Origin: Erysipelotrichaceae bacterium
GTDB taxonomy: Bacteria > Bacillota_I > Bacilli_A > Erysipelotrichales > Coprobacillaceae
NCBI GenBank assembly: GCA_021201315.1
Contig: JAJQFG010000107.1
Location: 1-47,675 of the forward strand
Length of the DNA: 47,675 nucleotides
Reading direction: 5' to 3'
The number at the start of each line of letters is the position of its first letter. Within the stretch, counting starts at the first letter, position 1. The notes under the pieces were generated by a model that worked only from the letters and a program-made list of their open reading frames with translations, was not told where the DNA came from and made no database searches. Positions 1 to 47,675 of the stretch are shown piece after piece. The position numbers and the translations under genes were made by a program.

Positions 1-53
1 GTTCAACACTTGACTCTTTTTTATTTAACTGTCCATTTTACAGGGTACATTTT
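1..53. mobile_element. Probable end of an insertion sequence (IS3-like terminus)
   Basis: Read on the minus strand from about position 50 the sequence begins TGTACCCTGTAAAATGGACA, which resembles the termini of IS3/IS150-group elements (TGTACTG..CCC...AGT-GGACA pattern, from general knowledge). It directly abuts a gene that lacks its 5' part, and a stop codon (53-55) lies at the junction. The body of the element would lie outside the window. No transposase is visible, so the family is only a guess. Confidence 0.35.
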
Positions 54-61
54 AAGCAAAT

Positions 62-568
62 GTGACCTATTTAGTCACATATGCTAATGGAAAAGAAACA
101 AGTACAAAGAAAATAAAAGAAGATATTATTGAAGAAGCTACTGATGAAATTATTCGTTATGGTGGTATTAGTGAAGGTACAACTTTTACAGGAAAACTGA
201 CTACCTATGGTGGTGACTGTAGTGGTTGTGGTGGAACTTCTTCATCAGGTGTGAAATTATCAGCATCAACAGGTGTTAACAATTCTAATTCACCATATCT
301 TACTTATAATGGAACAAAGTATTATTGTTTAGCTGCTGACAGATCGATTCCTTTTGGTACAATTATTAAGATTACAAACCATAATTTAAATACGGATAGT
401 ACTATTTATGGTATTGTAGTTGATCGTGGTGGTGCAATCACAGGTAGTCATATAGATATATTTAATGGAAGTGAATCAGGAAAAACCTATTTTTCTGGTG
501 GTACTTCTAATAACACTTCTTATGAAGTGATATCAGTTGGTAGTGGAAATGCTAACTTTTGGAGATAA
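62..568 (+). CDS. 5'-truncated G5/3D-domain cell wall protein fragment
   Basis: The first ~30 residues (VTYLVTYANGKET...) look like the end of a G5 domain. The rest is a 3D (Asp-Asp-Asp, RlpA/MltA-like double-psi beta-barrel) domain with the typical VVDRGGAITGSHIDIF segment near the C-terminus. Family members are secreted peptidoglycan-active proteins with an N-terminal signal or anchor and one or more G5 domains, usually over 250 residues. Here the signal peptide and most of G5 are missing: the open frame is closed by a TAA at 53-55, right where the IS-like terminus ends, and the only start is a GTG with no ribosome binding site. I read it as a gene interrupted by an insertion; the fragment is probably not expressed as a functional protein. 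Confidence 0.75.
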   Translation: MTYLVTYANGKETSTKKIKEDIIEEATDEIIRYGGISEGTTFTGKLTTYGGDCSGCGGTSSSGVKLSASTGVNNSNSPYLTYNGTKYYCLAADRSIPFGTIIKITNHNLNTDSTIYGIVVDRGGAITGSHIDIFNGSESGKTYFSGGTSNNTSYEVISVGSGNANFWR

Positions 569-591
569 GTGCAGGTAACTGCACTTTTTTT
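567..591 (+). terminator. Intrinsic terminator after the 3D-domain fragment
   Basis: Stem AAGTGCAG (567-574), loop GTAA, stem CTGCACTT (579-586), followed by a seven-T run. It begins at the stop codon of the 3D gene. Confidence 0.85.
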
Positions 592-617
592 GTTAAAAAA
601 TTGTAGATTTTCTAAAG

Positions 618-1151
618 TTATAGTTTGTTTTTTAAAACTTCAAGCACATTAGCAATCTCCTCTGCAGGCTCAGGATTATCACTATTTAACCAATCATAGA
701 GAATGGAAAAAGTACCTTGAAAGACAAATTGACGTATATATTTAACATCTGTTTGTGAGTAGTTGCTTTCATCTATCATATTTTGAAAAATAATATTAAT
801 ACTAGGAATAGCAAATAAATGCTCAGAAAACTCCTGCATAGGTACGGAGCGAACAAGGATGCAAAATAACTCACGTTGATCATACAAATGTTGCAATATT
901 AGTTGCAAAGCATTGGTGCTTTTAGTAATAATATGTTTTAAATCCTCATCTAATTGTTTGAGAAAGTCCATTTCAATTTCATATAGCAGGTCTTCCTGAC
1001 TACCATAGTATTTATAAAAGGTTGTGCGATTGATTTGCGATACTTGACACAGTTCATAAACTGTTATTTTATTTAGTGGCTTTTCTTTTAAAAGCTGAAG
1101 TAATCCATTCTTAAGCATGATTTTACTGATTCGTATTCTTTGGTTTTCCAT
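618..1151 (-). CDS. TetR/AcrR-family transcriptional regulator
   Basis: A 177-residue protein with a TetR helix-turn-helix at about residues 25-60 (KITVYELCQVSQINRTTFYKYY) and a helical C-terminal ligand domain of the short TetR_C_7/8 type. The start at 1151 has a GAGGT site five bases upstream. It is divergent from the HXXEE operon, and the 166-bp gap holds three TGTTGAC elements and two clean palindromes, so it most likely represses that operon and itself. A second, related TetR (34722-35270) has the same N[RS][ST]TFY.YYGSQ recognition helix and a similar palindrome in its own divergent promoter. The ligand is unknown. Confidence 0.9.
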   Translation of the reverse strand: MENQRIRISKIMLKNGLLQLLKEKPLNKITVYELCQVSQINRTTFYKYYGSQEDLLYEIEMDFLKQLDEDLKHIITKSTNALQLILQHLYDQRELFCILVRSVPMQEFSEHLFAIPSINIIFQNMIDESNYSQTDVKYIRQFVFQGTFSILYDWLNSDNPEPAEEIANVLEVLKNKL

Positions 1152-1177
1152 TTTTACCTCGACAAATTCTAAATTTC

Positions 1178-1247
1178 TGTTGACTTTAAAACAATATAAT
1201 CATGTTATGTTGACAACAAAACATTTTAACATCAACAGTTTGTTGAC
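1178..1247. promoter_or_regulatory. TetR operator cluster (TGTTGAC / CAACA-TGTTG palindromes)
   Basis: TGTTGAC occurs at 1178-1184, 1208-1214 and 1241-1247. Two of these lie in palindromes: TGTTGACAACA (1208-1218) and TCAACA-GTT-TGTTGA (1232-1246, six-base arms). They sit between the divergent tetR and HXXEE genes, the expected place for TetR operators. Binding is inferred from position and symmetry. Confidence 0.6.
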
Positions 1248-1317
1248 TTTAATGATTACTGTAAATTATAATGAATTAACAAATATTTGTCAAATTGTTA
1301 TTTAGGAGGTTAATTGT

Positions 1318-1998
1318 ATGAAATTTTGGAGACGAAATTGGTATTATATTGGTGGTATTCTCTTTGTAATTTTAGCCTTTGTAATGGGACTATGGGGTTG
1401 TGATCACTTAAGTAAAATTCGTATTATTTTGATATTTAGTTGGATGGGAATGTTGATGCATCAATTTGAAGAATATGCTTTTCCAGGTGGTTTTCCACTT
1501 ATTTCTAATATGGCAGGACTAGGAGAAACAGAACATCCAGAACGTTATCCATTAAATGCAAGACAAAGTTTTTTGAGTAATGTTATATTTTGTTATTTGA
1601 GTTATATTATTCCTATTTGTTTTCCTAATCTTATTTGGATGGGAGCTTGTCAAGCATTGGCTGGTGTATGGCAACTTCCAGGACATGGTATTGTTATGAA
1701 TATACGTTTAAAAAGTAAATATAATCCTGGACTTGCGTCTACTGCTTTTTTACAGACACCTGTGGCAATTTATTATATTTGGTATGTTATTACTTATTTG
1801 CCAGAAAAAGCAGGACAACTTTGGTGGGGTATTCCAGGATCTATTTTAATGTTGCTTCTTACTTTTATTATTCCAATCCTATTGATGATGGACAAAAATT
1901 CACCTTATCCTTTTGAAGATAGAGAATTATATGGCTATAATAAAGAACATGTAAATGCTCTTTGGGAAGAACGTAAAGCTGCAAAGGAGGAGTGTTAA
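1318..1998 (+). CDS. HXXEE-domain integral membrane protein (first copy)
   Basis: A 226-residue multi-spanning membrane protein carrying the signature HQFEEYAFPGG at about residues 42-52, which defines the HXXEE family (a Pfam family of unknown function). A second conserved patch, GHGIVMN...YNPGL, lies around residues 120-140. Alternating hydrophobic stretches suggest five or six membrane helices; the C-terminus is charged and cytosolic-looking. The start has GGAGG ten bases upstream. It is followed after two bases by a second HXXEE gene, then by two redox genes. Function unknown; the conserved His/Glu residues inside the membrane suggest a metal or heme site, which is inference. Confidence 0.8.
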   Translation: MKFWRRNWYYIGGILFVILAFVMGLWGCDHLSKIRIILIFSWMGMLMHQFEEYAFPGGFPLISNMAGLGETEHPERYPLNARQSFLSNVIFCYLSYIIPICFPNLIWMGACQALAGVWQLPGHGIVMNIRLKSKYNPGLASTAFLQTPVAIYYIWYVITYLPEKAGQLWWGIPGSILMLLLTFIIPILLMMDKNSPYPFEDRELYGYNKEHVNALWEERKAAKEEC

Positions 1999-2000
1999 TT

Positions 2001-2705
2001 ATGGTAAAAAAATTAGATAAATGGTGTGATATTAATTGGATTATTTTTATATGTGTTACAGGTGTTGTTACAGGTGTATTATCTGCGATATATTGGAATG
2101 ATATGCCTTTAGGTGCACAAGGTGCAGTATTTGTAGCATTAATTATGCCTTTTCATGTATTAGAGGAATGGAAGTTTCCTGGTGGTCTTCATATTTTCTA
2201 TAATGTGTTGTTAGGACCAAAAGATATAAAAAAGCAGCAAATTGATAGATTCCCTATGAGCCGACTGACAGATATGATTACTAATGTGGGTTTACAATGG
2301 ATTCCATTATGTTATCTAGTGCTCAGTTTGTTCACTGGCCTTTCTAATGCTACCGCTTTATGTATGATGTTATTATGTTTTATTGAAGTATTAGCACATA
2401 CTGGTGGTGGTATTCTTACCTATTTCTGGCTAAGAAAAGATGGAAAGAAAACCATCTATCATCCAGGTTTTGCTACTTCCTGGATGATGTTCTTGCCAGC
2501 AGGAGTCTACATCTTATCACATTTACAAAATATTACAGGTAGTGATTGGTTATGGGCTATTATTTTATTTGTTGTTATGATGATGATTTGTATTGTCTTA
2601 ACAGAAACACCACTTAAAAAGTGGGTATACAAACAAGAAAAAGGTGTATTTGCCTTTGAAGATGCTAAATATTATGAAAAGTATCCTTCTTTTTGGAAGA
2701 AGTAA
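2001..2705 (+). CDS. HXXEE-domain integral membrane protein (second copy)
   Basis: A 234-residue membrane protein with HVLEEWKFPGG near residues 50-60 and a matching downstream patch (AHTGGG...YHPGFATS), so it is a paralogue of the preceding gene. I place the start at the ATG at 2001 because AAGGAGG (1984-1990) is ten bases before it; an in-frame GTG at 1992 is only one base from that site. The ribosome binding site lies inside the 3' end of the first HXXEE gene, so the two are translationally linked. The copies have diverged well apart, suggesting two non-redundant subunits rather than a recent duplication. Biochemical role unknown. Confidence 0.8.
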   Translation: MVKKLDKWCDINWIIFICVTGVVTGVLSAIYWNDMPLGAQGAVFVALIMPFHVLEEWKFPGGLHIFYNVLLGPKDIKKQQIDRFPMSRLTDMITNVGLQWIPLCYLVLSLFTGLSNATALCMMLLCFIEVLAHTGGGILTYFWLRKDGKKTIYHPGFATSWMMFLPAGVYILSHLQNITGSDWLWAIILFVVMMMICIVLTETPLKKWVYKQEKGVFAFEDAKYYEKYPSFWKK

Positions 2706-2731
2706 TGTAAGCAAATATTAAGGAGAAAATT

Positions 2732-3544
2732 ATGGCAGAAAGAACTGTTATTTATTATTATACTGGTTCTGGAAATACACTTTCTGTTTCCAACAAGATT
2801 GCAGAAGTATTAGGATATACTGATGTTTGTTCAATTTATAGTCTAAAAAATAATGCTTGTATTCCAGATAAATATGATCGTGTGGGAATTGCTACAGCAA
2901 CATGGTTCATTCGCCCACCAAGAATCGTAAAAGAAATATGTGAAAAGATGCAACTTAATCCATCACAAAAGGTTTTCATTATTGCTACATGTGGTGGCTA
3001 TGATGGATTTGTCTTGATTGACCTAAAGGCCATTTTACAGGCTAAAGTTAATGCACCAATTCAGACTTTTATGCTCCCTATGCCTCCTAATCACATTGTA
3101 GGATTTTCTCCGATGCCAGATGGAATTGTAAAAATCTATTTGAATCATGAGAAGAAAGCCACGAAAAAAATTGTAAAAGCAATCCAAAGTGAAAAAAGAA
3201 CGAAAGATCGTAAAGGACGTGGACGAAAGGCATGGAACTGGTGTTCTAGAACATTTAATCTACATTTAGGAGTCGATCGTGATTCTACGGAAGGTGGCTT
3301 TTATACAACGGATGCTTGCATTCATTGTGGAATATGTGAAAAAATCTGTCAAGCAGGTAATATCCATCTTAGTGAAAATGGAGTTGAGTGGGGACATGAT
3401 TGCCAACAATGTATGGCTTGCATTATGTGGTGCCCACATAAAGCCATTTGGCATCCTAATGTGCCTAAAAATAGACGTCGTTATCATCATCCAGATGTTA
3501 CATTATCTGATATGATTCATTCTGGCGAAGGAACAGATAAATAA
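2732..3544 (+). CDS. EFR1-family flavodoxin-ferredoxin fusion protein
   Basis: 270 residues. The N-terminal ~150 residues form a flavodoxin-like fold with the FMN phosphate loop YTGSGNTLS (about 11-19). The C-terminal part carries two [4Fe-4S] motifs: CIHCGICEKIC (about 191-201) and CQQCMACIMWCP (about 224-235). This is the EFR1 layout, a cytosolic electron carrier coupling FMN and iron-sulfur clusters. It has a good site (AAGGAG, nine bases before ATG) and sits between the HXXEE pair and an SDR dehydrogenase, so it plausibly feeds electrons to or from the membrane proteins. The partner is inferred from position only. Confidence 0.88.
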   Translation: MAERTVIYYYTGSGNTLSVSNKIAEVLGYTDVCSIYSLKNNACIPDKYDRVGIATATWFIRPPRIVKEICEKMQLNPSQKVFIIATCGGYDGFVLIDLKAILQAKVNAPIQTFMLPMPPNHIVGFSPMPDGIVKIYLNHEKKATKKIVKAIQSEKRTKDRKGRGRKAWNWCSRTFNLHLGVDRDSTEGGFYTTDACIHCGICEKICQAGNIHLSENGVEWGHDCQQCMACIMWCPHKAIWHPNVPKNRRRYHHPDVTLSDMIHSGEGTDK

Positions 3545-3566
3545 AATCAATTTTAAAGGAGTATTT

Positions 3567-4475
3567 ATGAGCTGGAAATTAGATGATGTACCTAATCTTA
3601 CAGGTAAAGTGATAATTGTTACAGGAGCAAATAGTGGTTTAGGATTTGAAACAACAAAGGAACTTGCCCGTAAAGGGGCAAAAGTTGTTATGGCTTGTCG
3701 AAATCCTCAAAAAGCTAAAAAGGCTATGCAAAAGATAAAAGATGATATTCCTGATGCTGATTTGGATATTATACTTTTAGATTTAGCCAGTCAACAAAGT
3801 GTTGCAGATTTTGCCAATCAATTTAAGAAAAGATATAACCGTCTTGATGTCCTCATCAACAATGCGGGAATTATGGCAGCTCCATATTCAGAAACCATAG
3901 ATGGATTTGAAAACCATTTTGCTACTAATTATCTTGGCCATTTTGCCTTAACGGGTAGATTATTTGATTTATTAGAAGCTACACCAAATGCAAGAGTTGT
4001 CAGTGTTAGCAGCTTAGCATATTTTCTTGGAAATAAAATTAATTTTGATAATTTGTATTATGAACATCGCAAAGGTTATGGTAGATGGAGAGCATATGGA
4101 CGTTCTAAAATGGAAATGCTTTTATTTGCTTATGAAATGCAGCGACGACTTACACGCACAGGTAAATCTACAATTTCGCTTGCTGCTCACCCTGGCTTGG
4201 CACAAACAAATATTATGCCTGCACAAGCAAATAATGCTGTAACTAAGAAATTATTAACATGGCTTTCTTATATATTAAAGCCAACTATTTATGGAGCAAT
4301 GCCTCTTATTCGTGCAGCTACAGATAAAGATGTTAAAGGTGGCGAATATTTTGGCCCATCAAAAGATAGAATGCCAAATGTCGTCAAATCCAATAAAGCT
4401 TCTCATAATCTGGATACGGCAAATAAATTATGGGAAATTTCAGAAGAATTAATAGGACTTTATTATTTAGATTAA
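3567..4475 (+). CDS. Short-chain dehydrogenase/reductase
   Basis: 302 residues with the classical SDR marks: TGANSGLG cofactor loop near residues 19-26, LDVLINNAG near 90-98, catalytic Ser in VSVSSLAYF and the YGRSK (Tyr-x-x-x-Lys) motif around 177-181. The length and the NSGLG/NNAGIM pattern resemble the retinol-dehydrogenase/WWOX-like group, which act on hydrophobic alcohols or ketones. The residues after the cofactor loop (ACRNP) suggest NADP(H). It is the last gene of the TetR-controlled unit and ends at a strong two-way terminator. Substrate unknown; a lipid-like substrate would fit the two neighbouring membrane proteins but is a guess. Confidence 0.88.
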   Translation: MSWKLDDVPNLTGKVIIVTGANSGLGFETTKELARKGAKVVMACRNPQKAKKAMQKIKDDIPDADLDIILLDLASQQSVADFANQFKKRYNRLDVLINNAGIMAAPYSETIDGFENHFATNYLGHFALTGRLFDLLEATPNARVVSVSSLAYFLGNKINFDNLYYEHRKGYGRWRAYGRSKMEMLLFAYEMQRRLTRTGKSTISLAAHPGLAQTNIMPAQANNAVTKKLLTWLSYILKPTIYGAMPLIRAATDKDVKGGEYFGPSKDRMPNVVKSNKASHNLDTANKLWEISEELIGLYYLD

Positions 4476-4477
4476 CA

Positions 4478-4512
4478 AAAATAGATTGTACTTTTAATGT
4501 ACAATCTATTTT
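4478..4512. terminator. Bidirectional terminator between convergent genes
   Basis: Perfect 14-bp stem: AAAATAGATTGTAC (4478-4491), 7-base loop, GTACAATCTATTTT (4499-4512). A/T runs on both sides suit termination in both directions; the right arm overlaps the stop codon of the minus-strand CoA-binding gene. Confidence 0.85.
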
Positions 4513-4883
4513 GTTTCTACTAATATACAAGCTTGTATAACATTTACACCGACATTTTTCATATGTTCTAATAACTCATCATCATAAGTACCAGGTTGCA
4601 TCCATGCATATTGAATACCTAAATCAGTCATCTGTTTAATATATTCAAATGCATATTTCTTGTTGACAACAAATACAACAACATCAATAGGTGCATGAAT
4701 ATCCTCTAATGATTTATATAGAGATATACCATCAACTTCATTATATATTGGTGATACACCATAAGTATCATATCCTCTTTCAATCAATCTTTTAAATATC
4801 TTATAACCATATTTATCCTTGTTTTGTGTGACACCTAATACTGCAAAATGTTTATATTTCTTTAATATTTCCTTTGGTTCCAT
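4506..4883 (-). CDS. CoA-binding (YccU-like) protein
   Basis: A 125-residue Rossmann-like CoA_binding domain protein: the beta strand and glycine region KHFAVLGVTQNKDKYGY near residues 10-26, YDTYGVSP near 38-45, and the C-terminal AWMQPGTYDDELLEHMKNVGVNVI. It matches the small standalone CoA-binding family, whose physiological role is not established. The start is set at 4883 because GAGGTG lies six bases upstream; an ATG 30 bases further upstream has no such site. It is divergent from mnmG and shares a terminator with the SDR gene. Confidence 0.85.
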   Translation of the reverse strand: MEPKEILKKYKHFAVLGVTQNKDKYGYKIFKRLIERGYDTYGVSPIYNEVDGISLYKSLEDIHAPIDVVVFVVNKKYAFEYIKQMTDLGIQYAWMQPGTYDDELLEHMKNVGVNVIQACILVETK

Positions 4884-4917
4884 TGTTTTCACCTCAAAGG
4901 GATTATAACACATCTCA

Positions 4918-4946
4918 TTGATAAGTTTAAGTTTTTGTGCTAATAT
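4918..4946 (+). promoter_or_regulatory. Promoter for mnmG-rsmG
   Basis: TTGATA (4918-4923), 17-base spacer, TAATAT (4941-4946), 21 bases before the AAGGGAG site of mnmG. Good match to a vegetative sigma factor promoter. Confidence 0.6.
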
Positions 4947-4972
4947 GTATGCGATTAAAGGGAGTGGTATAA

Positions 4973-6832
4973 ATGTATGATGTGATTGTTGTAGGAGGAG
5001 GACATGCTGGTATAGAAGCCTGTTTGGCTGCTAGTCGTATTGGTGTTAAAACATTGTTGGTGACATCACATTTTGATAATGTTGGATGCATGCCTTGTAA
5101 TACATCTATTGGCGGTCCAGCCAAAGGAATTATCGTAAGGGAAATAGATGCCTTAGGTGGGCAGATGGGAAAGACAACCGATGAAACTTATCTACAAATG
5201 AAAATGTTGAATACAGCCAAAGGTCCTGGTGTACAATCGCTAAGGGCTCAAGCTGATAAACAAGCTTATCCACGCTATATGCGTGAAACAATCAAAAAAC
5301 AAGAAAATCTTGATATTAAAGAAGCAATGGTGGAAGATTTGATTGTTGAAAATAATAAAGTTAAAGGCGTGATATTAAGTGATGGTACTAAGATTGAAAG
5401 TCAAACTGTCATTTTAACTACAGGAACATATTTAAAGGCAGAAGTCTTGGTAGGTGATCAAAAGACATCAAGTGGCCCTAACTCTGAAAAACCATCATTA
5501 TTCTTATCAGATAAACTTAAAGAATATGGATTTCGCATTCAAAGACTAAAAACAGGAACACCTCCTAGAGTTGAAATTAATAGTGTTGATTATTCAAAAA
5601 CAACATTACAACCAGGTAGCGATGAACCATTAGCTTTTAGTTATGAAACAACACATTTCACTCCTGCATCCGAACAATTACCATGTTACTTAACTTATAC
5701 CAATGAAGAAACACATAAAATCATACGTGATAATCTTCACCGTTCTTCTATGTATTCAGGAATTGTTAAAGGAATTGGACCAAGATATTGTCCATCCATT
5801 GAAGATAAAGTTGTTAAATTTGCTGATAAAGATCGTCATCAAATATTCTTAGAACCAGAATCTAAAGAAATGAATACTATCTATGTTCAAGGATTCTCTA
5901 CTTCTATGCCTCATGACGTGCAAGAAAAAATGGTTCGTACATTACCAGGCCTTGAAAATTGTATTATTTTAAAGTATGCATATGCAATTGAATACGATGC
6001 CATCGATCCATTGCAATTATGGCCTTCATTAGAAACAAAGGTATTAGAAAATCTATTTACAGCTGGTCAAATTAATGGTACAAGTGGTTACGAAGAAGCA
6101 GCCGGTCAAGGTTTGATTGCTGGTATTAATGCTGTTAAAAAAATACAACATAAGGAACCATTAATACTTAGAAGAGATGAAGCTTATATTGGTGTATTAA
6201 TAGATGATTTGGTTACAAAAGGTACCAAAGAACCTTATCGCATGTTAACATCAAGAGCGGAATATCGTTTATTATTAAGACATGATAATGCTGATGAAAG
6301 ACTTAGAAAATATGGTTATGAAGCAGGTTTAGTTAGCGAAGATGTTTATCAGGCTTATCTTGATAAAATGAAACGTATCCATGATGAAATTGATAGATTG
6401 GATACGATTCGTTTTACACCTAAGCATGAAATTAATGACTTATTAGAAGATATTGGTTCTTCAAGACTTAATGAAGGTGTAAGTGCCAAAGCTATCTTAC
6501 AAAGGCCAGAACTTGATTATCAAAAAATTAAACCTTATATTGGTGAAACAACCCTAACAAGTGAAGAAGAAAAACGTGTTACTATTCTTATTAAATATAA
6601 AGGTTACATTGATAAAACATTAAGACAAGTTGCTAAAGTGAAAAAAATGGAAGAAAAACAAATACCATTAGATATCGACTATAATGATGTTCCTAACCTA
6701 GCTATCGAAGCTAGACAGAAACTCATTGATATTAGACCATTAACCATTGCGCAGGCTTCTCGTATATCTGGTATCAATCCTGCAGATATATCAGTATTAC
6801 TCATTTATTTAAAACAACATTATGGAGAATAA
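4973..6832 (+). CDS. mnmG: tRNA uridine-5-carboxymethylaminomethyl modification enzyme MnmG (GidA)
   Basis: 619 residues, the normal MnmG length. The N-terminal FAD-binding loop [11 protein letters not shown], the [14 protein letters not shown] Cys motif and the C-terminal helical domain ([15 protein letters not shown]) are all present. With MnmE it installs the cmnm5 group on the wobble uridine of several tRNAs. The start follows AAGGGAG by a normal distance. It is followed by rsmG at one base, the conserved origin-proximal arrangement of Bacillota; mnmE is not in the window upstream. Confidence 0.97.
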
Positions 6833-6833
6833 A

Positions 6834-7538
6834 ATGAATCAAACACAATTTATTAATGAACTACAAAAAAACAACATTAATCTTACAAATAAACAACTTC
6901 AACAATTTGAGACTTATTATCAAACACTTATAGAATGGAATCAAAAGATGAATTTAACAGCTATAACTGATAAAGAAGATGTTTATCTTAAACACTTCTA
7001 TGATTCATTAACAATATCTTTTAATCAACATTTTGATCATCAATCTCTATGTGATGTAGGTGCAGGTGCTGGATTTCCCTCTATTCCTCTGAAGATTGTA
7101 TATCCAAATCTTAAAATAACTATTATTGATTCACTCAATAAACGTATTACATTTTTAAAACATCTTGTAGACGAATTAGAATTAAAAGATGTTGAACTTA
7201 TCCATGCTAGAGCAGAAGAATATGGAAAGACTCATCGCGAACGCTTTGATATTGTAACAGCTAGAGCAGTTGCTAGATTAGATATTTTAGGTGAATTATG
7301 TATACCATTAGTCAAAGTTGGAGGCGAATTTATAGCATTAAAAGGTCTTAAAGGAGAAGAAGAGTTATTAGAAGCTGAAATGGGTATAGAAAAACTTGGT
7401 GGACAAATAGTTATGGAAAAAGAATTTACATTATCTGATGATAATGATTATCGTTATAATCTCTATATTGAAAAAATGAAAAAAACACCCAATAAATATC
7501 CAAGAAGTTATAGTCAAATTAAAAAGAAACCATTATAA
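6834..7538 (+). CDS. rsmG: 16S rRNA (guanine-527-N7)-methyltransferase RsmG (GidB)
   Basis: 234 residues with the RsmG SAM-binding motif DVGAGAGFPSIPLKI near residues 67-81, the LTAI..........HFYDSL motif before it and the TARAVARLD motif after it. It methylates N7 of G527 of 16S rRNA. The start is placed at 6834, since GGAG at 6824-6827 lies six bases upstream; an in-frame ATG at 6822 overlaps that site. It is one base from the mnmG stop, so it is co-transcribed. It ends at a clear terminator. In many Bacillota noc follows directly; here a metabolic cluster of about 5.4 kb intervenes. Confidence 0.97.
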   Translation: MNQTQFINELQKNNINLTNKQLQQFETYYQTLIEWNQKMNLTAITDKEDVYLKHFYDSLTISFNQHFDHQSLCDVGAGAGFPSIPLKIVYPNLKITIIDSLNKRITFLKHLVDELELKDVELIHARAEEYGKTHRERFDIVTARAVARLDILGELCIPLVKVGGEFIALKGLKGEEELLEAEMGIEKLGGQIVMEKEFTLSDDNDYRYNLYIEKMKKTPNKYPRSYSQIKKKPL

Positions 7539-7568
7539 ACAATTTATTGAGAAATAAATTGTTTTTTT
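7537..7568 (+). terminator. Intrinsic terminator of mnmG-rsmG
   Basis: Stem AAACAATTTATT (7537-7548), loop GAGA, stem AATAAATTGTTT (7553-7564), T-run to 7568. It overlaps the rsmG stop codon. Confidence 0.85.
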
Positions 7569-7658
7569 ATTGTTTTAAGGATTGAAAAATCGATGAATAT
7601 GTTTATAATAAATACAAAATAATAAAAAACAATAAAAATTAATAAAAGAGGTGATAAC

Positions 7659-8405
7659 GTGTTTGCAAAAGAAAGACAAGAAGATATTGTCAATAAGATT
7701 AATCTTCAAGGAAGTGTTAAAGTCAAAGATTTAGCTTTAGAATATGATGTTACAGAGGATTGCATTCGTAAGGATTTATCATTACTGGAAAGACAGGGAC
7801 TTTTAAAAAAAGAATATGGTGGAGCTATTAGTATTAGAAATAATCCTCATCTGTATAGCAGTACTGATCGCAAAAAAACACCAAATAATGAAAGAATCAT
7901 TATTGCTCAAAAAGCAATAGAGTTAATTAATGAAAACGAAACAATTTATCTTGATGTTTCCTTAAGCAGTTTGGAAATTGCGATATTATTAAATGAATCT
8001 TCTAAGGAATTAACCATTATTACAAATATGATTGATGTATTAAATACATTAAGAGCTAATCAAAATATAAAACTTATTTTTATAGGAGGAACAATCAATC
8101 ATGAAGGAGATGCTTTTTGGGATTCTATGTCTTGTATGATGTTGGATTATTTTAGAATAGATAAAGCCTTTTTAGGAGTTGTTGGGGTCAATACAAACAA
8201 TGGTCAAATATCAACTTATTATATAGATGATGGTTTTATGAAACGCAAAGTCATAGCTCAAAGTCATAAGAGTTATTTGATGTGTGAAAGTAGAAAGTTT
8301 AAAGAAGATGGAGATTTTATCTTTGGTAGTTTGAATGATATTGATGGTTTAATTGTTAGTGATATAACTGATAATCTTAATGATTTTGATGTGGATATTA
8401 TATAG
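7659..8405 (+). CDS. DeoR-family transcriptional regulator
   Basis: 248 residues. The N-terminal DeoR winged helix (KERQEDIVNKI...VKVKDLALEYDVTEDCIRKDLSLLERQG, residues 4-48) is followed by a sugar-isomerase-like effector domain (GGTINHEGDAFWDSM). The GTG start at 7659 has AGAGGTG about seven bases before it. It lies eight bases upstream of the glycyl radical enzyme gene in the same direction, so it probably controls the operon in response to a phosphorylated sugar intermediate, as is usual for DeoR proteins. No operator could be pinned down in the AT-rich gap upstream. Confidence 0.9.
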   Translation: MFAKERQEDIVNKINLQGSVKVKDLALEYDVTEDCIRKDLSLLERQGLLKKEYGGAISIRNNPHLYSSTDRKKTPNNERIIIAQKAIELINENETIYLDVSLSSLEIAILLNESSKELTIITNMIDVLNTLRANQNIKLIFIGGTINHEGDAFWDSMSCMMLDYFRIDKAFLGVVGVNTNNGQISTYYIDDGFMKRKVIAQSHKSYLMCESRKFKEDGDFIFGSLNDIDGLIVSDITDNLNDFDVDII

Positions 8406-8413
8406 GAGAATTT

Positions 8414-10765
8414 ATGGAATTGGTGCAAACGAAACGAATAGAAGTATTAAAAGAAAAAATGTTAAATGAACCACGTTATGCTTCGATTGAACAGGCGCGT
8501 ATTATTACGCGTGTTTATCAAGAAAATGAAAATTTATCTATTCCTAAAAAACGTGCATTGTCTTTAAAAGCAGCGTTAGAAGAAATGGAAATAGGCGTAG
8601 AAAAGGAAGAATTGATTGTAGGGAATCGTACAAAAGGTGTGAGATACGGTGTGGTTTTTCCAGAAAGTGGCTGCTCTTGGATTAATAAAGAATTTGAAAC
8701 ATTGCCTACACGTCCGCAAGATCAGTTTTTGGTAAGGGATGAAGATATTAAAGAATTTAGAGAAGTGATTTATCCTTATTGGCAAGGACGTTCTATGGAA
8801 GATGTGATTATGGAACGTGGTCAAAAGGATATTAAAAGTATTGAAAAAGTCGTAAAAATCAATCAAAAAGATCATGCGCAAGGGCATATTTGTCCTGATA
8901 CAGCATTATGGTTAAAGCTCGGCCCTGCAGGTTTAAGAAAGCAAGCACAAGAGAAACTTCAAATATGTCGAGAAGATCAAAAAGAATTTTATGAATGTGT
9001 TGTTATTGTATTAGATGGTGCTATTACTTTTATGCAAAGGTATCATGATTATATTAAAAATATGATTTTAGATGTTGAACCAGCTTATCAAGTTACTTTA
9101 CAGAAGGTTGCTGATAATTGTATGAATTTATCTATACGACCACCGCAAAGCTATCATGAAGCATTACAATCTATTTGGTTCTTATTTGTCATATTACATA
9201 TGGAATCCAATGCATCGTCATTTTCACCAGGAAGATTGGATCAATATCTTTATTCTTATTATAAAGAGGATAAAGAAAAAGGTATCATAGATGATCAATA
9301 TGCATTAGAATTATTAGAATGTTTATGGCTAAAATTCAATCAAATTGTTTATTTACGTAATCAAAATAGTGCTAAATATTTTGCGGGATTCCCGATTGGT
9401 TTTAATATAGCTATAGGAGGAGTAGATGAAAATGGTAACGATACTTATAATGAATTATCACTTCTATGTTTAAAAGCACAAGAACATTTAGGTTTACCAC
9501 AACCCAATTTATTGGTAAGACTTAATAAAAATACATCTCACGAACTCATGCAAGCTGCTATAAAAGTAGTTGCTAAAGGAAGTGGTATGCCTCAATTCTT
9601 TAATGACGAAGCAATTATCAATACAATGATCAATGATCTTAATATTGAAGAAAAAGATGCTCGTAATTATGCAATTGTTGGATGCGTTGAATTAACCACC
9701 CATGGTAATAATTTAGGTTGGTCAGATTCAGGTATGTTTAATTTTAATAAAGTATTAGAATTAACATTGAATCATGGTAAGTGTTTGCTTACTAATGAAC
9801 AACTAGGTTTGGATTTGGGAAGTATTGAAACCTATGAGACTTTTGAAAATTTAGAAGAAGCTTTTAGAAAGCAAATAGATTATTTCATAGATAAAATGAT
9901 CAAAGGATTAGAAATTGTAGAAAAAGCTCATCAGGATTGCTTACCTTCAGCCTTTTTATCAACAGTGATTGATGACTGTATGGAAAAAGGATTGGATGTT
10001 ACCAAAGGTGGTGCTAAATATAATCTATCAGGTATTCAGATGATACAGGTAGCTAATCTTGCTGATTCTTTAGCTGCTATTAAACAACTTGTCTATGATG
10101 AGCATATGATATCAAAACATGAATTATTAGAATCATTACAACATGATTTTAAAGGTCATGAAATGACCCAAACCATGTTATTAAATAAAGTCCCTAAATA
10201 TGGTAATGATATTGCATGGGTAGATAATATGGGAGCTAAATGGACAAATTATTTTAGAGAAAGAATGAAAGATTATACAAATTATCGTGGAGGCTTATAT
10301 CATACTGGTATGTATACTGTTTCTTCACATGTACCAATGGGAGAAAATGTAGGAGCTTCACCTGATGGACGAAATGCCTTAAGCCCTTTGGCTGATGGCG
10401 GATTATCACCTGTTTATGGTAGAGATATGAGTGGACCTACCGCTGTCTTAAAATCGGTTTCTCGTATGAGTAATTCTTGTACAACAAATGGTGGTTTATT
10501 AAATATGAAATTCTTACCTGAATTCTTTGAAACTCAATCAGGTAGAGATAAGTTTGAAATGTTTTTGAGAGCTTTTGTAGAACTGGAAGTTCCACATATT
10601 CAATTTAATGTTGTACGTAAAGAAGATTTGATTGATGCTAAAATTCATCCTGAAAAACATCGCTCCCTTACAATTAGAGTAGCTGGTTATACAGCTTATT
10701 TTGTAGAATTAGCAGGTAAATTACAAGATGAAATCATTGAACGAACAACCTATGATAACATCTAG
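8414..10765 (+). CDS. Glycyl radical enzyme of the YbiW/PflD type
   Basis: 783 residues, typical for this superfamily. The active-site Cys is Cys424 in VGCVELTTHG, followed by Glu426: the GCVE pattern marks C-O/C-N eliminating enzymes (dehydratases, CutC) rather than true pyruvate formate-lyase, which has a Cys-Cys pair. The glycyl radical loop is RVAGYTAYF with Gly758. The oxygen-sensitive radical is installed by the activase encoded next. The order DeoR - GRE - activase - FSA matches E. coli ybiW-ybiY-fsaA, whose GRE opens 1,5-anhydroglucitol 6-phosphate to 1-deoxyfructose 6-phosphate. I infer that or a close substrate; residue-level comparison is needed to separate it from PflD-like 1,5-anhydromannitol 6-phosphate enzymes. 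Confidence 0.9.
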   Translation: MELVQTKRIEVLKEKMLNEPRYASIEQARIITRVYQENENLSIPKKRALSLKAALEEMEIGVEKEELIVGNRTKGVRYGVVFPESGCSWINKEFETLPTRPQDQFLVRDEDIKEFREVIYPYWQGRSMEDVIMERGQKDIKSIEKVVKINQKDHAQGHICPDTALWLKLGPAGLRKQAQEKLQICREDQKEFYECVVIVLDGAITFMQRYHDYIKNMILDVEPAYQVTLQKVADNCMNLSIRPPQSYHEALQSIWFLFVILHMESNASSFSPGRLDQYLYSYYKEDKEKGIIDDQYALELLECLWLKFNQIVYLRNQNSAKYFAGFPIGFNIAIGGVDENGNDTYNELSLLCLKAQEHLGLPQPNLLVRLNKNTSHELMQAAIKVVAKGSGMPQFFNDEAIINTMINDLNIEEKDARNYAIVGCVELTTHGNNLGWSDSGMFNFNKVLELTLNHGKCLLTNEQLGLDLGSIETYETFENLEEAFRKQIDYFIDKMIKGLEIVEKAHQDCLPSAFLSTVIDDCMEKGLDVTKGGAKYNLSGIQMIQVANLADSLAAIKQLVYDEHMISKHELLESLQHDFKGHEMTQTMLLNKVPKYGNDIAWVDNMGAKWTNYFRERMKDYTNYRGGLYHTGMYTVSSHVPMGENVGASPDGRNALSPLADGGLSPVYGRDMSGPTAVLKSVSRMSNSCTTNGGLLNMKFLPEFFETQSGRDKFEMFLRAFVELEVPHIQFNVVRKEDLIDAKIHPEKHRSLTIRVAGYTAYFVELAGKLQDEIIERTTYDNI

Positions 10766-11672
10766 TGCCTTAGTATTTGATATCAAACGTTTTGCAGTGC
10801 ATGATGGGTCAGGACTTCGTGCCACAGTTTTTTTTAAAGGATGCCCCTTAAGATGTAAATGGTGTCAAAATCCCGAAGGCTTATCACCAAAGCAGCGTCC
10901 TATTTACTTTGAAAACAGTTGTATTCATTGCCATCGTTGCGAACAAGTCTCCTATGATAATCAAATAACTTATCAAAACAATAGACCTTATTTTAATCTT
11001 AATTACCATGGCAACTTTGATAATCTTATATATCATTGTCCTAGCAATGCTATACGTTATGATAGTCAACCATATACTATTGAAGAACTAATTAATACAA
11101 TCAAACAAGATGAAGTCTTCTTTAAACAAGGGGGTGGGGTCACCTTTTCGGGTGGGGAACCATTCATGCAAGGTCAATACCTCATAGAACTTCTCAAACG
11201 CTGTAAACAACAAAACATCAACACAGCCATTGAAACAACACTTTATGCATCGTTTTCACTTATCCAACAAGCACTACCATATTTAGATATTATATATGTA
11301 GATTTCAAAGAATTTGATGAAACAAAACACAAAAACTTTACTCAAGTCTCTTCAAAAATCATCAAAGAACATATACAATATATATTAGAAAGTAAATATA
11401 AAGATAAAGTTATTATCAGAACCCCATTGATACCATCGATGACTGCAACAGATGATAACATAACGAATATTTCTAAGTTCATCTATGATATATATCCTGA
11501 AGTTAAATACGAATTACTCAATTATAATCCCTTAGCTTCAGCAAAATATTCATTAGTTGATTTAGAATATGAATTACCACAATATCAGAAATTTACCCCA
11601 CAACAAATGCAACATTTCTATGATATTGTATTACAAACTGGTTTAAAAAATTTAATTAAAGAAGGAGAATAA
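10728..11672 (+). CDS. Glycyl-radical enzyme activating enzyme (radical SAM)
   Basis: 314 residues. The radical-SAM motif GCPLRCKWCQNPE has Cys39, Cys43 and Cys46; the GGGVTFSGGEPFMQ motif near residues 135-150 is standard for activases. It abstracts a hydrogen from the partner's Gly758 using SAM. Most non-PFL activases carry an insert with two [4Fe-4S] ferredoxin motifs; here the insert keeps only Cys65, Cys68, Cys71 and Cys104, enough for one cluster. The gene overlaps the GRE by 38 bases, implying coupled translation. An alternative start is the ATG at 10752; neither has a strong ribosome binding site. Confidence 0.9.
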   Translation: MKSLNEQPMITSSALVFDIKRFAVHDGSGLRATVFFKGCPLRCKWCQNPEGLSPKQRPIYFENSCIHCHRCEQVSYDNQITYQNNRPYFNLNYHGNFDNLIYHCPSNAIRYDSQPYTIEELINTIKQDEVFFKQGGGVTFSGGEPFMQGQYLIELLKRCKQQNINTAIETTLYASFSLIQQALPYLDIIYVDFKEFDETKHKNFTQVSSKIIKEHIQYILESKYKDKVIIRTPLIPSMTATDDNITNISKFIYDIYPEVKYELLNYNPLASAKYSLVDLEYELPQYQKFTPQQMQHFYDIVLQTGLKNLIKEGE

Positions 11673-11676
11673 TGAC

Positions 11677-12357
11677 ATGGAATTTATTATTGATACTGTT
11701 AATTTAGAAGAAATTAGAGATGCTGTTGATCATATGCCAATTGTTGGAGTAACTAGTAATCCATCAATTGTGAAAGCAACTAGCCCTGAAAACTTTTTTG
11801 ATCATATGCGAGAAGTTAGAAAGATTATAGGTATGGAAAGAAGCTTACATATTCAAGTGATTTCTAAGGATGCAGATACAATTGTCAAAGAAGCACATCG
11901 CATCTTAGAAGAAGTTGATGATCAGGTTTATATCAAGGTTCCTGTATCTTATGAAGGTGTTAAAGCTATTAAGTTATTAAAGGCTGAAGGTGTGAATGTG
12001 ACTGCAACAGCAGTTTATGATTTAATGCAAGCTTATATGGCTTTGGCTGCAGGTGCTGATTATATTGCACCATATGTTAATCGTATTGGTAATTTAGGTA
12101 ATGATCCTATGGAATTGATTAATGAATTGTCTAATCGTATTGTTCAAGATGATTATGATTGTAAGATTTTAGCTGCAAGCTTCAAGGGTGTTCAACAAGT
12201 ACGTGATGCATTTAATTATGGTGCTCAGGCAATTACAGCTCCTGTATCAGTATTAAAACAAATCTTTGCAAATCCAAGTATCGAAAAAGCAGTGAATGAT
12301 TTTAATGCTGATTGGTATGCTATATATGGTGAAGGCAAAGGCATTTGTGATCTATGA
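11677..12357 (+). CDS. Fructose-6-phosphate-aldolase-like protein (FSA/TalC family)
   Basis: 226 residues, the short transaldolase/FSA type. The Schiff-base lysine is Lys87 in YIKVPV; Gln60 in LHIQV and the YIAPYVNR segment match FSA, whereas true transaldolases have Glu at the Gln position. FSA cleaves fructose 6-phosphate and, in the E. coli anhydroglycolysis route, 1-deoxyfructose 6-phosphate to glyceraldehyde 3-phosphate and hydroxyacetone. Its place directly after a GRE and activase (GAAGGAG site, four bases after the activase stop) supports the latter role. A GldA-type reductase for hydroxyacetone is not in the window. Confidence 0.88.
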   Translation: MEFIIDTVNLEEIRDAVDHMPIVGVTSNPSIVKATSPENFFDHMREVRKIIGMERSLHIQVISKDADTIVKEAHRILEEVDDQVYIKVPVSYEGVKAIKLLKAEGVNVTATAVYDLMQAYMALAAGADYIAPYVNRIGNLGNDPMELINELSNRIVQDDYDCKILAASFKGVQQVRDAFNYGAQAITAPVSVLKQIFANPSIEKAVNDFNADWYAIYGEGKGICDL

Positions 12358-13040
12358 AAAGATTCACTATTAGACAAAAGAAATATTTATCTTTATTAGG
12401 TATCATGTTATGTGTTATTGAAATCATAGCTTGTCTTGCTTATTTAATCACACATTTCTCTTTTGGTTTATGTTTATTGTATATTGTTGTAGCTATTGTT
12501 ATTGCTATATTACTTATAAGATGGCTTTATAAACAATATAAAATTCTAAATGCTGGTATTAAGGCTGAAAAAGAAAGCTATAAAGTCTTAAAACATCTAC
12601 CTAAAGAATATAAAGTTTATAAAAATATTCCATTAGAATTTAAAAATCAATGTACCGAACTCGATCAACTCATTATGAGTCAATATGGTATCGTTATTGT
12701 GGAAACAAAAAGTTATAGTGGAAAACTTTTAGGACGTGTTGATGATCAACAGTGGACTTATGTCAAACATTTACCTAAAGGTAAAACGCAAACCACTAAG
12801 ATTAAAAATCCACTTGTACAATTGGAAAGAGAAACTTATATTTTGACACGTATTCTCAAAAAAGAACATATTGAAATACCTATTATAGGTTATATATACC
12901 TTATTAAAGGTGAATGTGAAGTAGAAACCAATCAATTATTCACTAATAATGATAAACTGTTATCAGTTATTCAAAGTCATAAAAATAAAGTATTAAGTAA
13001 AAATCAAATGAAACGAATCAAAGAAGTACTAAAGCTGTAA
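12354..13040 (+). CDS. Membrane-anchored NERD-domain protein
   Basis: 228 residues. Two hydrophobic helices (about 12-35 and 37-57) are followed by a basic linker and a NERD (nuclease-related) domain at about 66-170, with the strand-loop IVIVETKSYSGKLLG holding the ExK-type residues seen in this nuclease-like fold. Substrate and activity of NERD proteins are mostly unknown. The ATG overlaps the aldolase stop (ATGA), so it is translationally coupled to the metabolic operon, though nothing in its sequence suggests a metabolic role. It ends at a terminator that contains its stop codon. Confidence 0.82.
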   Translation: MKRFTIRQKKYLSLLGIMLCVIEIIACLAYLITHFSFGLCLLYIVVAIVIAILLIRWLYKQYKILNAGIKAEKESYKVLKHLPKEYKVYKNIPLEFKNQCTELDQLIMSQYGIVIVETKSYSGKLLGRVDDQQWTYVKHLPKGKTQTTKIKNPLVQLERETYILTRILKKEHIEIPIIGYIYLIKGECEVETNQLFTNNDKLLSVIQSHKNKVLSKNQMKRIKEVLKL

Positions 13041-13060
13041 TTGACATATTACAGCTTTTT
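13031..13060 (+). terminator. Intrinsic terminator of the GRE operon
   Basis: Stem AAAGCTGTAAT (13031-13041), loop TGACAT, stem ATTACAGCTTT (13048-13058), T-run. It includes the NERD gene stop codon. Confidence 0.85.
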
Positions 13061-13084
13061 GTTTTGTTTTCTTCATAAAAATGT

Positions 13085-13090
13085 TATAAT
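13085..13090 (+). promoter_or_regulatory. -10 element of the noc/parB promoter
   Basis: TATAAT at 13085-13090 with a weak TTTTGT -35 region 17 bases upstream. Transcription would begin near 13097, which rules out start codons further upstream and supports the TTG start of noc. Confidence 0.5.
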
Positions 13091-13118
13091 AGTGAAAATG
13101 TTAAGGGAGTGGTACGAA

Positions 13119-13886
13119 TTGAAAGAACCAGCATATAAATTTATAGATATTAATTTAATAGAAGCCAATGAACATCAGCCAAGAACACACTTTGAAAAAG
13201 AAAAAATACAGGAATTGGCTGTATCAATAGAACAAAATGGTTTATTACAACCTATTGTAGTCAGACCAATAGATGATCATTATCAAATAGTTGTAGGAGA
13301 AAGAAGATTTAGAGCTTGTAAACTTGCTAATCTAGAAGAAGTCCCTTGTATTGTAAGAGAATATGATGAAAATGAAAGTGCAACAGCTGCTATTGTAGAA
13401 AACATTCAAAGAGAAAATCTTTCACCAATAGAAGAAGCTTTAGCCTATCAACAAATATTAGATATCCAACAAATCACGCAAGCAGAACTTGCTCAAAAAG
13501 TTGGTAAAAAACAAAGTACAATAGCTAATAAATTAAGACTACTACAATTGCCAATTACAGTTCAGGAAGCAGTGAGAAGAAGAGATATTACAGAAAGACA
13601 TGCTAGAGCATTATTAAAATTAGATTCTACTGCTGCTCAAAATAAGATGTTAAGAGAAATCATGGATAAGCACCTTAATGTTGAACAAACTGAAAAACGT
13701 ATTAAAACAAAAACAGAACTTAAAAAACCAAAAGGCAAAAATAAAAGTATTTCACAAAATTTAAAAATAGCTATAAATACGCTAGATCAAGCTATTGATA
13801 TGGTACAACATGCAGGTGTAACGGTTCAATTTGAGACGCAAGAAACAGATGAAGAAGTTATTTATGTTATTAAGATGAAGAAATAA
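13119..13886 (+). CDS. noc: ParB/Noc-family chromosome partition or nucleoid occlusion protein
   Basis: 255 residues. The N-terminal ParB CTPase fold has NEHQPRTHF, GERRFRACKLA and ENIQRENLSPIEEA; a helix-turn-helix (ITQAELAQKVGKKQSTIANKLRLL) follows at about 120-145, and the C-terminus is a short dimerization region. I choose the TTG at 13119: AAGGGAG lies nine bases upstream, and the -10 box at 13085 is too close for the upstream ATG (13098). Without a ParA gene beside it and near mnmG-rsmG, Noc is the likelier identity, but the amphipathic membrane helix typical of Noc is not obvious, so Spo0J/ParB remains possible. Confidence 0.85.
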   Translation: MKEPAYKFIDINLIEANEHQPRTHFEKEKIQELAVSIEQNGLLQPIVVRPIDDHYQIVVGERRFRACKLANLEEVPCIVREYDENESATAAIVENIQRENLSPIEEALAYQQILDIQQITQAELAQKVGKKQSTIANKLRLLQLPITVQEAVRRRDITERHARALLKLDSTAAQNKMLREIMDKHLNVEQTEKRIKTKTELKKPKGKNKSISQNLKIAINTLDQAIDMVQHAGVTVQFETQETDEEVIYVIKMKK

Positions 13887-13900
13887 CTTCATCTTTTTTT
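13872..13900 (+). terminator. Terminator overlapping the noc stop codon
   Basis: Stem AAGATGAAG (13872-13880), loop AAATAA containing the stop codon, stem CTTCATCTT (13887-13895), T-run to 13900, then immediately the AGGAG site of the next gene. Confidence 0.8.
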
Positions 13901-13910
13901 AGGAGAAAAT

Positions 13911-15479
13911 ATGGGAAAATATTATGCTGTTAAAATAGGTAGAACTCCCGGTATTTATGAAAGCTGGGATGAATGTCAAATTCAAACGAATAAGTATCCA
14001 GGAGCTGTTTTTAAAAAATTTGATACAAAACAAGAAGCGGAAACTTTTTTGGGAAAACAAACCAAACCATTTAGACAAAAGAAATCGACTTACACACACC
14101 AAAAATTCACTACAGATCAACAACAAGCTTATGATATTATGATGCAAGGTAAAAATGTATTTTTAACAGGCGAAGCAGGTACAGGAAAGTCTTATGTGAT
14201 ACAGGCTTTCATTAAACAAAATGAAAAGTCAAAGAAGAAAATGATAGTTTGTGCACCAACTGGTATTGCAGCTATACAAATTGGTGGTGTAACGATTCAT
14301 AGAGTCTTTCAAGTTAGTCCTGAACCACAAATCAATACGTCTAAGGTACAAGTGCCTAAAACAGTTAAAGAAGCTGATATCATTATTATTGATGAAATAA
14401 GTATGTGTCGTGTAGACTTGTTTGATTATGTTTTAAGTGTTATTAGAAAAGCAGAATCCATGTCCAAACCTAAACAATTGATTGTTGTTGGTGACTTCTT
14501 TCAATTACCACCTGTTACAACCAATCATGATTATGATATTCTTACTAAAATATATCCAAACTATCATAAAGGCTTTGCCTTTGAATCAAAATATTGGAAT
14601 GATTGCCATTTTAAAACAATTGTATTAAACGAAGTGATTAGACAATTAGATCAAACATTTATTGAAAATCTGAATAAAATACGTATAGGAGATAATACAG
14701 CTATTGAATACTTTAACAATCACGCATCTAAAGAAAAAATACATAATGGTATTGTATTATCTGCAAGAAATGCTTTAGTTAATAAAATCAATAAAGAAGA
14801 ATTGGATAAAATAGATACTGAACCCATTACTTATTATTCACAAACAATTGGAGACGTTAAATCATCAGATAAAACAACAGTTGATGAATTAGAGCTTAAG
14901 GTTAATGCAAGAGTCATGATTATTGTGAATGATATAGAAGACTTTCTATATCAAAATGGTTCCATGGGAACTATTGTAAAGTTAAGTGAAAATAGTGTTC
15001 AAGTGAAGTTAGATCAAACATCTAAAATAGTTACTATTAATCCATATGAATGGGACATTGAAAACTATGAAATTACAGAGGATATCATCGATGGAGTTTC
15101 TAATAAGCGTTTAAAAAAAGTTATTGTAGGAAAATTTATCCAATTACCATTAAAATTAGCTTATGCTATTACTATTCATAAAAGCCAAGGTCAAACTTAT
15201 GATGCTATTAATTTAGTACCTTATTGTTTTGATTGTGGTCAACTTTATGTTGCTTTAAGTCGTGTGAAATCTATAGAAGGATTAGCCTTAAGTCAACCTA
15301 TAAAAAACAATTATCTTATGTGTGATGAAAAAGTCAAAGCATTTTATGATATTGAATCATATAATGGAGATGCTCTTTATATTCAATTTGCTAAAGAGGT
15401 TCTAGAATTATCTAAAAATGTTGACTATCCACCACAATTATTACAACTTATTGATGAATTAAAAACTAAGTTATATTAA
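13911..15479 (+). CDS. Viroplasmin/RNase H1-N domain fused to a Pif1-like helicase
   Basis: 522 residues. Residues 1-50 (YYAVKIGRTPGIYESWDECQ...FKKFDTKQEAETFL) match the caulimovirus viroplasmin/RNase H1 N-terminal domain, which binds RNA-DNA hybrids. Then comes a superfamily 1B helicase of the Pif1/RecD type: Walker A GEAGTGKS (87-94), Walker B IIIDEISM (about 157-164), GDFFQLPPV (about 190-198) and the C-terminal motif KLAYAITIHKSQGQTYD. Such helicases unwind G-quadruplexes, forked DNA and R-loops. The fusion suggests targeting to RNA-DNA hybrids. The gene starts ten bases after the noc terminator, leaving little room for a promoter of its own. Confidence 0.87.
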   Translation: MGKYYAVKIGRTPGIYESWDECQIQTNKYPGAVFKKFDTKQEAETFLGKQTKPFRQKKSTYTHQKFTTDQQQAYDIMMQGKNVFLTGEAGTGKSYVIQAFIKQNEKSKKKMIVCAPTGIAAIQIGGVTIHRVFQVSPEPQINTSKVQVPKTVKEADIIIIDEISMCRVDLFDYVLSVIRKAESMSKPKQLIVVGDFFQLPPVTTNHDYDILTKIYPNYHKGFAFESKYWNDCHFKTIVLNEVIRQLDQTFIENLNKIRIGDNTAIEYFNNHASKEKIHNGIVLSARNALVNKINKEELDKIDTEPITYYSQTIGDVKSSDKTTVDELELKVNARVMIIVNDIEDFLYQNGSMGTIVKLSENSVQVKLDQTSKIVTINPYEWDIENYEITEDIIDGVSNKRLKKVIVGKFIQLPLKLAYAITIHKSQGQTYDAINLVPYCFDCGQLYVALSRVKSIEGLALSQPIKNNYLMCDEKVKAFYDIESYNGDALYIQFAKEVLELSKNVDYPPQLLQLIDELKTKLY

Positions 15480-15503
15480 AACGCAACCTAAGTTGCGTTT
15501 TAA
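15476..15503. terminator. Bidirectional terminator between Pif1-like and lactonase genes
   Basis: Stem TTAAAACGCAAC (15476-15487), loop CTAA, stem GTTGCGTTTTAA (15492-15503). It spans the stop codons of both convergent genes. Confidence 0.85.
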
Positions 15504-16531
15504 TTATTCACTGCTATACATACTGGTGCGGGTATATTGATTTCACTATTTGTTAAAGTTAACTTTTCATTTTCCTCATCAAAAAGCATAACTTGTAACT
15601 TATTATCACCTTGTGCACCAATTATTAAATATTTGTTATCAATAATATTAAAATCTCTAGGTTCTTTTCCTGTATGTACCATTGATATTAAAGAAATCTT
15701 ACCTGTTTCTTTATTAACACGATACATCGCTATACTATCATGACCTCTATTAGAAACAAACAAATGATTTCCACTATGAGTAAGTCTAATAGCTGAAGCA
15801 CTTGTAAACTTCTTAAAACTATTAGGAATACAACTTGTAGATTGTACCATCGATAAATAACCATCTCTATATTTAAAAACCATAATTTGATTGGCTATTT
15901 CATTAACCAAATAGGCATAGCGTCCATCATTAGAAAAAATCATATGTCTAGGTCCACTACCAGGTATTACATTTAAAGTATAGTCTTCTGCTTCATTAAG
16001 TACACCATTATTATAACGATACATAACCACTTTATCAGCACCTAAATCAACAGCATATAAAAACTTATTATCAGGAGTAAAACCTACATAATGAACATGA
16101 GGACTTGTTTGTCTCTTTAATAAATCAGGACCTAATCCACGATGGTGAATGGCACCTATCTTTTTTGCTATTTGATTATCTTCTAATTCATAGGCTGCAG
16201 TAGATCCACCATGATAATTAGCAGCAAAAAGATATTTATGATCCTTATCAATACATAAATGTGTATATGAACGACCACTAGAGCGATAATTACTATTCAA
16301 TTTCAATTCATCACCATCAATAGAAAAACTACCAATTCCTCCACCATCATTTTTACTACTTGCATTTTTATAGGTTGTATATAAATTATGATTATTAATA
16401 ATCATATATGAAGGATAATCGATTGTTACTATTTGTTGGACTTTTGTAAGTTTTAAGCTTTCTTCATCAAAGTTTATGATATAGATGCCTTTATCATCTT
16501 TTTTTCCATAACTTGAAACATAAAAAATCAT
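15500..16531 (-). CDS. Lactonase-family beta-propeller protein (6-phosphogluconolactonase-like)
   Basis: 343 residues with repeated seven-bladed propeller units such as DKFLYAVDLGADKVVMYRY, DGRYAYLVNEIANQIMVFKY and GNHLFVSNRGHDSIAMYRV; the HVHYVGFTPDNK and GSGPRHMIFS segments are typical of the YbhE/Pgl lactonase family. Family members hydrolyse 6-phosphogluconolactone in some bacteria, but many have unknown lactone substrates. No signal peptide, so cytosolic. The start has AAAGGAAGG about six bases upstream. It is monocistronic and divergent from the Lrp regulator. No other pentose phosphate genes are nearby. Confidence 0.85.
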   Translation of the reverse strand: MIFYVSSYGKKDDKGIYIINFDEESLKLTKVQQIVTIDYPSYMIINNHNLYTTYKNASSKNDGGGIGSFSIDGDELKLNSNYRSSGRSYTHLCIDKDHKYLFAANYHGGSTAAYELEDNQIAKKIGAIHHRGLGPDLLKRQTSPHVHYVGFTPDNKFLYAVDLGADKVVMYRYNNGVLNEAEDYTLNVIPGSGPRHMIFSNDGRYAYLVNEIANQIMVFKYRDGYLSMVQSTSCIPNSFKKFTSASAIRLTHSGNHLFVSNRGHDSIAMYRVNKETGKISLISMVHTGKEPRDFNIIDNKYLIIGAQGDNKLQVMLFDEENEKLTLTNSEINIPAPVCIAVNN

Positions 16532-16600
16532 ATAAACCTTCCTTTCATTATTTTAATTGTATCATATTCTTTACATGTTTACTAAAGAAAAAAATTTATT

Positions 16601-16628
16601 TTGCTTGTGAATTAATTATTTTTATAAT
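16601..16628 (+). promoter_or_regulatory. Likely promoter of the Lrp-aminotransferase pair
   Basis: TTGCTT (16601-16606), 16-base spacer, TATAAT (16623-16628), in the 170-bp gap between divergent genes. The gap shows no other clear structure. Confidence 0.4.
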
Positions 16629-16701
16629 TATGATTTTAAGCTTTCATAAAGATAAAAAATATATTACAATTATATTTATATAATAAAGAGGAGGAAACGT
16701 T

Positions 16702-17193
16702 ATGGAAGATAAGTTATTATTAAATTTATTACAAAAAAATGCGAGGATGAAAATTACTGACTTAGCGGCCGCCTTAGATGAGAGTAAGGATCATGTGATT
16801 GAACGTTTAACAGAATTAGAAAAAGAAAAAGTAATTTGTGGTTACCATACAATTGTTAATTGGGATCGTACAAATAATGAAATAGTTACTGCATTGATTG
16901 AAATCAATGCTAAACCAGAAAGAGATTATGGTTATGATAGAATTGCAAGTCATATTTATAAATTTGAAGAAGTTGATACAATGTATTTATTAAGTGGAAG
17001 TTTTGACTTTGTTGCAGTTGTTAAGGGAAGAACAATGCAAGAAGTAGCTTATTTTGTGGCTAGTAAATTAGCTAGTATTGAAGGTGTGACTGGTACTCAA
17101 ACTTATTTTGTATTAAAACAGTATAAGAATAATGGTACTATTTTGATTGAAGATGAAGAAGATAAGAACGATAGATTGGTGGTGCTTGCATAA
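16702..17193 (+). CDS. Lrp/AsnC-family transcriptional regulator
   Basis: 163 residues. An N-terminal HTH (LLNLLQKNARMKITDLAAALDESKDHVIERLTELEKEKVICGYHTIVN, 4-51) is followed by an RAM ligand-binding domain (VDTMYLLSGSFDFVAVVKGRTMQEVAYFVASKLASIEGVTGTQTYFVLK). It has a GAGGAGG site before the ATG. It lies directly against the downstream aminotransferase (stop TAA then ATG, no gap), so it probably controls that enzyme in response to an amino acid, as Lrp-type regulators commonly do. The 15-residue acidic tail is a small extension beyond the family core. Confidence 0.92.
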   Translation: MEDKLLLNLLQKNARMKITDLAAALDESKDHVIERLTELEKEKVICGYHTIVNWDRTNNEIVTALIEINAKPERDYGYDRIASHIYKFEEVDTMYLLSGSFDFVAVVKGRTMQEVAYFVASKLASIEGVTGTQTYFVLKQYKNNGTILIEDEEDKNDRLVVLA

Positions 17194-18363
17194 ATGGATT
17201 ATAATGATATGTTAAGTGATCGTGTTAAAACGATTAAACCTAGTGGTATTCGTAAGTTTTTTGATTTGGCATCACAGATGGAAGGCGTTATTTCATTGGG
17301 TGTAGGTGAACCTGATTTTACTACACCTTGGGCTATTAGAGAAGCAGCCATTTATTCGATTGAAAAAGGAAAAACATTCTATACAGCTAATCAGGGATTA
17401 TTAGAATTAAGAGAAGAAATTTGTAAATATTTCAAGCGTCGATTCCATGTTTCTTATGATCCTAATGATAATTGTATTGTAACTGTTGGTGGATCTGAAG
17501 GCATTGATATTGCGATTCGTAGTATTTTAAATCCTGGTGAAGAGATGATTGTTTTAAATCCAGGATATGTAGCTTATATTCCAGGAGTGGAATTAGCAGG
17601 AGCAACACCTGTGACAATTCAACTTAGAGAAGAAGATGAATTCAAATTAACTCCTGAATTGTTAAAAGCTGCAATAACGCCCAAGACTAAAGCAATTCTT
17701 TTGAACTATCCATCTAATCCTACAGGTGGATTTATGACAAGAGAAGATTATGAAAAGATTGTACCTATTATTAAAGAATCAGGTATTATTGTTTTGTCAG
17801 ATGAAATCTATGCAGAATTAAGTTATGAAGAAGAGTTCTGTTCTATTGCAGAATTTGATGAAATAAAGGATCAGGTTATTGTTGTCAGTGGTTTTTCCAA
17901 AGCATTTGCTATGACTGGATGGCGTTTGGGATATGTTTTAGCTAATAAAACATTTACCAAAGCTATGAATAAGATTCATCAGTTTGTTATTATGTCTGCA
18001 CCATCTCCTGCTCAATATGGTGCTGTTGAAGGATTAAAACATTGCGATAAAGAAGTAGAAATGATGCGTGATTCTTATAAAGCAAGACGAAATTTTGTGG
18101 TTAAAGCTTTTAATGATATGGGACTTAAAACATTTAAACCACAAGGTGCTTTCTATGTGTTCCCTTGTATTCGTTCTACTGGTTTATCATCTGATGAATT
18201 CTGTGAGAAATTACTAGAAGATCAAAAAGTAGCTTGTGTTCCAGGTACAGCATTTGGTGATGCTGGTGAAGGATTCATTCGTGTATCTTATGCATATAGC
18301 TTGGAAGAATTAAAGGTTGCTACAGAAAAAATTAAATTATTTGTGGATAAAGTAAGAGATTAA
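17194..18363 (+). CDS. Class I PLP-dependent aminotransferase
   Basis: 389 residues, fold type I. The PLP lysine is Lys236 in SGFSKAFAMTGWRLGY; NYPSNPTGG (171-179), the Asp-x-x-Tyr pair SDEIYAEL and the C-terminal FIRVSYA arginine are all present. The sequence suits the broad PatA/AspC Ib group that transfers amino groups from aspartate or aromatic amino acids; the exact substrate cannot be read here. Many genomes pair this enzyme with an Lrp regulator just upstream, as here. It ends at a terminator. Confidence 0.92.
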   Translation: MDYNDMLSDRVKTIKPSGIRKFFDLASQMEGVISLGVGEPDFTTPWAIREAAIYSIEKGKTFYTANQGLLELREEICKYFKRRFHVSYDPNDNCIVTVGGSEGIDIAIRSILNPGEEMIVLNPGYVAYIPGVELAGATPVTIQLREEDEFKLTPELLKAAITPKTKAILLNYPSNPTGGFMTREDYEKIVPIIKESGIIVLSDEIYAELSYEEEFCSIAEFDEIKDQVIVVSGFSKAFAMTGWRLGYVLANKTFTKAMNKIHQFVIMSAPSPAQYGAVEGLKHCDKEVEMMRDSYKARRNFVVKAFNDMGLKTFKPQGAFYVFPCIRSTGLSSDEFCEKLLEDQKVACVPGTAFGDAGEGFIRVSYAYSLEELKVATEKIKLFVDKVRD

Positions 18364-18377
18364 AGCTCTTACTTTTT
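18350..18377 (+). terminator. Intrinsic terminator of the Lrp-aminotransferase pair
   Basis: Stem AAGTAAGAG (18350-18358), loop ATTAAAG, stem CTCTTACTT (18366-18374), short T-run. It contains the stop codon. Confidence 0.8.
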
Positions 18378-18402
18378 AATTGTAAATATCAAAATTTAGT
18401 AA

Positions 18403-18470
18403 TTCTTAATGAATTTTATCATTATATAGTTTATAATGGCTTTAAGATGAATGTAAAAATTCATTAAGAA
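18403..18470. repeat. 15-bp perfect inverted repeat flanking a promoter
   Basis: TTCTTAATGAATTTT (18403-18417) and its exact complement AAAATTCATTAAGAA (18456-18470) are separated by 38 bases that hold a TATAAT at 18432-18437. The right arm ends against the GAAGGG ribosome binding site of the DUF2207 gene. It may be a two-site operator; a hairpin of this size would not form in the mRNA because the left arm lies upstream of transcription. Confidence 0.6.
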
Positions 18471-18483
18471 GGGAAAACGGACA

Positions 18484-20061
18484 ATGAAAAAATTAATAAT
18501 GGCTTTATCAATGTTTTTATGTTTAATAGTTGGGAGTATATCAGTTAATGCAAAAGATAATAGCATTAATTCAATATATATTAGTGCTTATATTGATAAG
18601 GAAGGCAATGCTCATATAAGTGAAACTTGGAATATGAATGTCTATGAGGATACAGAAGTTTATAAGGTGATGGAAAATATGGGAGATTCTAAAATTTCTC
18701 ATTTAAAAGTTACAGATGAAAATGGCTTGAAGTATACAAATATTGGTGAATGGGATATTGATGTTTCAAAAGAAGAGAAAGATGGAAAATGTGGACTTGT
18801 GAATGATGATGATTATTATGAAATATGTTTTGGTATTGGTGATTATGGTAATCGCACTTATACTTTTGAATATGATGTTTCTAATTTTATAAGACAATAT
18901 AATGATTATCAAGGTTGTAATTTTGCTTTTTTCTCTGAATTAGCTTTAGAAGTTCCTAATGCTCAAGTGACGGTTTCTTCTTATTTTAATTTAGATGAAG
19001 ATAGTATTTTTGTAGATACGTTTGGCTATGATGGTTATTACAGTTTTGATGATGGTAGTCTTATTTTACAAAGTGAAGATACGATTTATGAAGACGGTGG
19101 GATGCAGTTAGTATTAGAGTTTGAGGAAGATTGTTTTGAAAATTTGGTATATGTTGATAATAATTTAGATGATGTTAAAGAAGATTTGTATACTGATGAA
19201 GAGATTCCTGGTTATGTAATTGCAGGAATTGGAGGTGTTATTGCAGCTGTTATAGCTATAGTGGCAACGGCTATTGGTTATACATCTAAGAAAAAAGAAT
19301 TAGAATCTTTTGTATTTAGTGATCATTCATTATTAACTGATGAAAATATTATTCCAGCAAAAGATATACCTATCAAAGATATTTATGAATTTTATTATCT
19401 AGCCAAGAAATTAGATCTTATTGAAGACGATAGTGGCTTATTAGAAGCGATTATTATAAGATGCTTAAATGAACAAGCTATTCAAAAAGATAAGAAAAAA
19501 TTATCATTAGATTTAACTCAAATGCAAGTTAATAATCAATTAGATAAAGAATTACTCATGTATTTAAAACAAGCCTCTAAAGATAAACCAATCCTTAAAG
19601 AAAAAGATTTTATCAAATATTGTGAAAATCATTACTATAATTTCACAGATTGGTATGAACATGTAGAAAACTATATAGGTTATCAATATAAAAATATGGG
19701 TAAACTAACATATGAAGAAATCTCTGGTAAATTTTTGATTTTTAATATCAAAACCAAAAGAGAAGTCTTTGATTTAAGTGTTAAAGATAATATGATAAAA
19801 ATATTAGCTTTAAATAAGTATTTAGAAACATGTAATGAAGAAGAATTGTTAAATGTTGATGATACATATTATTTAATTTTAAGAAGTATTTTAGGATTGA
19901 ATGATGACTTAGATGATCATTATGATTATGGATATTATTATTATGTTTATCATGTTCATGATTTTGTTTCAAATGGAATTGAAGCTCATGAGAGTCATGA
20001 TTCATTATCGAGTGTATCAGGTGGCGGTTTCTCTGGCGGAGGAGGCGGAGGAACACGTTAA
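18484..20061 (+). CDS. DUF2207-domain membrane protein
   Basis: 525 residues. A cleavable signal peptide (KKLIMALSMFLCLIVGSISVNA) is followed by an extracytoplasmic DUF2207 domain to about residue 235, one membrane helix (YVIAGIGGVIAAVIAIVATAIGY, about 240-262), and a cytosolic region with helix-rich segments. The C-terminus ends in a glycine tail (GGGFSGGGGGGTR), seen in many DUF2207 proteins. Function is unknown in the family. It is probably the first gene of an operon with vanY, dut and capA (19 bases or less between genes). Promoter and inverted repeat lie upstream. Confidence 0.85.
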   Translation: MKKLIMALSMFLCLIVGSISVNAKDNSINSIYISAYIDKEGNAHISETWNMNVYEDTEVYKVMENMGDSKISHLKVTDENGLKYTNIGEWDIDVSKEEKDGKCGLVNDDDYYEICFGIGDYGNRTYTFEYDVSNFIRQYNDYQGCNFAFFSELALEVPNAQVTVSSYFNLDEDSIFVDTFGYDGYYSFDDGSLILQSEDTIYEDGGMQLVLEFEEDCFENLVYVDNNLDDVKEDLYTDEEIPGYVIAGIGGVIAAVIAIVATAIGYTSKKKELESFVFSDHSLLTDENIIPAKDIPIKDIYEFYYLAKKLDLIEDDSGLLEAIIIRCLNEQAIQKDKKKLSLDLTQMQVNNQLDKELLMYLKQASKDKPILKEKDFIKYCENHYYNFTDWYEHVENYIGYQYKNMGKLTYEEISGKFLIFNIKTKREVFDLSVKDNMIKILALNKYLETCNEEELLNVDDTYYLILRSILGLNDDLDDHYDYGYYYYVYHVHDFVSNGIEAHESHDSLSSVSGGGFSGGGGGGTR

Positions 20062-20080
20062 CAATGAAGGAAGGTGTTTA

Positions 20081-20998
20081 ATGAGAAAAATAACTTTGGT
20101 GTTGTTAAGTTGTATCTTATTGTTTGGCTGTTCTAATGTACAAGAACAAGAAAAAATAGATACACAAGCACCTATATTAGAACTAACAAGACAAAGAATT
20201 CATGTTGATGTAGACGCTTCTATTGATTATATATCGTATATATCATCAGCTTTTGATGATGAAGATGGAGATATGATGGATAAAGTAATGTACAATAATA
20301 TTGATACAAGTGAAACAGGGAAACAAATCATTACATATACTTTAACTGATAATGCAGACAATACAACAATGAAACAGTTAATAGTAGATGTTGTTGAATA
20401 TCTTAACGATACTTATTTTAATCCTGAAACATGCAAGGCTGAAGAAGTAGAAGATCCTACAGATATTACAGTACTTGTGAATAAATTACATGATATCAAT
20501 AAAGAATGGGAACCAGATGATTTGGTAGCTGTTTGTGATAATCAGGATATTTATTTAAGAAAAGAAGCTGCTAAGGCTTATGAAGTATTTTATAATGCAG
20601 CAGTTAAGCAGGGTATTGAATTATATTCTATATCAGGTTATCGTACATATGAGACACAGGAGACTTATTGGAATAATCAAAAGAGTGTCTATGATATTAC
20701 TTATGCATCTCAATATAGTGCCTATCCAGGTAGAAGTGAACATGAGTTAGGTTTAGCAATGGATGTTTCTTACAAAACAACAGGTGATCGTTTAAGTGAA
20801 GAAGTAGCAGATAGTGATATAGGAAAATTTATTGTAAGTGATGCATATAAGTATGGTTTTATATTAAGATATCCTCAAGATAAAACAGATATCACTAATT
20901 ATAATTATGAGCCTTGGCATATTAGATATGTAGGCGTAGAATTAGCAACTTATTTATATGAAAATAATTTAACATTAGAAGAATATTATGGAGAGTAA
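20081..20998 (+). CDS. VanY-type D-alanyl-D-alanine carboxypeptidase lipoprotein
   Basis: 305 residues. The start at 20081 gives a lipoprotein signal with lipobox LLFGCSN; longer readings upstream are artefacts of the previous gene's frame. Residues about 28-110 form an Ig-like DUF5011 module (STSETGKQIITYTLTDNADN type). The C-terminal M15B peptidase has GYRTYETQ, the zinc ligands in SEHELGLAMDV and EPWHIRYVG. It would trim the terminal D-Ala from peptidoglycan stems at the outer face of the membrane. Vancomycin-resistance genes are absent around it, so a housekeeping role in wall maturation is likelier. Confidence 0.9.
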   Translation: MRKITLVLLSCILLFGCSNVQEQEKIDTQAPILELTRQRIHVDVDASIDYISYISSAFDDEDGDMMDKVMYNNIDTSETGKQIITYTLTDNADNTTMKQLIVDVVEYLNDTYFNPETCKAEEVEDPTDITVLVNKLHDINKEWEPDDLVAVCDNQDIYLRKEAAKAYEVFYNAAVKQGIELYSISGYRTYETQETYWNNQKSVYDITYASQYSAYPGRSEHELGLAMDVSYKTTGDRLSEEVADSDIGKFIVSDAYKYGFILRYPQDKTDITNYNYEPWHIRYVGVELATYLYENNLTLEEYYGE

Positions 20999-21001
20999 AA
21001 A

Positions 21002-21505
21002 ATGAATACAGCAAAATTTTATAAAGTATCTTTAAAACAATTCAAAGAAGGAATGACAGATTTTAATCTAACAAATGATGAAATAAAAAATATTTATGAT
21101 GATATTAAACTACCAAAAAGAGCAACCAAAGGCTCTGCAGGCTATGACTTCTATACACCAATAGACATAACATTAAAACCTAATGAAACCATTAAAATAC
21201 CAACTGGTATACGTTGTGAAATGAATGAAACATGGGTATTAATGATTTATCCAAGAAGTGGTTTAGGATTTAAATATCGTTTACAACTCAATAATACAGT
21301 TGGAATTATAGATAGTGATTATTATTATTCAGATAATGAAGGTCATATTTTTATAAAAATGACTAATGATACCAATGAAAACAAAACAGTTAATGTCAAA
21401 AAAGGTGAAGGCATTGCTCAGGGCTTATTTATGCAATATGGCATTGTAGAAGATGATGATGCTAATGCAATAAGAAATGGTGGATTTGGAAGCACTACAA
21501 AATAA
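21002..21505 (+). CDS. dut: dUTP diphosphatase
   Basis: 167 residues, trimeric dUTPase family. All five motifs are visible: AGYDFYTP (1), PRSGLG (2), NNTVGIIDSDYY (3), GEGIAQGLF (4) and RNGGFGSTTK (5). It hydrolyses dUTP to dUMP and pyrophosphate. A ~40-residue N-terminal extension precedes motif 1 and an insertion (SDNEGH) follows motif 3; this longer form is common in Bacillota and their phages. It lies three bases after the vanY stop and nine before the capA start, inside the operon. Confidence 0.94.
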   Translation: MNTAKFYKVSLKQFKEGMTDFNLTNDEIKNIYDDIKLPKRATKGSAGYDFYTPIDITLKPNETIKIPTGIRCEMNETWVLMIYPRSGLGFKYRLQLNNTVGIIDSDYYYSDNEGHIFIKMTNDTNENKTVNVKKGEGIAQGLFMQYGIVEDDDANAIRNGGFGSTTK

Positions 21506-21514
21506 GGTGATTAT

Positions 21515-22669
21515 ATGAAGTATTTAAAGTTACTGTTAGTATTATTATTAATGGTAGGATGTACAACAACTGAAAAACAGGAACCTGAAGTGATAGTTAT
21601 TCCTCCTCAAGAAGAGGAGGAAGTTATAGAAAATCGTGTATCTTTTAGTGCTGTTGGTGATAATATTATGCATTCTTTATTATTAGAAGAAGCTAAAACA
21701 GATGATGGTTATGATTTTTCTAATTTTTATACAAATATTGCTTCATATATTGATCACTATGATTTATCTTTTATCAATCAAGAAACTGTTTTAGCTGGTG
21801 GGACACCTTCAGGTTATCCTGAATTTGACACACCTGATGAAATGGCAGAAACATTAAGTGATTTAGGTTTTGATATTGTGAATGGCTCTACTAATCATGC
21901 TTTAGATAAGGGATTGGATGGCTTATTACATTCTATCAATGTTTTTAAAGCATATGATGATTTGACATATATTGGTTTATATGAATCACAAAGTGATAGA
22001 GATAATATTAGAGTTATTGAATGTAATGATATAACAATAGCCTTTCTAGCATATAATCAAACAGTTAATGATCATAGTATTCCTAATAGTTATTGTATCA
22101 ATTTCTTTGATGAAGATTTAATTACTAGTGATGTCAAAAAAGCCAAAGAATTAGCTGATTTTGTGATTGTATCGTGTCATTGGGGCAATGAGGATAGTGA
22201 TACTTTAAATAGTTATCAAACACTTTATTCTAAGTTATTAGCTTCTTTAGATGTTGATGTGATTTTAGGAACACATACGCATACACTTCAAGATATTGTT
22301 TGGTTAGATGGCAATGATGGACATCAAACTTTATGTGCTTATAGTTTGGGTAATTTTTTAAGCGGTATGAAACTAAAAGAAACTCAGTTAGGAGGTATGT
22401 TGTCATTTGATCTAGTGAAAGATGAGGATGGTAATTGTTCTATAGAAAATGTTGTTTTAACGCCATTAGTAACGCATTATTATGCAACTGATGTTAATGA
22501 TTTAGATAATACTAGATATGGTTTTACAGTATATCGTTTAAAAGATTATACTGATAAATTAGCATCACAACATGGTTTAAATGGCTATGAAGATACAACA
22601 ATATCCATTTCAGATTATCAACAAATGATTAAGGAGGCTATAAGCAGTGATATTGATATTGAGATGTAA
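21515..22669 (+). CDS. CapA-family lipoprotein
   Basis: 384 residues. Lipoprotein signal KLLLVLLLMVGCTTT, then an acidic linker, then the PGA_cap (CapA) metallophosphoesterase-like domain: AVGDNIMH, INQETVLAG, NGSTNHALDKG, SCHWGNE and GTHTHTLQ. CapA proteins of Bacillus take part in poly-gamma-glutamate capsule export, but many single CapA homologues have unknown roles in the envelope. No capB/capC genes are in the window, so capsule synthesis is not supported. It is the last gene of the DUF2207 operon. Confidence 0.88.
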   Translation: MKYLKLLLVLLLMVGCTTTEKQEPEVIVIPPQEEEEVIENRVSFSAVGDNIMHSLLLEEAKTDDGYDFSNFYTNIASYIDHYDLSFINQETVLAGGTPSGYPEFDTPDEMAETLSDLGFDIVNGSTNHALDKGLDGLLHSINVFKAYDDLTYIGLYESQSDRDNIRVIECNDITIAFLAYNQTVNDHSIPNSYCINFFDEDLITSDVKKAKELADFVIVSCHWGNEDSDTLNSYQTLYSKLLASLDVDVILGTHTHTLQDIVWLDGNDGHQTLCAYSLGNFLSGMKLKETQLGGMLSFDLVKDEDGNCSIENVVLTPLVTHYYATDVNDLDNTRYGFTVYRLKDYTDKLASQHGLNGYEDTTISISDYQQMIKEAISSDIDIEM

Positions 22670-22741
22670 AAAGCTTATTTTTTAATTAAAATATATGTTA
22701 TAATCTTTTTTTGTAAATTGCTAATGAAAGGAGGATGTGAT

Positions 22742-23548
22742 ATGAAAAATATCAATGTTATATTATTAAAAAAGTTAGAAGATTTAACCTCTCCTGAGGA
22801 ACAGCAAGTTGTAGACATGCTATGTCAAAGACTTTTGATAGAACATAAGAAAAATGATAAAAGTGGTATTTATTCTGTTACGCAATCTATATTAGCTTAT
22901 AATTCCAATAGGATGGAAGGTAGTACTTTAAGTGAAGATCAGACAAGAAATCTTTTTCTTACTGGAACATTGCTACAGTCTGATGATATATATGTTGTTA
23001 AAGATGTGGAAGAAGCAACTGGACATTTTTTGATGTTTAATGAAATGCTTCATAATTATACAAAACCAATAAGTGAAGCAATCATAAAAAAATATCATTA
23101 TCGTCTTAAGGCAGGCGTTTTTGAAGATATGGCTAATGGATATCCATGTGGTGAATATAAAAATCGAAAAAACTTTGTATCAGATATAATAACTGCATCT
23201 CCTAATCAGGTAGAAACACAAATGTCAAAACTATTAGATTGGTATCATAGTTGTGAAAATACTTTAGAAAATATCGTTCAATTTCACGTATATTATGAAA
23301 ACATTCATCCTTTTTGTGATGGCAATGGTAGAACAGGAAGAATCATTCTTTTTAAAGAATGTTTAAAAAATGGTATCATTCCACCAATCATTTCTAATGA
23401 TAATAAAATGATATATAACCAAGCATTAAATAAAGCTCAAAAAACAGATAACATAGAAGATTTACTATCAATTATTCAAGAATCTCAGAATAATTATTAT
23501 AAAATTATATGTGATTATTTATATATTTATGAAAAAAACACAGATTAA
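22742..23548 (+). CDS. Fic-family AMP-transferase (class II)
   Basis: 268 residues. The Fic catalytic motif HPFCDGNGRTGR is at 189-200. An N-terminal inhibitory helix S55-N-R-M-E59-G60 fits the (S/T)xxxE(G/N) consensus, so the protein should be auto-inhibited with Glu59 blocking ATP. Fic enzymes transfer AMP to hydroxyl side chains of target proteins; targets here are unknown. The start follows AAAGGAGG by seven bases; a TTG 24 bases upstream lacks such a site. A TATAAT at 22699-22704 suggests its own promoter. It stands alone. Confidence 0.92.
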   Translation: MKNINVILLKKLEDLTSPEEQQVVDMLCQRLLIEHKKNDKSGIYSVTQSILAYNSNRMEGSTLSEDQTRNLFLTGTLLQSDDIYVVKDVEEATGHFLMFNEMLHNYTKPISEAIIKKYHYRLKAGVFEDMANGYPCGEYKNRKNFVSDIITASPNQVETQMSKLLDWYHSCENTLENIVQFHVYYENIHPFCDGNGRTGRIILFKECLKNGIIPPIISNDNKMIYNQALNKAQKTDNIEDLLSIIQESQNNYYKIICDYLYIYEKNTD

Positions 23549-23561
23549 TAATCTGTGTTTT
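23535..23561. terminator. Bidirectional terminator between fic and aminotransferase
   Basis: Stem AAAACACAGATT (23535-23546), loop AAT, stem AATCTGTGTTTT (23550-23561), between convergent genes. Confidence 0.85.
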
Positions 23562-23564
23562 CAT

Positions 23565-24839
23565 TTATCCTAATAATTTTTCAACACTGACTAATTTAAC
23601 ACATAGTGCTAATAGCTTAGCTGCAGGAACAATTTCTTCAGGTGTTGGGAAAGATGGTGCAATTCTAATATTAGAATCATTTGGATCTTTACCATATGGA
23701 TAAGTTGCTCCAGCTCCTGTTAAAACCATGCCAGCTTCTTTACATTTGCCAACAATCTCTTTGGCTGTACCAGGCATAGCATCTAGTGAAATGAAATAAC
23801 CACCTAATGGATGAGTCCAAGTTGCGATATCTAATCCACCTAATTCTTCATCCAATACTTTTAATACTGCTTCAAACTTTGGTCTTAACATATCTGCTTG
23901 TTTCATCATATGTTCATTTAAATCATGCTGTTTAAAATATTCAACATGTCTTAATTGATTAATCTTATCATGACCAATTGCTTGAATAGCCATATGCTTT
24001 AATACATCTTTTTTATTTTCAGGAGAAGTTGCCATAGCAGCAACACCAGCACCAGGTAAAGTCACTTTACTTGTAGAACAGAATTCAAAAACCATATTTT
24101 CATTTCCTGCTTCTTTGCATGCTCCAATAATATCTTTCATATGATCTTGTTTATCAGCATATAAATGATGCACAATATAAGCATTATCCCAAAATAATCT
24201 AAAATCCTTGGCAGCTGGCTTTAAATGTGCAAATCTATCAACAACATCATCACTATAAGTCACACCACTAGGATTTGCATATTGTGGTACGCACCAAATA
24301 CCTTTCACACTTTCATCATTATTCACATATTCTTCAACTAAATCCATATCAGGTCCATCCTCATTTAAAGGAATATTAATCATTTCAATCCCAAAATGTT
24401 CAGTAATCGCAAAATGACGATCATAACCAGGAACAGGACATAAAAACTTCACTTTATCTAATTTACACCAAGGTGTATTACCTAAATAACCATGAGTATA
24501 ACCACGACTTACTTGATCAAACATAATTGTTAAACTAGCATTACCAAAAACAATAATATTTTCATCTTTAACCCCTAACATATTTGCAAAAAATGTCTTC
24601 GCTTCTGGTATACCATCTAAAATACCATAATTACAATATTCAATCTTATCACCAAAATCATATTGACTATTCACAGTATCAAAAACACCAAATGATAAAC
24701 CAACTTGCTTATAATCTGGTTTCCCCCTTGCCATATTTAAGTTTAATTTCAAGTCTTTCATTTGTTGATACTGATTTGACAAATCATCATGTAAAGAAAC
24801 TAGTTCTTCATGACTTAACTCTTTATAAGATTTCAACAT
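23565..24839 (-). CDS. Type Ic aspartate aminotransferase family protein
   Basis: 424 residues, PLP fold type I of the Pfam Asp_aminotransf branch rather than classical class I/II. Marks: LNMARGKPDYKQVGLSFG near the N-terminus, the Asn/Asp/Tyr set CVPQYANPSGVTYS and FWDNAYIVHHLY, and the PLP lysine in FCSTSKVTLPGAG. Biochemically characterized members are aspartate aminotransferases, making oxaloacetate and glutamate from aspartate and 2-oxoglutarate. Start has AAGGGG about seven bases before the ATG. Monocistronic and divergent from the ROK regulator. Confidence 0.9.
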   Translation of the reverse strand: MLKSYKELSHEELVSLHDDLSNQYQQMKDLKLNLNMARGKPDYKQVGLSFGVFDTVNSQYDFGDKIEYCNYGILDGIPEAKTFFANMLGVKDENIIVFGNASLTIMFDQVSRGYTHGYLGNTPWCKLDKVKFLCPVPGYDRHFAITEHFGIEMINIPLNEDGPDMDLVEEYVNNDESVKGIWCVPQYANPSGVTYSDDVVDRFAHLKPAAKDFRLFWDNAYIVHHLYADKQDHMKDIIGACKEAGNENMVFEFCSTSKVTLPGAGVAAMATSPENKKDVLKHMAIQAIGHDKINQLRHVEYFKQHDLNEHMMKQADMLRPKFEAVLKVLDEELGGLDIATWTHPLGGYFISLDAMPGTAKEIVGKCKEAGMVLTGAGATYPYGKDPNDSNIRIAPSFPTPEEIVPAAKLLALCVKLVSVEKLLG

Positions 24840-24905
24840 AACCCCTTCTTTCTTAGTAATATTGAAAATATTTTACCCTTTCATTATAAAAAATGCAATA
24901 AAATA

Positions 24906-24934
24906 TTGATATCATGATAAATTTGTTGTATAAT
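24906..24934 (+). promoter_or_regulatory. Promoter of the ROK regulator-PHP pair
   Basis: TTGATA (24906-24911), 17-base spacer, TATAAT (24929-24934). Transcription would start near 24941, so earlier ATG codons cannot be the start of the ROK gene. Confidence 0.65.
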
Positions 24935-24964
24935 TACTTTCGAAAAGAGTTGACGAAAGTAGGT

Positions 24965-25969
24965 ATGAAACAAATATCCAAATTAAGACAAGCTAATACA
25001 AAAACAGTATTAAAAGCTCTGTATGAATTAGGCCCTAGTACTAAAAATCAAATAGCAGAATATACAGAATTAAGTGTTGGTACTTGTTTTAATATTTTAC
25101 AAGAATTATTAGAAAGTAATGAAGTCATATTAGGTGAAGATTTTGCTTCTACTGGAGGTAGAAAAGCAAAATGTTATGAGATTAATAAGAATTATGCTTA
25201 TATTTTAACTATTTCCATGGTAAGAGTTTATGAGAAAATTAACTATACAATTAATGTTTATAATCTCATTGATGAAAAGGTTGATAATTATACTTCAAAT
25301 TATTCTATGATTGATTTTGACATATTTTTAGATGATATTTCATCTATGATAAAACAATATTCCAACATTGTTGGTATTGTTATATCATTACCTGGATTTG
25401 TAGATAAGAATGGATATCTTAATGAGATGTGTCTAAATTATGGTTTAGAAAATCTAATAGGTATATCTTTAACACAGGAATTATCACAAAGATATCATTG
25501 TCATGTGATTGTAGAAAATGATGTCAATGTGATGGCTTATGGTTATTATTATATGCATAAGGAACATGATACTTTTGGTTTTATTTATCAACCTGATAAA
25601 GAATTGGCTGGTGGTGCTTATGTGTATCATGGTGAATTAATTAGAGGTAAGCATGGTTTCTTAGGAGAGATTGGCTATTTGGCGAATCTTAATAGAACTA
25701 CGCAATTACAGGACTTAGAAAATGATAATATTCATACATTATTAGCTTATTTTATGCATACTATGCAAGTGATGTATGATCCAGATGATATCATTGTCTA
25801 TTGTCCATTAATCAAAGATCAAAATATACTAAAGTCTCTTCTACAACAAAGTCTACCTCATGATTCATTATTATCTAATACTATTTTTATAGAAGATATT
25901 AATACCTACTTAGAATATGGTCTTATCAAACTTGCAAATATATTTAAAGGAGAAAATTATGGAGATTAA
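24965..25969 (+). CDS. ROK-family transcriptional regulator (NagC/XylR type)
   Basis: 334 residues from the ATG at 24965. N-terminal winged HTH (KLRQANTKTVLKALYELGPSTKNQIAEYTELSVGTCFNILQELLES) and a ROK fold with VGIVISLPGFVD, VENDVNVMAYG and GKHGFLGEIGYLA. The zinc-binding Cys motif is absent. Family members sense sugars or phosphosugars and repress catabolic genes. The ATG choice rests on the promoter at 24906-24934; the ribosome binding site is weak (AGTAGG, close to the ATG). It overlaps the PHP gene by eleven bases, so the two are translated together. Confidence 0.85.
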   Translation: MKQISKLRQANTKTVLKALYELGPSTKNQIAEYTELSVGTCFNILQELLESNEVILGEDFASTGGRKAKCYEINKNYAYILTISMVRVYEKINYTINVYNLIDEKVDNYTSNYSMIDFDIFLDDISSMIKQYSNIVGIVISLPGFVDKNGYLNEMCLNYGLENLIGISLTQELSQRYHCHVIVENDVNVMAYGYYYMHKEHDTFGFIYQPDKELAGGAYVYHGELIRGKHGFLGEIGYLANLNRTTQLQDLENDNIHTLLAYFMHTMQVMYDPDDIIVYCPLIKDQNILKSLLQQSLPHDSLLSNTIFIEDINTYLEYGLIKLANIFKGENYGD

Positions 25970-26861
25970 AAAGTATATTGATTTACACATGCATTCTTAT
26001 TATAGTGATGATGGTGAATTTACACCTACACAACTCGTACAAATGTGCCATGATAAAGGTATTTCTATTATGGCTATTGCGGATCATAATAGTGTTAAAG
26101 CTATTGATGAAGGAAAAGCAGCAGCTGAAAAACTAGGTATGAAATATATTCCTGCTGTAGAAATTGATTGCACTTATAATGGTATTAATTTACATGTAGT
26201 AGGTTACGGTATTAATCATCATCATGATGATGATTTTGTAAAGTTAGAAGAAAATGTTTTGAATCAGGAACTATCTTGTTCCTTAGAAAAACTTAAATTA
26301 ACGAATGCGTTAGGATTTGAAGTAACTAAAGAAGATTTAGATCAATTATCAGATAATGGTGTTTATACAGGTGAGATGTTTGCTGAAGTATTATTGAATA
26401 AAGAAGAGTATAAAGATCATGAATTGTTAAAACCTTATAGAGAAGGTGGTTCAAGATCAGATAATCCATATGTGAATTTCTATTGGGATTATTATGCTCA
26501 AGGTAAGCCTTGCTATACAGAGATTGTTTATCCTAGTTTAAAAGAGATAGTTGATTTGATTCATAAACATGGTGGAAAGGCAGTACTTGCTCATCCTGGT
26601 AATAATTTAAAGAATCGTTTTGAAGTCTTTGATGATATGATGAGTGATGTTGGATATGATGGTGTAGAATGTTTTAGTAGTTACCACACACAAGATACTG
26701 TTGAATATTTCTACAATAAGGGTCAGCAATACAATATTATGACAACTTGTGGTAGTGATTTCCATGGTAAAACAAAACCAGCTATTGAACTAGGTGGTGC
26801 TAATTGTATTATAGATGAATCCATTATTGAAGAAGAATTAAAAGCTAATAAGTTAATTTAA
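25959..26861 (+). CDS. PHP-domain phosphoesterase
   Basis: 300 residues. The polymerase-and-histidinol-phosphatase metal ligands are in order: DLHMHSYYSDDG (His10, His12), IADHNS, HPGNN and GSDFHG. An insertion of about 100 residues between the second and third blocks is as in the TrpH/YciV (RNase AM) group, which degrade nucleotide phosphoesters or RNA 5' ends. The start at 25959 has AAAGGAG eight bases upstream; the preceding 42 in-frame bases belong to the ROK gene. Substrate not determinable here. Confidence 0.9.
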   Translation: MEIKKYIDLHMHSYYSDDGEFTPTQLVQMCHDKGISIMAIADHNSVKAIDEGKAAAEKLGMKYIPAVEIDCTYNGINLHVVGYGINHHHDDDFVKLEENVLNQELSCSLEKLKLTNALGFEVTKEDLDQLSDNGVYTGEMFAEVLLNKEEYKDHELLKPYREGGSRSDNPYVNFYWDYYAQGKPCYTEIVYPSLKEIVDLIHKHGGKAVLAHPGNNLKNRFEVFDDMMSDVGYDGVECFSSYHTQDTVEYFYNKGQQYNIMTTCGSDFHGKTKPAIELGGANCIIDESIIEEELKANKLI

Positions 26862-26887
26862 AAAGTTATCATTTTAGATAACTTTTT
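26860..26887. terminator. Terminator between PHP and hepT
   Basis: Stem AAAAAGTTATC (26860-26870), loop ATTTTA, stem GATAACTTTTT (26877-26887), usable in both directions between the convergent genes. Confidence 0.8.
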
Positions 26888-26894
26888 CATTTCA

Positions 26895-27320
26895 TTATTT
26901 TGTTGATAAATTCTTACAATATGGTAGATATTCAAAATTAAGGCCATTGGCTTCTAAATCGTTTAAAGACATATTAAATTCATTCATTAGTAAGTCTACA
27001 TATATTTTTTCTAAGTTGGGAATATCTTCTTGAATAACATCCCATATAAGTCTGTAGTTCACACCATCATAATTATGTGCTACTATATTTCTTAGATCTT
27101 TTATCTGTTGCCAAGGTACGTCGCTATGTTGTTTTTTAAAATCATCAGATACTCTTGTTACATATTCTCCTAGAACAATTAATTTCATAAGACAAGCATC
27201 TGCAAGCATCGAATCATTTAAGAAACTGTTTAATTCAACATTTGTACAATATCGATAAATATCAGAAATGTAACTAAGTGACTTAATTAATGATTTAGCA
27301 TTATTGTGTGTTTCGCTCAT
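26895..27320 (-). CDS. hepT: HepT-like toxin (HEPN ribonuclease)
   Basis: 141 residues, all-helical HEPN fold. The RX4-6H catalytic motif is RNIVAHNYDG (about residues 91-100), with the family tyrosine after the histidine. HepT cleaves RNA and is the toxin of the MntA-HepT type VII system. It overlaps its partner mntA by 20 bases; AAGGAA lies nine bases upstream of this ATG inside mntA. The catalytic Arg, His and Tyr are intact, so the toxin looks functional. Confidence 0.9.
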   Translation of the reverse strand: MSETHNNAKSLIKSLSYISDIYRYCTNVELNSFLNDSMLADACLMKLIVLGEYVTRVSDDFKKQHSDVPWQQIKDLRNIVAHNYDGVNYRLIWDVIQEDIPNLEKIYVDLLMNEFNMSLNDLEANGLNFEYLPYCKNLSTK

Positions 27321-27633
27321 AAATAATTATTCCTTCTTTAATTATATTATGATAAAAATCAGAATTATGATCTACATCAACGCTTCTAAATAAATCAACA
27401 GGTTTTTGAAGTGCCTCTTTCAAACGACTTATAAGAGTATATACGGTTTTTGCTTTAACTTGTTTAGGCTCACTAATATATAAATCTAAATCACTATATG
27501 ATGTTACATCATCACCTCTGGCATAAGATCCAAATAATATGATATTATCAATTTCAGGATAGTTATATTCTACTATATCAAAAATATATTTTTTTAAATC
27601 GTCTGTAGAATAAATGATAGTTGAATAATTCAT
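27301..27633 (-). CDS. mntA: MntA-like nucleotidyltransferase antitoxin
   Basis: 110 residues, minimal nucleotidyltransferase. The motif GSYARGDDVTSYSDLDLYI matches GSX10DXD. In known MntA-HepT pairs MntA transfers AMP groups to the HepT tyrosine next to the RX4-6H motif, silencing it. The start follows GAGGTGAGGA. mntA comes first, then hepT, the normal order. A chromosomal stability or phage-defence function is likely by family. Confidence 0.9.
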   Translation of the reverse strand: MNYSTIIYSTDDLKKYIFDIVEYNYPEIDNIILFGSYARGDDVTSYSDLDLYISEPKQVKAKTVYTLISRLKEALQKPVDLFRSVDVDHNSDFYHNIIKEGIIIYERNTQ

Positions 27634-27767
27634 GTAATCCTCACCTCTTGTAACTATTATATCACATTCAATGATAAATCAAAACTTAAACCATTTAATA
27701 TTTCTTTATGATTTCTTAAGAAATAAATTGATATAAGGTATTATAATGCTTATAAGGAGATGGTAAT

Positions 27768-28904
27768 ATGAAGAGAAGAATGATACCATCACTGATAAGT
27801 ATTTTTGTTGGTTTAATATATGGTTCGATTCGATATGATTGGATTATAGGTATTTTTTATGGCATATTCATTGTATATCCCATAGTTTTAACTATGAACA
27901 ATATATATTATTTATTTCATCCTAAGCTATTTTTAGAGAGTCGTATCAATGATTTAATAATCATATTTTTAGGTAGTATATACGGATGCTGTTATAGTTT
28001 GATTGACAATATTACTTTTTATGATTATACAGAAACACTATACAATAGTGAAATTCATACACCCATATTTACTAAGGCATTATTAACAGTAGTAATATTA
28101 CTTATTATAGGATATATAGGTTATTTTGTATTAACTTATATTCCATTATCTAAAATGTCTCCTATAATTATTGTATTATCGATAAGTTTGATGTATATAG
28201 GTGTTTATGAAAATATATTATGGATAATTCAATTTTTTAATGAAAATGGTAGGTTATACTGTATTCTTCCTATTAATTACATAATAATGGTTATCAAAAC
28301 AATGTATTATAAAGTCAATGAATGGAAAAGTATAGACTCTATCAAAACTTACGATAATCTTTTACTTAATACATTATATCAACTCTTACTTAGATCAACC
28401 TTATGGCCTATTATAAGATTTATATTATCACGGTTTGTTTTAGGCACTATATTAATGATTCTAACATTATTTGGACAACAACCTGATTATTTCATTCAAG
28501 CATATTTAAATACAAGTGATTGGAACTTATCGCAAAAAATATCACCTGATAATATATATTATGATGAACATTATTTATGTACAGTAGCTGCAAGAGGACA
28601 TAAGAAAGTTGTTAAACCAAAACGTATTGGATATCGTCATGGTCATAAAGTCATAGTTAATAGACAACTCTGCATTGCCAATTCATTTGAACAAATACTT
28701 GAAGAAAGATTACCAACTATTCATAAACATATAAGAAAATTTTATGATCATTATGGCTACAATTTTGCATCGCTTATTCGTAATCCTTACTATGAAGATG
28801 TTATTTATATTTGTATGAAACCGTTAGAATGGCTATTCTTATTTGTAATATATATTCATGATATTCATCCCGAAAATAGAATAGCTATGCAATATATAAA
28901 ATAG
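27768..28904 (+). CDS. DUF6688-like polytopic membrane protein
   Basis: 378 residues. About seven hydrophobic helices fill residues 1-260. The C-terminal cytosolic part has CTVAARGHKKVVKPKRIGYRHG and VNRQLCIANSFEQ, followed by IRKFYDHYGYNF and VIYICMKPLEWLFLFVIY; I recognise this pattern as DUF6688, a family without known function. Start has AAGGAG with normal spacing. It is followed by a 17-bp inverted repeat that merges with the next promoter. The family call is from memory of the motif and is less certain than the membrane topology. Confidence 0.7.
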   Translation: MKRRMIPSLISIFVGLIYGSIRYDWIIGIFYGIFIVYPIVLTMNNIYYLFHPKLFLESRINDLIIIFLGSIYGCCYSLIDNITFYDYTETLYNSEIHTPIFTKALLTVVILLIIGYIGYFVLTYIPLSKMSPIIIVLSISLMYIGVYENILWIIQFFNENGRLYCILPINYIIMVIKTMYYKVNEWKSIDSIKTYDNLLLNTLYQLLLRSTLWPIIRFILSRFVLGTILMILTLFGQQPDYFIQAYLNTSDWNLSQKISPDNIYYDEHYLCTVAARGHKKVVKPKRIGYRHGHKVIVNRQLCIANSFEQILEERLPTIHKHIRKFYDHYGYNFASLIRNPYYEDVIYICMKPLEWLFLFVIYIHDIHPENRIAMQYIK

Positions 28905-28906
28905 GA

Positions 28907-28953
28907 GTTAAGGGGGTAAAATTAGAAAAATATTCAAATTTTACCCCCTTAAC
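28907..28953. repeat. 17-bp inverted repeat with G5/C5 core overlapping a -35 box
   Basis: GTTAAGGGGGTAAAATT (28907-28923) and its exact complement (28937-28953), 13-base loop. No clear T-run follows on either strand, so it is a weak classical terminator. The last five bases form most of the -35 box of the downstream promoter, so it could serve as terminator, operator or both. Confidence 0.75.
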
Positions 28954-28977
28954 ATATTGCTTTGTTTGGATTATAAT
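28949..28977 (+). promoter_or_regulatory. Promoter of the DAK-phosphatase-like small gene
   Basis: TTAACA (28949-28954), 17-base spacer, TATAAT (28972-28977), ahead of the GGAAGG site of the gene at 28998. The -35 lies in the right arm of the inverted repeat. Confidence 0.6.
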
Positions 28978-28997
28978 AAAAACGGAAGGTGAAAAGA

Positions 28998-29249
28998 ATG
29001 TTAGAATTTAAATTTGATACACAATTATTAATCGAAGGCCATGATTTAGACGAAGATGCTATTAATGATTATATTACAGAAAATTTTAAAGGTGATTGTT
29101 TATTAGCTGTTGGTGATGATGAATTAATCAAAATTCACTTTCATACCAATGAACCTTGGAAGGTATTAGAATATGCAGCGTCACTAGGTGAAATCTATGA
29201 TATTGTTGTAGAAAACATGGAAAGACAAGCTAATGGCTTAAAAGGATAA
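28998..29249 (+). CDS. Standalone DAK-phosphatase-like (FakA C-terminal type) domain protein
   Basis: 83 residues. The segment FKGDCLLAVGDDELIKIHFHTNEPWKVLEYAASLGEIYDIVVENMERQ (about 32-79) resembles the end of the FakA/YloV DAK1_2 domain (pattern G-D-S-L-x-V-x-D-x-x-x-V-K-V-H-x-H-T-x-x-P, VENMREQ). In FakA this region belongs to a fatty acid kinase that works with FakB. Here it occurs alone, with no kinase domain, so it may be a regulator or binding partner; such small proteins are sometimes annotated as kinase to dihydroxyacetone kinase. Start at 28998 because GGAAGG is eight bases upstream. Confidence 0.75.
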   Translation: MLEFKFDTQLLIEGHDLDEDAINDYITENFKGDCLLAVGDDELIKIHFHTNEPWKVLEYAASLGEIYDIVVENMERQANGLKG

Positions 29250-29275
29250 AAGTTCGTTTGTATGCGAACTTTTTG
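29248..29275 (+). terminator. Intrinsic terminator of the small DAK-like gene
   Basis: Stem AAAAGTTCG (29248-29256), loop TTTGTATG, stem CGAACTTTT (29265-29273), T-run. Confidence 0.8.
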
Positions 29276-29321
29276 TTTACAAGAAAAATTATATGAATTA
29301 TCATAATTATAGGTGATGGTT

Positions 29322-30038
29322 ATGATTAATGGAAAACTGAATTATTTTCTGAATTACGTTGAAGTTGGTGATATACGTCATGTTATAGCCAAATATATCA
29401 AAAAGAATATTAAAGAGATGCCTCATACATCTGTCAATAAAATAGCGAATGAATGTCATGTGTCTAAAGGTATGATTATGAAGTTTGTGCATGAATTAGG
29501 TTATGATAGCTATATTGATTTAAAAGAAGATTGTGCTATTTATTTAAATCATATTCAACAGGAACATGTGGATAAGGATTATCATAAGTTTATGGAAATG
29601 AATAGTCATTATATCAATGATTTGAGTTTATACATAGATTATGAAAAACTTGCAGTATGGGCAGATATAATCAAGCACTGCCGTTGTTTATATTTATATG
29701 GTAATAACTCTACGATGCCATTACTTATGAAATTTCAATATCAATTAGATAAGCAGTTTATACCTGTTGTAATTATCAATGAAGGTATTAAAAAACATTA
29801 TGAAGTTAAAGAAAATTCTATTTTTTTAATTTTCAGAATTGCCGAGGATAGTTATCTCGATCGTACTATTAAGACATTTGAAAAATATCATTGTGATATT
29901 TTGGAAATAACCAATGATAGTGAATCCTCTTATGATTATTTCTACTTTCCTGAAAACGATGAGACAATATTGATTAATTTCTTATTTATATTCATTGATC
30001 TTATTTCTATAATGATTAAAAATGTTCATAAACTGTGA
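29322..30038 (+). CDS. MurR/RpiR-family transcriptional regulator
   Basis: 238 residues. N-terminal RpiR HTH (VIAKYIKKNIKEMPHTSVNKIANECHVSKGMIMKFVHELGYDSYIDLKE) and a divergent SIS-like sugar-phosphate-binding domain (CRCLYLYGNNSTMPLLMKFQYQL). The start at 29322 has AGGTG six bases upstream. It precedes two PTS IIB genes and a ROK kinase in the same direction, so it likely senses a phosphosugar made by that system. An inverted repeat TGTTCA(N7)TGAACA (30023-30041) overlaps its stop codon and precedes the IIB genes; it could be its operator, which is inference. Confidence 0.87.
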   Translation: MINGKLNYFLNYVEVGDIRHVIAKYIKKNIKEMPHTSVNKIANECHVSKGMIMKFVHELGYDSYIDLKEDCAIYLNHIQQEHVDKDYHKFMEMNSHYINDLSLYIDYEKLAVWADIIKHCRCLYLYGNNSTMPLLMKFQYQLDKQFIPVVIINEGIKKHYEVKENSIFLIFRIAEDSYLDRTIKTFEKYHCDILEITNDSESSYDYFYFPENDETILINFLFIFIDLISIMIKNVHKL

Positions 30039-30092
30039 ACAATTTAATTTTGCTTTTTGAATTGTGATACAATAAATCCAGGAGGAATAAAT

Positions 30093-30509
30093 ATGCTTAG
30101 AATATTATTATGCTGTGGTGGAGGTTTTTCTTCAAGTGCTATTGTTGTAAGAATGCAAAATGAAATTAAGGATAGAGGTTTAGAAGATCAATATAGTATT
30201 GATTTTTATCCATTAGAAGTTGCGGGATTAAACTATGCAAAAGAAAAATTTGTTGATTATGATGTCATTATTTGTTGTCCACATTTAAAGATGGTGGTTA
30301 AAAGAATGATGGATTCAGATGTAGAATATGATAAACCAATCTATATCTTACCACCAAAGATGTATGGAATGATGAAACTCGATGAAATCATCGCAGATTG
30401 TGAAGATGTTGTAGAAATGTATAATAAAGATCACAAAAATCCTGTTTGTTTCCCTGGTGAAGAAAACATCATGAAAGTTAAAAGAGGAGTTGCTTATCGT
30501 CATCAATAA
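30093..30509 (+). CDS. PTS lactose/cellobiose-type IIB protein (copy 1)
   Basis: 138 residues. The phospho-acceptor loop LLCCGGGFSSSA aligns with C-x-x-G-x-S-T-S of lactose/cellobiose IIB proteins, making Cys8 the phosphocysteine. It normally relays phosphate from IIA to a sugar held by IIC. The protein is about 35 residues longer than usual, with a conserved tail (FPGEENIMKVKRGVAYRH). Start at 30093 follows AGGAGG by seven bases; the reading 36 bases upstream has no such site. No IIA or IIC gene is in the window. A second, close copy follows after a terminator. Confidence 0.85.
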   Translation: MLRILLCCGGGFSSSAIVVRMQNEIKDRGLEDQYSIDFYPLEVAGLNYAKEKFVDYDVIICCPHLKMVVKRMMDSDVEYDKPIYILPPKMYGMMKLDEIIADCEDVVEMYNKDHKNPVCFPGEENIMKVKRGVAYRHQ

Positions 30510-30512
30510 TAT

Positions 30513-30542
30513 AAGATAGTCTTTTAAAAGGCTATCTTTTTT
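30513..30542 (+). terminator. Terminator between the two IIB copies
   Basis: Stem AAGATAG-T-CTTTT (30513-30525) pairing with AAAAG-G-CTATCTT (30526-30538), six-T run. The hairpin may let the two copies be expressed at different levels. Confidence 0.75.
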
Positions 30543-30570
30543 GTTACAATAATTTTAGGAGGAACATGGA

Positions 30571-31011
30571 ATGATGAGAATATTGTTATGTTGTGGTGGT
30601 GGTTTTTCTTCGAGTGCAATTACCGTGAGGATGCAAAATGAAATTAAAGAAAGAGGTTTAGAAGATCAATATAGTATTGATTTTTATCCTTTAGGTTTAG
30701 CTGAAGATATGTATATTAAAAACGAATCTTTTGATTATGATATTATTATATGTTGTCCTCATTTAACTCTTAATGTTGATAGAATGATGAATTCTGGTGT
30801 TGAATACAATATACCTATTTATATTTTGCCACCTAAGATGTATGGGATGATGATATTGGATGAAATCATCGCAGATTGTGAGGATGTCATTGAAATGTAT
30901 AAAAAGAATCCAGTCAATCCAGTCCATTTTCCAGGTGAAGAAAGAATAATGAAGGTTAAAAGAGGTGTGGCTTATCGCCATGCTCATGATAAGGAAGGAC
31001 GAAAGATATGA
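30571..31011 (+). CDS. PTS lactose/cellobiose-type IIB protein (copy 2)
   Basis: 146 residues, clearly duplicated from the gene before: residues 3-40 (RILLCCGGGFSSSA...GLEDQYSIDFYPL) and the region IPIYILPPKMYGMM to KVKRGVAYRH are nearly unchanged, while 42-60 and 66-78 differ. The Cys8 acceptor is kept. It carries an eight-residue C-terminal extension that overlaps the ROK kinase start by four bases. AGGAGG lies eight bases before the start. Divergence is confined to what may be the IIC- or sugar-facing surface, hinting at two partners; this is inference. Confidence 0.85.
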   Translation: MMRILLCCGGGFSSSAITVRMQNEIKERGLEDQYSIDFYPLGLAEDMYIKNESFDYDIIICCPHLTLNVDRMMNSGVEYNIPIYILPPKMYGMMILDEIIADCEDVIEMYKKNPVNPVHFPGEERIMKVKRGVAYRHAHDKEGRKI

Positions 31012-31880
31012 TTGCTTGTATTGATATTGGTGGAACGTCTTTAAAGGTAGCAATTGCTGATAATGATGAACTACTAGAAAAAGGGAAATTACCGGTTAGA
31101 GAGAATTTTGATTTGTTTGTAGAAGAAATAGTCAATTGGGTATTAAAAATGAAAGAAAAATATGATATAGAGGGTTTAGCTTTTAGTGCACCTGGTGCTG
31201 TTGATATAAAAACTGGTATCATTGGTGGAGCAAGTGCTATTCCTTATATTCATGGACCTAATTTTAAAGAAATTTTTTCTGAAAAATTAAATGTTAAAGT
31301 CAGTATTGAAAATGATGCTAATTGTGCAGCTTTAGCTGAAGTGTATAGTGGTGCTGCTAAAGGATATCAAGATGTGTGTTTTGTAGTATGTGGTAGTGGT
31401 ATTGGAGGAGCAGTGATTAAAGATGGCTTAATCCATCATGGTAAGCATCTCCATGGTGGTGAGTTTGGTTATACTATTGTATGTGAAGAAAATGGTCATA
31501 TGCCTATATTAAGTGAGGTTGCTTCAACGCAATCAATGGTAAGATATGTAGCTAATCAATTAGAAGGTGATTGGAATGGTGAAAAAGTCTTTGTAGAAGC
31601 GCAAAACGGCAATCAAATATGCATTGATGCCATTGAAAGATTTTATCATTACTTAGCTTTAGGTATTTATAATATTCAATATACCTATGATCCAGAACTT
31701 ATTGTTATTGGTGGAGCAATTTCACAAAGAGAAGATTTGTGTGATAATATTTCTAAACATTTGGATATCATTTTAAAAGAAGTAGGTATTGCTCGTATAA
31801 AACCAAATGTGGTAAGTTGTAAGTATTCTGGTGATGCCAATTTAATAGGTGCATTGGTCAATTATCGACAAGGAGTTTGA
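31008..31880 (+). CDS. ROK-family sugar kinase-like protein
   Basis: 290 residues. ATP loop CIDIGGTSLKVA (4-15), VSIENDANCAALAE with the catalytic base Asp103, and CGSGIGGAV (128-136) mark an active ROK kinase. The usual zinc motif CxCGxxGC is missing: the matching stretch, GGEFGYTIVCEENGHMP, keeps one Cys. ROK kinases phosphorylate glucose, N-acetylmannosamine, fructose and similar sugars. It overlaps IIB copy 2 (ATGA), so the two act together; a kinase after PTS components would act on a sugar released from a phosphorylated disaccharide. It ends at a terminator. Confidence 0.87.
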   Translation: MIACIDIGGTSLKVAIADNDELLEKGKLPVRENFDLFVEEIVNWVLKMKEKYDIEGLAFSAPGAVDIKTGIIGGASAIPYIHGPNFKEIFSEKLNVKVSIENDANCAALAEVYSGAAKGYQDVCFVVCGSGIGGAVIKDGLIHHGKHLHGGEFGYTIVCEENGHMPILSEVASTQSMVRYVANQLEGDWNGEKVFVEAQNGNQICIDAIERFYHYLALGIYNIQYTYDPELIVIGGAISQREDLCDNISKHLDIILKEVGIARIKPNVVSCKYSGDANLIGALVNYRQGV

Positions 31881-31897
31881 TATTCAAACTTCTTTTT
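31872..31897 (+). terminator. Intrinsic terminator of the RpiR-IIB-ROK unit
   Basis: Stem AGTTTGA (31874-31880), loop TAT, stem TCAAACT (31884-31890), followed by TCTTTTT. Confidence 0.75.
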
Positions 31898-31967
31898 ATA
31901 TAAATATAATAAACTATTGTAAAACAAAAATCTCATGCTAAAATAAGTAAGCAGTGGAGGTAGAATA

Positions 31968-33107
31968 ATGAAGATAGGTATTTTTAGTGATGCATATATT
32001 CCTTTTACGAATGGTGTAACAACAAGTATCTTAATGCTTAAACAATCATTAGAAGAAAAAGGACATACTGTTTATATTGTTACAGTAAGTACATCAAAAA
32101 AATTTGAAATAGAAGAACAAGGTAAAATTATTCGTTTACCATCATTGCCTATACCTATGTATAATTATCGTATTTCTTTTTTATATCATAAAAAAGCTAT
32201 GAAAATCATTGAATCATGGCATTTGGATGTTATTCATTCACAAACAGAATTTGGCATAGGAATGTTTGCAAGAATTATATCTAATAAATATAATATTCCA
32301 CTTATTCATACATGCCATACGATGTATGAAGATTATGTGCATTATATTAATGGTGGGCATTTTAATGGATTATTTAAAAATATAGTAAAGAAATTAACAC
32401 AAAAATTTTGTCAAAGAGATAACCTTGAACTCATTGTTCCAACTACAAAAATATCAAAACTATATAATGAAAAATATAATATTAAAAAGAATATTCACGT
32501 TATACCTACGGGTATAGATATAAATAAATTTGATATGAATCAATATCCAAACTTTGATAGGTTAAAACTGAGAAATAAATTAGATATTAGTGAAAATGAT
32601 TTTGTAATCTTATTTGTTGGTAGAATAGCTCAAGAAAAAAATTTAGAAATACTTATTCAATCCATGGATAAATTATCAAGTCATATCAAATTACTTATTG
32701 TAGGAGATGGTCCTCAATTAACTCAATTAAAATCCATATCTAATCAAAATGTTATTTATACAGGAAGTATAGATTGGAACGATAATATTCAATATTACTA
32801 TTTTATAGCTAATTGCTTTGCTACAGCATCGCATAGCGAAACTCAAGGTTTAACAGTTATTGAGGCTATGGCAGCAAAGCTTCCAGTTATCGCAATTAAT
32901 GATGAAAGCTTTACAAATACCATAAAAAATGGGTATAATGGATATATATTTGATAATGATAAACAATATATAGATGCTATTATAAAGTTATATAATAATA
33001 AGAAAGTACTAGATAAATTAAGTTGGGGAGCTTATGAAACATCTAAGGAATATTCAGCATCATTATTTGCTGATAGATTGTTAGAGGTATATAGAAAAGT
33101 ATTGTAG
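31968..33107 (+). CDS. GT4-family glycosyltransferase (possible diacylglycerol glucosyltransferase)
   Basis: 379 residues with the GT-B fold of family 4: SDAYIPFTNGVTTSI at the acceptor side, THTCHTMYEDYVHY-type segment, VPTGIDINKF, VGRIAQEKNLEILI and the E-x7-E motif SETQGLTVIEAMAAK. The pattern is that of the diacylglycerol glucosyltransferases (MGS/AlMGS-like) that make membrane glycolipids and lipoteichoic acid anchors in low-GC Gram-positives, but other retaining GT4 enzymes look alike. It likely works at the inner face of the membrane. A promoter-like TTGTAA/TAAAAT (31917-31944) is upstream; a divergent-PAP2 gene follows in 11 bases. Confidence 0.85.
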   Translation: MKIGIFSDAYIPFTNGVTTSILMLKQSLEEKGHTVYIVTVSTSKKFEIEEQGKIIRLPSLPIPMYNYRISFLYHKKAMKIIESWHLDVIHSQTEFGIGMFARIISNKYNIPLIHTCHTMYEDYVHYINGGHFNGLFKNIVKKLTQKFCQRDNLELIVPTTKISKLYNEKYNIKKNIHVIPTGIDINKFDMNQYPNFDRLKLRNKLDISENDFVILFVGRIAQEKNLEILIQSMDKLSSHIKLLIVGDGPQLTQLKSISNQNVIYTGSIDWNDNIQYYYFIANCFATASHSETQGLTVIEAMAAKLPVIAINDESFTNTIKNGYNGYIFDNDKQYIDAIIKLYNNKKVLDKLSWGAYETSKEYSASLFADRLLEVYRKVL

Positions 33108-33118
33108 GGGAGAAATAA

Positions 33119-33526
33119 ATGAGTGAATTGTTAAACAATAAATATGTATTGGTGCCTTTTGTATTATGGGTAGTTGTTCAAGTTTTTAAAGTTGTTTTTG
33201 AGGGATTAAGAAATAAGAAAGTAGAATTAAAAAGAATATTTGGTTCTGGTGGTATGCCTAGTGCTCATAGTGCTGTTGTATGTTCTTTAGCTACCCTTAT
33301 TGGTAAATATGAGGGTTTAGATAGTTCTACATTTGCAATAGCAGCTATTTTGGCTATTATTGTGATGTATGATGCTTGTGGGGTAAGATATCAGGCAGGA
33401 AAACATGCAGTATTGCTTAATAAGCTATTGAATCATGAAGTGATGTTAGAAGAAATGATAGGTCATACATATTTACAGGTTGCTATGGGAGCTATTATTG
33501 GTATTGTTGTTGGTTTGGTGTTTTAA
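33119..33526 (+). CDS. Divergent PAP2-family (DUF212) membrane protein
   Basis: 135 residues, about four membrane helices. The conserved block FGSGGMPSAHSAVVCSLATLIG (41-62) and YDACGVRYQAGKHA (about 84-97) are diagnostic of the DUF212/divergent PAP2 family related to acid phosphatase/vanadium haloperoxidase proteins. Likely a lipid phosphate phosphatase of the membrane. It follows the glycosyltransferase by 11 bases, which fits a shared role in membrane lipid metabolism. Confidence 0.88.
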   Translation: MSELLNNKYVLVPFVLWVVVQVFKVVFEGLRNKKVELKRIFGSGGMPSAHSAVVCSLATLIGKYEGLDSSTFAIAAILAIIVMYDACGVRYQAGKHAVLLNKLLNHEVMLEEMIGHTYLQVAMGAIIGIVVGLVF

Positions 33527-33598
33527 ACTTATAATAAGATTATTTTTAATTATATTTGCTTGAAATGATATTGAGATACTTAAGTAGGTGGGAGTTAT

Positions 33599-34306
33599 AT
33601 GATAGGATTAGGAACAATTGTCAATACTATTGCAATTATTATTGGTAGTTTAATTGGTATGATTATTAAAGGTGGGTTAAAACAAAAATATCAGGATATA
33701 TTGATGCAAGCTTTAGGACTGGCAACAATATTTATTGGTTTATCTGGAGCAATGGCAGGAATGCTTAATGTGAGTGATGGTACAATAGAAACACAAGGGT
33801 CTATGTTGTTGATAGGATCGCTTGTATTTGGGGCAATTGTAGGAGAATGGATTGATATAGAACTTCGTTTAGAACAACTTGGTGAGTGGTTACAAAGTAA
33901 AGTGAAAATAAAGAATGATTCACACTTTGTGGAAGGTTTTGTTACAGCTTCACTTGTCGTATGTATTGGCGCAATGGCTATTGTTGGAGCGTTGCAGGAT
34001 GGCCTTCAAGGAGATCCAAGTACGTTATTTGCCAAGTCTATATTGGACTTTGTGATTGTTATGATTTTTGCATCAACATTAGGTATTGGTGTAGCTTTTT
34101 CAGCATTACCTATATTTGTCTATGAAGGTGGTATTACATTATTCGCAACATTTATTTCACCTTTTCTTACACAAACAGTTATTTCTAATTTATCTTTTGT
34201 AGGGTCTGTCCTTATATTTGGTGTAGGTATTAATTTATGTTTTGGTAAAAAAATAAAAGTAGGCAATCTCTTGCCTGCTATGATTATTCCATTCTTTTTT
34301 CATTAA
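33599..34306 (+). CDS. DUF554-family membrane protein
   Basis: 235 residues with about six membrane helices. The opening MIGLGTIVNTIAIIIGSLIGMIIKGGLK and the later SLVVCIGAMAIVGALQDGLQGDPSTLFAKSILD block are typical of DUF554 (YqgA/YdfK) proteins, which are putative transporters of unknown substrate. It has a GGAG site and stands apart from the PAP2 gene by 72 bases, with no clear terminator between. Confidence 0.9.
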   Translation: MIGLGTIVNTIAIIIGSLIGMIIKGGLKQKYQDILMQALGLATIFIGLSGAMAGMLNVSDGTIETQGSMLLIGSLVFGAIVGEWIDIELRLEQLGEWLQSKVKIKNDSHFVEGFVTASLVVCIGAMAIVGALQDGLQGDPSTLFAKSILDFVIVMIFASTLGIGVAFSALPIFVYEGGITLFATFISPFLTQTVISNLSFVGSVLIFGVGINLCFGKKIKVGNLLPAMIIPFFFH

Positions 34307-34380
34307 ATTGAATTAAGAAATTATTTTTAAAATGTATTGTAAAAACAATGGAATTGTATATTATAAGGAGATGATTTTTT

Positions 34381-34566
34381 ATGGTTTTGGACAAAAAGTC
34401 TCTTAGAAATGGTAAGATTCTTTTTGAAATATCATTAAATCAACCAAACAAAGCAACAATTTCAGCTATGCTGGAAGCTGAAAAAATAGCAAAAGATCCA
34501 AATGTTAAAGGTTATCATGACCTTGATGAATTATTTGAGGATTTGAATGAAATCATCAAAATATGA
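34381..34566 (+). CDS. Truncated RelB/DinJ-type antitoxin remnant
   Basis: 61 residues. The tail SAMLEAEKIAKDPNVKGYHDLDELFEDLN is a classical RelB/DinJ C-terminus, and SLRNGKILFEIS resembles the middle of the family. The N-terminal ~45 residues (ribbon-helix-helix DNA-binding fold) are missing and replaced by a short MVLDKK leader. It keeps an AAGGAG site. Together with the broken toxin gene overlapping its end, it looks like the decayed remains of a RelB-YafQ pair; as a toxin-binding peptide without DNA binding it could still be made. Confidence 0.75.
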   Translation: MVLDKKSLRNGKILFEISLNQPNKATISAMLEAEKIAKDPNVKGYHDLDELFEDLNEIIKI

Positions 34567-34669
34567 AGTAAAGTTTACCAATCAATTTAAAAAGATTATG
34601 CTTATAACGATTATTGGTATATTAGTTTTAACTTTAGTTCGAACAGGTTCACATAGTGATATTTTATAA
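34547..34669 (+). pseudogene. YafQ/RelE-type toxin gene with an internal deletion
   Basis: A 40-residue frame overlapping the antitoxin stop. It begins MKSSKYEVKFTNQFKK, a YafQ-type N-terminus, and ends LVLTLVRTGSHSDIL, the canonical YafQ C-terminus. The ~50 central residues that hold the fold and the catalytic histidines are absent, so the two ends have been joined by a deletion near 34595-34620. It cannot fold as an active mRNA interferase. The antitoxin and toxin frames overlap as in intact loci, which supports the reading. Confidence 0.8.
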
Positions 34670-34694
34670 TATGAATTTAAATAAGATGAATTGG

Positions 34695-34726
34695 AAAATA
34701 ATCGTTTTAGACGATTATTTTTTATA
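34695..34726. terminator. Bidirectional terminator after the toxin remnant and tetR
   Basis: Stem AAAATAATCGT (34695-34705), loop TTTAG, stem ACGATTATTTT (34711-34721) with T-run; serves the convergent tetR gene as well. Confidence 0.8.
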
Positions 34727-35270
34727 ATATTTTACGTGTTAATTTTAATATAAGTTTAGCTTCTTGCTGAGCTGATATATTATTAGGCATTTCTAACCAC
34801 TCTAATAATAAATGATAAGCACCATGGGTTACAAATGACAGCGATGTATTCTTTTCTTCACTAGATAAATCTGAAGTTTTTTCATGAAGTAATGATTCAA
34901 TCATAGGAATAGAAAATAAACGAGAAGCAAAATCGATATCTGTATTATTTTTCATCAGTAATAAGGCTAATTCAGAATTATTCTTAGCATATTCAAAACA
35001 AAGAGCGACTTTGTTTTGAACACTCTGTTGATCATTAAAATCAGATTCCAATAATTTCTTTTCAATGGTTGAAAGAAATCGATTGGATAATTCATTTAAA
35101 ACATCATATTGACTGCCATAATAATGATAGAAGGTACTTCTGTTAATAGAAGCTAGTTGACATAACTCAGATATAGACATCGCATGAATAGGTTTTGTCT
35201 TCGCAAGCTTGATAAATGCATCATAGATTTTATTTTTTGTTTTATTAATTCTTTGTTCGTATTGATTCAT
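34722..35270 (-). CDS. TetR-family transcriptional regulator (second copy)
   Basis: 182 residues from the ATG at 35270, which has GGAGG five bases upstream; the longer frame to 35324 has no site and would cross the operator region. HTH at about 25-60 (MSISELCQLASINRSTFYHYYGSQ) and a short helical C-terminal domain with LLLEWLE. It is related to the TetR at 618-1151 in both domains. It is divergent from the TSUP-polyprenol-kinase fusion gene, whose promoter region contains a CAACA-CA-TGTTG palindrome, so it probably represses that gene. Confidence 0.88.
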   Translation of the reverse strand: MNQYEQRINKTKNKIYDAFIKLAKTKPIHAMSISELCQLASINRSTFYHYYGSQYDVLNELSNRFLSTIEKKLLESDFNDQQSVQNKVALCFEYAKNNSELALLLMKNNTDIDFASRLFSIPMIESLLHEKTSDLSSEEKNTSLSFVTHGAYHLLLEWLEMPNNISAQQEAKLILKLTRKIL

Positions 35271-35318
35271 CATTTCCTCCATAAACAACAATTTGACTAT
35301 TTTTGTTGGTTGCATAAT

Positions 35319-35330
35319 CAACACATGTTG
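35319..35330. promoter_or_regulatory. Likely TetR operator (CAACA-CA-TGTTG)
   Basis: CAACACATGTTG at 35319-35330, five-base arms extended imperfectly to eight, between the divergent tetR and TSUP fusion genes. A looser CAACA...TGTTG pair flanks 35285-35309. The same half-sites occur at 1208-1246. Confidence 0.55.
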
Positions 35331-35359
35331 TTTATGATTATAACATAGAGAGAAAGGAA

Positions 35360-36871
35360 ATGGCGCTTTTTATGGAATATTTTTGGTATATTGTAGCAGC
35401 TGCTGGAGCAGGTATTGGAACAGGTCTTGCAGGCTTATCAGCTGCAACTGTCATGGTGCCTATATTAATTGTATTGTGTCCATCCTTTGGTGGATATTAT
35501 GGAGCTTATCAAGCTACCGCAATTGCGTTAGCCTCAGATATATTAGGATCAGCAGTCACATCATATACATATGCGAAAAATAAGAATATTGATTTAAAAC
35601 ATGGGTGGGTCATGATGGCATGTATTATTGCTTTAAGTTCAGTAGGTAGTTATGTGGCTTATATTGTTGGGAATGTAGTATTAGGTGGATTTACTTTATT
35701 TTTGACTTTTTGTATTGGTATCCGTTTTATTATCAAACCTGATACTTCTAAAAAAGGTGCTAGTGCTTCTAATGTGAGATTAGGACTCAAAGAAGTTATT
35801 ATTTCGATATTTTTTGGTTTTACAATTGGCTTTGGTACTGGTTTTGTTGGTACTGGTGGAGGTATGATGATGCTTGTGGTATTTACAGCATTTTTAGGTT
35901 ACGACCTAAAAACGGCTGTTGGTACAAGTACATTTATTATGACTTTTACAGCATTAATTGGTTTTGTGGCTCATTCTATGATTAATCCTGCTATTGTTTT
36001 AGAAAGATGGAATGCTCTTATTATATGCATCGTTGTAGCAACTACAGCTTCACTTGTATCAGCAAGGTTTGCTAATAGAGTGGATAATAAAACTGTAGGT
36101 TTAACAACTGGTATTATTTTAACGATATTAGGGGCTTGTATGATTTATTTGAATTATTTTGTAGATATGCAGTTACCTGTTATAGTTACTGAAATTTTAT
36201 ATACATTAGGTATTTTAGTTGTATTTTTGATTGTAGCAGTAGCTATTGCATTATTGTTGTTTAAAGTATTTCATATTGGTGGTGAAGTTAGAAGAAAGAT
36301 ATTACATACGATTTCTTTTTTGATTATATTAGTCATTATGGTAACATCAATGCATTGGTATGTACCAGCTATTATTTGTATTATTTTTACTGTAGTTGTT
36401 TATCCAATATTATGTTTCTTTGAAAATCATCCTTTGTACAAAGATCTGTTTCAACAAAGAAATAATGGTGAAGTCAAGAAGAGTTTGATATTATTATTTG
36501 GAAATGCGACGCTATTGATTACTTTATTTTGGGGTATATTGAGTTCAGAACTAACAGTTATTGCTTCAATATTAGCTTGGGGTTTAGGTGATGAAACTGC
36601 AGCTTTGATTGGTAAAAGTTATGGTAAACATCATATTCCTATTAATGATCATAAAAAGACATATGAAGGAAGTATTGCAATGTGTATAGTCGCTTTTATA
36701 GCGATTGTTATAACGTTGTATATTGGACATGTAAGTTTGCTGAAATCTGTTTTAGTAGCCTTAATAGGTAGTATTGGAGCAACTGTTATAGAAGCTATTA
36801 GTATTAAAGGTTATGATACAGTAACGGTTTCTTTTGTAACATCAATTATTATATTTATTATGTTGCATTAA
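35360..36871 (+). CDS. TSUP transporter fused to a polyprenol/dolichol-kinase-like domain
   Basis: 503 residues, polytopic throughout. Residues 1-265 are a TauE/SafE (TSUP) permease with its two internal repeats (GIGTGLAGLSAATVMVP; FGTGFVGTGGGMMMLVV), a family exporting sulfonates, sulfite or related anions. Residues about 275-503 resemble the CTP-dependent polyprenol/phytol/dolichol kinase family: RRKILH (311-316), GDETAALIGKSYGKHHI (410-426), KKTYEGS (432-438) and GATVIEAISIKGYDTVTV near the end. Both halves look intact. The fusion suggests transport coupled to lipid-alcohol phosphorylation. The site before the ATG (AAAGGA) is very close; the ATG at 35372 is an alternative. Confidence 0.82.
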   Translation: MALFMEYFWYIVAAAGAGIGTGLAGLSAATVMVPILIVLCPSFGGYYGAYQATAIALASDILGSAVTSYTYAKNKNIDLKHGWVMMACIIALSSVGSYVAYIVGNVVLGGFTLFLTFCIGIRFIIKPDTSKKGASASNVRLGLKEVIISIFFGFTIGFGTGFVGTGGGMMMLVVFTAFLGYDLKTAVGTSTFIMTFTALIGFVAHSMINPAIVLERWNALIICIVVATTASLVSARFANRVDNKTVGLTTGIILTILGACMIYLNYFVDMQLPVIVTEILYTLGILVVFLIVAVAIALLLFKVFHIGGEVRRKILHTISFLIILVIMVTSMHWYVPAIICIIFTVVVYPILCFFENHPLYKDLFQQRNNGEVKKSLILLFGNATLLITLFWGILSSELTVIASILAWGLGDETAALIGKSYGKHHIPINDHKKTYEGSIAMCIVAFIAIVITLYIGHVSLLKSVLVALIGSIGATVIEAISIKGYDTVTVSFVTSIIIFIMLH

Positions 36872-36873
36872 AA

Positions 36874-36898
36874 AAATAATCCATTTAATGGATTATTT
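36874..36898. terminator. Bidirectional terminator
   Basis: Stem AAATAATCCAT (36874-36884), loop TTA, stem ATGGATTATTT (36888-36898), between the convergent TSUP fusion and MFS genes. Confidence 0.85.
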
Positions 36899-36902
36899 CT
36901 TA

Positions 36903-38126
36903 TTAAATAGTTTTCATATTTTTAACAATATTTAATCCTATTATTGCTAAGATTGCTATAACTAAACCTATCATAAAGATTAAACTATATGATGCAGTAA
37001 AATCATAAATATAACCAATGATAGTTACTGCAAACGCTGCACCAAAGTTACAACCAAATGTTATCCATGAATAAGAAGATGAGTAATTATCACTACCAAA
37101 GAAAATTCTTGTCATAATAGCAAGTCCAACGGCACAAACAGAGTAAATAGCACCAAATAAGAATGCTGCAATTAATAATATATACTCATTTTTAAACACC
37201 ATAAACATAATGAGTGCTAATATATTAATGGCTATCATAGCATAAACTGATTTTATAATACCTATCATATCTGAAAGTATACCAATCAAGAATTTAGAAC
37301 AAATATTACCAATCATAGTTGCTGATAACATTAAAGATCCTAAAGTAGCAGTAAAACCAATACTTAAAGCATATGTAGGTAAATGAGAAGACATAGCTGT
37401 AATAGCATTTAATATAATTGCAATGATAAAGAACATAATAAATTTAGGTTGAAGAACTTTAAATTTTATTTCATCTTCTAATTGTAATTCTTTTAATGAA
37501 ACACTTGTTTTGCTTTCATACTCTTTCTTATAAGGTAATCGCCCTTCATCTTCAGGTCTTATTTTAAAAGGAAATAATAAGAAAGGCAAAACTAATACAA
37601 AACTTAAAATAGCTACCACAAAATAAGTATTTTCCCATCCAATAGATTCAATTAAATTTGTAAACACTGGTGATAAAACAGCACCACCCACACCACTAAA
37701 ACAAAAAGTTATCGAGGTGGCTAAACCATTCTGTTTATATATCCAATTATTAATAATAATAGTAACAGGAATTGCACCATACATCGCTGCACCGATACCT
37801 CTTATTATCCCTAAAATATAAAACAAAATAATATGATGAGACAATCCCATTGCAAAAGTAGACAAGCTCGTAAGGCTTACGCCTATCAATACCATTAACT
37901 TTAAAGGAACTTTTTTGATGATTTGAGGAACAAATAAAGCTGTTAAAGCAGTTGCCAATAAACAAAATGTCGCATGTAAAGTAAATGTTCCTTGTGATAC
38001 GCCTAATGCTGTTGATACAGGTGTATAAAATACACCGACCGTATTCACAACTATGCCAACACTACTAGCAGCAATTAAACAACAACATGCAACAATAATC
38101 CAATACTTAATACCACTATTTTTCAT
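36903..38126 (-). CDS. MFS transporter (copy 1)
   Basis: 407 residues, twelve predicted membrane helices with a central loop around residue 195-220. The start at 38126 follows GAGGTG by six bases; an in-frame ATG 54 bases upstream lacks a site. It resembles the oxalate/formate antiporter-like (OFA/MCT-type) branch of MFS, with residues SSVGIVVNTVGVFYTPVSTALGVSQG in helix 1-2. Substrate unknown. A close paralogue lies just upstream in the same direction. Confidence 0.88.
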   Translation of the reverse strand: MKNSGIKYWIIVACCCLIAASSVGIVVNTVGVFYTPVSTALGVSQGTFTLHATFCLLATALTALFVPQIIKKVPLKLMVLIGVSLTSLSTFAMGLSHHIILFYILGIIRGIGAAMYGAIPVTIIINNWIYKQNGLATSITFCFSGVGGAVLSPVFTNLIESIGWENTYFVVAILSFVLVLPFLLFPFKIRPEDEGRLPYKKEYESKTSVSLKELQLEDEIKFKVLQPKFIMFFIIAIILNAITAMSSHLPTYALSIGFTATLGSLMLSATMIGNICSKFLIGILSDMIGIIKSVYAMIAINILALIMFMVFKNEYILLIAAFLFGAIYSVCAVGLAIMTRIFFGSDNYSSSYSWITFGCNFGAAFAVTIIGYIYDFTASYSLIFMIGLVIAILAIIGLNIVKNMKTI

Positions 38127-38177
38127 GTAATACACCTCATTTAATATATTGTAGCTTATATATAAATGATTGTCTAA

Positions 38178-38201
38178 CAAAAAAAGGACTTCAAAGTCCT
38201 T
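38178..38201 (-). terminator. Terminator of MFS copy 2
   Basis: On the minus strand: stem AAGGACTT, loop TG, stem AAGTCCTT, then a seven-T run (plus-strand A-run 38178-38185). Confidence 0.8.
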
Positions 38202-38204
38202 GTA

Positions 38205-39440
38205 TTATAACGTTTTCATGTTTTTAACAATATTGATTGATATGATGGTTGCTATGGCAATGACTAAACACATGACGAATATTAAAGCATAAGAAGCGGT
38301 AAAATCATAAATATAACCAATAATCGTAACAGCAAAAGCACCACCAAAGTTAGAAGCAAATGTAATATTAGAATATGCAGTTGAATAATTTTCAGTACCA
38401 AAGAAAACTCTTGTCATAATCGCTAATCCAACAGCACAAACAGAATAAATGGCACCAAATAAGAAAGCGGAAATTAATAAAGTATATTCAGTTTTAAATA
38501 ACATAAACATAACTAATGCTATCATATTAACAGCAATCATAGTAAATACTGATTTAACAATACCAATTGCATCTGAAAGTATACCAATTAAGAATTTAGA
38601 ACAAATATTACCAATCATAGATGCAGATAACATTAAAGAACCTAATGTAGATGTAAACCCAATACTTAAAGCATATGTTGGTAAATGTGATGCCATACCT
38701 GGAATAGCATTAATAAATATAGCTACCAAAAAGAATATAATAAACTTTGGTTGCATAATATTAAATTTCTTATCTTCTTCTCCCTCAAATTTTATTTCAC
38801 TCATAGGTAAATCTGCTTCACTTTCATACTCCTTACCATATGGTAATCTTCCTTCTTCCTCTGGTCTATTTTTAAAAGGAAATAGTACAAATGGTAAAGC
38901 TAAAATCAATGTAATAATTGCAACTACAAAATACGTTGATTCCCATCCAATAGATTCAATCAAACTTGTAAACACTGGTGACAAAACAGCTCCAGCAACA
39001 CCACTAAAACATAAAGCTAATGAAGTAGCTAAACCATTTTGTTTATAAAACCAATTGTTAATAATAGTTGTAACAGGCATAACACCATATAATGCAGCAC
39101 CAATACCTCTAATAACACCTAAAATATAAAATAACATAATATTATGAGAAAATCCCATCGCAAAAGTTGAACCAGCTGTAAGCACAGTTCCAATTAATAC
39201 CATTAATTTTAAAGGTAACTTTTTCATAACACCAGGAACAAACAATGCTGTAATTGCAGTTGCTAATAAACAAAATGTTGCATGTAATGTAAATGTTCCT
39301 TGTGATACAGCTAATGCAGTTGATACAGGTGTATAAAATACGCCAATTGTATTGACTACAATACCTATACTGCTAGCTGTAACTAAACAACAACATATCA
39401 GTATAATCCAATATTTTATACCACTATTTCTCTTTTCCGT
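38205..39440 (-). CDS. MFS transporter (copy 2) with ACG in place of the start codon
   Basis: The frame is open for 411 codons and matches copy 1 along its whole length, beginning xEKRNSGIKYWIILICCCL versus MKNSGIKYWIIVACCCL. Where copy 1 has ATG, this gene has ACG (39438-39440), nine bases after a strong GAGGAGG site. There is no other ATG, GTG or TTG before the second membrane helix; the first ATG in frame is at 39245, which would remove about 65 residues and two helices. Either ACG is used as a rare start, or a single T-to-C change has silenced an otherwise intact gene. The remaining sequence shows no frameshift or stop. Confidence 0.8.
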   Translation of the reverse strand, partial: TEKRNSGIKYWIILICCCLVTASSIGIVVNTIGVFYTPVSTALAVSQGTFTLHATFCLLATAITALFVPGVMKKLPLKLMVLIGTVLTAGSTFAMGFSHNIMLFYILGVIRGIGAALYGVMPVTTIINNWFYKQNGLATSLALCFSGVAGAVLSPVFTSLIESIGWESTYFVVAIITLILALPFVLFPFKNRPEEEGRLPYGKEYESEADLPMSEIKFEGEEDKKFNIMQPKFIIFFLVAIFINAIPGMASHLPTYALSIGFTSTLGSLMLSASMIGNICSKFLIGILSDAIGIVKSVFTMIAVNMIALVMFMLFKTEYTLLISAFLFGAIYSVCAVGLAIMTRVFFGTENYSTAYSNITFASNFGGAFAVTIIGYIYDFTASYALIFVMCLVIAIATIISINIVKNMKTL

Positions 39441-39563
39441 GACTCAAATCCTCCTCTATTATCTTTATTTTATAATAGAAATGTAACGATGTCTAATGCT
39501 TATAATAAATATTATATTATTCTTTTAAGGAATGATACACAATATGCGAAAATATAAAATGCA

Positions 39564-39593
39564 TTGACATAAAGTCGCGTTAATGGTTATAAT
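39564..39593 (+). promoter_or_regulatory. Strong promoter of the COG2509 flavoprotein gene
   Basis: TTGACA (39564-39569), 18-base spacer, TATAAT (39588-39593): both boxes match consensus. The leader to the start is about 37 bases and contains a small hairpin (39613-39628) followed by seven Ts. Confidence 0.75.
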
Positions 39594-39636
39594 TACATAG
39601 GTTATATTTTTTGCCCAGGAAATGAGGCGTTTTTTT

Positions 39637-41058
39637 ATGCAAAAAGAGTATGATGTTATTGTTGTTGGTGCGGGGCCAGCAGGAATAATGACAAGTTATG
39701 AATTATATTTAAAGAATCCAAGTTTAAAAGTATTATTGATTGATAAAGGTCATGATGTGATGTATCGTCATTGCCCTATTAAAGATAAAAAAGTTAAAAC
39801 TTGTCCAAAGATTAAAGATCATGAACCAGGATGTTTACCTGCATGCTCTATTACATCTGGATTTGGTGGAGCTGGAGCTTATTCTGATGGTAAGTTTAAT
39901 ATTACAAGTGAATTTGGTGGCTGGTTAACAGATTACATGGATAATGATACTGTTGAAGAAGTGATTCATTATGTAGATGATCTTTATTTAAAACATGGAG
40001 CTACCAAAGAAATTACTGATCCTACAACTGATAAGATAAGAGAAATTGAAAGAAGAGGCTATGCAGTTGGATTAAAGTTATTGCGAGCAAAAGTAAGACA
40101 TTTAGGAACAGAAGAAAATTTAAGAATTATGACAGATATGTCTAATGAGTTAAAACCTCATATTGATGAGGTTTTTAAGACAACTGTTAAAGATATTGTT
40201 GTAGAAGATAACCATGTTAGAGGGATTATTTTAGAAGATGGTACAATAGTTAAATCTAATTATGTTGTATTGGTACCTGGAAGAGATGGTTCTACTTGGT
40301 TAACAAAGGTTTTAAAGAATCAAGGATTAGAGTTACATAATAATCAGGTTGATATTGGTGTTAGAGTTGAGACAAGTAATATTGTAATGGATGAAATTAA
40401 TAAGAACTTATATGAAGGCAAGTTTATCTATAACACATCTGTAGGTACAAAAGTTAGAACTTTCTGTTCTAACCCTAGTGGACATGTTGTTATAGAGAAT
40501 CATTCAGGAACGATGTTAGCTAATGGTCATGCTTATCACGATCCTAAATTAGGTAGTCAAAACACCAACTTTGCAATTTTGGTATCTCATGAATTTAGTG
40601 AACCATTTAATGAACCAAATGAATTTGCTCATGAAATTGCAAGATTGGCGAATAAATTATCAAATGGAAGTATCATTGTTCAAAGATATGGAGATATCAA
40701 AAAAGGCAGACGAACAACGCCTAAACGTTTAAAAGAAGGTTATACAACACCTACATTACCTGAAGCAGTTCCTGGTGATTTGGGTTTGGTTTTACCTTAT
40801 AATACTATGCAATCTATCATTGAAATGATAGAAGCTTTAGATCATGTCACCCCTGGTATTGCCAATGATCATACATTATTATATGGTGTAGAAGCTAAAT
40901 TCTATTCTGCTAGACCAGTTGTAAGAGAAGGCTTTGAAAGTGAAATCGATGGTTTGTACGTTGGTGGCGATGGTGCAGGTCTTACAAGAGGATTAGCACA
41001 AGCAGGAGCCAATGGTATATTGATTGCTAGACATATATTAGAGGATATGGAAAAATAG
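39637..41058 (+). CDS. FAD-dependent dehydrogenase (COG2509 type)
   Basis: 473 residues. FAD-binding loop VIVVGAGPAGIMTSYEL near the N-terminus, then a Cys-rich block (HCPIKDKKVKTCPKI, CLPACSIT) and SGFGGAGAYSDGKFN, and the C-terminal GGDGAGLTRGLAQAGANG that closes the FAD site. This is the pattern of the uncharacterized COG2509 dehydrogenases. The five-Cys block near residues 47-75 could hold a metal or act in thiol redox; not determinable here. Start at 39637: GAGG nine bases upstream; the ATG at 39622 overlaps that site. A GNAT gene follows in 12 bases. Confidence 0.87.
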   Translation: MQKEYDVIVVGAGPAGIMTSYELYLKNPSLKVLLIDKGHDVMYRHCPIKDKKVKTCPKIKDHEPGCLPACSITSGFGGAGAYSDGKFNITSEFGGWLTDYMDNDTVEEVIHYVDDLYLKHGATKEITDPTTDKIREIERRGYAVGLKLLRAKVRHLGTEENLRIMTDMSNELKPHIDEVFKTTVKDIVVEDNHVRGIILEDGTIVKSNYVVLVPGRDGSTWLTKVLKNQGLELHNNQVDIGVRVETSNIVMDEINKNLYEGKFIYNTSVGTKVRTFCSNPSGHVVIENHSGTMLANGHAYHDPKLGSQNTNFAILVSHEFSEPFNEPNEFAHEIARLANKLSNGSIIVQRYGDIKKGRRTTPKRLKEGYTTPTLPEAVPGDLGLVLPYNTMQSIIEMIEALDHVTPGIANDHTLLYGVEAKFYSARPVVREGFESEIDGLYVGGDGAGLTRGLAQAGANGILIARHILEDMEK

Positions 41059-41070
41059 AGCAGAGATAGT

Positions 41071-41481
41071 ATGATAGCATATACAGAAGATAAAATATTT
41101 AACCAAGAACAAGTTCAACAATTATTCTTATCAGTAAACTGGATATCAGGACAATATCCAAAACGTTTATATAAGGCTTTGATGCATTCATCAACAGTTA
41201 TAACGGCATGGGATAATGATCAATTAGTAGGACTTATAAGAGTATTAGATGATAGTGAAATGGTGGCTTATGTACATTATGTATTAGTACATCCATCATA
41301 TCAGGGACAAGGTATAGCAAGTCATCTTATTCAGTTGGTTAAAGATAAATATAAAGATTATCTTTATATTGAAGTTATGCCTGAAGAAAGCAAGAATGCA
41401 TCATTTTATCAAAAATATGGTTTTGAATTAATGAGTGATGGTGTAGCTATGCAGATATGTAATTTTAATAACAAGGAATAA
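41071..41481 (+). CDS. GNAT-family N-acetyltransferase
   Basis: 136 residues. The acetyl-CoA motif VHPSYQGQGIASHLIQLV (about 84-101), the preceding beta strand VAYVHYVLV and the C-terminal NASFYQKYGFE are typical of GNAT proteins. Acceptor unknown. A GAG-rich region precedes the start, 12 bases after the flavoprotein stop, so they form one operon and end at a shared terminator. Confidence 0.9.
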   Translation: MIAYTEDKIFNQEQVQQLFLSVNWISGQYPKRLYKALMHSSTVITAWDNDQLVGLIRVLDDSEMVAYVHYVLVHPSYQGQGIASHLIQLVKDKYKDYLYIEVMPEESKNASFYQKYGFELMSDGVAMQICNFNNKE

Positions 41482-41504
41482 AGCAGAGGTTAGTCCTCTG
41501 CTTT
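41480..41504. terminator. Bidirectional terminator
   Basis: Stem AAAGCAGAGG (41480-41489), loop TTAGT, stem CCTCTGCTTT (41495-41504), between the convergent GNAT and helicase genes. Confidence 0.85.
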
Positions 41505-41509
41505 TGAAC

Positions 41510-44314
41510 TTAACTAATAATATATTCATATATTTCTTTTTTTACTGGTTGATCTAAAGTATAGTGAATTTCACAAACTGGTACATTATTCGCCATTGTA
41601 TCTTGTTTGATATCATCTATAGTTGCATTACCTAAATAATAGAATTCTTTAGATGTTTCATCATCCTTATTTTTTCTAATAAAGATATGAATAGCAGTAT
41701 TTCTTTCTTTAGCTTTAGAAAATATTTCAATACCTTTACTATTGAGTTTAACATTACTTTTAGACATGGCAATTAATGTTTGCGAATCAATAAAATGATC
41801 GTTGTACTTAGTTGTTTCAGTAATATCTTCTTCTTTATCATAATTAATGAATACTGGTAATGTATTAGTATGTTGATCATATTTATAGCCACCAATGTTT
41901 AATGGAACAATATTTTGTTGCCAATTAAGTAGTCTACATACATCTTCATAAGTATATTTTTCATATAAGCATAAATCAGTATTATGGTATCTTTGACTAT
42001 ATTTCCTGTTATAAATATCAATAGCATAATCAATAACTTCTAATACTTGTTTTTTAAATTCAGGATTATTCAATAACCTTTTAAATGTTGGTGAAGTATT
42101 CCAATTATGATCAATAATTTGAACATCTTTATAAGTATCTTTGGCTGAACCTGTAGGAAATTCTTGAGTTAAGATATTTTTAATAGTTTCAGCACATTGA
42201 TCATTCATCTGAATATGATAATTTTCTTCAACAATTTGATAAACATAATTCATAAGATTACTCGTCTTTTTAATAGATCTTTTAATTGTTTCAAGCTCTT
42301 GAATCCTTTTACCAGAGGATAATTTATTAGAAATGAACTTTAAATATTGTCTTTCCAAATCATTAAATTCAACATGATAATCTTTTTCATATTTATATAG
42401 AAATTCGTGATAAGATCCTAAACTCTTATTTTGAAAAATCTTTTGAACATCTATAGCACCATATTTTTCAAAATCCATTAATTGAGGAATTCTACCAAGC
42501 TTTGCTTTTAATTCTTGATAACTTTGTTTTATCATACTTACTGTATTAAAATTCACAGTATCTATAGATTGATAAATACGTTTACGTGATATTTCATCAA
42601 ATTGAATGGTTGATGGTCCAGGTATAGATAAATCACCCTCACTAATAAATTTTCTTAAATCATCTTTATTTAAATTCGTATTACCACTTAAAGCAATTGG
42701 GATAAAGAAGTTTTGTGAATAATTACCAATGAAATCAATAATAACAACATAATCTTTTTCTTTATTCTTTCTAAGACCTCGACCTAATTGTTGAACAAAG
42801 ATAATTGCTGATTGTGTTGGCCTTAACATGACTACTTGATTCACTTTTGGAATATCAATGCCTTCGTTAAAAATATCAACAGTAAAGATATAATCTAAAT
42901 AATCACCATCATTAGCTTCAAGTTGATTCATAGCTTCTTGCCTAGTAGCTTCACTATCACTTCCAACCAAGGCTTTTGTTTTATATCCTCTTTGATTAAA
43001 TAAATGTGAAAGTTTAATAGCTTCATCTTTTCTACTTACAAAAATAAGTCCATGAACCTTTTCTCCAGAATAACCATATTCTTCAATCTTTTCAATAACG
43101 TAATCTACACGTATATCACTAATCAAAGTATTAAATTCACTATGATCATCAATAGTTCTTCCTTGAATGGTTAAATCAGTAATACCATAATAATGGAATG
43201 GACATAGTAAATCATATTCCATAGCTTGTTGTAATCTAATTTCATAAGCAATATTATAATCGAACATTTTATAAATATCAAAATTATCAGTTCTTTCAGG
43301 AGTTGCTGACATACCTAATAAAAATAATGGGTTAAAGTAATCTATCAATTCTTGATAAGAATGTGCACCAGCTCTATGAACTTCATCAATGATAATATAA
43401 TCAAAAGCATCTCTATTAAATAATTCTCTATTTTCTTGTTTGCTAATTGTTTGAACAGTTGCAAATATGTAATCTTTATCTAATTCTCTAATATCTCCAG
43501 AAAATAAACCCATTGATTTATCTTTAATTAAGCTTTCAAAAGTCTCTTTTGCCTTAATTGCAATATTCCTTCTATGAACGACAAATAACATTCTTTGTGG
43601 TTGATAAGCTAAAACATCAAAAGCTGATAAATATGTTTTACCTGTTCCTGTAGCAGATATAAGTAATGCTTTATCTCTACCTTCTTTTCTTAACTTAGAT
43701 AAAGATTTTAAAGCACTTTGTTGCATATAGTTAGGTTTAATGATTTTATTTTGTTGTTGGATAGAATGATAAACAGGAGGAGTATATATTTGACTATATT
43801 TTTCAATCCATTGTTGAGTTAGTGGTATTGATTGATTCCATTGTTTGTTGAATTCGTTGTTAATTTGTTGAATAAATTTTTGATCTTCCTTAGAAGTTAA
43901 TAATAAATTCCATTCTTGATTTTTCGTTAAAGCATTTTGGGTAAGATTACTACTACCTATAATGATTTTATAGTTGTCATCTTTTTTAAAAATATAACCT
44001 TTTGGATGAAATCCTTCACCTTGATATATTCTAACAGTAATATTAGGATATTTTAGTAAATCTTTAAACATCTTAGGATCATTAAAATTTAAATAGGTTG
44101 AAGTAACTATTCTTCCTTGTTTGTTTTGCTCACGTAATTCATGGAGTATTTCTCTTAAAACAGCTAAACCTGATTCTTTAATAAATGCTACAGATATATC
44201 AAAAGTATCACATTCTTTTAATTGTTTAATAAGCTCCTCAGATAGTCTAACTTTATCATGATAATCATTGTATAGAAGTTTTGGATGATAGTCTTCAATA
44301 GATAATTGATTCAT
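41510..44314 (-). CDS. PLD-nuclease/DEAD-box helicase/DUF3427 protein
   Basis: 934 residues. Residues 1-165 form a phospholipase-D-like nuclease with one HxK motif (His103, Lys105) and IIIGSSNLTQNA. Residues about 190-545 are a superfamily 2 helicase: Walker A ATGTGKT (221-227), DEVH (310-313), SATPERT and QQLGRGLRK. The C-terminal ~350 residues match DUF3427, including an SRA-like tail region suggestive of modified-base or nucleic-acid recognition. This three-part layout is known from defence and restriction-like islands. It starts two bases after the Nudix stop, with GAGG nine bases before its ATG, so the two are co-translated. Confidence 0.9.
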   Translation of the reverse strand: MNQLSIEDYHPKLLYNDYHDKVRLSEELIKQLKECDTFDISVAFIKESGLAVLREILHELREQNKQGRIVTSTYLNFNDPKMFKDLLKYPNITVRIYQGEGFHPKGYIFKKDDNYKIIIGSSNLTQNALTKNQEWNLLLTSKEDQKFIQQINNEFNKQWNQSIPLTQQWIEKYSQIYTPPVYHSIQQQNKIIKPNYMQQSALKSLSKLRKEGRDKALLISATGTGKTYLSAFDVLAYQPQRMLFVVHRRNIAIKAKETFESLIKDKSMGLFSGDIRELDKDYIFATVQTISKQENRELFNRDAFDYIIIDEVHRAGAHSYQELIDYFNPLFLLGMSATPERTDNFDIYKMFDYNIAYEIRLQQAMEYDLLCPFHYYGITDLTIQGRTIDDHSEFNTLISDIRVDYVIEKIEEYGYSGEKVHGLIFVSRKDEAIKLSHLFNQRGYKTKALVGSDSEATRQEAMNQLEANDGDYLDYIFTVDIFNEGIDIPKVNQVVMLRPTQSAIIFVQQLGRGLRKNKEKDYVVIIDFIGNYSQNFFIPIALSGNTNLNKDDLRKFISEGDLSIPGPSTIQFDEISRKRIYQSIDTVNFNTVSMIKQSYQELKAKLGRIPQLMDFEKYGAIDVQKIFQNKSLGSYHEFLYKYEKDYHVEFNDLERQYLKFISNKLSSGKRIQELETIKRSIKKTSNLMNYVYQIVEENYHIQMNDQCAETIKNILTQEFPTGSAKDTYKDVQIIDHNWNTSPTFKRLLNNPEFKKQVLEVIDYAIDIYNRKYSQRYHNTDLCLYEKYTYEDVCRLLNWQQNIVPLNIGGYKYDQHTNTLPVFINYDKEEDITETTKYNDHFIDSQTLIAMSKSNVKLNSKGIEIFSKAKERNTAIHIFIRKNKDDETSKEFYYLGNATIDDIKQDTMANNVPVCEIHYTLDQPVKKEIYEYIIS

Positions 44315-44316
44315 AT

Positions 44317-44709
44317 CTATATACCTCGCTTTTTGATCTCATTGATAACTTTAATATCAGCAGGAACCCATACAATATCATTATTTTCAGCATAAGGATC
44401 GACCCATTTACCATCAAGATGTTCTAATAACACTAAGTGGTCTTCTAATAAATGACAAGTAAAACAATCCATTTCTAATATGAAATCACTATACTCATGA
44501 TGAACATGATAAAATAATGCATCCACTTCAATTTTGGCTTGCATTTCTTCCCATATTTCTCTTTTTAATGCATCTGAAGGATTTTCATACTTTTCAACTT
44601 TCCCGCCAGGAAATTCATACATACCTTTAAATTCACCATAACCTCTTTCAGCTATGAATATTTTATTATCTTTCTTTATGATTGCTGCTACTACATTAAT
44701 AGATTTCAT
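44317..44709 (-). CDS. Nudix (MutT-like) hydrolase
   Basis: 130 residues. The Nudix box GGKVEKYENPSDALKREIWEEMQAKI fits GX5EX7REUXEEXGU with the final glycine replaced by Ala. The N-terminus (VVAAIIKKDNKIFIAERGYGEFKGMYEFPGG) is like MutT/8-oxo-dGTP or (d)CTP pyrophosphatases. It is the first gene of a pair with the helicase. The pairing suggests it handles a nucleotide linked to the defence or repair role of the helicase rather than general pool cleansing, which is inference. Confidence 0.88.
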   Translation of the reverse strand: MKSINVVAAIIKKDNKIFIAERGYGEFKGMYEFPGGKVEKYENPSDALKREIWEEMQAKIEVDALFYHVHHEYSDFILEMDCFTCHLLEDHLVLLEHLDGKWVDPYAENNDIVWVPADIKVINEIKKRGI

Positions 44710-44815
44710 GATTTACCCTCCAACAAATAACTATTTATATTTTATCATTAAATCATTAAAGAACAAATATAAAGTTTACACATTTAAAAGAAGATAATCA
44801 CACTCAGATTAATTG

Positions 44816-44844
44816 TTTACAATCAATTTATTTTCAATTATAAT
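44816..44844 (+). promoter_or_regulatory. Promoter of folD-DUF951
   Basis: TTTACA (44816-44821), 17-base spacer, TATAAT (44839-44844). Transcription would start near 44851, fixing the folD start at 44870. The rest of the 160-bp gap to the Nudix gene shows no other structure. Confidence 0.65.
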
Positions 44845-44869
44845 AACCAATAAGAAATGGGGTATACAT

Positions 44870-45721
44870 ATGAGAATTGATGGTAAAGAAATTGCTAATA
44901 AAAGAAAAGATGACGTCAAAGTAAAAATAGATACACTAAAACAAGAAGGTAAAAGAATACCTAAATTAGTTGTTATACTTGTAGGAGAAGATCCTGCTAG
45001 TAAAGTTTATGTAAGAAACAAAGATAGAGCATGTCAATATACTGGTATGTTATCAGAAATTATTAGATTAGAAGATACAATTAGTGAAGATGATTTATTA
45101 AAAGAAATAGATAAACTCAATAAAGATGATAGTGTCGATGGTATACTAGTACAACTACCAATACCTAAACATATTAATGAAGAAAAGGTATTAAACTTTA
45201 TTGATCCTGCTAAAGATGTTGATGGATTTCATCCAGTCAATGTAGCTAAATTATTCTTAAATCAAGGTGGTTTAGTACCTTGTACACCACAAGGTATGAT
45301 GGTTATCTTAGATGAAATCAATTATGATTTAACAGGTAAAGAAGTTGTGGTAGTAGGTAGAAGTAATATTGTAGGTAAACCTGTTGCTTTACTTTGCTTA
45401 CATAGAAATGCGACTGTCACAATGTGTCATTCTCGCACACAAGACTTAAAGAGTGTATGTAAACGAGCTGATGTTTTAATAGCTGCCATAGGTAAACCTA
45501 AATTCTTTAATCATGAATATGTTAAAGATGGTGCTGTTGTATTAGATGTAGGTATCAATAGAGATGAAAATAATAAATTATGTGGTGATGTAGATTATGA
45601 TGATGTTAAGGACATTGCATCTTATATTACACCAGTACCTGGAGGTATTGGACCTATGACAATATCAATGTTGATGGAAAATACATTAAAGGCATATGAA
45701 AAAAGAGAAGAGGCAAAATAA
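44870..45721 (+). CDS. folD: Bifunctional methylenetetrahydrofolate dehydrogenase/cyclohydrolase FolD
   Basis: 283 residues, normal length. VGEDPASKVYVRNKDRAC carries the catalytic Tyr-x-x-x-Lys region, followed by DGILVQLPIPKH, DVDGFHPVN, the Rossmann motif VVVGRSNIVGKPVALL and PVPGGIGPMTISMLMENT. It interconverts 5,10-methylene- and 10-formyl-tetrahydrofolate with NADP. Start at 44870 (GGGGT site seven bases before); the longer frame begins before the transcription start. It ends one base into the DUF951 gene (overlap of ATG with stop). Confidence 0.97.
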   Translation: MRIDGKEIANKRKDDVKVKIDTLKQEGKRIPKLVVILVGEDPASKVYVRNKDRACQYTGMLSEIIRLEDTISEDDLLKEIDKLNKDDSVDGILVQLPIPKHINEEKVLNFIDPAKDVDGFHPVNVAKLFLNQGGLVPCTPQGMMVILDEINYDLTGKEVVVVGRSNIVGKPVALLCLHRNATVTMCHSRTQDLKSVCKRADVLIAAIGKPKFFNHEYVKDGAVVLDVGINRDENNKLCGDVDYDDVKDIASYITPVPGGIGPMTISMLMENTLKAYEKREEAK

Positions 45722-45915
45722 TGGAATATGATTTAAATGATATTGTGGAAATGAAAAAACCACACCCATGTAAGAAGTCCAATCAATGGAAGATTATTAG
45801 AATGGGTGCAGATATTAAAATTAAGTGTTTAGGTTGTGGCGCTATTGTGATGTTTACACGAAGAGATTTCGAGAAACGTCTCAAGAAAGTTATACCAGCT
45901 GAAAATAAGAAATGA
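45721..45915 (+). CDS. DUF951 (YyzM-like) zinc-ribbon-type small protein
   Basis: 64 residues: DIVEMKKPHPCKKSNQWKIIRMGADIKIKCLGCGAIVMFTRRDFEKRLKK is the full DUF951 pattern, with Cys17, Cys36 and Cys39 able to bind metal. Function unknown; the family is widespread in Bacillota, often near chromosome partition or ychF genes. It overlaps the folD stop and ends at a terminator. A second copy of its 3' end is present at 47084-47168. Confidence 0.93.
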   Translation: MEYDLNDIVEMKKPHPCKKSNQWKIIRMGADIKIKCLGCGAIVMFTRRDFEKRLKKVIPAENKK

Positions 45916-45950
45916 GTCGATAAAGAAGAATCTATCTTTATCGACTTTTT
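45915..45950 (+). terminator. Terminator of folD-DUF951
   Basis: Stem AGTCGATAAAGA (45915-45926), loop AGAATCTA, stem TCTTTATCGACT (45935-45946), T-run. The right arm reads TCGACT, 17 bases before a TATAAT (45964-45969), so it may also be the -35 box of the next gene. Confidence 0.85.
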
Positions 45951-46006
45951 ATATAAAATTTGCTATAATTAAACTGCATATAGAGATAATAATGAAAGGA
46001 GTTTTT

Positions 46007-47010
46007 ATGGAAGAATTAAGAAATAATATGGATTTTGATCTTTTAGTTACTAATATTGAAACAGCAGTTAAAGATGCAAGAGAAACAATTTCAACAAAAA
46101 TAAATAACAATGTTGTTGATTCTTATTGGACAGTAGGCAGATATATTGTTGAATTTGAACAAGATGGTAATAATAAAGCAGAATATGGTAAAAATCTTCT
46201 TTCTAACCTTTCTAAAGAATTAACTTTAAGATTAGGTAAAGGATTTGGTAGATCAAATTTAAATAACATGAGAAGATTTTATTTGTATTATCCAAATTTA
46301 AATATATCATCGAAACTTACTTGGTCCCATATTTGTGAATTAATAAAAATTGATGATGATTTAGAAAGAGCATTTTATGAAAAGCAGTGTGTTATTGAAA
46401 ATTGGAGTTATCGAACATTGAAAAAACAAATTGAATCATCATTATTTTTAAGACTTGCTGCTAGTCGTGATAAAGAAGGCATCTTATCATTAGCACAGCA
46501 AGGACAAATTGTACAAACTCCAGATGATATTATTAAAGATACTTATACGTTGAATTTTTAAATATTCCTGAAAATACCATATATTCAGAAAGCGATTTAG
46601 AAAACAAAATAATAAGCAATTTACAATCGTTTTTATTGGAGTTAGGAAAAGGTTTTGCATTTGTAGGAAGACAATATCGTATAACCATAGATAATACTCA
46701 TTATTATATAGATTTGGTATTTTATCATAGAATTTTAAAATGCTTTGTTTTAATTGATTTAAAAATTAATTCTGTTAAACATCAAGATATTGGTCAAATG
46801 AATATGTATTTAGGATATTTCGCTTCAGAAGAAAATATGGTAGATGACAATCCACCAATAGGAATCATTTTAAGTCGATATAAAGATGAACTTTTAGTTC
46901 AATATGCAACTTATGGTATGGATTCTAACTTGTTTGTTTCTAAGTATGAGTTATATTTACCAAATAGACACGAATTAGAAAAATTGGTTAATGAGATTTT
47001 GGAAAATTAA
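46007..47010 (+). pseudogene. DUF1016 (YhcG-type PDDEXK) nuclease, frameshifted
   Basis: The N-terminal half (46007-46561, DUF1016_N: YWTVGRYIVEFEQ, GKGFGRSNLNNMRRFY, LIKIDDDLERAFYEK) stops at TAA 46559-46561. The C-terminal PDDEXK half (GKGFAFVGRQYRI, YYIDLVFYHRILKCFVLIDLK) continues in the -1 frame to 47010 with no stop. The break is in a run of five Ts (46555-46559); one more T restores LNFLNIPENTIYSESDLEN..., the normal linker. The start at 46007 has AAAGGAG five bases before. YhcG-type nucleases are often attached to type I restriction or defence loci; none is adjacent. A real indel, a sequencing error in a homopolymer or a pseudogene are all possible. Confidence 0.85.
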
Positions 47011-47014
47011 TAAT

Positions 47015-47050
47015 CAGCAAATAATCCAGGCATGCCTGGATTATTTGCTG
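47015..47050. repeat. 36-bp perfect palindrome (copy 1)
   Basis: Left arm CAGCAAATAATCCAGGCA (47015-47032), right arm its exact complement (47033-47050), no loop; centre GGCATGCC. A near-identical palindrome lies at 47565-47598 with a compensated base-pair change. No T-run follows, so it is not a standard terminator. Confidence 0.9.
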
Positions 47051-47083
47051 AAAGACAAAAAAATAAAGTTTTAAAATAAAATA

Positions 47084-47168
47084 TTTAGGCTGTTGTGCTA
47101 TTGTGATGTTTACGAGAAGGGATTTCGAGAAACGTTTAAAGAAAGTTATACCAGCTGAAAAGCAATAA
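47084..47168 (+). pseudogene. 5'-truncated second copy of the DUF951 gene 3' end
   Basis: Encodes LGCCAIVMFTRRDFEKRLKK and then VIPAEKQ-stop, matching the last 28 codons of the gene at 45721-45915. From TTTAGG to the GAAAA before the tail I count eight substitutions in about 77 bases; all but one (Gly to Cys) are synonymous. No start codon or ribosome binding site precedes it, and a stop lies in frame at 47064-47066. The synonymous bias means both copies were under selection as working genes before being joined here. Confidence 0.85.
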
Positions 47169-47186
47169 GAAGTTTTCTTATAGTTA

Positions 47187-47214
47187 TTGACAAATCAAAA
47201 AACTATGTCATAAT
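47187..47214 (+). promoter_or_regulatory. Promoter of the candidate small RNA
   Basis: TTGACA (47187-47192), 16-base spacer, CATAAT (47209-47214). It is followed by ATAATGT/ACATTAT (47210-47228) and CGTAA-TG-TTACG (47232-47243) inverted repeats. Confidence 0.6.
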
Positions 47215-47220
47215 GTTAAT

Positions 47221-47294
47221 GACATTATAGGCGTAATGTTACGAGTAAAATAAACTTTAAATCTAAAAAGGAGTACGGCAATACTCCTTTTTAG
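47221..47294 (+). ncRNA. Candidate short antisense-type RNA (~74 nt)
   Basis: From a consensus promoter (47187-47214) transcription would run from about 47221 to the strong hairpin at 47263-47294. The transcript holds a small stem (CGTAA/TTACG), no start codon with a ribosome site, and the terminator. It converges on the toxin-like mRNA from the other strand and shares its terminator, the geometry of antitoxin RNAII in Fst/par systems. No direct evidence of expression. Confidence 0.45.
47263..47294. terminator. Bidirectional terminator shared by convergent transcripts
   Basis: 13-bp perfect stem CTAAAAAGGAGTA (47263-47275), loop CGGCAA, TACTCCTTTTTAG (47282-47294). T-rich 3' arm in both directions. 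Confidence 0.85.
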
Positions 47295-47348
47295 TTTAAA
47301 ATTTAGGTTTGGACACTATAAACACATTAACGAGCATAATAAACTATA

Positions 47349-47426
47349 CTAATCTAATAATATAGCTATTATTACAAGTATTAGAAAGATAATACTCAAA
47401 TATTCCACAGGTGGATTATCCTTCAT
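47349..47426 (-). CDS. 25-residue hydrophobic peptide, candidate type I toxin
   Basis: The frame begins MKDNPPVEYLS and continues as an unbroken membrane helix of Ile/Leu/Val/Ala/Phe (residues 10-24) ending in Leu-Leu-Asp and TAG. It is preceded in frame by a stop 21 bases upstream, so ATG at 47424-47426 is the only start. No clear ribosome site is present, which weakens the call. A promoter lies ~115 bases upstream on the same strand and the message would end at the shared terminator 47263-47294. Size and one-helix layout match Fst/TxpA-type membrane toxins, but I see no specific sequence match. Confidence 0.4.
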   Translation of the reverse strand: MKDNPPVEYLSIIFLILVIIAILLD

Positions 47427-47541
47427 AATCTTATTAATGAAATATGTTTATAGATGTCCAACCTTTCCTTTATGGGGATGTTTAAACATCGTATGTCTTC
47501 ATCTAAATAGTTTTATGAACACTAGAAAAGTGTTCAATGAC

Positions 47542-47569
47542 ATTATACTACAATATTAATAATAAGCAA
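47542..47569 (-). promoter_or_regulatory. Minus-strand promoter of the toxin-like gene
   Basis: On the minus strand: TTGCTT (47569-47564), 16-base spacer, TATAAT (47547-47542). The -35 lies in the edge of palindrome 2. The predicted mRNA starts near 47535 and opens with a TGAACACT/AGTGTTCA hairpin (47516-47537 region). Confidence 0.5.
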
Positions 47570-47598
47570 ATAAACCAGGCATGCCTGGTTTATTTGCT
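47565..47598. repeat. 34-bp perfect palindrome (copy 2)
   Basis: Left arm AGCAAATAAACCAGGCA (47565-47581), exact complement 47582-47598. It differs from copy 1 at one position in each arm (T to A and A to T), so symmetry is preserved. It overlaps the -35 box of the toxin-like promoter. The last ~75 bases of the window hold two small stems (CTTCA/TGAAG near 47612 and TTGTC/GACAA near 47633) and no gene. Confidence 0.9.
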
Positions 47599-47675
47599 AT
47601 AAGATAAAAAGCTTCACATTATGAAGTGATTTTGTCAAGTAGACAATTTAAATAATTAAAATGATTTGCTATTCT

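Follow-up and report, generated by a model that had tools for sequence, protein, structure and literature searches.

A recurrent operon of paired HXXEE membrane proteins, EFR1 and an exchangeable carbonyl reductase, tentatively read as a detoxification or catabolic system

An operon encoding two HXXEE membrane proteins, an EFR1 protein and an SDR, found divergent from a TetR gene in DNA of an Erysipelotrichaceae bacterium (contig JAJQFG010000107.1; the window, i.e., the whole stretch analysed, is 47,675 nucleotides long), is conserved well beyond this strain. Tentatively, we favor the view that it is a TetR-repressed, horizontally mobile operon for detoxification or catabolism, in which the paired HXXEE proteins would act as MucF-like acyl hydrolases together with EFR1 and a swappable carbonyl reductase. 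The literature searched yielded no description of this operon.

Layout and control of the operon

The plus-strand unit consists of HXXEE-A, HXXEE-B, EFR1 and SDR (positions 1318-4475), and TetR diverges from it. The features are as follows:

618..1151, minus strand: TetR-type repressor with a TetR_C_8 C-terminal domain, divergent (ORF and profile search; 29 of the 34 loci that extend over 1000 nt upstream have an orthologue divergent from HXXEE-A)
1232..1246: operator-like palindrome TCAACAGTTTGTTGA, lying across the -35 element of the operon promoter
1243..1272, plus strand: promoter TTGACT-18-TATAAT of the four-gene operon (11/12 consensus positions)
1265..1293, minus strand: promoter TTGACA-17-TATAAT of tetR (12/12 consensus positions; TTATAAT...GTCAA pattern in 26 of 29 aligned intergenic regions)
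1318..1998, plus strand: HXXEE-A, six-TM membrane protein with H48-x-x-E51-E52 and H123 (PF13787, 63.7 bits; AF2 pLDDT 93, pTM 0.88)
2001..2705, plus strand: HXXEE-B, six-TM membrane protein, diverged paralogue of HXXEE-A with H52-x-x-E55-E56 and H133 (PF13787, 36.5 bits; AF2 pLDDT 85, pTM 0.85)
2732..3544, plus strand: EFR1, a fusion of a flavodoxin-like domain with two [4Fe-4S] cluster motifs that can be seen in the translation (NF038196, 186 bits)
3567..4475, plus strand: SDR from the PRK06197 subfamily, a relative of protochlorophyllide reductases (NF004846, 343 bits; nearest solved chain 3rd5)
4478..4512, plus strand: intrinsic terminator hairpin closing the operon (14-pair stem; z -7.3; 0 of 200 shuffles as good)

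The HXXEE proteins are 226 and 234 aa long, the ATG at 2001 having been taken as the start of HXXEE-B in agreement with homologues in place of the GTG at 1992 given by the ORF lister. Both exceed the PF13787 cut-off of 25 bits, with H-x-x-E-E invariant, and EFR1 exceeds that of NF038196 (75 bits) while covering the profile from 1 to 242 of 242. The SDR likewise passes NF004846/PRK06197 (cut-off 268 bits), and its translation shows TGANSGLG, NNAG and YGRSK, which we take to be the nucleotide-binding and Y-x-x-x-K motifs; by PDB sequence ranking its closest solved chain, 3rd5, is followed by protochlorophyllide reductases. The repressor passed PF14278 (TetR_C_8) with 44 bits against a cut-off of 26.1, and TetR_N (PF00440), at 19.5 bits versus 24, fell below its cut-off, although it aligned where expected, at 18-58. 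Purifying selection acts on all five genes (dN/dS 0.03-0.08 in comparison with loci L015 and L016).

A first-pass annotation of this DNA had described four tightly packed genes forming one TetR-controlled operon with clear operators, and both statements hold up: the gaps between the plus-strand genes are 2, 26 and 22 nt, the promoter and palindrome are conserved, and the palindrome lies over the -35 box. Among 29 TetR/HXXEE-A intergenic regions (the window and 28 loci), the palindrome core AACAGTYTGTTGAC is exact in 24 and the promoter pattern TTGAC...TA[TG]NAT is present in every one. The palindromic ATTATAAT is common to the tetR promoter and the plus-strand promoter. The operator 16-mer occurs exactly once in the whole genome, at the TetR/HXXEE-A site, and 11 genome sites match it with 2 mismatches (backward control, 1 + 2 matches). 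The TetR gene and this single exact, putative operator would offer a direct path to the inducing compound. Adjacency to TetR is not universal, several distant HXXEE loci (e.g., L012-L014, L099-L102, L105 and L106) having no TetR within about 1.5 kb.

Gene linkage and the reductase slot

Linkage was counted at 33 database loci that extend 3400 nt or more downstream. These are not fully independent, as many apparently come from one MAG project and two (L029 and L033) lie in one MAG. HXXEE-B follows HXXEE-A in 32 of the 33, so the earlier supposition that the two diverged copies belong together is well founded. EFR1 is kept in 23 loci and the SDR in 14, all of which have EFR1; these two are thus the recurrent partners that had been proposed. 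In nine loci (including remnants at L047 and L056), the SDR slot is instead occupied by an unrelated [4Fe-4S] aldo/keto reductase (AKR), and no locus among the 33 has both. The SDR and AKR are unrelated carbonyl reductases that are mutually exclusive in one slot, and an intact or remnant reductase is present in 22 of the 23 EFR1 loci. When the search was begun from the SDR, each of the four genomes with a close relative of it (400 searched) had that relative adjoining EFR1 and HXXEE. It is scarcely credible that these genes are neighbors without a common job: although a shared gene order is by itself no proof of a pathway, such an arrangement would have to account for recurrence over 33 loci, the exchange of non-homologous reductases at a single position and the repeated A-B pairing.

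The same linkage bears on what EFR1 does. Because an SDR needs no ferredoxin, EFR1 must have a partner other than the SDR, and the HXXEE pair is the sole other enzyme in the operon. This, with the frequent retention of EFR1 and its presence in all SDR loci, argues for a membrane redox enzyme, as put forward in the first-pass annotation, in which the HXXEE pair would bind a redox metal through two His and two Glu and be driven by EFR1, with the SDR or AKR carrying out a further step. However, at nine of the 33 loci the HXXEE genes are accompanied by none of EFR1, SDR and AKR, one of these cases being a lone HXXEE-A in Helicobacter. This favors a hydrolase without need of an electron carrier, and we consider the redox enzyme rather unlikely. 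Its most specific form, an obligate HXXEE-A/B heterodimeric membrane metalloenzyme that would take electrons from EFR1 at the cytoplasmic face and reductively cleave or reduce a lipophile, with the SDR or AKR finishing the product, is more doubtful still; if true, it would be a new type of membrane oxidoreductase in anaerobes. Conversely, if HXXEE is a hydrolase only, it is not explained why EFR1 should accompany an NAD(P)-type SDR, which weighs against the detoxification or catabolic operon that we prefer. For the EFR1 family (NF038196), whose flavodoxin-like domain and two [4Fe-4S] motifs are found here too, no partner or function was found in the literature searched, which yielded only the listing of an EFR1 gene in a C. 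difficile expression table. The PRK06197-type SDR and the [4Fe-4S] AKR of sister operons belong to oxidoreductase families above their cut-offs; what differs here is that they are alternative partners of EFR1 behind paired HXXEE genes.

The HXXEE pair and its probable chemistry

HXXEE-A and HXXEE-B are separated by a 100/100 split, and an alignment of 42 sequences, drawn from 92 HXXEE proteins (90 and the window's two), retains 13 invariant columns common to both. A second alignment, of 19 diverse HXXEE proteins without candidate loci L072 and L075, has H48, E51, E52, P56, H123 and G138 identical in all 19. The shared site whose absence from predicted structures would have told against the first-pass annotation is supported at the level of alignment, A and B keeping the same invariant H, E, E and H. 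With helices taken from the AF2 models, the loops of A have 16.5 K+R per sequence on the N-terminal side and 1.6 on the other, and those of B have 16.8 and 1.5, an excess that points to an N-in topology and places the conserved residues at predicted cytoplasmic helix ends. Facing the cytoplasm, where EFR1 is, these residues would also be suitably placed for the membrane redox enzyme.

Both models are confident helical membrane proteins, but comparison of folds was of little help. Foldseek against PDB gave no match at E 0.001 or better for model A or B, and for model A no fold stood out in Foldseek against PDB and BFVD or in VIA against the 1000 top PDB chains; its best VIA match (Z 6.3, rmsd 5.1, 145 aligned) is in the range of common helical bundles. 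Among the weak rows were a single BFVD entry with the name 'Ceramidase' and a single TMEM120A chain, and none of the sterol isomerase (EBP), ceramidase-like or elongase-like folds stood out, which is not evidence against them. A PDB sequence search with HXXEE-A returned no matches, and one with a profile of A3 returned only chance-level Rubisco matches. No solved structure clearly resembles either model, which counts against the proposed hydrolases, whose active site is a putative one.

The statement in the first-pass annotation that HXXEE proteins have no known function is outdated, as MucF, an HXXEE protein, is described as a deacylase in the literature (PMC9112991, PMC8757879, PMC10161427). 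According to these, MucF of S. mutans and others removes the N-1 acyl chain of reutericyclin to give mutanocyclin (PMC10161427, PMC9112991) and shows hydrolase activity on expression in E. coli, which argues against a redox role for its relatives here; activity was seen in all of 16 additional homologues assayed, 10 of which came from strains lacking the biosynthetic cluster, and the criterion used there is more than 50% identity and more than 90% coverage to MucF35 (PMC10161427). As described there, the likeness extends to TetR genes in the mucF cluster, as here (PMC9112991), to protection against a lipophilic acylated compound and to spread of the genes among commensals. In contrast, MucF is one short protein encoded by a 0.5-kb gene, whereas the present proteins form a pair of about 230 aa each, a difference, compared by gene length, that counts against our preferred reading; and among the genes listed for the mucF cluster there is a DHA2 transporter but no EFR1, SDR or AKR, whereas here the operon is a redox one.

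By analogy with this family, HXXEE-A and HXXEE-B probably carry out MucF-like acyl hydrolysis, and the hydrophobic substrate proposed earlier is probable given that HXXEE is a membrane enzyme. In the detoxification or catabolic operon that we propose, a lipophilic compound would enter the membrane and bind TetR, which would then leave the palindrome at the -35 box. HXXEE-A and HXXEE-B, made as a pair, would cut the compound at the His/Glu/Glu/His site of the cytoplasmic face, most likely by hydrolysis of an acyl group as performed by MucF, and EFR1 with the soluble carbonyl reductase (the SDR, or the [4Fe-4S] AKR elsewhere) may then reduce the carbonyl or quinone product, whether released or left behind. 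If this is right, many gut anaerobes have an inducible, transferable and so far unnamed route for inactivating or exploiting a membrane-active compound of host, dietary, drug or microbial origin; HXXEE chemistry, so far that of one antibiotic deacylase, would come to include a paired membrane system working with redox enzymes, and EFR1 proteins would gain a concrete partner set.

Distribution and neighboring genes

HXXEE-A homologues were found in Helicobacter (79% identity), Gordonibacter (63%) and an Anaerolineaceae MAG (55%), which indicates that the operon is horizontally mobile. Diplocloster agilis is one of the cultured bacteria that carry the HXXEE array. Close copies were present in only 3 congeners (148 relatives searched), any HXXEE match in 11 of 392 genomes of the phylum (7 above the cut-off) and any match in 8 of 397 genomes of the family of G485, exceeding 50% identity in only 2. 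The distribution is thus patchy, and in some species (L019 and L056) the operon has decayed. Because it recurs in other families and phyla, the gene pattern is far beyond chance, and the four-gene neighborhood whose conservation had been in question recurs well beyond the strain. A strain-specific oddity is ruled out by recurrence in congeners, other families and other phyla.

These observations also bear on two further possibilities. Synthesis or remodeling of a membrane lipid or isoprenoid of the cell itself, instead of defense or catabolism, would fit the membrane location and strong purifying selection; an accessory response nevertheless fits better with the patchiness, TetR control, decay and spread over phyla, and we give the former little credence. 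The SDR and AKR families both supply hydroxysteroid dehydrogenases, and several named carriers belong to what we take to be gut-associated genera; together with the nearness of the SDR to PRK06197 and protochlorophyllide-type SDRs, this is consistent with a transformation of a steroid, bile acid or retinoid-like compound, in which HXXEE would deconjugate or isomerize and the SDR or AKR would be an alcohol dehydrogenase. Such a role is similarly improbable, as no known steroid-pathway enzyme was recognized near the loci, one carrier is the Anaerolineaceae MAG, and relatives also occur on plasmids of soil and plant bacteria.

Nitroreductases are found near the cassette, PF14512 in 11 of the 33 loci and PF00881 in 12; as redox or electrophile-type neighbors they were counted for detoxification or catabolism. 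A third HXXEE in the window's own genome adjoins a nitroreductase and an Rrf2 regulator, which share 65-69% (leaving out one distant match at 30%) and 64-67% identity, respectively, with cassette neighbors in Clostridiales.

Operon structure and the divergent promoter region

Analysis of the window's first 5 kb confirmed the TetR-controlled unit of two HXXEE membrane proteins (PF13787), an EFR1 flavodoxin-ferredoxin and an SDR reductase described in the first-pass annotation, on the basis of open reading frames, profile cut-offs and a closing hairpin:

618-1151, minus strand, TetR (C-terminal model above cut-off, N-terminal model below)
tetR/HXXEE-A intergenic region, plus strand, promoter TTGACT-18-TATAAT
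tetR/HXXEE-A intergenic region, minus strand, promoter TTGACA-17-TATAAT
1318-1998, HXXEE-A (HXXEE profile above curated cut-off)
2001-2705, HXXEE-B (HXXEE profile above curated cut-off)
2732-3544, EFR1 (family profile above curated cut-off)
3567-4475, SDR (family profile above curated cut-off)
4478-4512, hairpin after SDR

Because the hairpin is followed by a gene for a CoA-binding protein on the opposite strand and then by mnmG, the unit appears to be a single closed operon. Its genes are not distinct from mnmG in base composition and are under purifying selection (dN/dS 0.03-0.08 against two congeners).

The two promoters overlap, sharing the stretch ATTATAAT, and the -35 box of the plus-strand promoter is overlapped by the palindrome TCAACAGTTTGTTGA. 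When the window was aligned with 28 other loci (n = 29), the promoter elements and the palindrome were conspicuous amid variable intergenic DNA; the palindrome core, AACAGTYTGTTGAC, was exact in 24 of the 29 regions and the promoter pattern was found in all of them. The single exact site of the operator-like 16-mer in its own genome lies in this intergenic region, and a search of the window allowing at most one mismatch gave three matches, two of them one place read on both strands, against 0.05 expected. We infer that TetR represses the HXXEE operon and that the operon is inducible. We regard the evidence for the operon, for its promoter layout and for its conservation as solid.

A separate cluster in the window (7659-12357), flanked by rsmG and a noc-like gene, encodes a DeoR-type regulator, a glycyl radical enzyme with its radical-SAM activase and a fructose-6-phosphate aldolase-like protein. 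The glycyl radical enzyme scores 766 bits against TIGR01774 (cut-off 678), and none of the substrate-specific models for such enzymes exceeded its own cut-off.

Exchange of the reductase

All 45 HXXEE loci recovered from genome searches were searched with the reference proteins, and counts cover the 33 in which HXXEE-A is followed by 3400 nt or more; the other 12 were set aside for insufficient length or for lack of an A-type match. HXXEE-B follows HXXEE-A in 32 of these 33 loci, EFR1 is present in 23 and SDR in 14, while an aldo/keto reductase (AKR) with a [4Fe-4S] domain occurs in nine, those of L047 and L056 being remnants. No locus has both SDR and AKR (0/33). EFR1 accompanies SDR in 14 of 14 loci and AKR in eight of nine, the exception being the remnant in L047; one locus, L028, has EFR1 with neither reductase, and nine have none of the three. 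SDR and AKR belong to unrelated enzyme superfamilies with like chemistry, so, from family knowledge, a carbonyl/alcohol redox step is most likely what the reductase slot requires, and this exchange is the most informative point on the operon. From the SDR side, a search of 400 genomes from one carrier's family found close SDR relatives (E 1e-60 or better) in four of them, and EFR1 and HXXEE adjoin these relatives in all four genomes, a set that overlaps the 45 loci by at least one genome (G490).

Some cassettes are decaying (L019, L007, L056 and L047), with HXXEE-A, EFR1 or SDR broken, or an AKR remnant lacking EFR1; in L019 all three of the former are broken. Such decay suggests loss where the compound is absent.

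HXXEE proteins and a possible pathway

The first-pass annotation described HXXEE proteins as lacking a known function, which no longer holds: MucF, an HXXEE protein, removes the N-1 acyl chain from reutericyclin by hydrolysis (PMC9112991, PMC8757879 and PMC10161427). These papers also report that mucF deletion leads to accumulation of the toxic compound (PMC9112991) and that 16 further homologues are active, 10 of them from strains without the biosynthetic cluster (PMC10161427). In the other papers found to name HXXEE, the domain appears only in tables or gene comparisons.

An alignment of 42 A- and B-type proteins has 13 invariant columns, among them H48, E51, E52, N64, N88, H123 and Y135 (A numbering), and H48, E51, E52, P56, H123 and G138 are identical in 19 more diverse members, including the window's A and B. 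The models of A and B each show six long helices and several short ones, and structure searches gave no clear match of either to any solved fold. Because positive charges fall almost wholly on one side (K+R per sequence, 16.5 vs 1.6 for A and 16.8 vs 1.5 for B), the prediction is that each protein has its two termini and its conserved residues on the cytoplasmic side; helix order suggests that these residues converge in one pocket.

Our leading reading, held tentatively, is that paired MucF-like HXXEE enzymes would inducibly break down a membrane-soluble compound, after which EFR1 and the carbonyl reductase would carry out a reductive second step. The main rival, the membrane redox system originally proposed, gains from the position of EFR1 next to SDR with no other obvious partner; however, HXXEE genes often occur without EFR1, and we think this rival less likely than our reading. 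No description of an HXXEE pair combined with EFR1 and a reductase was found in the open-licence literature searched.

Distribution and genomic neighbourhood

Among 148 relatives searched, close copies (96-97% identity) were found in the three congeners and weaker matches in three further genomes. The 45 loci, obtained with HXXEE-A as query against named species genomes, come from Erysipelotrichaceae, Lachnospiraceae, Oscillospiraceae, unassigned Clostridiales MAGs, Diplocloster agilis and Eisenbergiella tayi, and HXXEE-A identity is 79% in Helicobacter sp. 11S02596-1, 63% in Gordonibacter sp. 28C and 55% in an Anaerolineaceae MAG (MAG labels as deposited). In a 61-protein tree, a 100/100 split divides A-type from B-type proteins, and Helicobacter, Gordonibacter and Chloroflexota sequences, some long-branched, are nested among those of Bacillota, which, with these identities, points to horizontal transfer.

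Thirteen of the 33 loci carry a third HXXEE gene, which belongs to the A group; nearby nitroreductases are of the TM1586 type in 11 and of PF00881 in 12, often accompanied by a flavodoxin, a Sir2-like protein or an Rrf2 regulator. The genome of the window itself has its third HXXEE gene on another contig (L012, G000:C54:6152-6781). Next to this gene are a nitroreductase and an Rrf2 regulator, whose identities to cassette-near genes in Clostridiales are 65-69% (PF00881 nitroreductase, one distant match at 30% set aside) and 64-67%, respectively. In Gordonibacter, a protein grouping with the third type (100/96 support) shares one array with A and B. These contexts link the operon with genes for stress of a reductive or electrophile type.

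Other arrangements were also seen. A different genome from the same order (L010, 78-2139) has one TetR gene between two HXXEE genes, a separate paired arrangement. A distant homologue with a divergent TetR (L008, 1480-2106, genome G077) carries an in-frame TGA, past which the frame runs on towards a normal-looking HXXEE C-terminus, so the gene is either disrupted or recoded. The Helicobacter sp. 11S02596-1 locus (L045, 4054-5603) has a lone HXXEE-A near two related small ORFs of 89 and 90 aa, which resemble RelE/YafQ toxins.

Follow-up and report, generated by a model that had tools for sequence, protein, structure and literature searches.

Kinases of the VTE5/FOLK/dolichol kinase group are CTP-dependent enzymes that act on lipid alcohols and carry GD..AA, K..G and DN/DT-VP motifs; yeast Dgk1 belongs to the same group. 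To our knowledge neither VTE5 of plants and cyanobacteria nor plant FOLK nor the Plasmodium enzyme PolK is joined to a transporter, and we do not know the N-terminal part of dolichol kinase (SEC59/DOLK) as a TSUP permease. Prenol kinases identified so far amount to a handful from photosynthetic organisms and Plasmodium (PMC9782597, PMC10849223). PolK has been shown experimentally to be a CTP-dependent farnesol/geranylgeraniol kinase and its model contains an Arg-Lys..His clamp as well as eight helices (PMC10849223). In DOLK the catalytic portion is C-terminal (PMC11542857).

The gene described here is located in a window of 47,675 nucleotides (the whole stretch of DNA that was analysed) from an Erysipelotrichaceae gut bacterium, and encodes a membrane protein in which a TSUP permease is followed by a domain with the motifs of these kinases. 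As in DOLK, the kinase-like part is C-terminal, but the protein is bacterial. A search of a literature library revealed no paper naming both TauE and phytol kinase, and a plasmid search yielded separate TauE proteins or a partial match without annotation, and nothing else.

The fused gene and its spread

The open reading frame at positions 35360-36871 (forward strand) is a single intact frame of 503 codons, encoding 503 aa, with no internal stops and a plausible ribosome site. Residues 11-260 (35390-36139, forward strand) match the TSUP domain (TauE/SafE, PF01925) of Pfam with an E-value of 2.5e-29 and 103.1 bits against a curated cut-off of 32.6. The protein thus shares with other TSUP permeases the full TauE domain, including both glycine-rich repeats, GIGTGLAGLSAATVMVP and GFGTGFVGTGGGMMMLV. 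In the same phylum, separate TSUP proteins consist of this one domain (about 255 aa, with some 45% identity to the TSUP half of the fusion), whereas in the fused protein it is followed by about 230 kinase residues. The kinase-like domain occupies residues 274-503 (36179-36868, forward strand); separate kinases of the same phylum comprise about 205-260 aa and are about 30% identical to it or less. The window's genome also encodes a partial TSUP near the start of a contig (C91, 188-673; L002), which shares about 40% identity with the TSUP half of the fusion.

Including the window copy, 78 full-length fused ORFs were aligned, 38 of which remain at less than 80% mutual identity. The alignment combines loci from a scan of genome contigs with those of the window's genome and of one sister species, some loci belonging to the same assembly, and the number of fused copies is a lower bound since only the best 80 of 259 relatives were retained. 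Most copies originate from gut MAGs assigned to Lachnospiraceae, Oscillospiraceae, Erysipelotrichaceae and other Firmicutes; single copies carry the labels Coriobacteriaceae, Bacteroides and Chloroflexi, possibly through binning errors. Within the window's phylum the fused form appears to be uncommon, since a fused copy was detected in 3 of 392 sampled genomes, one of the three being frameshifted; prevalence beyond this phylum was taken solely from the contig scan.

Many other gut bacteria encode this joined protein with its kinase signature intact, often together with the same regulator and operator, and the fusion is therefore real. The proposal made from the sequence-only reading, that a TSUP permease is fused to a polyprenol/dolichol-kinase-like domain, is confirmed by the intact frame, the TauE match and the 78 fused copies: the ORF is a genuine fusion of a TSUP permease with a DolK/phytol-kinase-like domain. 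Its homologues are not consistently encoded by two genes, as had been considered there, and many species share the fused form. The TSUP half is the more conserved part, with a mean consensus frequency of 0.85 vs 0.57 for the kinase half in the 78-copy alignment.

Four species of the genus were compared, and two of them (G001 and G003) carry frameshifted fused copies. That of G001 shows a single-base gap; in G003 a one-base insertion and a one-base gap are accompanied by a 12-base deletion beside GDEAAAL and by changes at GE and D486. These frameshifted copies (L052:5001-6511 and L005:850-2349, one with further kinase-motif losses) possibly reflect decay or, above all in the single-base case of G001, sequencing errors. 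With two of four species affected, the function of the fused gene may be dispensable in the genus.

Kinase signature and membrane topology

The signature of the kinase half includes RKILH (R312, K313 and H316; 36293-36307), which resembles the charged Arg-Lys..His clamp that has been suggested for PolK of Plasmodium. The alignment of the fused copies further revealed the invariant pair G370-E371 (36467-36472), WGLGDETAALIGKSYGKH at residues 407-424 (36578-36631), and KTYEG at residues 433-437 (36656-36670) with invariant K433 and G437. These are followed by E478 ... DTVTVS at residues 478-491 (36791-36832), of which E, D and T are invariant among the fused copies; all of these features are located on the forward strand. 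The RKxxH, GDETAALIGKxxGKH and KKTYEGS motifs are found where the earlier reading had placed them, with core residues that are invariant across copies.

Among 22 kinase positions checked, 18 are identical in all 78 fused copies (R312, K313, H316, Y348, P349, G370, E371, W407, G408, G410, D411, A414, A415, G418, G422, H424, K433 and G437), and S375 is identical in 77. E478, D486 and T487 are identical in all 77 copies legible there, the remaining copy reading X. The motif positions are common to the fused copies and the separate kinases, and DTVTVS of the window copy corresponds to DNxxVP in the latter, with S instead of P at residue 491.

The kinase half of the window copy yielded no Pfam match. 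CTP_transf_1 (PF01148) was matched by 12 of the 38 aligned fused copies at E-values of up to 1 (best 1.9e-10); three of them, L058, L060 and L064, exceed the cut-off of 24, L060 with an E-value of 8.1e-10 and 39.4 bits. The motif set of the VTE5/FOLK/dolichol kinase group (RK..H, GD..AA, K..G, D[NT]..VP) is present in the fused kinase half, and the part from about residue 274 to 503 is, judged by these motifs, a divergent member of this group of CTP-dependent lipid-alcohol kinases. It would thereby share the group with VTE5, FOLK and PolK, and has the RK..H clamp and eight helices in common with PolK, but differs from all three in following a TSUP permease, in its divergent sequence and in the missing Pfam match of the window copy. 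The CDP-diglyceride synthase CdsA shares PF01148 with those fused copies that match this family; however, an identity with CdsA was rejected, as the HGGxxDRxD signature, which is present in the genome's own CdsA, occurs in 0 of the 78 fused copies.

The predicted model of the whole protein has a mean pLDDT of 79 and a pTM of 0.52, the TSUP half being the weaker part, and shows eight long helices in the kinase half. No PDB relative of the TSUP half was found by sequence, and the PDB sequence search otherwise gave no useful relatives. If the TSUP half is counted as eight helices, the positive-inside rule orients the two halves oppositely in each of the 78 copies. With a count of 10+8 helices, in which the short helices 28-39 and 167-178 are treated as membrane-crossing, the halves agree in 78 of 78, and the K/R content places the catalytic loops of the kinase and the matching TSUP loops on the same side. 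As ten helices were considered only once the count of eight had failed, this agreement is a matter of consistency and not a test. The two halves can thus agree on a cytosolic kinase face if ten rather than eight TSUP helices are counted.

The divergent TetR gene and a candidate operator

Divergent to the fused gene, a DhaS-like TetR-family regulator with Pfam TetR_N and TetR_C_8 domains is encoded at 34722-35324 (reverse strand). The listed ORF begins at GTG; the true start is more likely to be located near 35270-35282, behind GGAGG, and the operator would therefore lie outside the TetR gene. The candidate operator is a 27-bp element, TGTTGGTTGCATAATCAACACATGTTG (35304-35330), which is retained across distant genera in the stretch separating the TetR gene from the fusion. 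An outer inverted repeat (35280-35336) has the arms CATAAACAACA (35280-35290) and TGTTGTTTATG (35326-35336).

The operator pattern was written by hand from upstream sequences and then matched against at most 300 bases preceding each fused gene, with two loci offering too little sequence and some of the scored loci being the source of the pattern. Scores of at least 28 of 33 were obtained in 18 of 78 loci vs a maximum of 21 in shuffled upstream sequences, in which base composition only was kept; the number of independent loci is smaller than 18, since the upstream sequences of L003 and L026 are identical. In 16 of these 18 loci a DhaS-like TetR gene is divergent within 200 bases. The 27-base form occurs once in the window, with 0 matches in 100 shuffles, and the core has one zero-mismatch copy in the genome, namely the site at 35304-35330. 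A wider TetR regulon was rejected: the other eight core matches have three mismatches, and the reversed control pattern gave four. The control of the fused gene by TetR, as suggested from the first inspection of the DNA, is supported by the conserved divergent regulator gene together with the conserved putative operator.

A conserved operon around the fusion was rejected, nothing recurrent being detected apart from TetR; in particular, no recurrent neighbour for isoprenoid or lipid synthesis was found at the fused loci. Elsewhere in the window, two adjacent similar MFS genes are located at 36903-39245 (reverse strand); in its listed form the second is about 60 residues short at the N-terminus. 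Two similar small proteins, PTS IIB-like by eye and with LRILLCCGGGFSSSA and MRILLCCGGGFSSSA near their starts, are encoded in tandem at 30057-31011 ahead of a ROK-like ORF.

Proposed function and alternative explanations

We regard it as an evenly balanced question whether the product is a two-part integral membrane protein handling a membrane-soluble isoprenoid (or similar lipid) alcohol. More specifically, and only tentatively, we propose a TetR-switched vectorial prenol salvage, in which the protein would import or flip an isoprenoid alcohol or an anionic derivative via its TSUP half and trap it by CTP-dependent phosphorylation. By analogy to VTE5, FOLK and dolichol kinases, the C-terminal half would most likely bind a nucleotide, presumably CTP, on the cytosolic face and transfer its terminal phosphate to a lipid alcohol, presumably a prenol. 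The N-terminal TSUP half would most likely carry either an amphipathic anion or the lipid as such through the membrane, and the combination of uptake or flipping with phosphorylation in one polypeptide would amount to trapping by phosphorylation. The divergent TetR would most likely sense the substrate or a related compound and, once ligand-bound, leave its conserved candidate operator. This scheme is weakened by the missing Pfam match of the window's kinase half, by the lack of a recurrent isoprenoid neighbour and of DUF92/SQS_PSY in the genome, by the TSUP half having no PDB relative, by the disagreement in the 8-helix count and by the frameshifted sister copies.

The trees of both domains are compatible with a single joining of TSUP and kinase, bearing in mind that both gave long-branch warnings and that the sampling followed the fused query: the fused sequences all fall on one side of a branch, with a support of 100 for the TSUP half and of 96/93 for the kinase half. 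The fused kinases are distant from those of carotenoid clusters, and the nearest separate kinases in the tree are those of L142-L144. At these loci (L142:4890-6268, L143:5063-6478 and L144:4353-5712) the kinase gene is followed by a small membrane gene of the Cation_efflux type, the partner being a separate gene of a different membrane family; L142 also has a divergent TetR gene.

The two activities might instead be independent and placed in one chain for co-expression or membrane placement, with the TSUP half exporting a small anion such as sulfite or sulfonate. The conservation of the TSUP halves on their own and the existence of close separate TSUPs would agree with this, as would the Cation_efflux-type gene next to the nearest separate kinases, by which the partner may be exchangeable. 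However, the fused proteins group into a single clade in the tree of either half, nothing suggests that the halves have separated, and no adjacent split pair of TSUP and kinase genes was seen among the matches from the 392-genome sample. We therefore consider such independence unlikely.

The substrate proposed for the salvage scheme is drawn from the separate kinases, many of which share a cluster with DUF92 and a gene of the squalene/phytoene synthase family (SQS_PSY), and most of these also with a CrtI-family desaturase. The neighbours were assigned by Pfam and NCBIfam at L019 and judged by eye from sequence beginnings at the other loci. Among the loci listed, carotenoid-type clusters with a VTE5-like kinase include L019, L145, L146, L148-L150, L154, L156, L157 and L159; other separate kinases, such as those of L147 and L155, have no DUF92 or synthase neighbours. 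At L153 (96-1469) the kinase is joined to DUF92 (Pfam match at residues 220-447) in one 457-aa ORF, possibly a two-step prenol-to-diphosphate enzyme. The pairing of the kinase with a VTE6-type DUF92 protein, a family which we take to be COG1836, recalls plant VTE5 with VTE6. VTE6 is a phytyl-phosphate kinase and has been linked to COG1836 genes (PMC9782597).

Clusters of a VTE5-like kinase, DUF92 and a phytoene/squalene synthase look like isoprenol salvage feeding carotenoid synthesis. Since the separate kinases with informative neighbours sit in such clusters, C15-C20 prenols are pointed to, and this context favours a prenol over undecaprenol as the kinase substrate. The window's genome carries its own CdsA and DgkA; DUF92 and SQS_PSY were not found in it, and a monophosphate product could therefore not reach the diphosphate by the known route.

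Undecaprenol had been the substrate favoured from the sequence alone: the kinase half would phosphorylate C55-OH and the TSUP half handle a linked anion, making the protein a cell-envelope carrier-lipid salvage enzyme. Dolichol kinase does belong to the same broad group and the kinase signature is invariant, but a role as the sole undecaprenol kinase is weakened by DgkA, the usual undecaprenol kinase of Firmicutes, being present in the genome. Furthermore, the informative separate kinases are tied to carotenoid/DUF92 clusters and not to cell-wall genes, and two sister species have frameshifted copies of the gene, so that this function appears rather improbable. A similarly low probability is given to a CTP-dependent diacylglycerol kinase resembling yeast Dgk1, or to another kinase of non-isoprenoid membrane alcohols. 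Dgk1 being a member of the group and the distance of the fused kinases from the carotenoid-cluster kinases would fit this function, whereas a recurrent lipid-synthesis neighbour is missing and prenols are suggested by those relatives whose neighbours are informative. An assembly artefact, or a stop codon missed between two genes, for which the frameshifted copies of two sister species might speak, is refuted by the 78 full-length fused ORFs, which stem from many different assemblies.

If the proposed import and trapping of prenols is true, the permease-kinase fusion would represent a bacterial entry to prenol salvage in gut Firmicutes and would hint for the first time that a TSUP permease has a lipid-linked role. 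The unit of TetR and its putative operator would offer a compact means by which the substrate could be found.
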